A stretch of 37,013 nt of DNA from Pirellulales bacterium (GTDB taxonomy: Bacteria; Planctomycetota; Planctomycetia; Pirellulales; Thermoguttaceae). Below the pieces are notes generated by a model, which searched no databases, was not told the DNA's origin, and was given only the letters and a program-made list of their open reading frames with translations. Below, one piece after another: positions 1 to 37,013 of the stretch (its first letter is position 1; every line of letters begins with the position of its first letter). The position numbers and the translations under genes are program-made. Location of the stretch: contig JAFGDS010000052.1 of assembly GCA_016931995.1 (NCBI GenBank), positions 1-37,013 of the forward strand, in the 5' to 3' direction.

Positions 1-1698
1 AAGGGCATCTTCCAGCTCGAAAGCGGCGGCATCCGCGACCTGTTGCAGCGGATGAAGCCCGACCACTTCCGCGACATCATCGCCACCAATGCCCTGTATC
101 GTCCCGGGCCGCTGGAAGGCGGCATGGTGGACGACTACATCGAGGTGAAGCACGGCCGGCGCGAGCCCTCCTATCCCCATCCCGTGATGAAGGAGATCCT
201 CGAGGAAACCCACGGCGTGATGGTCTATCAGGAGCAGGTCATGCGGATCCTCAACCGCCTGGGTGGGATCAAGCTGGCCAACGCCTACACGTGCATCAAG
301 GCCATTAGCAAGAAGAAATTGCCCTTGATCGCGAAGTACAAGGAGGAGTTCATCGCGGGCGCCCACGCCAACGGGCTCGCGAAGAAGAAGGCCGAGGAAC
401 TCTTCGCCATGATCGAGAAGTTCGCCGGCTACGGGTTCAACAAGAGCCACTCGACCGCCTACGCCCTGATCGCCTACATGACGGCGTATCTCAAAACCCA
501 CTACAAAGTGGAGTTCATGGCGGCGCTGCTATCGAGCGACATCCCCGGGCGGAACTTCAAGCGGAAGGATCAGCTCGTCGAGCATCTGGAAGACTGCCAG
601 CGGATGGGCATCGAGGTGGTCGGGCCGGACGTGAACCGCTCGGCGGCGGAGTTCACCGTCGCCGAGGGCAAGATCCACTTCGCCCTGTCGGCCATCAAGG
701 GCTGCGGCGACGCGGCCGCAAAGGCCATCTCCGACGAGCAGCGGGCCCGAGGGCCGTACAAGAGCCTGTTCGACTTCTGCGAACGGCTCGATCCCGGCAC
801 GGTCAACCGCGCGGCCATCGAAACGCTCGTCAAGGCCGGCGCGCTGGATTCGCTCGGGGCACGCCGGGCGCAACTGTTCCAGGTGGTCGAACGGGCGATC
901 CAGTCCGGCACGGCCGCCGCCGCCGATCGCCGCCGCGGGCAAAAAGGCCTCTTCGACGACGCGCTAGAGCAAGACGCGACAACCACCGCCGCCGTGCCGT
1001 TGCCCAACGTGCCCGAGTGGAACCGCCGCGAGCTTCTGGCCAACGAAAAGGAAGTGCTCGGCTTCTATCTTTCGAGCCATCCCTTGGCCGAGCACGAAAG
1101 CCTGCTGGGGCAATTCGCCACGCACACGACCTCGCAGGCGGCCGAATTGCCGCACCGCGGCGAAGTCATGCTCGGCGGGATGATCGCCGCCCTGAAGCTT
1201 GCGCACACGAAGAACCCGAAGCCGGGCAAACCGAGCAAGTACGCCATGTTCGATCTCGAGGACCGCGTGGGCATCATGCGGTGCATCGTCTGGCCGGAGC
1301 AATACGCCGAGTACGCCGAGCTCGTCCAACCCGACGCAATTCTCATGGTCCGCGGCGCGATCGACAAGCGCCCCGGCAGCGAAGAGGCCAATCTGATCGT
1401 CAACGAGCTGATCCGCCTGGAGGACGCCCCGGCCCGCTGCACGCGGAGCGTCGCGATCCACGTCGTCGAGCGGCAGCACGGCCAGCGCGGGCTGGAGCAG
1501 CTTCACGAGATCCTCCGCGGGTATCCCGGCGTCTGCCCGGTGCAACTTCACCTTTCCCTGGATGACGGGCGCACGGTCACCTGCGCGTGCGGCAAGTTCC
1601 GCATAGACGTGTGCCACGAGATGCGCCGCCGCGTGGACGAGCTTCTGGGCCCGGGCCACCTCCGCATGATGGCCTCGCCGGTGGGCAACGGGCGGTAG
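1..1698 (+). CDS. dnaE: DNA polymerase III alpha subunit, C-terminal part (5' end outside the window)
   Basis: The replicative polymerase catalytic subunit copies chromosomal DNA as part of the holoenzyme. The frame is open from base 1, so the N-terminal PHP domain and the first catalytic aspartates lie outside the window. Visible are FQLESGGIRDLL, the RPGPLEGGMVDDY block, GVMVYQEQVM, and the very conserved AGYGFNKSHSTAYALIAY (about 430-485). A helix-hairpin-helix region follows (KGCGDAAAKAI, about 700-730), then an OB-fold with the SKYAMFDLEDRVG stretch (about 1230-1275). Where E. coli DnaE has a DMLRRAMGKKK-like segment, this protein reads AYTCIKAISKKK, a divergent version of that block. 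It ends TAG at 1696-1698. The family call is firm; only the 5' extent is unknown. Confidence 0.95.
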   Translation, partial: KGIFQLESGGIRDLLQRMKPDHFRDIIATNALYRPGPLEGGMVDDYIEVKHGRREPSYPHPVMKEILEETHGVMVYQEQVMRILNRLGGIKLANAYTCIKAISKKKLPLIAKYKEEFIAGAHANGLAKKKAEELFAMIEKFAGYGFNKSHSTAYALIAYMTAYLKTHYKVEFMAALLSSDIPGRNFKRKDQLVEHLEDCQRMGIEVVGPDVNRSAAEFTVAEGKIHFALSAIKGCGDAAAKAISDEQRARGPYKSLFDFCERLDPGTVNRAAIETLVKAGALDSLGARRAQLFQVVERAIQSGTAAAADRRRGQKGLFDDALEQDATTTAAVPLPNVPEWNRRELLANEKEVLGFYLSSHPLAEHESLLGQFATHTTSQAAELPHRGEVMLGGMIAALKLAHTKNPKPGKPSKYAMFDLEDRVGIMRCIVWPEQYAEYAELVQPDAILMVRGAIDKRPGSEEANLIVNELIRLEDAPARCTRSVAIHVVERQHGQRGLEQLHEILRGYPGVCPVQLHLSLDDGRTVTCACGKFRIDVCHEMRRRVDELLGPGHLRMMASPVGNGR

Positions 1699-1965
1699 GG
1701 CCCGGATTGCTACAACTCGTTCCCCCCAAGCGTGCGAAGATCCTGTCCTCCAAAGCGAGGCGAAGGATCTCCCGAGCGTCCTTTGTATACCTTGTTAAGG
1801 TATATCGTTCCCCATGTAAAGGGGGTCTCTGCGAGGGGAAATACCCAGTGCGGCGTGTCGATGGGGCGGTTTGGGGCATTCTTTGCCAAGATTGAGATTG
1901 TCCTATCATTTTGTACTAGAAAGATTTACGTTTTTTGTTCTGCGAAGCAAGAATCGTTTATGCAG
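1699..1965. other. AT-rich gap downstream of dnaE
   Basis: No gene is supported here. The stretch from about 1780 onward is far richer in A+T than its surroundings. Open frames across it (for example about 1732-2052) give cysteine-rich sequences without recognisable family features, so I do not call them. The 3' end holds the putative promoter of the next gene. No dnaE terminator hairpin with a T-run was found. Confidence 0.5.
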
Positions 1966-1994
1966 TTGACGATATATTGCATAACGGACATATT
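1966..1994 (+). promoter_or_regulatory. candidate sigma-70 promoter of the thioredoxin gene
   Basis: TTGACG at 1966-1971 (5 of 6 to consensus), a 17-base spacer, then CATATT at 1989-1994 (4 of 6), in locally AT-rich DNA. This would start transcription near 2001, about 65 bases before the first thioredoxin start. A weak inverted repeat (CGCCCG at 2012-2017 with CGGGTG at 2031-2036, one G-U pair, followed by GGTTTTT) would lie in the leader. Confidence 0.4.
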
Positions 1995-2065
1995 AAACCC
2001 AGGCAATCAAACGCCCGGTGGCTGTCTAATCGGGTGGGTTTTTGGAAAGTAGGAGACATCCGAAA

Positions 2066-2635
2066 ATGGAAGGGAAGAATGTGTTGATCGTATTGGCGAT
2101 CTTTTTCGCGTGGTTCTCGCTCAACCGCTGGCTGTTGCCCGCGTTTGGCATCGCCACGTGCATGTCGGGGCATTGCGCCACTATTAGTGATTCACCCGGA
2201 TCGAGCGACGCGGCCGCGCGGTCGGTGTCAATGACCAACGCGCCGCGTGGCGACAAGACTGCAAAGGAGCGCAAAACCATGACCGAAGTGCGGGACGACA
2301 ATTTCCAGATCGAGGTGCTGCAATCGGATCAACCGGTGCTGGTGGATTTCTGGGCGCCGTGGTGCGGCCCCTGCCGCAGGGTGGGCCCCATCGTCGAGGA
2401 ATTGGCCAGGGAGAACCTCGGTCGGGTAAAGGTGGCCAAGATCAACGTTGACCACAGCCCGGAGACGGCCGCCCAGTACGGCATATCGAGCATCCCGACG
2501 CTGATCCTGTTCAAAAACGGCCGGCCGGTGGATCGTTTGGTGGGCGTCCAGCCGAAGGTACGTCTCCAGGCGGCGTTGGATCGGGCGCTCGTTCAGGCGG
2601 AGGAGGCGGCGCCGGCGCGGGGTGTGGTTCGTTGA
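2066..2635 (+). CDS. thioredoxin, with an N-terminal membrane-anchor extension and a second internal start
   Basis: Thiol-disulfide oxidoreductase. The active site WCGPC has its cysteines at residues 100 and 103, and the cis-proline segment SIPTLILF is present; both are hallmarks of class I thioredoxins. The 189-residue form starts at ATG 2066 after AGGAGA (2051-2056, 9-base gap). It begins with a hydrophobic segment (VLIVLAIFFAW) that should anchor it in the membrane, then a linker of about 45 residues. A second ATG at 2279 is in frame, preceded by AAGGAG (2264-2269, also a 9-base gap), and would give a standard soluble thioredoxin of 118 residues with CGPC at 29-32. Either one gene makes two forms or one start is the real one; the sequence alone does not decide. 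An ArsR-DUF2892-ABM operon follows. Confidence 0.92.
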   Translation: MEGKNVLIVLAIFFAWFSLNRWLLPAFGIATCMSGHCATISDSPGSSDAAARSVSMTNAPRGDKTAKERKTMTEVRDDNFQIEVLQSDQPVLVDFWAPWCGPCRRVGPIVEELARENLGRVKVAKINVDHSPETAAQYGISSIPTLILFKNGRPVDRLVGVQPKVRLQAALDRALVQAEEAAPARGVVR

Positions 2636-2649
2636 CGCCCGCGAGAGCG

Positions 2650-2724
2650 TGTCACTGCCGGCTTGTCCGATGGTGTGAAAAAGGGGACCGAGAGTCGGCG
2701 CTGCTGGACACGCCAACAGTGGCC
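2650..2724. repeat. degenerate inverted pair of the CACTG palindromic repeat
   Basis: GTCACTGCCGGCTTGTCC (from 2651) and CTGCTGGACACGCCAACAGT (2701-2720) are diverged, oppositely oriented copies of the CACTGCTGG..CCAGCAGTG element found better preserved near 29363 and 31632. They lie between the thioredoxin stop and the arsR promoter and may form a hairpin after the thioredoxin gene. Confidence 0.55.
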
Positions 2725-2741
2725 CCCTCAAAACCAGTCTC

Positions 2742-2770
2742 TTGACAACGTATCGACCACCTGGTACCCA
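2742..2770 (+). promoter_or_regulatory. candidate promoter of the arsR-DUF2892-ABM operon
   Basis: A perfect TTGACA box at 2742-2747, a 17-base spacer, and TACCCA at 2765-2770 preceded by TGG (extended -10 form). The predicted transcript starts close to 2777, giving a short leader that contains the TGGAG ribosome site. The palindrome GGTACC (2763-2768) overlaps the -10 box, where a dimeric repressor such as the ArsR protein could bind; this last point is inference. Confidence 0.45.
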
Positions 2771-2793
2771 TTGGCTTTGTTGGAGCGTATTCT

Positions 2794-3255
2794 ATGCTGG
2801 GCACCGAGACTCTTTGGGAAACCATGTCTATTGATCGTGACGCATCGGGGGACGAGTCGCAGCGGACGGAGCGCGAGTGGGCCGCGCTTCTGCGGACGAT
2901 GGCCCATCCCGTACGGCTTTTGATACTCGAGACCCTATGCGAGCGGCCGCACTGCGTGAAGCATCTCAATGCCCTAATCCCCATTCCCCAGCCGCATCTG
3001 TCGCAGCACATGGCGGCCCTGCGGAAGGCGGATCTCGTGGCGTGTCACGCCTGCGGGCCGGTCCGGTGCTACTACTTGTTGCGGCCGACGCTCGTGCGGG
3101 GACTTATTGATCTTTTGCGGGTGGATCATCGTTCCTGCCGGCGCGAGCGCCGGGAAGTGGTCGAGGAAGCCCGGAAAAGTTGGGAAGACGATTGCCAACA
3201 AGGCGCCTCGGGCTTTGCGGACCCCGGGCGGGAATGCGAGGACGAGACGCCATGA
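2794..3255 (+). CDS. ArsR/SmtB-family winged-helix regulator
   Basis: Small dimeric DNA-binding repressor, 153 residues. The N-terminal part has the family signature WAALLRTMAHPVRLLILETL. The recognition helix region is PQPHLSQHMAALRKADLV, followed by the wing (ACHACGPVRCYYL). Cysteines cluster at ETLCERPHC and ACHACGPVRC, so a thiol or metal input is possible, but the classic ELCVCDL metal site is not present. ATG 2794 is chosen because TGGAG (2781-2785) sits 8 bases upstream; ATG 2824 is an alternative. The stop overlaps the next start in ATGA (3252-3255), indicating translational coupling with the DUF2892 gene. The family is clear, the effector unknown. A role in sensing redox or sulfur stress is inferred from the neighbours. 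Confidence 0.88.
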   Translation: MLGTETLWETMSIDRDASGDESQRTEREWAALLRTMAHPVRLLILETLCERPHCVKHLNALIPIPQPHLSQHMAALRKADLVACHACGPVRCYYLLRPTLVRGLIDLLRVDHRSCRRERREVVEEARKSWEDDCQQGASGFADPGRECEDETP

Positions 3256-3473
3256 CCATCGAGCGAGGTTTGCGATTGGCGGCCGGCGTGGTCGTCTTGA
3301 CCAGCGTTGGCCTGGGATACTTCCACAGCCCGTATTGGCTTTTGTTGACCGCCTTCGCCGGGCTGAATTTGCTTCAGTCGGCGTTTACGAATTGGTGTCC
3401 CATGATGTGGATTCTCGCCCGAATGGGACTGCCAGCGTGTTGCCCGGAGAGCAAGGCTGCTGGGGAGAAATGA
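3252..3473 (+). CDS. DUF2892 (YgaP-like) small inner-membrane protein
   Basis: A 73-residue protein with two predicted transmembrane helices (about residues 7-22 and 27-44). It shows the family pattern: an ERGLRLAAG start, then YWLLLTAFAGLNLLQSAFTNWCPM. The NWCP motif and a later CC pair match the DUF2892 domain that in E. coli YgaP is fused to a rhodanese sulfurtransferase; here the rhodanese part is absent. It starts inside the arsR stop (ATGA) and ends in a second ATGA overlap with the ABM gene. In other bacteria such proteins sit with ArsR regulators and sulfur or thiol enzymes, which fits the thioredoxin upstream. The biochemical role is unknown. Confidence 0.85.
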   Translation: MTIERGLRLAAGVVVLTSVGLGYFHSPYWLLLTAFAGLNLLQSAFTNWCPMMWILARMGLPACCPESKAAGEK

Positions 3474-3475
3474 CG

Positions 3476-3799
3476 ATGCACGTCGCGTGCGTCCACGTCC
3501 ACGTCCTGCCCGAGCATCGCCAGGCGTTCATCGAGGCCACGCTCGAAAACGCCCGGGGTACGCGCCGGGAGCCGGGCAATCTCCGCTTCGACGTGCTCCA
3601 GAGCCAGGACGATCCGGACCGGTTTCTCTTGTACGAGGTCTACCGCGACGAGGCGGGCATGGCGGCCCACAAGCAGACGCCGCACTACGCCCGATGGGCC
3701 GAGACCGTCGCTCCCTGGATGGCCGAGCCGCGACAGGGCGTCAAGTACGCCTCGCTGTTTCCGGCCGAGGCCAGCTGCTGGTTGACGCCGCCGGAGTAA
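3476..3799 (+). CDS. antibiotic biosynthesis monooxygenase (ABM) domain protein
   Basis: A single ABM/LsrG-type ferredoxin-like domain of about 107 residues: VACVHVHVLPEHRQAFIEATLENARGTRREPGN, then RFDVLQSQDDPDRFLLYEVYRDEAGMAAHKQTPHY. These are the usual two beta-alpha-beta halves and the conserved ExYxD..AxxxHxxTxH pattern. Such proteins act as small cofactor-free monooxygenases or isomerases, or as quinone and aldehyde stress proteins. ATG 3476 is preferred because GGGGAG (3462-3467) lies 8 bases upstream. ATG 3470 overlaps the DUF2892 stop as ATGA and would add two residues. It is the last gene of the arsR operon. The substrate cannot be read from the sequence. Confidence 0.85.
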   Translation: MHVACVHVHVLPEHRQAFIEATLENARGTRREPGNLRFDVLQSQDDPDRFLLYEVYRDEAGMAAHKQTPHYARWAETVAPWMAEPRQGVKYASLFPAEASCWLTPPE

Positions 3800-3813
3800 T
3801 GGGCATAGGACGC

Positions 3814-3877
3814 GTGCCACTGGCTTTGCCAGTGCCGCGCCACGCCAACATTCGCGCACTGGCGGAGCCAGTGGCAC
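3814..3877. repeat. inverted pair of CACTGGC..GCCAGTG palindromic repeats
   Basis: Two 22-base imperfect palindromes, 3814-3835 and 3856-3877, face each other with a 20-base spacer. The second is the exact reverse complement of the copy at 8235-8256. The pair immediately follows the ABM gene and could act as a terminator or mRNA-stability hairpin. A further GGCTTGTCCGGC fragment lies just downstream (about 3894-3905). Confidence 0.8.
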
Positions 3878-3931
3878 TCGGCGGGCGCCACGGCAGGCTT
3901 GTCCGGCAGAGATCTTCTCTCCAGGCCTCTC

Positions 3932-3960
3932 TTCGTTTGTCCTCCCGGTTCGGATAGAAT
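3932..3960 (+). promoter_or_regulatory. weak candidate promoter upstream of uvrB
   Basis: A good -10 box TAGAAT at 3955-3960 has only a weak -35 (TTCGTT, 3932-3937) at 17 bases. The leader to uvrB would be about 135 bases and would contain a dispersed repeat arm (4046-4072). No LexA box was recognised. Confidence 0.3.
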
Positions 3961-4045
3961 GGAGCGGGTATCCATCGGCGGCGGGAGTCGCCTCTCATGG
4001 GGGTGCGCGGCAGGCGCATTCTCGTGGCAGTCGATGAGATCCGAA

Positions 4046-4072
4046 GAGATCCTTCGCTGCGCTCAGGATGAC
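4046..4072 (+). repeat. GATCCTTCGCTGCGCTCAGGATGAC repeat arm (single copy)
   Basis: A solitary arm of the dispersed family also present at 13496-13567 (pair), 15550-15576 (single), 30541-30601 (pair) and 31768-31825 (pair). It begins GAGATCCTTCGC and ends CTCAGGATGAC. It lies 31 bases before the uvrB start codon. Confidence 0.8.
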
Positions 4073-4103
4073 TTAGAGGGCCGTTTTTCGGAGGCCGCGG
4101 CGC

Positions 4104-6185
4104 GTGTTTGAGCTAGTCAGCCCATTTCAGCCCGCAGGCGATCAGCCGCAGGCGATCGAGAAGCTCGTCGAGGGTCTGCGCGCGGGCAAGACGCAGCAGG
4201 TGCTCATGGGCGTGACGGGCTCGGGCAAGACGTTCACGATGGCCAACGTGATCCAGGCGATGCAGCGGCCGGCGCTGGTGATGTCGCACAACAAAACCCT
4301 TGCCGCGCAGCTCTACAGCGAGTTCAAGGAGTTCTTTCCCCACAACGCGGTGAGTTACTTCGTCAGCTACTACGACTATTATCAGCCCGAGGCGTACATC
4401 CCCCAGCGCGACATCTACATCGAGAAGGACGCCTCGATCAACCAGCAGATCGACCGGCTGCGGCTGGCCGCGACCAGCTCGCTGGTGAGCCGGCGCGACG
4501 TCATCATCGTGGCGAGCGTGTCGTGCATCTACGGGCTGGGTTCGCCCGAGGATTATCGGAAGATGATGGTCTCGCTTGCGGTCGGCCAATCGGCCGATCG
4601 CGACGAGGTGCTCGCCCGGCTGGTCGATATTCAGTACGAGCGGAACGACACGTCGTTCGAGCCGGGCAAATTCCGCGTGCGGGGCGACTGCGTGGAGGTC
4701 TACCCCACCTACGACGAGTGCGCCCTGCGGATCGAGTTCTGGGGCGACGAGATCGAGCAGCTTTCCCGGATCAATCCCACCAGCGGCGAGGTGCTGGCGC
4801 GCCAGGAGCAGCTCTTTGTTTATCCGGCCAAGCACTTTGTTTTGCCCGAGGAGCGCATCGAAAGCGCCGTGGCCGAGATCAAAGGGGAGCTGGAAGCCCG
4901 GCTGGTCGAGTTTCGCGATCAGGGCAAGCTGCTCGAGGCGCAGCGGCTCAGCGCCCGGACGCGGTTCGACGTCGAGATGATCCAGGAGGTGGGCTACTGT
5001 CCGGGCATCGAGAACTACAGCCGCCCGTTGAGCGGCCGCGCGCCGGGCTCGCCACCCGACACGCTTTTTAGCTTCTTCCCCGACGACTTCCTGCTGTTTG
5101 TCGACGAGTCGCACGTCACGGTGCCGCAAGTCCGCGGGATGTACGCGGGCGATCACAACCGGAAGGTGACGCTCGTCGAGCACGGGTTTCGCCTCCCGAG
5201 TGCCCTGGACAACCGGCCGCTTCGGTTCGAGGAATGGGAAGGCCGGATCAACCAGGTGATCCACGTCTCGGCCACGCCGGGCCCTTACGAACTGGAAAAG
5301 ACCGGCGGCGAGATCGTCGAACAGGTGATCCGACCCACCGGCTTGCTCGATCCGGAGATTGAGGTCGCCCCGGCTCGCGGGCAGGTTGCCCATCTCTTGG
5401 AGCAGATTCGCGAGCGGGCCGCGGCCGGCCAGCGCGTGCTGGTGACCACGCTCACCAAGCGCCTGGCCGAGGATCTGGCCTTCTACTTCAGCAAGCAGGA
5501 CGTGCGGTGCAAGTGGCTGCACAGCGAGCTGGACGCCTTCGAGCGGGTGGAGCTGCTGCGCGACCTGCGCGAGGGGCATTTCGACGTGCTGGTGGGCGTG
5601 AATCTGTTGCGCGAAGGGCTCGACCTGCCCGAGGTCTCGCTCGTGGCCATCCTCGACGCCGACAAGGAGGGCTTTTTGCGAAGCGAAACGTCCTTGATGC
5701 AGACCATCGGCCGCAGCGCCCGAAACGTGGACGCCAAGGTGATCCTCTACGCCGACGTGGTGACCGATTCGATGCGGCGGGCGATCGACGAGACGCGGCG
5801 ACGCCGGGCGATGCAAGAGGCCTACAACCGCGAGCACGGCATCACGCCCGAGACGATCCACAAGAGCATCCGCGCGGGCATCGAGGCGGAGGCGGCCGCC
5901 CACGCGCGATCCAATGCCGCCGTGGGCCGCGCGGACGAATCGGCGTACATCACCGAGGAGTATCTCGGCGAGCTCGAGGCCGAGATGCACGCGGCGGCCG
6001 AAGCGCTCGAGTTCGAGCGGGCCGCGGCCCTGCGCGATCGGATCATGCAAATGCGCGGCCAGTTGGGCACGGCGCTGGCCGACGCCCAGGTGGACCACGC
6101 CACCCGCGCCCAGCGCGGTCAGCGCCGCCGCCACAAGCAGCCCCGCACCGACCGGGGGATCCCCAAGCCGAAACGCGGGCCGTGA
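4104..6185 (+). CDS. uvrB: UvrABC excision nuclease subunit B
   Basis: Damage-verifying helicase-like subunit of nucleotide excision repair; it receives damage from UvrA and recruits UvrC. The 693 residues are close to the usual length. Seen in order: Walker A GVTGSGKT (36-43), the beta-hairpin segment [10 protein letters not shown] (89-98), the DESH Walker B box (334-337), helicase motif regions including [15 protein letters not shown] and QTIGRSARN, and the C-terminal UVR coiled coil that contacts UvrC (about 620-655). The start is GTG 4104, with GGAGG at 4090-4094 and a 9-base gap; the product starts [10 protein letters not shown] as in other UvrB proteins. The C-terminus carries a short basic tail. 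A small secreted-protein gene follows after 29 bases and may be cotranscribed. Confidence 0.97.
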
Positions 6186-6214
6186 GGCGAACCCCTTCGA
6201 AAAGGAGCGTCGAA

Positions 6215-6919
6215 ATGAGCCGCCGGCATAGACGAGCACTTGTCTTTTCGGCATTGAACGCCTTGTTGTGCGCGCTCGCTAGCAACGGGGCCTACGCGCA
6301 ACAAGACAACAAGGCCCACTCGCACGAAAAGGGCAAGGTGATCGTTCGAGAAGGTCATGTGGACCGCGGCGCCAGAGACTCGCTGATGCTCCTAAAGGAC
6401 CGGCGAGTCCGGGACGAACTCAAATTGTCTCCCGAACAGGGCATCAAGTTGGAGGAGATACTGTTGTCCGCTCGAGTGGATGCCATGCGTGTTGCGGACC
6501 GGCACGAGCGTTACGAGAAGACGCTTGATCTGGGGCGAGCGGCAGAGCGAGTCCTTTCGCACGAGCAACGGATTCGGCTCAAGGAGATAGGGCTTCATGT
6601 TCAAGGACTTGCCGCAATGACCTCTCCGGAGGTGGTGAAGGCGTTGGACATTACCGACGATCAGTTGGAGAAGTTGCGTGCCATTCGGTCCAGATACCAC
6701 GAGCAAGTGAAGTCCGTGCCAAACGACGGGACCTTGGCTCCCGTCGAGCGTCAAAGGCGTCTCCTCGATTTGCGGGATCAATTCCTGAACGAGGGCGTGG
6801 CCGTGCTCACCACGCCTCAACGCGAGCAGTTCGAGAAGATGCGGGGCAAGAAGTTCGAGATCGTTCAACCGCCGGCGAATGGCGACTCAAGGAGGACGCG
6901 TCCGTCTCTTTCGTTTTGA
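6215..6919 (+). CDS. secreted helical protein with LTxxQ-like repeats, unknown function
   Basis: A 234-residue protein with an N-terminal signal peptide (positively charged MSRRHRR, hydrophobic stretch, AYAQ cleavage region). The mature part is helical and charged. It carries recurring segments that resemble the Spy/CpxP LTxxQ motif: LKLSPEQGIKLEEIL, LDITDDQLEKLRAI and LTTPQREQFEKMR. Planctomycetes encode many such periplasmic proteins of unknown role; a chaperone-like function is only an analogy. ATG 6215 follows AAAGGAG (6201-6207) with a 7-base gap. It converges on the DUF1570 gene with 9 bases between stops and no visible terminator. Confidence 0.75.
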   Translation: MSRRHRRALVFSALNALLCALASNGAYAQQDNKAHSHEKGKVIVREGHVDRGARDSLMLLKDRRVRDELKLSPEQGIKLEEILLSARVDAMRVADRHERYEKTLDLGRAAERVLSHEQRIRLKEIGLHVQGLAAMTSPEVVKALDITDDQLEKLRAIRSRYHEQVKSVPNDGTLAPVERQRRLLDLRDQFLNEGVAVLTTPQREQFEKMRGKKFEIVQPPANGDSRRTRPSLSF

Positions 6920-6928
6920 CGCGATGGA

Positions 6929-8194
6929 TTACCGCGCCCCCGTGGACGGCCTTTCCGACGCTTCGCCGGCTGCCGCCCGCGTCTTGGGCCGGGCATGGAT
7001 CTTCACCGTCACGCGGCCGGTGTTGTCGGCCAGGGAGGACCAGGCGTCGCGGCAGCGGAGATAAAGGTCGCCGTCCGCCTCGGGGCGAAACGTGCCCTCG
7101 GTGCCCAGCGGGAAGGGCTCGCCGAGCTTGTAGTCGCGCATGAGGACGCCCATCAACCGGCCGGCGCCCTGCTGGGCGTCGTCTTTCGCGCCGTCGGCGT
7201 CCACGGCTTCCGCGGTGGGTCCCGTTTGCCACTTGCCCGAGGACGTGTAGGTGTATTCCGTGTCCGAGACCACGCGGATGCCGGAGGGCTGCCAGCCGCG
7301 ATCGGCCGCGACGCGCGCGGTGGCCGGACGGCCCGACGCGCGGAGCGGGCGGAACTTCGCGTTCCAGTCCCACGCGCACAGCTCGGCGCGGTAGCCGCGG
7401 TCCATGTGCTCGATAAAGAAAAGGTACTCGAATTCGATCTGGCGGGCGACGGGGCCGTAGACCTGCTCGAACGTGACGTTCCGGCCCGTCAACATGGCCA
7501 AGCCCAACGGCCGGAACCGCGGGGCGTAGTTGGGATTGGTGCCCAGCATGTGGCACAGCGCCCACCACCAGCAGTAGTCCTGCCAATCGCCGGTGTGCTT
7601 GGTCTCGGCGATGAGTTGGCCCAGCGGGCGCGGCGGGGAACTCTTGAGATATTGGATAACGTGCGGGAAGGCGTTGACGGCGTTCTGGCCGCCTTCCTTC
7701 CAGTATTGCCCGACCTCGGCCATGCCTTCGGCGTACCAGATGGGTCCGACGCGGCCAAACGTCTGGTGGCAATAGGCATGCACGGCCTCGTGCTGGACCA
7801 CGTCCTTGGCGGCCGTCGCGTAGACGACCGATTTGGCGACGAACTGCTCGCCCCGCGACTGCTTGACGGTCAGGCAGATGCCCGCGCCGCCTTGGATTTT
7901 GGCTAGCGCGGCCGGCGGGAAGATGTTCGCGTTCCAATGCGCCAGATCGTCGACGACGTACGCTTCAATCACGCCCCGCGGCGGCCGGGCCCAATAGGCC
8001 GCCAGGAGATCCGTCATGGATTCAAGCCGCCTAAGCAGCTCGCCGGCCCCGTCGGGCGGGAGGTCCGTGTGGATCAGAAACCGCGGCGACCTGTAATCGC
8101 GCGGCCCGATCGGCGCGGGCTCGTCCGCCAGGGCGGACGAGGCCATCGCGACCGCGACGAGAAGCAAGATCGGATCCAGTAGTACCCCGCCCAA
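6929..8194 (-). CDS. secreted DUF1570 (peptidase-MA-like) protein with HExxH motif
   Basis: The core shows DVVQHEAVHAYCHQTFGRVG and then WYAEGMAEVGQYW. That is an HEAVH zincin motif with a downstream glutamate, as in DUF1570 gluzincin-like proteins, which are numerous in planctomycetes. A signal-peptide-like stretch (LLDPILLLVAVAMASSALA) precedes DEPAPIG. No ATG gives a clean signal peptide. I place the start at TTG 8194, about 421 residues; TTG 8167 is possible. The frame stays open upstream to 8473, but that part translates dispersed repeats (SLALP-type peptides) and is probably not native. The C-terminal half contains a SSGKWQTGPTAE region and a putative beta domain. The proteolytic role is inferred from the motif. 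Confidence 0.8.
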   Translation of the reverse strand: MGGVLLDPILLLVAVAMASSALADEPAPIGPRDYRSPRFLIHTDLPPDGAGELLRRLESMTDLLAAYWARPPRGVIEAYVVDDLAHWNANIFPPAALAKIQGGAGICLTVKQSRGEQFVAKSVVYATAAKDVVQHEAVHAYCHQTFGRVGPIWYAEGMAEVGQYWKEGGQNAVNAFPHVIQYLKSSPPRPLGQLIAETKHTGDWQDYCWWWALCHMLGTNPNYAPRFRPLGLAMLTGRNVTFEQVYGPVARQIEFEYLFFIEHMDRGYRAELCAWDWNAKFRPLRASGRPATARVAADRGWQPSGIRVVSDTEYTYTSSGKWQTGPTAEAVDADGAKDDAQQGAGRLMGVLMRDYKLGEPFPLGTEGTFRPEADGDLYLRCRDAWSSLADNTGRVTVKIHARPKTRAAAGEASERPSTGAR

Positions 8195-8198
8195 ACCC

Positions 8199-8333
8199 GG
8201 AAGGGCGAGGCTCCCGCCGAACCGCGTTTGCCGAGTGCCACTGGCTCCGCCAGTGCTTCTTGTGAAGCGTGGGAGGACTTCCTCCAACAACGCATGGATT
8301 GGCCACCACGCGCACTGGCAAAGCCCGTGGCAC
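8199..8333. repeat. repeat cluster: GGGCGAGGCTCCCGCC box plus an inverted CACTGGC pair
   Basis: 8199-8224 holds the GAAGGGCGAGGCTCCCGCCG box, also found inside the glycosidase gene at 32882-32911. 8235-8256 and 8312-8333 are oppositely oriented CACTGG..CCAGTG palindromes; the first is identical to the reverse complement of 3856-3877. A diverged GAGGGCAAGGCTCC copy follows near 8411. The cluster abuts the 5' end of the DUF1570 gene. The remainder to 8557 holds nothing I can name. Confidence 0.75.
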
Positions 8334-8557
8334 ACCTGCCCTCGGCGCTCGCGTGTGGGGATTGCCGTGTTCACTGTTGTTGACCTGCGTTGCCGGGCGC
8401 AAAAAACGGGGAGGGCAAGGCTCCGACCAAGCCGCGGGGCTCGCGACGAGTCCCGGCTCGGTGGGAACCTCACCCTCCCGAGGACTTCACGTGGAAGAAC
8501 TCCAAGCGGCGGGGTAGCGCCCGTTTGCGAGACGGACGCTGCCCGCCGTTTTGTCGC

Positions 8558-8755
8558 TCACACCAGCTTGACGTTTTCGGCGCGGGGGCCCTTGGGGCCA
8601 CGGCCTTCGGTATAGCTCACCGCTTGGCCCTCGCGGAGCGTGTCGAAACTTGCTCCCTCGACGGCGCTGTGGTGGAAGAACAGCTCGCCGCGCTCTCCTT
8701 CGATGAACCCAAACCCTTTGTCACCGATCAACTTTTTGATCGTCCCTTGCGGCAT
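8558..8755 (-). CDS. cold-shock domain protein (CspA family)
   Basis: A 65-residue single-domain OB-fold RNA chaperone that binds single-stranded RNA and DNA. RNP1 is KGFGFIEGE and RNP2 is ELFFHHSAVEG. The closing block GQAVSYTEGRGPKGPRAENVKLV is typical. The start is ATG 8755, with AAGGAG on the minus strand (8763-8768) and a 7-base gap. Upstream on the same strand is a pyrimidine tract and a gene-free region of several hundred bases, suggesting a long leader as in other cold-shock mRNAs. The family is certain; whether it is cold-inducible is unknown. Confidence 0.96.
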   Translation of the reverse strand: MPQGTIKKLIGDKGFGFIEGERGELFFHHSAVEGASFDTLREGQAVSYTEGRGPKGPRAENVKLV

Positions 8756-8983
8756 GACGCCACTCCTTGAAGAAAGAAAAAAAACGCACTAGACCGCCGT
8801 CCTCGATCCCAACGTTGTCTCGTGTCAGGGAGGATCGCGGCCAAACAAAAAGGGAGAGAATCAACCGCAATTGGAGAGCGACATATCGAGAACAATCTGC
8901 CGCCGCACAAATGGCCGGATACGTGGACGTACGCACTTGAAAGTGCCATTGCGCCCACGTTGCTTCTCACCACTAGGCCGTCC

Positions 8984-8992
8984 ATCATACCA
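8984..8992 (-). promoter_or_regulatory. candidate extended -10 promoter of the cold-shock gene
   Basis: Reading the minus strand, TGGTATGAT: a TATGAT box (8989 to 8984) preceded by TGG. There is no convincing -35 (ATTTCG/TTTCGT near 9007-9013). It would give a leader of about 220 bases before the csp start codon. The intervening 8769-8983 has no supported gene. Confidence 0.3.
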
Positions 8993-9172
8993 CGTCCGCC
9001 GTCCAGACGAAATGGGGGTGTCTCGGTTTCTCTTGAGTTGGTCCCTCTTCGACACCCCTCTTCTGGCGAAGCCGGCCCGGCGGAGTCTCTTCCAGAGGCT
9101 TGCCCGTTGACTGCAGGCTGCCCGATCCGGCAGGCGACGAGCGACGTCTGCCGCCCCGTCCGCGATTTGGTC

Positions 9173-9201
9173 CTGACCGGGAGGCCGAAAACCGGTAGAA
9201 T
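9173..9201 (+). promoter_or_regulatory. candidate promoter of the 59-residue protein gene
   Basis: CTGACC at 9173-9178 and TAGAAT at 9196-9201 with a 17-base spacer. This predicts transcription from about 9208, with a leader of roughly 75 bases to ATG 9285. Confidence 0.4.
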
Positions 9202-9284
9202 TACCTGCTCGTCTCGTGCTGGAGCCATCCTCGGCTGTACGCGGCGACCGCGTTCCCCCGTCAGACCCCACAAGAGGAGGACTC

Positions 9285-9464
9285 ATGGCAAGAGACCGAA
9301 ACACGTACGCGAAACAGGCCAGAGAGGTAGAGAAGAGGCGCAAGGCGGAGGCCAAGCGCGCGGCCCGCCGGAAGAAGGCGCAAGCCCCCGAACCCGTCGC
9401 GGCCGGCAGTTCCCATGGAGACGGCGCTGAGACCGACTCCGATCTGGTGGTCGGGGAGGAGTAG
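9285..9464 (+). CDS. small charged protein, basic N-terminal half and acidic C-terminal tail
   Basis: 59 residues. The first 35 are dominated by Arg, Lys, Ala and Glu (NTYAKQAREVEKRRKAEAKR), predicted as one long basic helix; the rest is an acidic tail ending VVGEE. The composition suggests nucleic-acid or ribosome contact. Small basic proteins of this look occur beside cold-shock or RNA-helicase genes in other bacteria, and here it diverges from csp; that link is a recollection, not a search result. ATG 9285 is supported by GAGGAGG (9274-9280). The high GC content makes chance frames common, but the ribosome site, promoter-like sequence and biased composition argue it is real. Confidence 0.65.
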   Translation: MARDRNTYAKQAREVEKRRKAEAKRAARRKKAQAPEPVAAGSSHGDGAETDSDLVVGEE

Positions 9465-9489
9465 GGCCGGGCTTTTCTTGGGGGGGTAA

Positions 9490-10161
9490 TCACGATCTTG
9501 CCGCCGCGGCGAGCCGTTGTGCCGTCTCGTTGAGGCGGTCCATCGCCACCTGAATGCGGTCCACGTACTGCCGGAGCTGATCGGTTTCCAGGTCGGGGGG
9601 GACGACGATTGGGTTACCGGCCAAGAAGAACACTTTCGTGAACGGCTTCGGGACGATCAGATCGGTCCAACTCCCTCGAATGCGCCAGCATCGCATGCAG
9701 GAATAAGCCGTGGGAACCACGGCGCGGCCCGTGCGGGACGCCAAAAAGGCGATTCCCATGCTCATCTGCCGGCGCGGACCGCGCGGACCGTCGGGCGTGA
9801 TGACAAGATGCTTGTCTTCGGCGGCTCGGATGAGTTCGCGCATGGCGCCGGGCGTGATTCGGCTGGTCGATCCGCGAATGGTCGAGACGCCCACCCTTCG
9901 CAGCACCTGGGCGACGAACGATCCATCCGCGTGGTGACTGGTCAGCGCGGCGGTGAAGCGGTGTTTGCCCCCAAACGCCGGCATCACCATCGAGTCGTGC
10001 CAGACGCAGTAGAGATACCGCCGCGCCGGCGACATGGTATAGGGATTGGTGTCCGGCGTCTCTTCGCGAAACTCCGATTTCAGAGTTCGGAACAGAAGCC
10101 GAACGGCCGCCGTGAAGACCGCGGCGGAGAGACCGGTAAGCCGTGGACTGCGAATTCTCAA
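9490..10161 (-). CDS. DUF374 lysophospholipid acyltransferase family protein
   Basis: 223 residues with the DUF374 pattern: a hydrophobic N-terminus, CVWHDSMVMPAF (the WH-D acyltransferase-like site), then STIRGSTSRITPGAMRELIR and VITPDGPRGPRRQMSMG. These proteins are related to LpxL/PlsC-type acyltransferases and are expected to acylate a lipid at the inner membrane; the substrate is unknown. The start is TTG 10161, which overlaps the ankyrin-gene stop (TTGA, 10161-10158), pointing to translational coupling. It is the last gene of the csrA-headed run and converges with the 59-residue gene, with 25 bases between stops. Confidence 0.88.
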   Translation of the reverse strand: MRIRSPRLTGLSAAVFTAAVRLLFRTLKSEFREETPDTNPYTMSPARRYLYCVWHDSMVMPAFGGKHRFTAALTSHHADGSFVAQVLRRVGVSTIRGSTSRITPGAMRELIRAAEDKHLVITPDGPRGPRRQMSMGIAFLASRTGRAVVPTAYSCMRCWRIRGSWTDLIVPKPFTKVFFLAGNPIVVPPDLETDQLRQYVDRIQVAMDRLNETAQRLAAAARS

Positions 10162-10469
10162 GATACTCTCGCCCCGAGCAAGGCGGCCACGTCGTTGCGT
10201 CCTTCCTGGAGGGCGATGTCGACGGCCGTGCGTCCATTTCGCGTTCGGGCATCCAACTGGGCGCCGGACTGGAGCAGGGCGTTGACGACGTCAACGTGAC
10301 CCCGGGCGGCCGCCCACATCAACGCGGTAAACCCGTCCCGACTCCGGGCGTTGGGGCTGGCGCCCGCCGCCAGCAGCGTCCTAACCCGATCCAAGAGGCC
10401 GTCTTCGGCCGCCTGGGCCAACGCCTGCTCCCGCCTGCGCGCGAACCACGTTCTTACTTGTTCAAGCAT
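10158..10469 (-). CDS. small ankyrin-repeat protein
   Basis: 103 residues. After a basic N-terminal helix (MLEQVRTWFARRREQALAQA) come about two and a half ankyrin repeats: DGLLDRVRTLLAAGASPNAR, DGFTALMWAAARGHVDVVNALL, then NGRTAVDIALQEGRNDVAALL. These are protein-interaction scaffolds. No signal peptide is apparent, so it should be cytoplasmic. The start is ATG 10469; no strong ribosome site was seen. Its stop overlaps the DUF374 start. The binding partner cannot be told. Confidence 0.85.
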   Translation of the reverse strand: MLEQVRTWFARRREQALAQAAEDGLLDRVRTLLAAGASPNARSRDGFTALMWAAARGHVDVVNALLQSGAQLDARTRNGRTAVDIALQEGRNDVAALLGARVS

Positions 10470-10518
10470 ATCGCGACGAACTCATTGTTCAAGTAGCGCA
10501 CGGCCGTTGTGGGTCTGT

Positions 10519-10902
10519 TCAGTGCGGCTGTTCGCACGGCGCGCGGTCGCCGATCAGTTCCACGGCGGGTCCCTGCTTGGGCACGATGATGGTCGCAAGC
10601 AGCGAAGCTTCATCGATGCCCTCGATGGAAAACGGCTCGTTTACGGCGAAGTAGAAAAGTTGACCGGCGTCCAGGTGGATGGCTTCTCCGAGCGCGGACA
10701 CGAGGGCCCGACCCTCCAGGCAATGAAGCACGATTTCGCCCTGGGCCTCGTGCGTTGGGATCGTCTCGCCAGCGGGGATGACCAAATGGACGATCTCCAC
10801 GTCAGCCGTCTTGACCAGAAGCGAGTTGCGCCTGCCGCCGAGCGACTTCTTGAGCTCCTGCACGTCGACGGTTTCGCCGGGTTTGACAAGCGGTTCCATC
10901 AT
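10519..10902 (-). CDS. cupin-domain protein
   Basis: A single small cupin barrel of about 127 residues. IPTHEAQGEIVLHCLEGRALV gives cupin motif 1 in reduced form (His, Glu, His), followed by HLDAGQLFYFAVNEPFSIEGI as motif 2. Such proteins bind a metal or small ligand and are either enzymes or sensors. Minus-strand AAGGTGG (10914 to 10908) favours ATG 10902 or ATG 10899; GTG 10911 is also in frame. It lies about 10 bases after the 88-residue gene and is probably cotranscribed. The ligand is unknown. Confidence 0.8.
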   Translation of the reverse strand: MMEPLVKPGETVDVQELKKSLGGRRNSLLVKTADVEIVHLVIPAGETIPTHEAQGEIVLHCLEGRALVSALGEAIHLDAGQLFYFAVNEPFSIEGIDEASLLATIIVPKQGPAVELIGDRAPCEQPH

Positions 10903-10912
10903 CTTCGCCACC

Positions 10913-11179
10913 TTACGCGGGGTCCATCATCACGCTCACCTCGGGAATCATCGCGAGAACCTTCTCGAGCTCTCGCCGAGACATGTGGGAGCTGTACGCC
11001 ACGCAAAACGTGCAATTCGTCGAATCGGCGTCCTCGGTGATGGGAGCGGCCGTCTTGAAGACGAAGGACAACCCAAGACGATTGAGCAGCCACTGGGCGT
11101 TTTGAACGCCGTCCACCCGCACGCGGCAGGTTTCGCCCAAGGGACGCAACCACACGGGGAATGAATTCATGGTTCTCAT
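10913..11179 (-). CDS. 88-residue protein of unknown function
   Basis: Not recognised. The sequence begins MNSFPVWLRPLGETCRVRVD after an optional MRT, and continues with NAQWLLNRLGLSFVFKTA, TNCTFCVAYSSHMSRREL and VLAMIPEVSVMMDP. The alternation of strands and helices suggests a small alpha/beta, perhaps ferredoxin-like, fold. A CxxC pair (NCTFC) could bind metal. Starts at ATG 11179 or ATG 11170 are both possible. Tight packing between DUF3467 (39-base gap) and the cupin gene supports a real gene in the operon. Confidence 0.65.
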   Translation of the reverse strand: MRTMNSFPVWLRPLGETCRVRVDGVQNAQWLLNRLGLSFVFKTAAPITEDADSTNCTFCVAYSSHMSRRELEKVLAMIPEVSVMMDPA

Positions 11180-11218
11180 CCGAATCGGCCTGTGTAAGGA
11201 AAGACGTCTCTTTCGGTC

Positions 11219-11581
11219 CTAGGCTTGCCGCGCGCGTTTCCGCACGTCCGTCTCGATCGCGCCGAACGTGGTCTCGTGGCGCTCGAGCGTCAATTGCAGA
11301 GCGTGGATCAAACGCTTTGCCGTGTACCAGTTGGTGACGATCCGCTGCGACGCCACGATCGGTTCGTTGGGCACGCCAAACGGCTGGGAATTCAGTCCGA
11401 AGTCGATGACCATCTCCTCGGGCGTGGCCGTCACGCGACAGAAATTGGCGTAATTGGCCATCGCCGCCGAATCGTCCACCTTTACGGCCGCCGACGTCGG
11501 CGGCCGCGGGGCCTCCCGCTGGGCGTCGGAGGAAGGCGCACTCGCGTCCAGAGCCTTGCCGTTTGCCTCGGGATTGTCCAT
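11219..11581 (-). CDS. DUF3467 protein
   Basis: 120 residues. The C-terminal 80 match the DUF3467 pattern: ANYANFCRVTATPEEMVIDF, then GLNSQPFGVPNEPIVASQRI, then TNWYTAKRLIHALQLTLERH, ending in a basic stretch. The N-terminal 40 residues are disordered (Ala, Pro, Ser). DUF3467 is widespread in planctomycetes and of unknown function. ATG 11581 is chosen over upstream starts because minus-strand AGAGGAG precedes it by 7 bases. It is a central gene of the csrA-headed cluster. Confidence 0.88.
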   Translation of the reverse strand: MDNPEANGKALDASAPSSDAQREAPRPPTSAAVKVDDSAAMANYANFCRVTATPEEMVIDFGLNSQPFGVPNEPIVASQRIVTNWYTAKRLIHALQLTLERHETTFGAIETDVRKRARQA

Positions 11582-11655
11582 CGCGGGACTCCTCTTGATC
11601 GGAATTGCCGTCCGGGGCCTGCCCCCAGGTTTGGCCCAAGAGCGCGCCGCCGCGT

Positions 11656-11955
11656 TCAATCGGCCGCCGCGTCGGTGTTGGGTGGCGTCGCGGTTTGCGG
11701 CGGCGGTTGTTTGCGCGGCGCGTCTCGCGGCAGAACCTTCAATTGGTCCAACACTCCGCGGACTCCGTCCACGCTGCTGATCGCCTTCACGGCGGGGCGT
11801 CGCTGGCTCTCGTACTGGATGTTGCCCGAAAGCGTCGCCTGGCCGCCGCGGATGGTCAGGACGACGCGGGATCGCGAGCCGAGGCTCACCCGGGCCAGAT
11901 GCTGATTCGCTTTTTTGAAAATTGCCTTATCCGAGGCCGATCCGCGGTTAAACAT
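11656..11955 (-). CDS. BON-domain protein
   Basis: A small protein of about 99 residues. The core shows the BON pattern: ARVSLGSRSRVVLTIRGGQA, TLSGNIQYESQRRPAVKAIS and SVDGVRGVLDQLKVL. BON domains bind membranes or phospholipid and occur in stress proteins such as OsmY. No signal peptide is seen, so unlike OsmY it may stay in the cytoplasm. Minus-strand AAAGGGG before the start fits ATG 11955 better than ATG 11961. The start overlaps the end of the preceding gene (11948) by 8 to 14 bases. The C-terminal tail is proline and alanine rich. Confidence 0.82.
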   Translation of the reverse strand: MFNRGSASDKAIFKKANQHLARVSLGSRSRVVLTIRGGQATLSGNIQYESQRRPAVKAISSVDGVRGVLDQLKVLPRDAPRKQPPPQTATPPNTDAAAD

Positions 11956-12544
11956 GGCCATGTCCCCTTTTTCGAGGGCGTGCGCGCGCGGCGGCGGGCG
12001 TCTGATCTTCCACGGCGAGATCGCTCCGGCCCGCGCGCTCCTTCACCGAGCGAAAGGGCATTCCCGCGGCGCGCTCGTAACGCTCCGCGCGGAGGAACCA
12101 AAACGCCAGCCCGCCGGTGTTGTGGTACGCTCCGGGCGTCCTCGTGCCCCGGGCGACCGCGGCGCGAACTCCCAGCGAGCCCTTTCGTCCGGTTCTCTTC
12201 CAGCCGCGCCTTTCCATGATGATGCGAACCACCACGCCCACGGCCTGGCGAAGGCGTTTGGTGTGCCGTGGGTCTCCCTGGGCGAGAAAACGGTCGATGG
12301 CCGGTTGCGTCTCGAGTTCCCGAACGACGCCCGATAGGGCCGGACGGTCGTGATGGATCTCGGCTTCCTCCATGCGGCGCTGTCGCTGGGCATCGTCGAA
12401 GAACCTCAACACGTCGTCGAAAGGCTGCTCGGCGTCGTCGAGCACGTCGGAAAACGTTCGTCCCTGTCGGTCTTCAAGGAATTCCTTTCGCGTGATGCGA
12501 ATGGCGCCTGGCATGGACAACATTGTCTCTTCAGACACGGACAT
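11948..12544 (-). CDS. 198-residue protein of unknown function with a basic C-terminal half
   Basis: Not recognised. The N-terminal half is acidic and helical (KEFLEDRQGRTFSDVLDDAE, FDDVLRFFDDAQRQRRMEEA). The middle has QAVGVVVRIIMERRGWKRTG, and the C-terminal third is very basic (ARARPRKRGHGHV). ATG 12544 is supported by minus-strand GGAG with an 8-base gap; ATG 12520 is an alternative. It is embedded between the zinc-ribbon gene (39-base gap) and the overlapping BON gene. The acidic-then-basic layout could suit a nucleic-acid or protein-binding accessory factor, but this is speculation. Confidence 0.65.
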   Translation of the reverse strand: MSVSEETMLSMPGAIRITRKEFLEDRQGRTFSDVLDDAEQPFDDVLRFFDDAQRQRRMEEAEIHHDRPALSGVVRELETQPAIDRFLAQGDPRHTKRLRQAVGVVVRIIMERRGWKRTGRKGSLGVRAAVARGTRTPGAYHNTGGLAFWFLRAERYERAAGMPFRSVKERAGRSDLAVEDQTPAAARARPRKRGHGHV

Positions 12545-12583
12545 TAGGGAATCTCCAAAACGGGAAGTGATCAACCGTGTTCG

Positions 12584-12964
12584 TCAGTAACTTCGGCAGG
12601 CGACGCACGGGACAACGCCCACCGTGGCCTGGCACTTCGGACAGCGTATGCGATGGGCCAGCTTGAACCATTCTCCCTCCGGTATCCTCGCCAGCGCCAA
12701 CTGCCGGACGGCCGCGTCCTCGACCATGTCCACGCGTTCGACTTCCTCAAGGGTCAGACCGACGGCGTGCGCGATGGTGGAATACTCCGACACGCCCATC
12801 TCCATCACCGCGATCGCGGCGGCAACGCGATAAGGAACCTCGATGTGCCGCTTGAGCGGATGACGCCAGGGTCGGCTCCGTCGCTCTCTCTTTCCTCCGC
12901 GCGCGGCGGGCGTTTCGCTCAACGCACATGCGCAACCGCCTTGTCGAGCCTCATCATCCAACAT
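12584..12964 (-). CDS. small protein with C-terminal zinc ribbon
   Basis: 126 residues. The C-terminus IRCPKCQATVGVVPCVACRS has two CxxC knuckles (CPKC and CVAC), a clear zinc-ribbon fold. Before it, VPYRVAAAIAVMEMGVSEYS and TIAHAVGLTLEEVERVDMVE form helices resembling a helix-turn-helix-like unit. ATG 12964 is chosen because it begins just after csrA (25-base gap); the ribosome site is weak. Being next to csrA, it might act in RNA- or ribosome-linked control, but that is inference from position only. Confidence 0.7.
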   Translation of the reverse strand: MLDDEARQGGCACALSETPAARGGKRERRSRPWRHPLKRHIEVPYRVAAAIAVMEMGVSEYSTIAHAVGLTLEEVERVDMVEDAAVRQLALARIPEGEWFKLAHRIRCPKCQATVGVVPCVACRSY

Positions 12965-12989
12965 GGAATCTGCTTTCAGGGCTGACGGA

Positions 12990-13208
12990 TCAACAGTCAG
13001 CCAAAAAGGTGACGGAATCACCCCGGACACGATGATCGACCGGCCCGGCCAAACCATCGTGATCGCGCAGCTCGCCTCGCCGAATACCCACCGAGCGCGG
13101 GGCGTCGATGCCGATCTTCATCGACCGACCGTGCATCTCCAGAAACGTCACCGTAACATCCTGGCCAATATGCACCGTCTCGCCACATTTTCTGCCGAGG
13201 ACCAACAT
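12990..13208 (-). CDS. csrA: carbon storage regulator CsrA
   Basis: A 72-residue homodimeric RNA-binding post-transcriptional regulator that binds GGA motifs in mRNA leaders. MLVLGRKCGETVHIGQDVTV, then LEMHGRSMKIGIDAPRSVGI and RRGEL follow the CsrA pattern closely, including the RNA-contact strand at the N-terminus and the RRGEL segment. The 20-odd residue tail after RRGEL (HDGLAGPVDH...) is unlike common CsrA tails. ATG 13208 has GGAGGAA (13223 to 13217) 8 bases upstream; that GGAGG is itself a potential CsrA target, so autoregulation is possible. First gene of the nine-gene minus-strand run. No fliW or flagellar genes are nearby. Confidence 0.93.
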   Translation of the reverse strand: MLVLGRKCGETVHIGQDVTVTFLEMHGRSMKIGIDAPRSVGIRRGELRDHDGLAGPVDHRVRGDSVTFLADC

Positions 13209-13294
13209 GGGAACGCTTCCTCCATGAAAGGGCGGGCCCGCATCCCGGATTTGCAGTTACTAAATGTAGCAGTACAAAACATGCACCTACAAAT

Positions 13295-13322
13295 AATATA
13301 CCTTCACTTCTCCCGAGTGCAA
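13295..13322 (-). promoter_or_regulatory. candidate promoter of csrA and the downstream cluster
   Basis: On the minus strand: TTGCAC (13322 to 13317), a 16-base spacer, TATATT (13300 to 13295, 5 of 6). It lies in the one AT-rich pocket of this region (about 13258-13302). The expected start is near 13288, giving an 80-base csrA leader. A second weaker pair (TTGTAG 13292-13287 and TACATT 13268-13263, spacer 18) overlaps. Confidence 0.45.
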
Positions 13323-13495
13323 AGGGCACTTCGCGTCGTATTCCAAGAAATCCCGCTCTCCCGATCACCACGAGATGACCATCACGGGTGGACACCAACC
13401 GTATGACAGTGGGGGTCCTGGCGAGGGCGGGTCCGCTGCGAGGAGGACAGCCCCATTCCTGCTCCGCAAGGATCGGGACCGTCCCCGGGGCACTC

Positions 13496-13567
13496 GTCAT
13501 CCTAAACGCAGCGGAGGATCTCGTTGGCATTACGCGAGTGGAGATCCTTCGCTGCGCTCAGGATGAC
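13496..13567. repeat. inverted pair of the GGATGAC-arm repeat
   Basis: Arm 1 (13496-13522) starts GTCATCCTAAACGCAGCGGA. Arm 2 (13541-13567) ends GCTGCGCTCAGGATGAC. They are near-complementary with an 18-base loop, giving a strong hairpin between the nagB-fusion stop (13596) and the csrA promoter. It could end transcription of the nagB fusion. Confidence 0.8.
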
Positions 13568-13595
13568 CGTCTGGGCCCGAGTCTGGAATAGGCCC

Positions 13596-15476
13596 CTAGA
13601 GCATGGCGCCGTCCCAGCGTACGAAGGCTTCCATGGCGTAGTACTCGGGCAGGCCGACGCGGTTGTACAGATCGGCCGTGTTGCGGTTGCGGTCCTCGGC
13701 CCGCTGCCAGAACTCGCGTGGGTCGTCAGGGCCGGGGAAGAGGGCCGAGTCCTTCTGCGACTCGTGCCGGAAGATCGCCTGCTTCTTCGTTTTCACGTCG
13801 TCCGGGCTCAAGGGCACGGCAATCTGGATCACGTGCAACGCCCATTCCTGCCATGCCCCGCGATACAGCAGCACGTCCGGCCGGCGGCCCGCGGTCTCTT
13901 CGAGTTCGCGGAGCGTCTCGAAGATGAGCTGCGCGCAGACGCGGTGCGTGCCGTGCGGGTCGGAGAGGTCGCCGGCCACGAAGACCTGATCCGGTTGGAG
14001 CCGGTCGATCAACTCGCGGACGCGGCGGTAGTCCTCTTCCGTGGGCGGTTTTTTGGCCACCGTGCCGGTTTGATAAAAGGGCAAGTCGAGGAAGTGCATG
14101 TGTTCTTCCCGCACGCCGCACACCTCGGCGGCCGCCTTGGCCTCGCTCCAGCGGATGATGGTTTTGATGTGCCGCACCGCGTCGCTGTCTGGCTGGCCCG
14201 GTTTCTTCTCGGCCAACGTCTGGAGAACCTCGATCTCCAGGTGGGGAGTTTTTTGCTCGTCGATGCCGAATCGCCGGTTCAGTTCGGTCATCAGGTCGGC
14301 CAGTTGCCGGGCGTCGTGGTCGAACACGGCGATGTTGCCGCTGGTCATGTAGGCCACGTGCACCTCGTGTCCGTCCTGCGCCATCCGCGTCAGGCTCCCG
14401 CCCATGCTAATGACGTCGTCGTCCGGATGAGGGCTGAAGCACAGCACGCGTCGGGGCTGCGTGCCGGCCGGATGGTATTCGATGGTGTCCATCAATCCGC
14501 GGAAGACGCGATGGGCCAGCTTCGACGCGGGTCCCCAATCGCGCATCAGCTCGTGCAGGCCGAACTGCCGGAAATCGTCCACGTCGAGCTTCAGCAGGGC
14601 CTTGCCCGTCTGATGACACAGCCACAGCACGGCCCGCTTGACGAGCATTTCGTCCCAGGCGACCGCGCCCAAGAGCCACGGGGTTGCCCGGCCGGTCAGG
14701 TCGTCCGCGGCGGCGTCGTCGAGCAGGAACGCCACGCCGGGGTGATCGCGGAGGAAGCTGGCCGGCACGCGGTCGTTGACCGGCCCCTCGACCGCGTCGC
14801 GGATGATCCGCGACTTGTGCTCGCCAAACGCCAGAAGGAAGATCTTCTTCGCCTCGAGGATCGTGCCCACGCCCATGGTCAGCGCTTGGGTGGGCACGTT
14901 TTCGAGGTGGAAGAAGTCGCTGGCGGCGTCCTTGCGGGTGGTGGAATCGAGGGTGACCAACCGGGTGCGGCTGGCGCGCACGGCGGGCGGCTCGTTGAAC
15001 CCGATGTGCCCGTTGCGCCCAATGCCCAGCAACTGCACGTCGATCCCGCCGGCGCGGCGGATCGCGTCTTCAAACCGGCGGCAGTGCTCTTCGACTTCGC
15101 CGGGCGGCAGCGTGCCGTCGAGGATGTGGATGTTCTCGCGGGGGATGTTGACGTGGTTGAACAGCGATTCGTCCATCCACTGGTGGTAGCTCTGCACCTG
15201 CGCCGGCGAGAGGCCGTAGTATTCGTCCAGGTTGAACGTGACCACGCCGGACAGATCCAGCCCTTCCTCGTGGTGCATGCGGATCAGCTCGCGGTAGACG
15301 CTCACGGGCGTCGATCCGGTGGCCAGCCCCAGCACCGCCCGCTGGCCGAAGGCGTTCCGCTCGCGGATCGTGTTGGCGATGGTCCGGGCGACGTGCCGGG
15401 CGGCGTCGCGGTTCGAGTCGAAGACGTAGCACGGGATGTGCGTGGCGGGAACCGGGTCGGCCGTGTGTTGTCTCAT
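13596..15476 (-). CDS. nagB: fusion of glucosamine-6-phosphate deaminase (NagB) and LmbE/PIG-L-type deacetylase
   Basis: 626 residues in two parts. The N-terminal 270 residues are NagB: LGLATGSTPVSVYREL, VTFNLDEYYGLSP and LLGIGRNGHIGFNEPPA. It should convert glucosamine-6-P to fructose-6-P and ammonia. The C-terminal half carries the LmbE zinc site CFSPHPDDDVISMGGSL and a later GDLSDPHGTHRV, the signature of N-acetylglucosaminyl deacetylases. Together they could deacetylate and then deaminate an amino sugar. The long NagB-LmbE architecture is known from Bacteroidetes and planctomycetes. In E. coli NagB the catalytic loop reads DGHIAFNEP; here the Asp is Asn (RNGHIGFNEP). ATG 15476 is chosen; the upstream open frame translates repeat DNA. 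Confidence 0.92.
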   Translation of the reverse strand: MRQHTADPVPATHIPCYVFDSNRDAARHVARTIANTIRERNAFGQRAVLGLATGSTPVSVYRELIRMHHEEGLDLSGVVTFNLDEYYGLSPAQVQSYHQWMDESLFNHVNIPRENIHILDGTLPPGEVEEHCRRFEDAIRRAGGIDVQLLGIGRNGHIGFNEPPAVRASRTRLVTLDSTTRKDAASDFFHLENVPTQALTMGVGTILEAKKIFLLAFGEHKSRIIRDAVEGPVNDRVPASFLRDHPGVAFLLDDAAADDLTGRATPWLLGAVAWDEMLVKRAVLWLCHQTGKALLKLDVDDFRQFGLHELMRDWGPASKLAHRVFRGLMDTIEYHPAGTQPRRVLCFSPHPDDDVISMGGSLTRMAQDGHEVHVAYMTSGNIAVFDHDARQLADLMTELNRRFGIDEQKTPHLEIEVLQTLAEKKPGQPDSDAVRHIKTIIRWSEAKAAAEVCGVREEHMHFLDLPFYQTGTVAKKPPTEEDYRRVRELIDRLQPDQVFVAGDLSDPHGTHRVCAQLIFETLRELEETAGRRPDVLLYRGAWQEWALHVIQIAVPLSPDDVKTKKQAIFRHESQKDSALFPGPDDPREFWQRAEDRNRNTADLYNRVGLPEYYAMEAFVRWDGAML

Positions 15477-15549
15477 GGCGTGTCGCGAGGCGGCGGGGAA
15501 AGCGGTCGGGAAGTGGGAAGGGTTGATCCAGAAAGTCCTCTCCGTCAAC

Positions 15550-15576
15550 GAGATCCTTCGCTTCGCTCAGGATGAC
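15550..15576 (+). repeat. single GATCCTTCGCTTCGCTCAGG repeat arm
   Basis: One arm of the GGATGAC family, oriented as the copy at 4046-4072 with two base differences. It lies 74 bases upstream of the nagB-fusion start, in the gap to the 930-residue gene. Confidence 0.8.
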
Positions 15577-15656
15577 GCACAACGGCGGAAAAGACCCCCG
15601 ATCATTCCCATAATACCACTTTTTCCCGGGGAGGACGAGGGGGATCGGGGGTTGCT

Positions 15657-15687
15657 GGGTGCCATGCCCACGCTTGCCGTGGGCATG
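15657..15687. repeat. CATGCCCACG..CGTGGGCATG palindrome
   Basis: A 31-base element starting GGGTGCCATGCCCACG and ending CCGTGGGCATG. It is related to the CATGTCCACGC palindromes at 23091-23168 and 23271-23296 (same GGGTGCCATG lead-in). It may form a hairpin after the 930-residue gene or in the nagB leader. Confidence 0.75.
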
Positions 15688-15731
15688 TTGGACGAACCCC
15701 GAAACGGGTACGTGCCTCACGGTATGTCAGG

Positions 15732-18524
15732 CTACTTCTTCTCCCGATCGAGCTTCACGCGGGCGCGGAGGCCCTGGTCGGGGAAGGAGACGCCGAAGTC
15801 GGCGCGGCTAAAGGTATCAAACATCGCCGGCGCGGCCGGGCCCGTCTTGGGCAGGGCCGGATGGCCGTACGCGGTCGATTCCATCGTCTGCCACGCCTCG
15901 TTCCAGACGTACCGCCCGCCGCCGGGGCACTCCAGCCGGATGCCCCAGACCCGCTCGTGCAGGGCGATCGGGTCCTGGTCCGGATAGCGCTCGCGCCAGA
16001 CGTTGAGGATCGGCAGGTTGCTCCACGAGCGGACCTGCATCGCCGTGCCGTATTCGTCGCGGAACAGGGCGTCGACGATCTCGAACACGCCGCGGTCCGC
16101 CTGCAAGGCAAGATTCTCTCCGAGCCAGGGCCGCGCGTCGGGCTCGACCGGCTTGCCCTCCTCGGCCGCCTTGCGCCGGGCGATCTGGCGGTCCAGCGCC
16201 CGCTTGAGCAACTCCTCGTTGGGCGTCACCACGAGCGCCTCGCCCGAGGCCGCGTAGCAGATGGCCCAGTGTTCGGCCGATCGGTGCCGGCCCTTCGCCT
16301 TCTCCGACGGCGTGACGCGGACGTACGATTCGCCCTGGTACTCGCGGGTTTCCCACTCGGTCATGCCGGGCGCGGTCTGTTCGACGAAGCCCCGCAAGCC
16401 GGCCAGGAAGCCCGTCAGGGCCAGACCGTTCTTTACCTCCACGTTGAGCGCCAACGGCAGCCGGTGCACCTGGGTTTGGAGGAACTCGTCCCAATCCTCC
16501 CTGGGCGTCTTGGCCCATTCGTTCCAAAAGGGATCGGCGTCGGCATGGACGGCGACCGACTCGCCCATCCAGCCGAGCGTGAAGCCCTTCATCATCATCG
16601 AGGCAAAATTGTTCGCCCGCTGGAACATCGGCGCCTTCTGGTCGATGGCCACGATGACGTGCAGCGGGGCCCCGTGCGGATCGCCCGCGGTGGGAGCGAT
16701 CTTGGCCTTTTGCGCGATCGACAGGAACTCGCGATATTGCGTGCCGGCGATCAGCGGCATCACGCTCAGGTCGGCCGCCAGGGCCTCGGGCTTGACGGAG
16801 ATCCTAAGCGCGATCGGGTCGAACCCCACCGTCCAGTTCCGCTGATACCCGTCGCGCCACCGCTCGTAGGCGTCGGCTTCCGCGCGGCTCACCTCGTCCA
16901 ACGGCATCTCGGCGATGGGCGTGAGGAAGTCGATCCGCCCATGGACGGACGAGATCACGCCGGTCCGCGCGAGCGTCAGCCGGGCGTCGTCGGGCAGCGG
17001 CAGATCCGTGTGGATCGGGCCGGGCTCGACCGTGCCGCGGGCCAGGGCGTCCATCTGCGACGCCTGCATCTCGGCCAGCACGGCCGCCGCGCGGGCCCGC
17101 CGCGACGTGCCGATCCGCCACCGCGGTCCACACCACCGACGAATCGTCGCGTCGCTCAAAAAGACCAACGCGGTTTCCTCCTTGTCGCCCAGCGGGTAGC
17201 GGTCGCGGAAGAACACATATTCTGGAAGCGACGCCAAGGACGCGGACTCGCCCGATTGGACCGCGGCGATCCGCCGAAGCTGGTGCAGCGAGTTGGTCAC
17301 GACGACCGCGCCGTCTAGTCGGGCGACGTAGCTGGAGATCCGCCGGTCGGGCGTGCTCCGGCCCTGATAGGCCAGTCCCGCCACCTTGCCGCTGGCCGCC
17401 TGAATGTCCGGCTCCTGGGCCGACGCGGCCGCGACCTTTGCCAGAAGCAGGGCCAGGAGCATGTCCGGATCCTTCGTCTCGAACAACACCGCCACGTCCG
17501 TGCCCGTGCGGTAGTACGAATCCGAGCCGGTCGCGGCCACGCTCTGGATCATCTTCGGTCCCAGCAGACGCGACAGCCCGTCGAGCGATATGCCCAACTG
17601 GCGCTCGTAGCGGGCCCGCGTCTGGGCGTCTTCGTTGCCGGGCCCGGCCACCCGCAGAACGAACGTGCCTTGCCGGTCAACCTCGTCGGCCAGATCGACG
17701 GCCGCCTGGAACGACGGGAAAAACACGACGTGTTGATCGGCCGGAATTTTCGAGGCCAACGGGTCCAGCGCGGGCGTCATGTCCCGCGTGAGCGTCTTCC
17801 AGTCCAGCTCGGCGACCGTGATCCCCCGGATCGAGTCGAGCGAGACCAGCTCGTCTTTCTGACCCGGGCGAGGACCGGGCAGAAGCCGGTCGAGTTGCAG
17901 GTTTTCGCTCACCGCCCGTCCGCCGGTGAACAGGGCATACGTCCGGTCCACTTCGCTGCCCGGGGCCCACTCGGCCCGCGTGTCCTCGGGCGCGACGTTG
18001 TCGGTCCGCTGGCCGAGTTCGTGCTGGGCCAGCCGCATCTGGTGGCGAAACCAGGCCGCGCCGGGCAGATTCCGCTGGAGCAATCCGGCGAAATGATCCC
18101 GCTTCGCCTCGTAGAACGTCCGCCGCGCCGCGTGCGTGGCCGACTGCGGAGCAATCTCGAATCGCACGCTCACCATGCCGGTCCAGTCGGCGTTGGGCAG
18201 GAGCAGCCGGCCGGTCACTTTTTCGCCCGCCGGCGCGGCGACGTGCACCGTCGCGTTGTCGCGGAGCGTCGCCTGCCACTGCCAGGGCAATACATTGCTC
18301 GGGCGGACGTACGCCTCGCCCTCGCCGTCGAGCACCACGCGCGGCTGCCTCGCCCGGGCGGCCTGCCACCGCTGCCACCGCGGCGTCGGCTCCGCGTCGG
18401 GCAATTGGCCCTCGGTCAGTTTCAAGTTGGCCACGGGGACGCGATAGAAAGCGTCCTTTGCCTCGGCCGCGACGGCCGCGACGAGGATCGCCAAGACGAC
18501 GAGGAAGCCAAAACGTGTTCGCAT
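15732..18524 (-). CDS. large secreted protein of unknown function (930 residues)
   Basis: A clear signal peptide (MRTRFGFLVVLAILVAAVAA, cleavage near AEAKDA) directs export. The mature protein has no motif I can name with confidence. Segments such as VVFFPSFQAAVDLADEV, GTDVAVLFETKDPDMLLALL, ARLDGAVVVTNSLHQLRRIA and CYAASGEALVVTPNEELLKR recall DUF3352-like periplasmic proteins that measure or bind other macromolecules; this is weak similarity by eye. ATG 18524 follows minus-strand GGAG with an 8-base gap. Codon use matches the neighbours. It lies between a HEAT-like secreted protein and the NagB fusion on the same strand, separated from both by repeat-filled gaps, so cotranscription is uncertain. 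Confidence 0.75.
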   Translation of the reverse strand: MRTRFGFLVVLAILVAAVAAEAKDAFYRVPVANLKLTEGQLPDAEPTPRWQRWQAARARQPRVVLDGEGEAYVRPSNVLPWQWQATLRDNATVHVAAPAGEKVTGRLLLPNADWTGMVSVRFEIAPQSATHAARRTFYEAKRDHFAGLLQRNLPGAAWFRHQMRLAQHELGQRTDNVAPEDTRAEWAPGSEVDRTYALFTGGRAVSENLQLDRLLPGPRPGQKDELVSLDSIRGITVAELDWKTLTRDMTPALDPLASKIPADQHVVFFPSFQAAVDLADEVDRQGTFVLRVAGPGNEDAQTRARYERQLGISLDGLSRLLGPKMIQSVAATGSDSYYRTGTDVAVLFETKDPDMLLALLLAKVAAASAQEPDIQAASGKVAGLAYQGRSTPDRRISSYVARLDGAVVVTNSLHQLRRIAAVQSGESASLASLPEYVFFRDRYPLGDKEETALVFLSDATIRRWCGPRWRIGTSRRARAAAVLAEMQASQMDALARGTVEPGPIHTDLPLPDDARLTLARTGVISSVHGRIDFLTPIAEMPLDEVSRAEADAYERWRDGYQRNWTVGFDPIALRISVKPEALAADLSVMPLIAGTQYREFLSIAQKAKIAPTAGDPHGAPLHVIVAIDQKAPMFQRANNFASMMMKGFTLGWMGESVAVHADADPFWNEWAKTPREDWDEFLQTQVHRLPLALNVEVKNGLALTGFLAGLRGFVEQTAPGMTEWETREYQGESYVRVTPSEKAKGRHRSAEHWAICYAASGEALVVTPNEELLKRALDRQIARRKAAEEGKPVEPDARPWLGENLALQADRGVFEIVDALFRDEYGTAMQVRSWSNLPILNVWRERYPDQDPIALHERVWGIRLECPGGGRYVWNEAWQTMESTAYGHPALPKTGPAAPAMFDTFSRADFGVSFPDQGLRARVKLDREKK

Positions 18525-18549
18525 CGGTCTGTCTCCAGTTTTTGTAGGA

Positions 18550-18565
18550 GGCGACTCCTGTCGCC
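18550..18565. repeat. GGCGAC-TCCT-GTCGCC hairpin
   Basis: A perfect 6-bp stem with a 4-base loop just upstream of the 930-residue gene start. The same GGCGAC/GTCGCC core recurs at 25575-25592. Confidence 0.6.
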
Positions 18566-18587
18566 GAATCAACTTCTCATCCCCTCT

Positions 18588-18693
18588 TCATCCGCGTCCA
18601 TCCGCGTTCATCCGCGGTTCCTCCTCGCTGCCGTCATCCGCGTTCATCCGCGGTTCCTCCTCGCTGCCGTCATCCGCGTTCATCCGCGGTTCC
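18588..18693 (+). repeat. 36-base direct tandem repeat (about 2.6 units) of the TTCATCCGCGG type
   Basis: Units 18599-18634 and 18635-18670 are identical 36-mers beginning CATCCGCGTTCATCCGCGG; a partial third runs 18671-18693. Each unit itself contains two CATCCGCG boxes, and one more box precedes the array. A related single copy lies at 31857-31894. There are no unique spacers, so it is not a CRISPR. It fills most of the gap between the HEAT-like gene and the 930-residue gene. Confidence 0.85.
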
Positions 18694-18741
18694 TTCCCTT
18701 CTTTTTCTTCTCCGTGGTGATCTTAGCGCGGCGATCGTCCC

Positions 18742-20049
18742 TCATCGCTTCCCATCCAGATCGTTCAGGATCTGCTGGGCGGCCTCGCGCGTCTTTTCCG
18801 TTTCCATTTCCGACCCGGCCACGGAAGTCAAGTAAGCCCGCGACTTTTCCGTCGCCACGCCCCGCAGGGCGCGGAACTCCTGGTCCCGCGTGTACTGGTT
18901 TGCCTCTTCCGGCAGGGCCGCAAGCAGGCCGTCCTCCACGGCCGGCTTGGCCTCGTCCGTCACCCCGTAGGTCAATCCCCAGGCCGCCCTGCCGCTGTCG
19001 TTCCAGTCGGGCTCGTCGAGCACCTCGATCAGCCGTTGGCACACGGGCAGGCTCTTCGTCCGCATCGTGCTCAGCGCATGGTACACGATGATTCCATGGT
19101 ACTTCGGATCCCGCGAGAGCTCGATGAGCAGCGCGTCGAATTCCGGCGAGAAGTATTGACCCCACATCGAGCGGATCGTCGCGGTCACCACGTCCGACTC
19201 TGAATCCTCCAGCAGCTTGGCGAGAGCGGGTATGACCGTGTCGGCGTGGTCGCCCTTGCCGATGGCGATGAGCGCGCCGCCGACCGCGGCGCGGACCGCC
19301 GGCGAAGCGTCGTCGGCCAGGGGAATCACGTGGGCCAGATCGTCGGGCGTCGCGTCCAATGCGGGCAGACAGCTTAACGCCATCTCCCGGACCTTGTCGT
19401 CCTCGGATTTCAACAGAGGCAAGACCAACGACCGAAACGACCCGCGATCGAACTTGGCCGTAAGCGCCGCGCGAAGCGTGGCCAGCCCCGCGCGCTTCTC
19501 GGCAGTCGACGATTCCGAAGCCAACAGCTTGCGCAAATGATCGAGACTCTTATCTCGTAGCGAGGGGTCCTTGCGCTGTTGGATGGCCTCGACCAGCGCG
19601 CTGGTGGGCACGGCGGCGTCCGCGACGCGGGCTTTCGGACCGGCTGCGGCCTTCATCTCCTCGGCGATCTTCCGAAACTCCTCGGGATGCTTCAGGCGGA
19701 ACTGCCCGACAAGCTCCTGGATCCGCTCGTGGCGTCCGCGGGGCTCCATCTTGTACGCCGTGTCGAGGAGATACCGGAAACCCTCGGCCGGCTTGCCTGC
19801 CACTTCGTAGCACGCCATGAGCTCGCCCAAGGCCGCCTGGAATCGCGCCTCGTTGGCCAGATGGATTTCGACGAGCGCCCGGTACTCAGTGATCGCCTGC
19901 TCGCGCTGGTCGACCGACTGAGCGTGCCGTTTGGCGTCCTCGAGGAGCTTCTTCAAGGACGGCTCATCCTGGTCGGCCCCAACCGCGATTGTCCCGCACG
20001 AGAACAGAACAACGAACACCGCCGCGCAACGTGCCACGTGAAGACTCAT
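18742..20049 (-). CDS. secreted HEAT-like repeat protein
   Basis: 435 residues. The signal peptide is MSLHVARCAAVFVVLFSCG to about AVGAD. A helical N-terminal part resembles TPR-type helices (FQAALGELMACYEVAGKPAE, GFRYLLDTAYKM). It is followed by HEAT-like pairs: FRSLVLPLLKSEDDKVREMA, HVIPLADDASPAVRAAVGGA and VIPALAKLLEDSESDVVTAT. These solenoids mediate protein contacts; here probably periplasmic. ATG 20049 has minus-strand GGGAGG 7 bases upstream. The gene upstream on the same strand is YihY/BrkB, with a structured 108-base gap. Partner and function are unknown. Confidence 0.78.
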   Translation of the reverse strand: MSLHVARCAAVFVVLFSCGTIAVGADQDEPSLKKLLEDAKRHAQSVDQREQAITEYRALVEIHLANEARFQAALGELMACYEVAGKPAEGFRYLLDTAYKMEPRGRHERIQELVGQFRLKHPEEFRKIAEEMKAAAGPKARVADAAVPTSALVEAIQQRKDPSLRDKSLDHLRKLLASESSTAEKRAGLATLRAALTAKFDRGSFRSLVLPLLKSEDDKVREMALSCLPALDATPDDLAHVIPLADDASPAVRAAVGGALIAIGKGDHADTVIPALAKLLEDSESDVVTATIRSMWGQYFSPEFDALLIELSRDPKYHGIIVYHALSTMRTKSLPVCQRLIEVLDEPDWNDSGRAAWGLTYGVTDEAKPAVEDGLLAALPEEANQYTRDQEFRALRGVATEKSRAYLTSVAGSEMETEKTREAAQQILNDLDGKR

Positions 20050-20071
20050 CGCTTCGCCTCCCGTCTTGTGT

Positions 20072-20137
20072 GCCAGCCCTGGGGGAGTGTCCCGATCTTT
20101 GCGATCGGGGGAGGGCCCCCTTTGGGGCTGGCTTTTT
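20072..20137. repeat. nested hairpin with a T-run on the plus strand
   Basis: Outer stem GCCAGCCC (20072-20079) with GGGCTGGC (20125-20132), followed by TTTTT (20133-20137). Inner perfect stem CCCGATC (20091-20097) with GATCGGG (20103-20109). The T-run follows the stem only on the plus strand, while both flanking genes are on the minus strand, so it is not a textbook terminator for yihY. It may be a repeat element or stop antisense transcription. Confidence 0.6.
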
Positions 20138-20157
20138 GACCGCGCCACGGAAATGGA

Positions 20158-21039
20158 CTACGCCTTCAATTCCCGGGGCGTGGTTGCGGAGGAATTATCA
20201 CGCACCGCGCGGAGAAACTCGGCACAAAAGAGGAAGATCGCACTGGCCAGATACGCCCAGATCATCAGGATGAGCACCGACCCGATCAGCCCATAGGCCG
20301 TGTATTGCCGCCCGAAGACGGCCAGGGAAAGGACCTGCCGGGTGATTTCCCAAAGCACGGCCGCCATTGCCCCCGCCATCGAGGCATGTCGCCAGAACAC
20401 CCGGACCTTCGGCAGAACGACATAAATCGTTGTCAGCAAAGCGCCGTTGACCGCAAGGCTTGCCGCGGTTTGGATGAGACCCCAGGCCCGCTCGTACCCC
20501 AACAGATCGAACGCCCAGGGGCGTGCGGCGGAAGCCATGAGATTAGCCGCAAACGCCGCGAGCACGAGGATGCCCAGTCCCAGAAGCATGAGGAACGCCC
20601 GGAGCCGGTGCAGCAAAACGACGCGGATGGCGGCCAAAACCCCTTCCGAGCGGGGTTTTCCTAGCCCCCAAATGCGATCCATCACCTTGTCGAGTTGGGC
20701 AAACGCGCTCATTCCCGACAGCAGGAGCACAACCACGGCGGCAGGCCCCCCAAGCGAGGAACCGCTCTGGACCTGGGCCAGGGTGTCGCGGACGTGGCCG
20801 GCCACGGCGGTCGAGGCGTTTTGGGCCAATAGCGCGAGCAGAGTCGCCTGAGCATCCTGGGCCCGGCCGGAGAACCGTAGCACAAGGCCCAATCCGGCAA
20901 CGAGAACCAGGACCACGGGCAGAAACGCCAGCGCCCCGTGAAAAGCCAGCGCGGCGGCCAGCAGACTGCCATCGTCCTCCCGCCAACGCCGCAGGGCTTG
21001 GCGGAACGGTCGCGTGCATCCTTTGATCCAGTCGGGCAC
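20158..21039 (-). CDS. YihY/BrkB-family inner-membrane protein
   Basis: About 293 residues with six predicted membrane helices. The family marks are DDGSLLAAALAFHGALAFLP near the N-terminus, a middle MDRIWGL segment, and GSVLILMIWAYLASAIFLFC followed by AEFLRAV at the C-terminus. The function is not settled; some members were once called RNase BN in error, and others are proposed lipid or osmolyte transporters. GTG 21039 is chosen because minus-strand GGAG lies 8 bases upstream; an upstream TTG (21072) would add 11 residues without a ribosome site. It is divergent from the HlyD-like gene. Confidence 0.9.
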   Translation of the reverse strand: MPDWIKGCTRPFRQALRRWREDDGSLLAAALAFHGALAFLPVVLVLVAGLGLVLRFSGRAQDAQATLLALLAQNASTAVAGHVRDTLAQVQSGSSLGGPAAVVVLLLSGMSAFAQLDKVMDRIWGLGKPRSEGVLAAIRVVLLHRLRAFLMLLGLGILVLAAFAANLMASAARPWAFDLLGYERAWGLIQTAASLAVNGALLTTIYVVLPKVRVFWRHASMAGAMAAVLWEITRQVLSLAVFGRQYTAYGLIGSVLILMIWAYLASAIFLFCAEFLRAVRDNSSATTPRELKA

Positions 21040-21203
21040 GGTACGCTCCGCGCAGGCATGGGGGGGCCACAACGGGGGGCTTCACCCGGCGCAAAGCCCG
21101 TCCTTGCGTCACCATAGCCCGAACGCCTTGCCGGCGGAAGCACACACCGCCTTCGGTCGCGCGGGTCCGCGCAAGAAATAGGGGATAAAGGGGACTGCGC
21201 AGC

Positions 21204-21232
21204 TTGAATTGGGTCCGGCAGCGGGCCACAAT
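21204..21232 (+). promoter_or_regulatory. weak candidate promoter of the HlyD-like gene
   Basis: TTGAAT at 21204-21209 and CACAAT at 21227-21232 with a 17-base spacer, each 4 of 6 to consensus. The rest of the 21040-21338 gap between the divergent genes shows nothing further that I can name. Confidence 0.3.
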
Positions 21233-21338
21233 TGGGCATGGACTTGCCCGGGCGCCGCCCAGCGTATTCCTTCCTTCCGGCGGCTCTCTTTGGTCCATCG
21301 CGGCCCACCCCCATTTTGCCCTCGGAGGACTTGCTCCC

Positions 21339-23072
21339 ATGAGTCGTTACGCCCTCGCCATGCTTTTGGTGTTCGTCCTGTCGTGGTCCGCGGTGGCCGT
21401 GGCCCAAGAGACCGCCAAACCCAACCGGAAGAAGCCGGTCGCCGCGACGGCGGATAAGGACAAAGCTGTCTCGGAGAAGGCAGGGCCCGAGAAGCCCAAG
21501 CCGGATGAAGCCAAGTCGGAGAAGACGTCGGAAGAAAAGAAGTCGGACAAACCCGAGTCGAAGGACGCCAAACCGGAGGCCGCCAAACCGGCCGAAGCCA
21601 AGCCAGCCGAGCCGGCCAAGCCGGAAACCTGCGAAGCCAAGCGGGAGCCGCTGCGGATCGACGTGGAGGTGAAGGGCACATTCGAGCCGCGGCGCGTGAC
21701 GTCGATCTCGCTGCGGATGAAGCAGTGGAGCACGCTCACCGTGTTGAAAGCCGTCGAGCACGGCGCCCGGGTCGAGCAGGGCGACCTCCTGGTGGCGCTC
21801 GATCTGGACAAGATCGACGAGGCCATTGCCGACCTGCAGGCGCAGATCCGCCTGGCCGACATCGACCTGGAGCGGGGCCGGCAGGAATTGGCCGCGATGA
21901 AGAAGCTCGCGCCGATGGACCTGGCCGCGACCGCCCGCAACGAGCGGATCCTCCGCGAGGACTTCGACCGCTTCATGAAAATCGAACTGCCCACGGCCCG
22001 CGAGTCGGCCGACTTCTACCTGAAGATGGCCGCCGACAACCTGGCCTACGAGCGCGAGGAGCTCGATCAGCTCGAAAAGATGTACAAGGCCGACGATCTG
22101 ACCGAGGAGACCGAGGAGATCGTGCTCCGTCGGGCGAAGGACTCGGTGGAGCGGGCGGAGCATTCGTACAAGTTGAGCAAGCTCCGCCACGAGCAGGCGG
22201 TCAAGTTCGGCCTGCCCCGCGAGGAGCAAAGCGTCAAGGACTCGTTCGAGCGCGACAAGATCGCCCTGGCCCAGGCCAAAATCCTGCTGCCCATGGGGCT
22301 GAAGCGGCAGCAATGGACCATGCGGAAGACCGAAGTCGAGCGTGCCCGGGCGGATGAGAAGCTGAAGGAGCTTTTGGCCGATCGAGCGGCCATGACAATC
22401 AAGGCCCCCGTGGACGGCGTGGTCTACTACGGCAAATGGGTCGACGGCGCATGGAGCGGGGCCACGACCAGCGACCAGCTCGCCCGGGGCACCACGCTGC
22501 AAGCCGACAAGGTGTTCATGACCATCGTCCAGACGCGCCCGCTGCGGATCCGGGCGGAGATCGCCGAGAAGGACCTGCAATACGTCCACGCGGGACTTAA
22601 GGGCGTTGCCCATCCCACCGCGTTTTCGGACCGTAAACTCCAGGCGGTCGTGGCCGACGTGGCCGAGGTGCCCTCCGCGGGCGGCTCCTTCGGCGCGACG
22701 CTCACGCTGGCTGGCGGCGACGTGAAGGCCCTTGCCCCGGGCATGACCTGCGCGGTGACCCTGCCGGGCTACGTCAACCCGAAGGCCCTCGTGGTGCCCC
22801 CGACCGCCGTGGGCACGGAGCCCTTGGACCGCGAGAAACACTTCGTCTATCGCGTCGGCAAGGACGACAAACCGGTGAAACGTCCCGTCGAACTCGGCAA
22901 ACGGACCGACAAGGGCGTCGAGATCCTCAAGGGCCTCGCCGAGGGCGACAAGATCCTCCGCGACGCCTCGAAGACTCCGGAAGACAAGCCCGCCGACAAA
23001 AAGGCGGAAAAGACCGAGAAGACGAAAAAGACCAAGCCGGCGAAGAAGACCAAGAAGGCGCCGAAGGATTGA
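21339..23072 (+). CDS. HlyD-like periplasmic adaptor (membrane-fusion protein) with charged low-complexity ends
   Basis: 577 residues. The signal peptide is MSRYALAMLLVFVLSWSAV to AQ. About 85 residues rich in Lys, Pro, Glu and Ala follow (SEKAG, EEKKSDKPESKD, PAEAKPAEPAKPE). The adaptor core comes next: a barrel-sandwich half (LKAVEHGARVEQGDLLVALD), a long coiled-coil hairpin (about 21800-22390), the second half (AAMTIKAPVDGVVYYGKWVD), and a beta-barrel part (PLRIRAEIAEKDLQYVHAG; VVPPTAVGTE). It ends in a Lys-rich tail (EKTKKTKPAKKTKKAPKD). Such adaptors link inner-membrane pumps to the envelope, but no pump gene is adjacent. ATG 21339 has GGAGGA (21324-21329) with a 9-base gap. The lysine tails are unusual for the family. 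Confidence 0.85.
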   Translation: MSRYALAMLLVFVLSWSAVAVAQETAKPNRKKPVAATADKDKAVSEKAGPEKPKPDEAKSEKTSEEKKSDKPESKDAKPEAAKPAEAKPAEPAKPETCEAKREPLRIDVEVKGTFEPRRVTSISLRMKQWSTLTVLKAVEHGARVEQGDLLVALDLDKIDEAIADLQAQIRLADIDLERGRQELAAMKKLAPMDLAATARNERILREDFDRFMKIELPTARESADFYLKMAADNLAYEREELDQLEKMYKADDLTEETEEIVLRRAKDSVERAEHSYKLSKLRHEQAVKFGLPREEQSVKDSFERDKIALAQAKILLPMGLKRQQWTMRKTEVERARADEKLKELLADRAAMTIKAPVDGVVYYGKWVDGAWSGATTSDQLARGTTLQADKVFMTIVQTRPLRIRAEIAEKDLQYVHAGLKGVAHPTAFSDRKLQAVVADVAEVPSAGGSFGATLTLAGGDVKALAPGMTCAVTLPGYVNPKALVVPPTAVGTEPLDREKHFVYRVGKDDKPVKRPVELGKRTDKGVEILKGLAEGDKILRDASKTPEDKPADKKAEKTEKTKKTKPAKKTKKAPKD

Positions 23073-23090
23073 TGCGTCATTCGACCTGAC

Positions 23091-23168
23091 GGGTGCCATG
23101 TCCACGCTTGCGTGGACATGCGAACTTCGCTTGACGCGCATGTCCACGCAAGCGTGGACATGGCACCC
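23091..23168. repeat. perfect 30-base inverted repeat with an 18-base spacer, each arm itself palindromic
   Basis: Arm 1 (23091-23120) begins GGGTGCCATGTCCACGC; arm 2 (23139-23168) is its exact reverse complement. Within each arm CATGTCCACGC and GCGTGGACATG pair around two bases. It can form one long hairpin or two small ones (cruciform in DNA). It sits 18 bases after the adaptor stop and may end that transcript. A third copy of the core lies at 23271-23296. Confidence 0.95.
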
Positions 23169-23229
23169 AAGGCGTTTTCACCCCCACCACCGAACCGGCG
23201 ATCCAGCAGCGAAGGGATACAACCTGGCC

Positions 23230-24480
23230 ATGATAACACCTGCACGGTGGTTCTGGTGGATTGGGTCGGCGCCACGTCCACGCTTGCGTGGACATGTTGT
23301 TGCCTTCCTTTTGCTCCTGCTTCTTGCCCTTTCGGCCCGCGCGGGCGACAGTCAGCCGGCCAGCCCGGAGCGGTTCGATCCGGACGCGCCGCGGCCGGCC
23401 GAGATCGCGCCGCCGTCGGCCGAGGAGATCGACGAGGCGATCCGCCGGGGCGTCGATTTCCTGCTGGCCCGGCAGAACCCCGGCGGATCGTGGGGTAGCG
23501 CCCGCAACACGAAGGACCTGAACATCTACGCCCCCGCGCCGGGCTCGCACCACGCCTTTCGCGCGGCGGTGACGTCGCTTTGCGTGTGCGGGCTGATCGA
23601 CTCGGGCGATCCGCGGCCCGAAGTGGCCCAGGCCATCGACCGCGCCGAGGCGTGGATGGCCGAGCATCTGCCGACGCTTCGCCGGGCGCAGCCCGATGCG
23701 ATCTACAACACCTGGGGCCACGCCTACTCGCTCCAGGCCATGGCGCGGCTCTGCCGCCGCCATGCGGACGAGCCCGAGCGCCAGGCGAAGATCAAGGCGC
23801 TCATGGCGCGGCAGATCGAGCTGTTGGGCCGGTACGAGTGCATCCAGGGCGGCTGGTGTTACTACGACATGGAAGCGGAGACGAAGCAGCCCTCGGGCCC
23901 GACGATGAGCTTCGTCACGGCCACCGTGCTCGTGGCCCTGGCCGAGGCCCGCGACGTCGGCGTGGACGTGCCCCGGCCGATGGTCGATCGAGCGATGGCG
24001 TCAATCCTCCGGCAGCGCAAGCCCGATTTCACGTATCTCTACGGCGAATATCTGAAGATGCGGCCGATGCGCGAGATCAACCGGTCGACCGGAGGGCTGG
24101 GCCGCTCGCAAGCGTGCAATCTGGCCATGTACCTCTGGCAGGACAAGGACACCACGCACGCGGTGATGCGGACGTGGCTCGATCGGCTGTTTGCCCGAAA
24201 TCTCTGGCTGGACATCGGCCGCAAACGCCCGATTCCGCACGAGTCGTGGGCCCAGGTGGCCGGGTATTTCTACTACTACGGCCACTACTACGCCGCCGGC
24301 TGCATCGAGCAGCTCGACCAGAGCGAGCGGCCGTACTTCCAGCGGCATCTGGCGCACATTCTGCTGCGGCTGCAGGAGAAGGACGGCTCCTGGTGGGACT
24401 ATCCGCTGTACGACTACCACCAGCAATACGGCACCGGCTTCGCCCTGATGACGCTGGCCCGATGCCGCGAGGGGAAGTAG
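23230..24480 (+). CDS. secreted alpha/alpha-toroid (prenyltransferase/squalene-cyclase-like) protein
   Basis: 416 residues. Repeated helical units carry the toroid marks: DEAIRRGVDFLLARQNPGGS, AWMAEHLPT, CIQGGWCYYDMEAETKQPSG and LAHILLRLQEKDGSWWDYPL. The D-GSWW and GGWCYYD (QW-like) segments are typical of squalene-hopene cyclase-related proteins, but the DxDD cyclase motif is not visible, so it is more likely a binding or structural relative. These are common secreted proteins in planctomycetes. ATG 23230 gives a signal peptide whose n-region contains a translated repeat (23271-23296) before VAFLLLLLLALSARAGD. The ribosome site is poor. The adaptor gene is 157 bases upstream and a DUF1559 gene 47 bases downstream. 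Confidence 0.82.
   Translation: MITPARWFWWIGSAPRPRLRGHVVAFLLLLLLALSARAGDSQPASPERFDPDAPRPAEIAPPSAEEIDEAIRRGVDFLLARQNPGGSWGSARNTKDLNIYAPAPGSHHAFRAAVTSLCVCGLIDSGDPRPEVAQAIDRAEAWMAEHLPTLRRAQPDAIYNTWGHAYSLQAMARLCRRHADEPERQAKIKALMARQIELLGRYECIQGGWCYYDMEAETKQPSGPTMSFVTATVLVALAEARDVGVDVPRPMVDRAMASILRQRKPDFTYLYGEYLKMRPMREINRSTGGLGRSQACNLAMYLWQDKDTTHAVMRTWLDRLFARNLWLDIGRKRPIPHESWAQVAGYFYYYGHYYAAGCIEQLDQSERPYFQRHLAHILLRLQEKDGSWWDYPLYDYHQQYGTGFALMTLARCREGK
23271..23296. repeat. CACGTCCACGCTTGCGTGGACATG repeat copy inside a signal-peptide coding region
   Basis: A 26-base copy of the GTCCACGC-TT-GCGTGGAC palindrome, matching 23097-23120 apart from its first bases. It lies in frame in the toroid-protein gene, where it encodes approximately PRPRLRGHV. 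Confidence 0.9.
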
Positions 24481-24527
24481 GATAACGATTTGCTGTTTGC
24501 GCGACGTCTTGGAACGAGACGGTTGCC

Positions 24528-25571
24528 ATGCAATTCGGCCTACGGACCCTGTTCCTCGTCTTTTTTCTGGTCGCCGCGGCTTTTGGCGCGTTCGGCGCCG
24601 GGGCGGTTGTCGCCGCGCCCTACCTGATCGCGCTGGGCGTGAGCGTGCGGATGACGCGCATGGGGCGCCGGGGTGCGGCGGGTCTCGTTGTCGTCCTCGT
24701 GCTATTCGCGTTCTGTTTTCTTCTTTTTCTGACGCAGATGAATCACAGGGAGGCGTCGCGCCGGTCCGCCTGCTGTAGCACCCTTAGGCAGATCGGTATA
24801 GCCCTGCACAACTATCATGACCGATACGGCTCCTTTCCGCCCGTCTATGTCGCGGACGCCAACGGCCGACCGATGCACAGTTGGCGCGTGCTGATCTTGC
24901 CGTTTCTTGACCAACAAGCGCTCTACGATCAGTACCGCTTCGACGAGCCCTGGAACGGATCCCACAACCGGGCATTGGCCGAGGCCATCGTTCGGGAATA
25001 CGTTTGTCCCAGTCGGCCAGGTGGAGATCAGCTCACGACCAGTTACGTCGCCGTGACCGGATCGGGCACTGCCTGGCCGGGAACTCGTGGTATGTCGGTG
25101 AAGGGTATTCGCGATGGCCTTTCTCGAACGATCCTTGTTGTAGAGGTCGCCGATTCAGGCATCCATTGGATGGAGCCCCACGACGCGACAATCGAGGAGG
25201 TCCTCAACGCGGAGGGCCGGAGTCCCGCCGTGCCGTCGAGCCACCATCCGTTCGATGGAGATTACTTCGTTCGTCCCGAGATGGCCGTTGGCCACGTTCT
25301 CACAGCAGACGACGGTGTACACTGCCTGCTCGGCCGACCATCTCGCGAGGACCTGGCGGCCCTTTTGAGTCCTGGCGGTGGCGAGTCGGTTAACATTAAC
25401 GAGCTTGTGCGCTTCGAACCCAAAACTCCGCTCATCAAGCGGCTGAATTGGTCGCACGTTGTGGGGCTACCGCTTGTCGTGCTGTCGTTCCTCAGGCTCG
25501 CGTTTGGTCCACTTTGGAAACGGCACGTAAACGCCTGGGCTAGAGAAATGGGACCCGTGGAGAACCTGTGA
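24528..25571 (+). CDS. DUF1559-domain membrane protein
   Basis: 347 residues. The N-terminus is two hydrophobic segments (LRTLFLVFFLVAAAFGAFGA and LVVVLVLFAFCFLLFL) instead of the cleaved pilin-like leader most DUF1559 proteins have. The DUF1559 part follows: TLRQIGIALHNYHDRYGSFP, PMHSWRVLILPFLDQQALYD, then YRFDEPWNGSHN, and GIRDGLSRTILVVEVADSG. A third hydrophobic segment lies near the C-terminus (VVGLPLVVLSFLRLAFGPL). The family is hugely expanded in planctomycetes; function unknown. ATG 24528 lies 47 bases after the toroid gene, with only a weak ribosome site. Confidence 0.9.
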   Translation: MQFGLRTLFLVFFLVAAAFGAFGAGAVVAAPYLIALGVSVRMTRMGRRGAAGLVVVLVLFAFCFLLFLTQMNHREASRRSACCSTLRQIGIALHNYHDRYGSFPPVYVADANGRPMHSWRVLILPFLDQQALYDQYRFDEPWNGSHNRALAEAIVREYVCPSRPGGDQLTTSYVAVTGSGTAWPGTRGMSVKGIRDGLSRTILVVEVADSGIHWMEPHDATIEEVLNAEGRSPAVPSSHHPFDGDYFVRPEMAVGHVLTADDGVHCLLGRPSREDLAALLSPGGGESVNINELVRFEPKTPLIKRLNWSHVVGLPLVVLSFLRLAFGPLWKRHVNAWAREMGPVENL

Positions 25572-25574
25572 AAG

Positions 25575-25592
25575 GCGGCGACAAGTCGCCGC
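25575..25592. terminator. GCGGCGAC-AA-GTCGCCGC hairpin between convergent genes
   Basis: A perfect 8-bp stem with a 2-base loop, 3 bases after the DUF1559 stop. GGCTTTTTC follows at 25607-25615 on the plus strand. It separates DUF1559 from the convergent xerC. The position suits a bidirectional terminator, although the T-run is not adjacent to the stem. The same core occurs at 18550-18565, so it may also be a dispersed repeat. Confidence 0.45.
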
Positions 25593-25612
25593 ACTCCAAA
25601 GAGATGGCTTTT

Positions 25613-26524
25613 TCACTGCCGCTTGGCCGCGCGGGGGTGGGCGCGTTCGTAGACGGCGCGGAGGCCGGCGGTGCTGACGTGGGTGTAGATTTGGGTCGTC
25701 ACGAGGCTCTTGTGGCCCAGTAGCTCCTGGACGCCGCGGATGTCGGCGCCGCGATCCAAGAGGTGCGTGGCGAAGCTGTGCCGCAGCGAGTGGGGCGAGG
25801 TCCGCCGGTCCAGGCCCGTTTCGCGAAGGTACTTCTCGAGCATCCGGCCGACGCTCCGCGTGGTCAGGCGGCGGCCGAAGCGATTGACGAACACGGGCGC
25901 GGCCGCGCCCGTGGGTTCGTGGGCGTGGACGCGGCGCGCGGCCAGCCAGCGCCGCAGCGCCCGGATCGCGTAGGAGCCGATCGGGGCCAGCCGCTCGCGG
26001 CGTCCTTTGCCGCGGACGCGGACCACGCCGGCGTCGAAGTCGAGGTCGCCGTCGCACAGCCCGACCACTTCGCTCACGCGAAGGCCCGCCGAGTAGGTCG
26101 TCTCCAGAATCGCCCGATCGCGCAGGCCCATTGGGTTGTCCACGGGCGGGGCCTCCAGCAGTCGGCCCAGATCGTCGGTCGAGAGGACGTGCGGCAGGGA
26201 GCGGGCCTTGCGGGGGTTGCGCAGCGGCTTGGCCGGATTGGTCTTGGTCCAGCCTTCGCGCTGGCCGAAGCGGTAGAAGCTCCGCATCGAGGCCAACCGC
26301 CGGGCGATGGTCGTCTTGGCGTAGCCCGCCTCGACCAGGGCGGCCACGTAACCGCGAAGATCGAGCGCCGTGATGGCCTCGGGCGGCGGGCAGTCCTGCC
26401 CGTGGCATTCGGAGAGATACTCGACCAGTGCCGCGAGGTCGTCGCGGTAGCTCTTGAGCGTGTGCGGCGAGGCGTTCCGCTCGACGCGCAGATACGTCAG
26501 GAAGCGGTCGATGGCCGTATGCAT
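25613..26524 (-). CDS. xerC: tyrosine site-specific recombinase XerC/XerD
   Basis: 303 residues, the usual length. The N-terminal SAM-like core-binding domain (RFLTYLRVERNASPHTLKSY) precedes the catalytic domain with all expected residues: Arg149 (SAGLRVSE), Lys173 (GKGRRER), His245 and Arg248 (PHSLRHSFATH), His271 (LLGHKS) and nucleophile Tyr280 (TQIYTHV). It resolves chromosome dimers at dif in the FtsK-dependent way. C- and D-type cannot be told apart with certainty. ATG 26524 matches the family start. No att-like repeats or phage genes lie nearby, supporting a housekeeping role. The 81-residue gene ends 8 bases upstream. Confidence 0.93.
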   Translation of the reverse strand: MHTAIDRFLTYLRVERNASPHTLKSYRDDLAALVEYLSECHGQDCPPPEAITALDLRGYVAALVEAGYAKTTIARRLASMRSFYRFGQREGWTKTNPAKPLRNPRKARSLPHVLSTDDLGRLLEAPPVDNPMGLRDRAILETTYSAGLRVSEVVGLCDGDLDFDAGVVRVRGKGRRERLAPIGSYAIRALRRWLAARRVHAHEPTGAAAPVFVNRFGRRLTTRSVGRMLEKYLRETGLDRRTSPHSLRHSFATHLLDRGADIRGVQELLGHKSLVTTQIYTHVSTAGLRAVYERAHPRAAKRQ

Positions 26525-26532
26525 CGGGAGGG

Positions 26533-26778
26533 TCAGGCAAACTCGTCCGGATCCGCGGGCAGCGGCAGGTCGAACCGGCGGGCGCAGACGTGTTTTTGAC
26601 TTTCCTGACGGATTTTCTGGCTGAGCACGGCCGCGTCGTACCAGGTGAAGCTGAGTTCCGGATTCGAGGCGTAGCGGCCCAACACGCGGAGGGTTTCCGC
26701 GCGGCTTTCGTCGTCGTAGAGGAAGACGTAGCGCTCGGAACCTTTGACCAACGCCAGTACGTTGATGTCCTCAGTCAC
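26533..26778 (-). CDS. 81-residue conserved-looking protein of unknown function
   Basis: GTG start at 26778, with GGGAGA about 10 bases upstream on the minus strand. The product reads TEDINVLALVKGSERYVFLY, DDESRAETLRVLGRYASNPE, LSFTWYDAAVLSQKIRQESQ. I recall near-identical small proteins in other planctomycetes but know no function. It packs between the lipoprotein gene (76-base gap) and xerC (8-base gap), so it is probably cotranscribed with xerC. It has no signal peptide or metal motif. Confidence 0.78.
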   Translation of the reverse strand: MTEDINVLALVKGSERYVFLYDDESRAETLRVLGRYASNPELSFTWYDAAVLSQKIRQESQKHVCARRFDLPLPADPDEFA

Positions 26779-26854
26779 GACCGATCTTCTCCCGCCTGCA
26801 GGTTCGTCGCCGGCATGCGCTTGCGACCCGCGTCGCGCGCCGCTCCTTGGGTTG

Positions 26855-27868
26855 TTATCGGATGGTGGGCCACCGCCACACCACTCGCGTTTCGCCGGCG
26901 CCGCCTCGTGCGGCCAGCATCTCCCAGATGTGCATCCGGCAGCAGAATTGGATGAAGTCGTCGCTTCGATCGAGATAACCCTGCCAGCCGCCAAATCGGG
27001 CATCGTCGCGAAAGAAATAGTGGCTGGCCAGGGCTTCGGTGAATTCCATGTCGTGGCCGTTGAAGTTTCGGGTGTGCTGCATGACGGGCGCGTCGGTCGG
27101 CCAGCACGTGGGGGGGTCGGCCCGGGGTGGCGGAGGGATGAACCCCCGCGGGTCCGGCCAATTCTTGGGCAGATTCCCCGTGCCAGCCACGTGCGAGGCG
27201 GGCGAGACTTCGCCCGGAGACTTGGCTCCTTCGCCGGGCGTTTTTTTCTCGGCCTGGGGTGTTTTTTTGTCCGTCTCCGGCGATTTTTCGTCTCCGGCGG
27301 GCGTCTTGTCGTCGCAATCGGGCGTTTGCGTCTTGAGTTGGGCCTTGGCCAGGGCCATTTCCGCCTCGAACACGAGCGGGGCGGGGATCCCCTCTTCGCC
27401 CGGCGTGCCCCAGGGCAAACCATAGCCCGGCGGTATCGGATGAAAACCGGGATTGGCCGCGAACCACTTCACCTGAAGCCCCAAGCGGGGTGGGTAGTAG
27501 GGCGAATAGTCCGTCACCACGCCGATCACCACGGCGTCCACGTCCAACTCCCGCGCCAACCGCTGCACGTCGGCCGCGCTGTTGAGTTGGATATTCTTGA
27601 TCTCCATTTGCGTCTCGACGATGCCCACCGGCACGACCTCGTAGCCGGGCACGCTCTGCAATTCGTTGAAATACGCCAAAGCAAAGCGACGCCCATCGAC
27701 CGTCGGCTCGGTGCTGGCGTTGAAGAACGGGGCAATCGCCACGCGGGAAAGCTGTGGGAACGGATTGTGGATCGTTGGCTGGTGGGCGATTTCGGGCAGA
27801 AGGCTGCAGCCGCCGAGGCTGCTTGACGCCAACACGCCCAACACCAGGAGACCTAACCGGCGGAACAT
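26855..27868 (-). CDS. lipoprotein with a CsgG/TolB-like N-terminal domain and charged linker
   Basis: 337 residues. The lipobox LGGC (residues about 18-21) ends a clean signal peptide (MFRRLGLLVLGVLASSS). The first 130 residues follow a pattern seen in CsgG-like envelope lipoproteins: LSRVAIAPFFNASTEPTVDG, FALAYFNELQSVPGYEVVP, ARELDVDAVVIGVVTDYSPY, YPPRLGLQVKWF. Then come a Lys/Pro/Glu-rich linker of about 60 residues, a proline-rich stretch, and a C-terminal part (EALASHYFFRDDARFGGWQG, FCCRMHIWEMLAA). It is probably attached to the outer membrane. The similarity is by eye. ATG 27868 is clear, though no strong ribosome site precedes it. Confidence 0.8.
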   Translation of the reverse strand: MFRRLGLLVLGVLASSSLGGCSLLPEIAHQPTIHNPFPQLSRVAIAPFFNASTEPTVDGRRFALAYFNELQSVPGYEVVPVGIVETQMEIKNIQLNSAADVQRLARELDVDAVVIGVVTDYSPYYPPRLGLQVKWFAANPGFHPIPPGYGLPWGTPGEEGIPAPLVFEAEMALAKAQLKTQTPDCDDKTPAGDEKSPETDKKTPQAEKKTPGEGAKSPGEVSPASHVAGTGNLPKNWPDPRGFIPPPPRADPPTCWPTDAPVMQHTRNFNGHDMEFTEALASHYFFRDDARFGGWQGYLDRSDDFIQFCCRMHIWEMLAARGGAGETRVVWRWPTIR

Positions 27869-28202
27869 TTTCTAACAAGGCACTCGTGAAGAAGGAACCC
27901 CCCCTCCTTCGTCATCCCGCCGTTCGGTATTGCCCTGCCCGGGCAACCGGCAGCGTCGGCATTATCGGCAGACTCGATGCGAGTTCTCCAGCTTTTCGCC
28001 CATCGTTCTCGGAAGCAAGTGGGACAACACGATGCCCCCCCGGCCGACACCCCCCATGGGACCTTGCCGGGAGCGGCGGTTTGGCGAGAATACACCATTG
28101 CGGGTTCCACGCCGGACGGCGAGGCCCTGGTCCAACGAGCAACGGGTCGCCTCGACCGGCACGGCGTGAGCCAAGGGGGGGTTCGGCCCAGGCGGCACAA
28201 TC
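27869..28202. other. gap between the divergent lipoprotein and ispG genes
   Basis: 334 bases that should hold both promoters. No box pair close to consensus was found (TTGCCG at 28064-28069 lacks a matching -10). No dispersed repeat copy and no supported gene were seen. Confidence 0.4.
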
Positions 28203-29351
28203 ATGGGAGAAGCGGTGAGCATCGCGCGCAATCCCACCCGGGCGGTGGGGATCGGGTCGATCGCGATCGGCGGTGGGCGCCCCATCGCGGTCCAAAGCAT
28301 GTGCGCGACGAAAACCACCGACGTCGAGGCAACGCTCGCGCAGATCGAGTCGCTGGCCGCCGCGGGGGCGGGGGTTGTCCGGGTTGCCGTGGACACCCCC
28401 AAGGACGTGGAGGCCCTGGCCGCCATCCGACCGCGGACGAGGGCGAACCTCTCCGTCGATTTGCAGGAGAACTACCGGCTGGCCGAGCGGGTTGCCCCTT
28501 GGGTGGACAAGATCCGCTACAACCCCGGCCACCTCCACCACCACGAGCCCGACCGGCCCTGGCAAGACAAGGTCCGTTGGTTGGCCGACGCGGCCGGGCA
28601 ACAAGACTGCGCGATCCGCATCGGCGTGAATGGCGGCTCGGTCGATCCGGCCCTACAGGCAAGGTTCGCCCACGGCGACTCGGTCGGCCCCATGCTCGCC
28701 AGCGTCCTGGAACACTGCGCCGTGCTCGACGCGATCGGTTTCGACCGGTATTGCGTCTCGTTGAAGGATTCCGATCCCGTGCGCGTGCTCGAGGCGAACC
28801 GGCGTTTCGCGGCCCAACGTCCCGACGTGCCGCTGCACCTGGGCGTGACCGAGGCGGGTATGCCGCCCGAGGGAATCGCGCGAACCCGGGCGGCCTTGGG
28901 CCCGCTGCTGCGCGAGGGCATCGGCGATACGCTTCGGGTGTCGCTGACGGTGCCCTTCGCGCGGAAGTGCGAGGAGGTGGAAGCCGGACGCCGGTTGTTG
29001 GACGACGTGGCCCGGGGTGTGCCGGTGGGCGAGGCGGAGACCGAGTCGCTGGGCTCCGGCTTGCGGATCGTGAGCTGTCCGAGCTGTTCCCGCGTGGAGA
29101 ACGAGGCGTTCGTCGAGCTGGCCGAGGAAATCCGCCGGATGACCCGCGACATGGCCGCGTGCCCGCTGACCATCGCCGTGATGGGTTGCCGGGTGAACGG
29201 TCCGGGCGAAACGGACGACGCCGACCTGGGCGTGTGGTGCGGTCCCACGCAGGTCCATTTGAGCCGGCGTGGCGAGCATCTAGGCGCTTTTGGCTATGCC
29301 GAGATTCTAGGCATCCTGCGCAAGGAGCTGGACCGGCTGGTCGGGGAATAG
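28203..29351 (+). CDS. ispG: 4-hydroxy-3-methylbut-2-enyl diphosphate synthase (IspG/GcpE)
   Basis: Iron-sulfur enzyme of the MEP isoprenoid pathway that converts methylerythritol cyclodiphosphate to HMBPP. Its 382 residues match the short two-domain form. The N-terminal TIM barrel shows [42 protein letters not shown] and [13 protein letters not shown]. The C-terminal cluster domain has CPSC (Cys292, Cys295) and the third ligand Cys329 in [20 protein letters not shown] 28203 is kept; GTG 28215 with GGAGA just upstream is an alternative that loses four residues. A repeat hairpin follows the stop. Confidence 0.96.
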
Positions 29352-29362
29352 AAGGGTGGGTT

Positions 29363-29393
29363 GGGTGCCACTGCTGGCTTGTCCAGCAGTGGC
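29363..29393. repeat. CACTGCTGG..CCAGCAGTG palindrome
   Basis: A near-perfect palindrome (CACTGCTGG, short CTTGT loop, CCAGCAGTG) starting GGGTGC, 12 bases after the ispG stop. It is the same element as the inner arms at 31632-31660 and 31705-31733. It may act as an ispG terminator hairpin, although no T-run follows. Confidence 0.85.
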
Positions 29394-29424
29394 GTCCACG
29401 AGACTCCCCGGGGCTTCTTTGCCC

Positions 29425-29453
29425 TTCTTCGGGTGCGAAGAATCTGCTAGGAT
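29425..29453 (+). promoter_or_regulatory. weak candidate promoter of the glycosyltransferase gene
   Basis: TGCTAGGAT: a TAGGAT box (29448-29453) with an extended TGC. The -35 region (TTCTTC, 29425-29430) is poor. The leader would be about 30 bases. Confidence 0.3.
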
Positions 29454-29490
29454 CGCCCGGTTTTTGCACACGTCGTCATGGAGGACCGCG

Positions 29491-30600
29491 ATGAAGGTGC
29501 TGGCGCTGGTCGAAGGGGCCAGCCACGTCTGCTACCGGTATCGCATCGAGGCGTTCGCCTGGGCGATGGCCGAGCGGGGGTTCCTGCTCGAGACGGAACC
29601 GCTCGACCGCGGAATGAAGCGGCTCGCGCAGCTTCGCAAGGCTCGATCGGCCGACGTGGTGATCCTCCAGCGGAAACTGCTGCCCACTTGGCAATTGGCG
29701 CTGTTGCGGCGCTGGGCCAAGCGTTTGGTCTTCGACGTGGACGACGCCGTGTTCCAGCGCGACAGCTACAGCCGCAAGCCGCCGGAGAGTTGGTCGCGGC
29801 TCTTGTGTTATTGGGCGACCATCCAGGCGGCCGACGCGGTGATCGTCGGCAACGCGTATCTCGAGCGCCGCACGGCGGTGTACGTTGACGCCCAGCGGGT
29901 GTGCCTCGTGCCCACGTGCGTCGAGCCGCGGCGGTACACGATGGCTCTTCATCGGCGGCGCGGCGGCGCGGCGCGGCTGGCGTGGATCGGGCAGGAGAGC
30001 ATGTTGCCGTCGTTGGATCGGGCGGCGGAATGCCTTCGGGCGGCGGCGGCCCGCGCGCCGGGACTTCGCTTGCGGGCGATTTGCAGCCGCTATCCCACGA
30101 TCGACGGCGTCCGCGTCGAGGGCCGGCCGTGGTCCAGCGCCACCGAGGCGGCCGAGTTGGCCGACGGCGACGTCGGCGTCAACTGGCTGCCGGACGACGC
30201 CTGGAGCCGGGGCAAGTGCGGCCTGAAGGTGCTGCAATACATGGCGGCCGGGCTGCCCGTGGTGGCCAATCCCGTCGGGATGAATCGCGAGATGGTTGTC
30301 CATGGCGAGACGGGTTTTCTGGCGTCGTCGCCCCGGGAGTGGGCCGAGGCGATCGGTCGGCTGGCCGACGACCCGGCGCTGCGCCGTCGGATGGGCGCGG
30401 CGGGCCGGCGGCAGGTGGAAGAGCATTTCAACGCGACGACCTGGGCTGAACGTTTCGCCGGGCTCGTCGAGGCGATCGCCCTGGGCCGGGCGCCCTCGTC
30501 GATCGAAGAGACCGACGACCGGAAGGAATGTGATGCCTTGGTCATCCCGAGCGAAGCGAAAGATCTCTTTCGGGCGGATCCTTCGCTTCGCTCGGGATGA
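29491..30600 (+). CDS. GT4-like glycosyltransferase
   Basis: 369 residues of GT-B fold. The N-terminal Rossmann half has VLALVEGASHVCYRYRIEAF and KRLVFDVDDAVFQRDS. The C-terminal nucleotide-sugar half has LAWIGQESMLPSLDRAA and the donor-site block CGLKVLQYMAAGLPVVANPV then GMNREMVVHGETGFLA. It should transfer a sugar from a nucleotide donor to a cell-surface acceptor; the substrate is unknown. ATG 29491 has GGAGG (29480-29484) with a 6-base gap. The final 20 or so residues (from VIPSEAKDL to RSG) are encoded by the dispersed inverted repeat at 30541-30601, so the native C-terminus probably ended nearby and was extended. It stands alone, not in a visible polysaccharide cluster. Confidence 0.88.
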   Translation: MKVLALVEGASHVCYRYRIEAFAWAMAERGFLLETEPLDRGMKRLAQLRKARSADVVILQRKLLPTWQLALLRRWAKRLVFDVDDAVFQRDSYSRKPPESWSRLLCYWATIQAADAVIVGNAYLERRTAVYVDAQRVCLVPTCVEPRRYTMALHRRRGGAARLAWIGQESMLPSLDRAAECLRAAAARAPGLRLRAICSRYPTIDGVRVEGRPWSSATEAAELADGDVGVNWLPDDAWSRGKCGLKVLQYMAAGLPVVANPVGMNREMVVHGETGFLASSPREWAEAIGRLADDPALRRRMGAAGRRQVEEHFNATTWAERFAGLVEAIALGRAPSSIEETDDRKECDALVIPSEAKDLFRADPSLRSG

Positions 30601-30601
30601 C
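30541..30601. repeat. inverted pair of the GGATGAC-arm repeat overlapping the glycosyltransferase 3' end
   Basis: Two 25-base arms (30541-30565 and 30577-30601) are complementary except for one base, with an 11-base loop: GTCATCCCGAGCGAAGCG against CGCTTCGCTCGGGATGAC. The stop codon of the glycosyltransferase lies in the second arm. Confidence 0.92.
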
Positions 30602-30762
30602 GGGCGCGTCACTGGATACGTGCTCCGACCGGTTGATGCCGCGGGGCCGATGAGCCGCTTGCGGCTTCGCAACGTGGAACACCGGCGCGCCCGGTGTGGG
30701 AGACGCGGTCGAGATGAACGTTGCGGTGTGAACAGGGCCACTTCCGAGAGGATTCAGTCGGA

Positions 30763-31578
30763 ATGGATTCGCGCGGCGCGGTTCTGGCGAAGGCGATCGG
30801 GGCCATGGCGGTCGTCATCGCGGTCGGCTGCGCGCAGCCAATCCGGCCGCGGCTGGCTTTGCCCGAACAACATTCGATCGTGCGCGATCAGTTGGTCGTG
30901 CACAGCGATTTCCCGCTGCCGCCGCACCATCGGCTCCTGGAGGAGTTGACGGCGCGGCGGGTGGACTTGAGCCAGCAGCTTCTTCTGCCGGTTTCCGACG
31001 AGCCGATCCACGTCTTCGTCTTCCAGCGCGCCGACGAACTCGATGCCTTCGTGCGGCTGCGCCATCCGAGTTTACCCCGGCGACGGGCGTTCTTCCTGGA
31101 AACGGACACGCAGTTGCGCGTCTACGCGCAGTGGGGCGATCGGGTGGCGGAGGACCTTCGGCACGAGGTCACGCACGGCTACCTGCACTCGGTTGTGCCC
31201 TGCCTGCCCATCTGGCTCGACGAGGGGTTGGCCGAGTACTACGAAGTGCCGCGAGGCCGCGGCGGTTTGAACTCCACGCACGTGGAGGCGCTGGCCGCGC
31301 GGTTGGCCAAAGGCGATTGGCGGCCGGATCTCTCTCGGCTGGAGGCCCTGCCGCAGGAAACCGACATGACTCAAGACGACTACGCCGAGAGCTGGGCGTG
31401 GGCGCACTTCCTCCTGGCCACGCGGCCTGCCCGACAGGAGATGCTCCGCGACTACCTCCGGGAACTCCGCCTGCGGGGCTCGGCCCCGCCCCTGTCGTTG
31501 ACGCTTCGTCGAGCGGGAGGATCGCCCGAGGCCGAATTGATGGATCACATCCGGCGTCTGACCGGGCAGAGTCGCTAG
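30763..31578 (+). CDS. DUF1570 lipoprotein with HExxH motif
   Basis: 271 residues. The signal peptide ends in a lipobox-like IAVGC (Cys about residue 25). The catalytic-type region reads EDLRHEVTHGYLHSVVPCLP with HEVTH at residues 134-138, then IWLDEGLAEYYE, the downstream glutamate of gluzincin-like zinc proteases. It is the second DUF1570 protein in the window and shares only the core with the gene at 6929-8194. It is probably a membrane-bound periplasmic or outer-membrane protein; protease activity is inferred. ATG 30763 is chosen for the signal peptide, with GAGAGGA about 11 bases upstream. A large composite repeat follows the stop. Confidence 0.85.
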   Translation: MDSRGAVLAKAIGAMAVVIAVGCAQPIRPRLALPEQHSIVRDQLVVHSDFPLPPHHRLLEELTARRVDLSQQLLLPVSDEPIHVFVFQRADELDAFVRLRHPSLPRRRAFFLETDTQLRVYAQWGDRVAEDLRHEVTHGYLHSVVPCLPIWLDEGLAEYYEVPRGRGGLNSTHVEALAARLAKGDWRPDLSRLEALPQETDMTQDDYAESWAWAHFLLATRPARQEMLRDYLRELRLRGSAPPLSLTLRRAGGSPEAELMDHIRRLTGQSR

Positions 31579-31613
31579 CCGATTCCGCTGTCGCGAGTTC
31601 GTCTTCGCGTCTT

Positions 31614-31768
31614 GGAACGTGTTTGGAAATTGGGCGCCACTGCTGGCTTGTCCAGCAGTGCCGGCGAATCCTGGGGGAGAAAAGGGCGGATTCCGGGGGA
31701 GAAACACTGCTGGACAAGCCAGCAGTGGCGCCCCCAAAGCGGCCGCAACGCATTTCCAAACACGTTCC
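31614..31768. repeat. 155-base composite nested inverted repeat
   Basis: Outer 17-base arms GGAACGTGTTTGGAAAT (31614-31630) and their exact complement (31752-31768) enclose inner 29-base arms (31632-31660 and 31705-31733), each the CACTGCTGG..CCAGCAGTG palindrome flanked by GGGCGC. The core between them carries a direct repeat ending GGGGGAGAAA. No target-site duplication is evident at the ends. It looks like a small non-coding element and contains no gene. Confidence 0.88.
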
Positions 31769-31825
31769 GAGCGAAACGAAGGATCTCATTGGCATTATCA
31801 GATGCTTCGCTTCGCTCGGCATGAC
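31768..31825. repeat. diverged inverted pair of the GGATGAC-arm repeat
   Basis: CGAGCGAAACGAAGGATCTC (31768-31787) and GATGCTTCGCTTCGCTCGGC through ATGAC (31801-31825) are facing, partly decayed arms. They abut the end of the composite element. Confidence 0.7.
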
Positions 31826-31856
31826 GGCGGTGTCCTCATTCTGGGATAGGCTCCAG

Positions 31857-31894
31857 GTATCCGCGTTCATCTGCGTCTATCCGCGGTTCCATCC
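31857..31894. repeat. ATCCGCGTTCATCTGCG-type repeat spanning the glycosidase stop codon
   Basis: GTATCCGCGTTCATCTGCG, then TCTATCCGCGGTTCCATCC, a single copy related to the tandem array at 18588-18693. On the minus strand it encodes the last residues (ADGTADRRR) and the TGA of the 1059-residue protein. Confidence 0.8.
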
Positions 31895-34800
31895 GCCGGC
31901 GTCTCTTGCCCCTTGAAAACCCTCCTCGCCTCGGCTCCGTCGCCTTCGAAGAACGCGACGAGCGCCCGCGGGGCTTCGTACTTCCCGCCGGCCGGCGCGT
32001 TGGCGAATTCAACGAAGCACGCGCTCACGCCAACCGGCTGGCCGGCCAACTCGCCCGGGCGGGGCCAGTTGCCGTCCTCGCGCACCGTGCCCGAGTTGCT
32101 GGGGACCATCTCGAGGCGCAGCACGATTGGGCGGTCCGCCACGTCGCGCGCGCCGAAGCACACGGACCGGCCGCCGCCCGGCGGGACCAGGGCCATCCAC
32201 GGCTCCGGCAGGTCCTTGGGGTACGCGAAAAACTGCTCGGGGCCCTGGTCGCCGAGCCAGGATAGGGCGTGATTCGGGAACACGCGGAAGACGTCCATCG
32301 TCGCCAACGCGTCCGCGCCCCGCGGCCGGACGAATTGGGTTGCCTTCCGCGCGGCGTCCGTCTTGCCAAGGCCCTGCATGCCGCCGATCAAGGGGAAGAA
32401 CACCTCGCCGATCTGGTAGGGCGTCGCGTTGTCGATCGCCAGACCGAACAGGATGCCCTCCTCGGCCAGCTCGATTTCCATCGTGGCCGAGACGTCAAAT
32501 GGCTCGCCCAAGTAATTCACCAACGGCTTGTTCCAATGGAGCGTGAGCTTGTTTTTCGCCACGTCGAACGACGACAGCGTCTGCCGGCTGCCCCAGATGT
32601 AGTTGGCCTCGATCGTTTCCCAAGGCTCCTTGCCGGGGATGGGCAGGGTGAAACGGAAGTTGTCCGCCAGGCGCGGCTCGCGGAGGAGTTCCAGCCCGCT
32701 CCGCTTGTCCAGAATCCGCGTGATCGAGCCGTTTTCCCGGCTGGCCTCGACCAGGTAGCGGTCGTCTTCGAGTTTGATCGACTGCTGGGAATGGACCGAT
32801 GCGTCCTTGTCGATGGCTTGTCCGGCAGGGTCCACGGCACTGCTGGGCAAACCAGCCGTGGCACGCGCCGGAGCGTCCGGGGATCGGGAGGGCGAGGCTC
32901 CCGCCAAGCCGGGGTTTGCGGCGGGGTCGCTCCCGAGTTCCTCGACGAAGACGATCCGTTCGGCGGGAATCTCGATTGCGGCCGGCAGCGCGACGATCTG
33001 GACCTCGGCAAAGGGCGCGTGAACCCGGACGTTGCCGCCCTCGCGCGGGTCGAACGCCGCGATCGTCTGCCGCTTTGGCGTCATCGTGGCGTTGGTCAGC
33101 ACGCACGCCCGCCGGCCGGTCGCGCGGTTGCGGAAGACGTTGTACGCCACGCCCGCGGCGGGCGGACCGTCCAGCCGCACGCCGTCTTGCCCGAGCACCT
33201 CGCCCAGAAAGACCGTATCCGTTAGGCCGTCCTGGATCCGTTTGACTTCCTTGACGTAGTCGGCCAGTCTCTCCCACGGCTTCCACGCGACCGAGCGGCA
33301 GAAGTTCAAGGGGCCGAGCATGACGACGTGCCCCTGGCGCACGGCGTTGTTCACGCCGAGATAGTCGTACGCGGCGAAGATGAGCAGCGTCTCGGCGTTT
33401 TCGGGGAAGACCAGCCGCGTGACCGGCTGATTGCCTACCCACCACGTCGCGCCGCCGAACTCGAGCAGCCGATCCCAGTTGCACTCGAACGACATGGCCC
33501 AGCGGGGATTGTGCTTGCGGCAGGCCTCCATGACTTCGCGGGACAGCAGAATCGTGCCCTGCCACGGGGCCGTGTCGGGTCCCATCGGGCTTTCGGGGTT
33601 GAAGTCCATCGCGCTGGGGTACACCTTGTCGACGTGGACCCCGTCGGCGCCGATCTGGGCGAGCCGGGCGAACTGGTCCACGATGATCTTGCGGAATTGC
33701 GGGAAGGCGGGATTCGCCCAGGTCATCCGCTTGGGGTGATCCATCCGCGCCCAGAGCGTGCCCATCCCCCAGCCCACGTTCCACGTGATACCCCCCTCGG
33801 CGTTGTGCTCGCGGTATTTGACCAGCTCCGTTTTGTACCAGTCCGTGTCGAACATGACCGGCTGGAAATTAACGAAGAAGTACACATTGACGCCCATCGC
33901 GTGGCAGGCCCGGATGCCCTGCTCCAATTCCTCCCACGTGCCCAGGCGCGGATCGACCGTGTAGTGCGGATAGCCGTTGTCGTGGCCGCCGCGATTCCAG
34001 CCGCTGATCATCACGGAGTGGACGCCGTGGTCCTTCGCGTCCTTGGCCCACTTGGGGATGTCGCGAAAACGCATCGTGATCGTGCCTTCGGGAAGCTCGA
34101 ACATCGTCATCTGGAAGAACGACTCGCGTCGGATCCACGAGTCGGCCGGCTGGGCGATGCCGAAGGTCCTCTCGAACCACGCCCGGTACGCCTTGCCCCC
34201 CGCGCGCCAATCGCCGTCCACCACGCGCAACACGACGGTCGAGCCGTCGAACGTTTCGCCGGGCGGAGTGTACGGGAGGTGCTGGATGCAGGCGAACACG
34301 TCCTTCGCGTGGTCTTGGGCATGTTCCTCGAACCGGTAGACCTTGAAGCGGGCGACCGCGTCGTGCGAGGCGAAGTAGAGCGATCGGCCCGCCGCCGCGC
34401 TCTCTAGACACGTGAACGACATGGCCAGCCGCCCGGGGTATCCAAAGGTCTCGCAACCGAAGGGCGATGCCACTTTCTTCGTCGATGGACTGGGGGTCGG
34501 CGCCCAAAGCACGGCGTCGGCGGGCTTTCCCGGCGGGCCAAACTCGGCCAACCCTCCGATCATCGGATACCACGCTTCTTGCAGCTTGCCGGTCGCGCCG
34601 TTTTCGAGGTGGAGCTGGAATTGAAGCTCGTTGCCCACCGCCTTCACGTCCATCCGCACGGCGATCTTGTGGGGCGCGCCGGCCGTATCGACCAGCGGGC
34701 CGGTCCACGCTAGCGCAAGACCGTCCTCGGTGCGGATCGCGCTGGAGAGCTTCTGATCCTTGCCCAAGATCGTGGCCGTGGTCTTGTCGGGCAGAAGCAC

Positions 34801-35046
34801 GACGAGGCGGAAGTTCTCCGCCAGCGCCCGCGGCGGCGCCAGCTCGATGCTACTGGCCTTGTCGAGGATCCGCAGGATCGTCCCGCGTGCCGGGTCGACT
34901 TCCAGCAACACCCGATCGTTTTCCAACACGGTCGGCGAGTCCGCCGCGCGGCAGGTCAACCCTGTTCCACCAAAAACAACCGCGGCCAGCAGGGCCGCGC
35001 CAAGGCGCCGCGCCGCGTGGCGGATTGTCGTCATGCCCAAAGCCAT
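31867..35046 (-). CDS. large secreted glycoside-hydrolase-like protein (DUF6259 type) with duplicated beta domain
   Basis: 1059 residues. The signal peptide runs to about residue 34 (LLAAVVFGGTGLTCRAAD). Next is a beta-rich domain (LENDRVLLEVDPARGTILRI to YPMIGGLAEFG), then a TIM-barrel-like region: FRDIPKWAKDAKDHGVHSVM, ISGWNRGGHDNGYPHYTVDP, GADGVHVDKVYPSAMDF, MSFECNWDRLLEFGGATWW. This matches DUF6259 proteins related to alpha-galactosidase and amylase clans. A second copy of the N-terminal beta domain follows (LEDDRYLVEASRENGSITRI to FPLIGGMQGLG). Two dispersed repeats lie in the linker (32837-32911) and another supplies the C-terminus. ATG 35046 has AAGGAG with a 7-base gap. It probably degrades or senses a polysaccharide and is likely controlled by the XylR-type gene upstream. 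Confidence 0.82.
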   Translation of the reverse strand: MALGMTTIRHAARRLGAALLAAVVFGGTGLTCRAADSPTVLENDRVLLEVDPARGTILRILDKASSIELAPPRALAENFRLVVLLPDKTTATILGKDQKLSSAIRTEDGLALAWTGPLVDTAGAPHKIAVRMDVKAVGNELQFQLHLENGATGKLQEAWYPMIGGLAEFGPPGKPADAVLWAPTPSPSTKKVASPFGCETFGYPGRLAMSFTCLESAAAGRSLYFASHDAVARFKVYRFEEHAQDHAKDVFACIQHLPYTPPGETFDGSTVVLRVVDGDWRAGGKAYRAWFERTFGIAQPADSWIRRESFFQMTMFELPEGTITMRFRDIPKWAKDAKDHGVHSVMISGWNRGGHDNGYPHYTVDPRLGTWEELEQGIRACHAMGVNVYFFVNFQPVMFDTDWYKTELVKYREHNAEGGITWNVGWGMGTLWARMDHPKRMTWANPAFPQFRKIIVDQFARLAQIGADGVHVDKVYPSAMDFNPESPMGPDTAPWQGTILLSREVMEACRKHNPRWAMSFECNWDRLLEFGGATWWVGNQPVTRLVFPENAETLLIFAAYDYLGVNNAVRQGHVVMLGPLNFCRSVAWKPWERLADYVKEVKRIQDGLTDTVFLGEVLGQDGVRLDGPPAAGVAYNVFRNRATGRRACVLTNATMTPKRQTIAAFDPREGGNVRVHAPFAEVQIVALPAAIEIPAERIVFVEELGSDPAANPGLAGASPSRSPDAPARATAGLPSSAVDPAGQAIDKDASVHSQQSIKLEDDRYLVEASRENGSITRILDKRSGLELLREPRLADNFRFTLPIPGKEPWETIEANYIWGSRQTLSSFDVAKNKLTLHWNKPLVNYLGEPFDVSATMEIELAEEGILFGLAIDNATPYQIGEVFFPLIGGMQGLGKTDAARKATQFVRPRGADALATMDVFRVFPNHALSWLGDQGPEQFFAYPKDLPEPWMALVPPGGGRSVCFGARDVADRPIVLRLEMVPSNSGTVREDGNWPRPGELAGQPVGVSACFVEFANAPAGGKYEAPRALVAFFEGDGAEARRVFKGQETPADGTADRRR
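32837..32911. repeat. two dispersed repeats inside the glycosidase reading frame
   Basis: GGCACTGCTGGGCAAACCAG continuing to GTGGCAC (32837-32864) is a CACTG-type palindrome. GATCGGGAGGGCGAGGCTCC continuing to AAGCCG (32882-32911) is the box also seen at 8199-8224. Both are translated without a frameshift as part of a Pro/Ala/Ser-rich linker. Confidence 0.85.
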
Positions 35047-35134
35047 TGTCCGTCTCCTTCGCAGAGTGCTCTGTCGCTTTCCCTTCTGGTGGGCATCCCG
35101 CGCGTGGCCGCGCCACGTGTCAGGACAGGCTCAC

Positions 35135-35140
35135 AGTATA
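35135..35140 (-). promoter_or_regulatory. possible -10 box of the glycosidase gene
   Basis: TATACT on the minus strand (5 of 6) with no recognisable -35. That would be expected of an activator-dependent promoter, and the gene directly upstream encodes an AraC-type activator. The leader would be about 85 bases. Confidence 0.3.
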
Positions 35141-35186
35141 CCCCGAGCGTGCCGCACTTATTGCGCGGAAAATCTGACCTTTTGCG

Positions 35187-36377
35187 CTAGCCTCGGCGAT
35201 TGTCCGGGGCGGGCAATCGCTGCTCTTGCCGGTACGCCCGCGGAGTGATGCCCGCCGCGCGCCGGAAAGCCCGGGCGAAATACTCCAACGATCCGAATCC
35301 GCTGGCCTTGGCCACCGTGGCAATGGCCGTATCGGTCGTGCTCAAGAGCATCTTGGCCCGCTCCATGCGGAGCCGAAGGATCTCGGCCTTCGGACTGCGG
35401 TCGAGCGCTCGCTGGAACCGTTGTTCGAGCACGCGGCGAGATAATCCCACGGCCTCGGCCACCTGGGCGATCCGCAAACGCTGGCAGGCCTGCTCGCGAA
35501 TCAACCGCGCCGCCCGCGCGACGTCGGGGTCGGCAATGGCCAAGACGTCGGTCGATCCGCGCGTGATCACGCGCAACGGATCCACGCGGATACCCCTGCT
35601 TGGCGGCGACTTGCCCGCCATCATGCGATCCAGAAGCGCCGCGGCCTTGTACCCGATCCGCGTCGGCCCCAGGTCGATGCTCGACAGCCGCGGGTAGCAC
35701 ACGCCGCAGAACACGGGATCGTCGTCCACGCCCAGCACGGCGACCTCCTCGGGCACGGCGACGCCGGCGTCTCGGCACGTCCTCGCCAGACGCATGGCGA
35801 AGAAATCGGTGGCGCAGAACACGCCGCAAGGCTTCGGGATGGCGCGGAGCCAGCGGATCACGCCGCGGTCGTCGATGGAACGGGGCTTTTTTCCCGTCGA
35901 GGTCCGCGCCGGTGGGAAGTGGAAGCTCTGGCACGCATGTCCGTGCCGCCACAGGAGCTGCTCGAACGCGCGGCGGCGCAAGTCCACCCAAAAAGTGTCG
36001 TCCGTACAGAAGAAGCCGAAGTGGCGCAAGCCGCGGTCGAAGAAATGCGAGGCGGCCATCCGCGCGAGAGCCTCTTCGTCCGGATGCACGCCCGGCGGAG
36101 ACGACCGTGGATCGGGGTACAGCTCCACCACGGGTGGCCCGGCGGCCAGGAGCCGGGCGACGTCGGCCCGGTGTGTCGTTCGGGCGATGATGCCGTCGCC
36201 GCGCCAATCCTTGAACCACCGCGGCAGCCGATCGGCCAATCCGCGCTCATCGAAGTGGATCGACCACGGCCCGTGCTCCTCGGCATACCGGGCGATCCCC
36301 TCGACCAACCCCCGCCCGTACGCCCGCGAGGTCTCGATCAGCAACAGCACGCGCGGTAGCCTTCTCGTTCGAGCCAT
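35187..36377 (-). CDS. XylR-type transcription regulator (LacI-like sensor plus AraC DNA-binding domain)
   Basis: 396 residues. The N-terminal two-thirds are a periplasmic-binding-protein-like sugar sensor: VLLLIETSRAYGRGLVEGIA, WRGDGIIARTTHRADVARLL, GVFCATDFFAMRLARTCRDA, VAVLGVDDDPVFCGVCYP. The C-terminal 100 residues are a double helix-turn-helix AraC domain: LRIAQVAEAVGLSRRVLEQR and AIATVAKASGFGSLEYFARA, then FRRAAGITPRAYRQ. This is the E. coli XylR layout; in planctomycetes many such proteins sense diverse sugars. ATG 36377 fits the family start (RRLPRVLLLIETS); the ribosome site is weak. The next gene on the same strand (140-base gap) is the glycosidase, its likely target. Confidence 0.92.
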   Translation of the reverse strand: MARTRRLPRVLLLIETSRAYGRGLVEGIARYAEEHGPWSIHFDERGLADRLPRWFKDWRGDGIIARTTHRADVARLLAAGPPVVELYPDPRSSPPGVHPDEEALARMAASHFFDRGLRHFGFFCTDDTFWVDLRRRAFEQLLWRHGHACQSFHFPPARTSTGKKPRSIDDRGVIRWLRAIPKPCGVFCATDFFAMRLARTCRDAGVAVPEEVAVLGVDDDPVFCGVCYPRLSSIDLGPTRIGYKAAALLDRMMAGKSPPSRGIRVDPLRVITRGSTDVLAIADPDVARAARLIREQACQRLRIAQVAEAVGLSRRVLEQRFQRALDRSPKAEILRLRMERAKMLLSTTDTAIATVAKASGFGSLEYFARAFRRAAGITPRAYRQEQRLPAPDNRRG

Positions 36378-36426
36378 GTTGACCAGTCTATCCGCCCCGT
36401 CCGGCGGGCGTCCACCCGCCATTCGG

Positions 36427-36451
36427 AAAAGTGAAGATACGTGGCACTTTT
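36427..36451. promoter_or_regulatory. candidate operator: AAAAGTG-N11-CACTTTT
   Basis: A perfect 7-base inverted repeat with 18 bases between half-site centres, 50-74 bases upstream of the XylR-type start. The spacing of about two helical turns suits a dimeric regulator. Autoregulation is inferred. Confidence 0.4.
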
Positions 36452-36988
36452 TGTTCCAAACCGGCGCCCGACCATCGACGCCCTCCATCAGCGGCGCGGA
36501 GCACGCGCGGGCGCTGGAGATCCACGCGGACGGCACGTTCAGCTACACGCCCGCCGAGGGCTCGCCGGCGTGGTACACTCCCCCCACCGGTCGCGGAGCG
36601 CCGGAACGTTTTCTTCTCCGCGACGTCGCGCCGCTGGTTGCACCCGGGAGTTGGCCGCCGTGGGGGATTGCGGGCGAGTTCTTTTCGCGTTGTTCCGTCG
36701 CCGGGCCAGCGGTCCCGATGGTTGCCCGTGCGGCCCCCGGAAATGGAAAAATGGCGGCCCCCCACCGAAGACTGTTTGCCATGCGCCTGACGGGTGGTTC
36801 TAATAAAGGTGGTGAGCTATCGCCCGCGAGGCGGCGGCGGGCGGTTGGGTGGACGGGGCGGTGAAGAGGTGGGTTTCGCATGTATCGACGACGGCGGCAT
36901 CGCGGTTTGTCGGCTGACAAGGCGCGATGCCCTCGTCTTCGGGGACGAGTTGTTCGAGAACGCAACCTTCTTTTCAAGGAGACACGTC
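36452..36988. other. gap upstream of the last gene
   Basis: 537 bases without a supported gene. Open frames on both strands give Arg/Pro-rich sequences with no family features. Near the 3' end are two small hairpins, TTGTC-GGCT-GACAA (about 36907-36920) and CTCGTC-N6-GACGAG (36932-36949), which would lie in the leader of the gene at 36989. A TAATAA box at 36801-36806 with TTGCCA 19 bases before it is a weak promoter candidate. Confidence 0.4.
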
Positions 36989-37013
36989 ATGTTTCGATTC
37001 GCGTTTCACGTCG
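36989..37013 (+). CDS. start of a gene truncated by the window end
   Basis: ATG 36989 is preceded by a full AAGGAG (36976-36981) at 7 bases. Only MFRFAFHV is visible, so no product can be named. Confidence 0.5.

Follow-up and report, generated by a model that had tools for sequence, protein, structure and literature searches.

The locus analysed here raises the question of what holds together nine tightly packed genes on the minus strand of a Pirellulales contig. A sequence-only reading of the window, by which we mean the whole stretch of 37,013 nucleotides, had described these genes as an operon defined by a csrA gene at its head, and had suggested an undescribed envelope-stress or lipid-adaptation unit. 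The ORF check of the window confirmed all nine open frames on the minus strand between positions 9490 and 13208, packed as claimed, with intergenic gaps that were all shorter than 80 bases, a BON gene that starts inside the gene for the "unknown basic protein", here called orf3, and a TTGA coupling of the ankyrin and DUF374 genes. The features discussed below are the following.

13249..13323, minus strand: promoter and candidate operator array, consisting of a -35 box, a -10 box and four imperfect 15-bp units
12990..13208, minus strand: csrA, 72 amino acids (Pfam PF02599, 66 bits)
12584..12964 (preferred start), minus strand: zinc-ribbon protein, 126 amino acids, in which a CPKC...CVAC zinc ribbon and a stretch resembling an HTH were recognised by eye
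11948..12544, minus strand: orf3, 198 amino acids, unnamed family, candidate autoregulator
11656..11961, minus strand: BON protein with a single BON domain (PF04972, 34.4 bits)
11219..11659 (TTG start), minus strand: DUF3467 protein (PF11950, 69.8 bits)
10913..11179, minus strand: u88, a small alpha/beta protein of 88 amino acids
10519..10911, minus strand: cupin-like protein (Cupin_2, 25.6 bits)
10158..10469, minus strand: short ankyrin-repeat protein (PF13637, 74.6 bits)
9490..10161, minus strand: DUF374 acyltransferase-like protein (PF04028, 73 bits)
8558..8755, minus strand: cold-shock-domain protein (csp), downstream of the unit on the same strand (domain match G000:C93:8564-8749)

Two starts had alternatives: an ATG at 13057 would make the zinc-ribbon gene overlap csrA, and the ATG at 11581, whose ribosome site looked better by eye than that of the TTG at 11659, is the likely start of the DUF3467 gene. 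The domains named from the letters were recovered for CsrA (cut-off 27 bits), BON (27), DUF3467 (25), DUF374 (26.8) and the ankyrin repeats, which scored above the curated Pfam cut-off, while Cupin_2 narrowly missed its Pfam cut-off of 27.2 bits and the zinc ribbon was seen by eye. Pfam gave no family above cut-off for the zinc-ribbon, orf3 and u88 proteins, and a signal peptide was not apparent by eye in the BON protein. The csrA product fell below the CsrA equivalog cut-offs (NF002469, 59.5 against 73 bits; TIGR00202, 55.9 against 70.1 bits), and its genome, G000, contained about nine CsrA-family genes (9 matches). An anti-phage defence system was considered and rejected, as the PADLOC models gave no family for the orf3, u88, zinc-ribbon, DUF3467 and DUF374 proteins or for the orf3 relative at locus L094, six proteins in all.

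To see which parts of the unit are constant, we compared 17 loci from the same family, a set that includes L036, whose assignment to the family is an assumption, as well as a pair of loci from a single genome (L041 and L047). At least one member besides orf3 was found at 15 of the 17 loci and all 15 were collinear, which bears out the expectation of a conserved gene order and shows that the packing exceeds chance. The csrA gene headed only 3 of the 17 units, namely those in the window, L043 and L044, while CsrA-family genes were located downstream of orf3 in some of the others, so that csrA failed as the defining head. The u88 gene was the second most constant partner of orf3, being present in 11 of the 17 units and in 28 of 54 units when either strand was counted. 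The BON gene was identified in 9 of the 17, the DUF374 gene in 7 (9 loci by a separate contig scan), the DUF3467 gene in 6, the ankyrin gene in 5 and the cupin gene in 3, one of which was a match of 24 residues. The zinc-ribbon gene was found in 7 of the 17 same-family units and in none of the 37 others. Among these 37, a further window gene was present in 24, and the order was kept in only 16 of the 24, the deviating loci being L035, L100, L106, L108, L171, L183, L185 and L189. In other lineages, orf3 was accompanied by FloA flotillin, by a fatty-acid desaturase (Pfam), or by glycosyltransferase-glycosidase units. The constant part of the unit is orf3 together with a dedicated promoter array, not csrA.

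The promoter scan supported the single promoter-like site that had been noted upstream of csrA. Its -35 box, TTTGCA (13323-13318), and its -10 box, TATATT (13300-13295), are separated by a spacer of 17 bases, and this was the only promoter-like site on the minus strand in 8500-14500. Four 15-bp units follow each other at 13308-13294, 13293-13279, 13278-13264 and 13263-13249, with the consensus TTGnAnnTnCAA around the -10 box, such that a 12-bp palindrome recurs every 15 bp over the -10 box and the start region, and the -35 box is in phase with the repeat. Neither the dyad nor the 15-bp repeat rose above column-shuffled alignments; the symmetry of the array sits in the consensus, without extra covariation. 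The window array scored 27.2 bits with a matrix for which it was itself a training site, and the next best place in the window, at 5.7 bits, was the same array on the opposite strand. It was the sole site in its own genome of 5.43 Mb. The window copy carries 2 mismatches and did not match the strict tandem-palindrome pattern. The matrix scan of the window found no separate copy of the array for csp, and no Rfam family reached its gathering score in 8400-14000, where one sub-threshold microRNA match was taken as chance; an RNA element was therefore rejected.

Across genomes, the array was present at 51 of the 54 orf3 units, 50 of which were identified by automatic matrix scoring, whereas the site of L045, missed there because its open frame was over-extended, came from a 588-kb scan. 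Outside the training set of the matrix, 32 of 35 orf3 units carried the array, some of these being close relatives of training loci. The three deviating units were L093, which had no array, L035, in which it was degenerate, and L044, in which none was seen in the available upstream stretch. The array preceded whichever gene came first, be it csrA (the window and L043), the zinc-ribbon gene (L036, L038, L040, L041, L042 and L047) or orf3 itself. The zinc-ribbon protein was rejected as the array binder, having been detected in 7 units as compared to 51 with the array. In the 588-kb scan, palindromic sites were counted on both strands and some places appeared twice (L028 and L030-L033 equal L040, L039, L038, L042 and L037); one place of 15.4 bits was located in L034 away from any orf3 gene. 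None of seven u88 loci without orf3 in the fetched stretch had a place of 11 bits.

In a sample of 246 genomes of the order, the strict pattern occurred in 23 of the 37 genomes with orf3 and in 11 of the 209 without it, as compared by a Fisher test that ignores kinship. The 11 orf3-free genomes contained 13 such sites, every one a match with 2 mismatches, and the reversed control gave 16 sites, spread over 15 of the 246 genomes, so that orf3-free genomes hold the array only at about the control rate. Sites with 0 or 1 mismatch were all located at an orf3 gene, save one at G499:C15, which directly precedes an orf3 remnant of 29 residues (E 1e-5). For the remaining 14 of the 37 orf3 genomes, 3 of which were in the training set, the site was detected by the matrix, and G544, G596 and G005 had a site at each of their two full orf3 copies. 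A search for tandem palindromes in 47 orf3 genomes yielded 22 places, of which 17 were at 16 orf3 promoters and 5 elsewhere, as compared to 1 in the reversed control; this strict tandem pattern was matched in 19 of the 47 genomes and left most orf3 promoters there unmatched. Strict sites numbered about one for each orf3 copy, and a large regulon was therefore rejected. The array is a dedicated, near-unique site in the promoter of orf3 itself, tied to the presence of orf3.

The orf3 family has no significant match in Pfam or the PDB. Its N-terminal half is near-neutral and helical and its C-terminal half strongly basic: across 29 homologues, the net charge from residue 115 to the end averaged +8.7 and ranged from +4 to +19. 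The structure prediction that had been suggested as a check gave a model with a pLDDT of 79.6, for which the fold searches returned nothing significant (Foldseek best E 2.7, VIA-align best Z 3.1) and no recognised DNA-binding fold. Ecl18kI, the weak match at Z 3.1, was dropped, and sub-threshold matches to light-harvesting proteins, given by 9 of the 32 members with E values down to 0.0054 (PDB E 0.079), were taken as chance. For u88, a weak likeness to eIF1 and Rpb11-type folds (best E 0.015) was left unused. The orf3 gene was present in 37 and u88 in 29 of the 246 genomes. A tree of orf3 from 52 of the 54 units, omitting L035 and L193 and with 16 of 49 inner branches weak, needed 8 family changes where the minimum was 7, although f1, f2 and f106 were not single clades. 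The tree gave no sign of a recent transfer of the kind that could account for the shared promoter, and since it largely follows taxonomy while the gene occurs in few genomes, orf3 seems to be old and often lost. A phage or plasmid origin was rejected: orf3 had no match in phage, plasmid and viral-contig collections, its L094 relative had none in phages, and the only hit was a weak one to a phage family (PHROG) of unknown function, in 7 of 32 homologues (best E 0.0037).

The neighbours of orf3 were examined from places picked by eye in the match tables and then measured. Of 121 cold-shock domains, 12 lay no more than about 5.5 kb from one of 51 orf3 places, as compared to 0.24 expected, and of 61 RRM domains 12 did so, as compared to 0.12 expected, with kinship ignored in both cases; one further RRM domain (G055) just beyond the distance limit was dropped. 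Genes divergent from orf3 across the array encoded csp (L191, L192), an RRM protein (L089, L176, L177, L187) or a DEAD-box-like protein (L048, L049), where the TPR, S21 and DEAD-box names of neighbour genes were given by eye. Cargo and neighbours point to RNA handling and cold-type stress at least as much as to envelope stress. In R. baltica, by contrast, no response to cold was seen for the two annotated class I cold-shock proteins (PMC2754498).

We propose, at about even chances, that the orf3 product binds DNA and thereby regulates its own operon, a stress operon with variable cargo. The orf3 protein would bind the array of 12-bp palindromes (TTGnAnnTnCAA) as a dimer or a chain of dimers and shut off its own promoter, until stress releases it and the operon is made, here yielding CsrA, the zinc-ribbon protein, BON, DUF3467, u88, the cupin, the ankyrin protein and DUF374. 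What we infer here is that orf3 does the binding, that it represses instead of activating, and which signal releases it. The likeliest signal would be cold-type or general RNA/membrane stress, because the cargo, which varies by lineage, leans to RNA control and membrane or wall adjustment and because csp and RRM genes often adjoin. A bolder version, less likely than not, is that orf3 represents a new class of DNA-binding autoregulator with no known fold, which polymerises on palindromes phased at 15 bp over its promoter and acts as the fixed switch of a stress operon that is ancient in planctomycetes, while the cargo (CsrA and RNA/membrane modules, flotillin, glycosyltransferase-glycosidase units) was exchanged among lineages. 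Gene regulation in planctomycetes is little known, and here an unannotated protein family comes with a likely DNA target that can be read from genomes. If the proposal is right, it would add a new type of regulator, tie together the hypothetical proteins orf3, u88, zinc-ribbon and DUF3467, and provide a marker promoter for a planctomycete stress response.

An unlikely alternative is that orf3 is a plain effector and that a conserved regulator encoded elsewhere binds the array, with the orf3 promoter as its only strong target. Such a regulator would likewise leave one site per genome, and it would fit an orf3 protein without a recognised DNA-binding fold, but it would have to be lost and retained jointly with orf3, and strict sites away from orf3 occur only at about the control rate. 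Somewhat less probable again is that what is conserved is not an operator but a strong core promoter with its start region, kept for sigma recognition or as a 5' leader RNA. The array does overlap sigma-70-like -35 and -10 boxes, part of it would be transcribed, and some of the units contain CsrA; yet the start region is conserved too, in steps of 15 bp, a promoter specific to one sigma factor should recur at other genes, where it was not found, and Rfam recognised no family at gathering score in 8400-14000 that would suggest a leader.

That CsrA is the regulator of an envelope-stress or lipid-adaptation operon appears improbable to us. The conserved unit, its one conserved promoter and the membrane and lipid genes stood, and the acyltransferase-like, flotillin and desaturase partners agree with that reading, as does the position of CsrA in the window, L043 and L044. 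However, CsrA is not the head in 14 of the 17 same-family units, in which order and promoter persist, and the promoter tracks orf3. The claim that the unit is undescribed was upheld, in that literature searches of titles and abstract openings gave no matching description and no paper describing it. Least credible, and very improbable, is a mobile or selfish cassette in which the array serves as a recombination or maintenance site: the patchy occurrence (37/246), the swapped cargo and the weak phage-family match (7/32 homologues, best E 0.0037) would fit, but the orf3 tree runs largely along taxonomy and the phage, plasmid and viral collections gave no match.

Compared with known systems, the first gene of the window unit is a CsrA family member by Pfam, but differs from the CsrA equivalog in being a divergent paralogue under the NCBIfam cut-off, and it is not a constant head. 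In cyanobacteria, cold-acclimation sets combine an RRM protein with S21, a DEAD-box helicase and desaturases. Similarly, csp and RRM genes are located near orf3 in several families, and S21-like and DEAD-box-like genes (by eye) and a desaturase (Pfam) were identified as well; the orf3 loci differ in that the array is common at most to the divergent arrangements of a few loci. LexA, HipB and the Xre-type proteins are one-component regulators that repress themselves through an operator within their own promoter, and the orf3 unit resembles them in having a single dedicated palindromic site over its own -10 box. By contrast, orf3 shows neither an HTH nor any other recognised DNA-binding fold, and its unit combines a 15-bp tandem array of 12-bp palindromes with a cargo that depends on the lineage.

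All nine minus-strand genes that the sequence-only reading had placed at 9490-13208, from csrA to DUF374, were found there, and its description of tight packing holds, with neighbours overlapping or standing less than 80 bases apart. Among the window's proteins, Pfam upheld the CsrA, BON, DUF3467, ankyrin and DUF374 assignments and scored the cupin protein slightly below the cut-off; no Pfam family above the cut-off was obtained for the zinc-ribbon protein, the 198-residue protein here called orf3 or the 88-residue protein here called u88. The window belongs to a 5.43-Mb assembly of 153 contigs. A search with the DUF374 protein returned nine named relatives, of which eight were labelled as planctomycetes (four of them Pirellulales) and one carried another label (L029).

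Upstream of the unit and on the same strand, 13596-15548 encodes a glucosamine-6-phosphate deaminase-like/PIG-L deacetylase fusion, which was not found in the 4 kb upstream of any other orf3 unit among the 54. A small lysine/arginine-rich protein (9216-9464; MARDxNTxxKxxREMEKKRKAEEKR...) recurs near orf3 in relatives, and protein clustering grouped 18 members of it. CsrA-family matches numbered 9 in the window's genome and 401 across the 47 genomes searched (own included), a large expansion of the family.

Gene order was compared in 17 same-family loci, namely the window, 15 loci from 14 other genomes of the family, and L036, for which the family was assumed. At least one window gene besides orf3 was present in 15 of them, and all 15 had their genes on a single strand and in the same order (csrA/zinc-ribbon, orf3, BON, DUF3467, u88, cupin, ankyrin, DUF374).

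Occurrence of the window's genes in the 17 same-family loci
orf3 (11948-12544, minus strand): 17/17
u88 (10913-11179, minus strand): 11/17
BON: 9/17
zinc-ribbon: 7/17
DUF374: 7/17
DUF3467: 6/17
ankyrin: 5/17
cupin: 3/17
csrA: 3/17

A csrA gene at the head of the unit, where the sequence-only reading had put it, occurs in 3 of the 17 loci and is therefore among the least conserved features. Among 37 units beyond this set, selected for the presence of orf3, 16 contained u88 on the same strand and none had the zinc-ribbon or ankyrin gene there; a further window gene was present in 24, with the order kept in 16 and broken in 8. Their cargo differs, as in orf3-FloA flotillin, orf3-desaturase, and orf3-u88-CsrA with a PEP-utilising enzyme, a glycosyltransferase and GH130. 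Units of glycosyltransferase and GH130-type glycosidase adjoin orf3 in L105, L107, L108, L172, L183-L185, L188 and L190, and this cargo recurs within one family; part of one such unit lies upstream of csrA in L044. The packing of the unit is ordinary and its regulation unusual, and any function of the cargo is one that we infer.

Comparison of the sequences upstream of orf3 units revealed a common element, a putative operator, which in the window spans the promoter at 13249-13323 (minus strand). It was identified at 51 of the 54 orf3 units (50 by a matrix scan of units, L045 by the scan of loci) and at 32 of the 35 outside the 19 sites used to build the matrix. L093, among the most distant orf3 copies, was without it, the copy in L035 was degenerate, and none was found in L044, where the contig starts inside the gene upstream of csrA. 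In L043 the element stands upstream of csrA, and in six loci upstream of the zinc-ribbon gene; it is therefore a feature of the unit as a whole and is not bound to a particular start codon. The u88 and orf3 genes of L106 are divergent, with a palindromic copy of the element between them. The scanned loci total 588 kb, with some places included twice, and contained 69 places of at least 11 bits versus 3 in the reversed control (best 12.7 bits), with one off-target operator-like place of 15.4 bits in L034. Within the window's own genome the element was unique.

The array may be read as a unit of TTGnAnnTnCAA with a period of 15 bp. With the lag set at 15 bases, identity was 0.43, versus 0.20 to 0.34 for the other lags between 3 and 31 (highest at 30, 21 and 6), and the best dyad was 63%; neither exceeded column-shuffled alignments, and both are therefore properties of the consensus. 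When 47 orf3 genomes were searched for tandem palindromes, 22 places turned up, spread over 19 genomes, with 1 in the control; 17 of the 22 were at 16 orf3 promoters and 5 elsewhere, and the window's own array did not match this strict form.

In 246 genomes of the order, a strict operator pattern occurred in 23 of the 37 genomes with orf3 versus 11 of the 209 others (Fisher P about 7e-15, uncorrected for relatedness), and the remaining 14 orf3 genomes contained the site according to the matrix. All 13 sites in the 11 genomes without orf3 had 2 mismatches, and in the reversed control 16 sites were spread over 15 of the 246 genomes. Sites with 0-1 mismatches were all at orf3, one of them, in G499:C15, at a 29-residue remnant. 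At that place (L214:230-400) the operator copy is followed by the remnant, and the full gene is on a different contig. Seven u88 loci without orf3 in their stretch had no place of 11 bits; in two of these the genome has orf3 elsewhere. Because the sites track the presence of orf3, we infer from these sequence patterns that the orf3 protein itself may read the operator; autoregulation by orf3 is, in our judgement, an even call.

The orf3 gene was found in 15 of the 61 genomes from the family, 37 of the 246 from the order and 7 of the 392 from the phylum, where one match was weak; the window's genome is included in each count. The u88 gene was present in 29 of the 246 order genomes, 23 of which also had orf3 when the genome lists were compared. 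A tree of 52 units, many of its branches weak, required 8 family changes versus a minimum of 7, so that orf3 looks old and largely vertical; it also looks often lost. The AlphaFold model of orf3 (pLDDT 79.6) has a well-predicted helical first half, and fold searches gave no significant match. Mean net charge was -1.4 for residues 1-114 (32 rows) and +8.7 from residue 115 to the end (29 homologues). Second copies of the first half only lie directly downstream of the full gene at L045:8375-8716 and L046:5079-5420, and are possibly partner or dominant-negative forms. A short remote relative with 34% identity to the window protein is encoded at L094:194-565, in a different family within the phylum.

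Within about 5.5 kb of 51 orf3 places in 47 genomes, we counted 12 of 121 cold-shock-domain genes (0.24 expected) and 12 of 61 RRM genes (0.12 expected); DEAD-box-like and S21-like genes at orf3 loci were assigned by eye from sequence. Genes pointing away from orf3 across the array encode a cold-shock protein in L191 and L192, an RRM protein in L089, L176, L177 and L187, and a DEAD-box-like protein in L048 and L049, and common control with orf3 is therefore possible at those loci. Near orf3 in L048, the stretch 10958-11615 encodes an RRM protein and then, as judged by eye, an S21-like protein, an arrangement familiar from the cyanobacterial cold response. In the window, a cold-shock protein gene at 8558-8755 neighbours the unit and is without the array; RRM had zero matches in the window's genome. 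A study of R. baltica in the cold reported changes in lipid and envelope genes (PMC2754498). Because a response to cold of the two annotated class I cold-shock proteins of R. baltica was not seen in that study (PMC2754498), cold as the inducing signal is only a lead. The unit stands out for its promoter array, which is strongly conserved, has nearly a single target and is linked to an undescribed protein.
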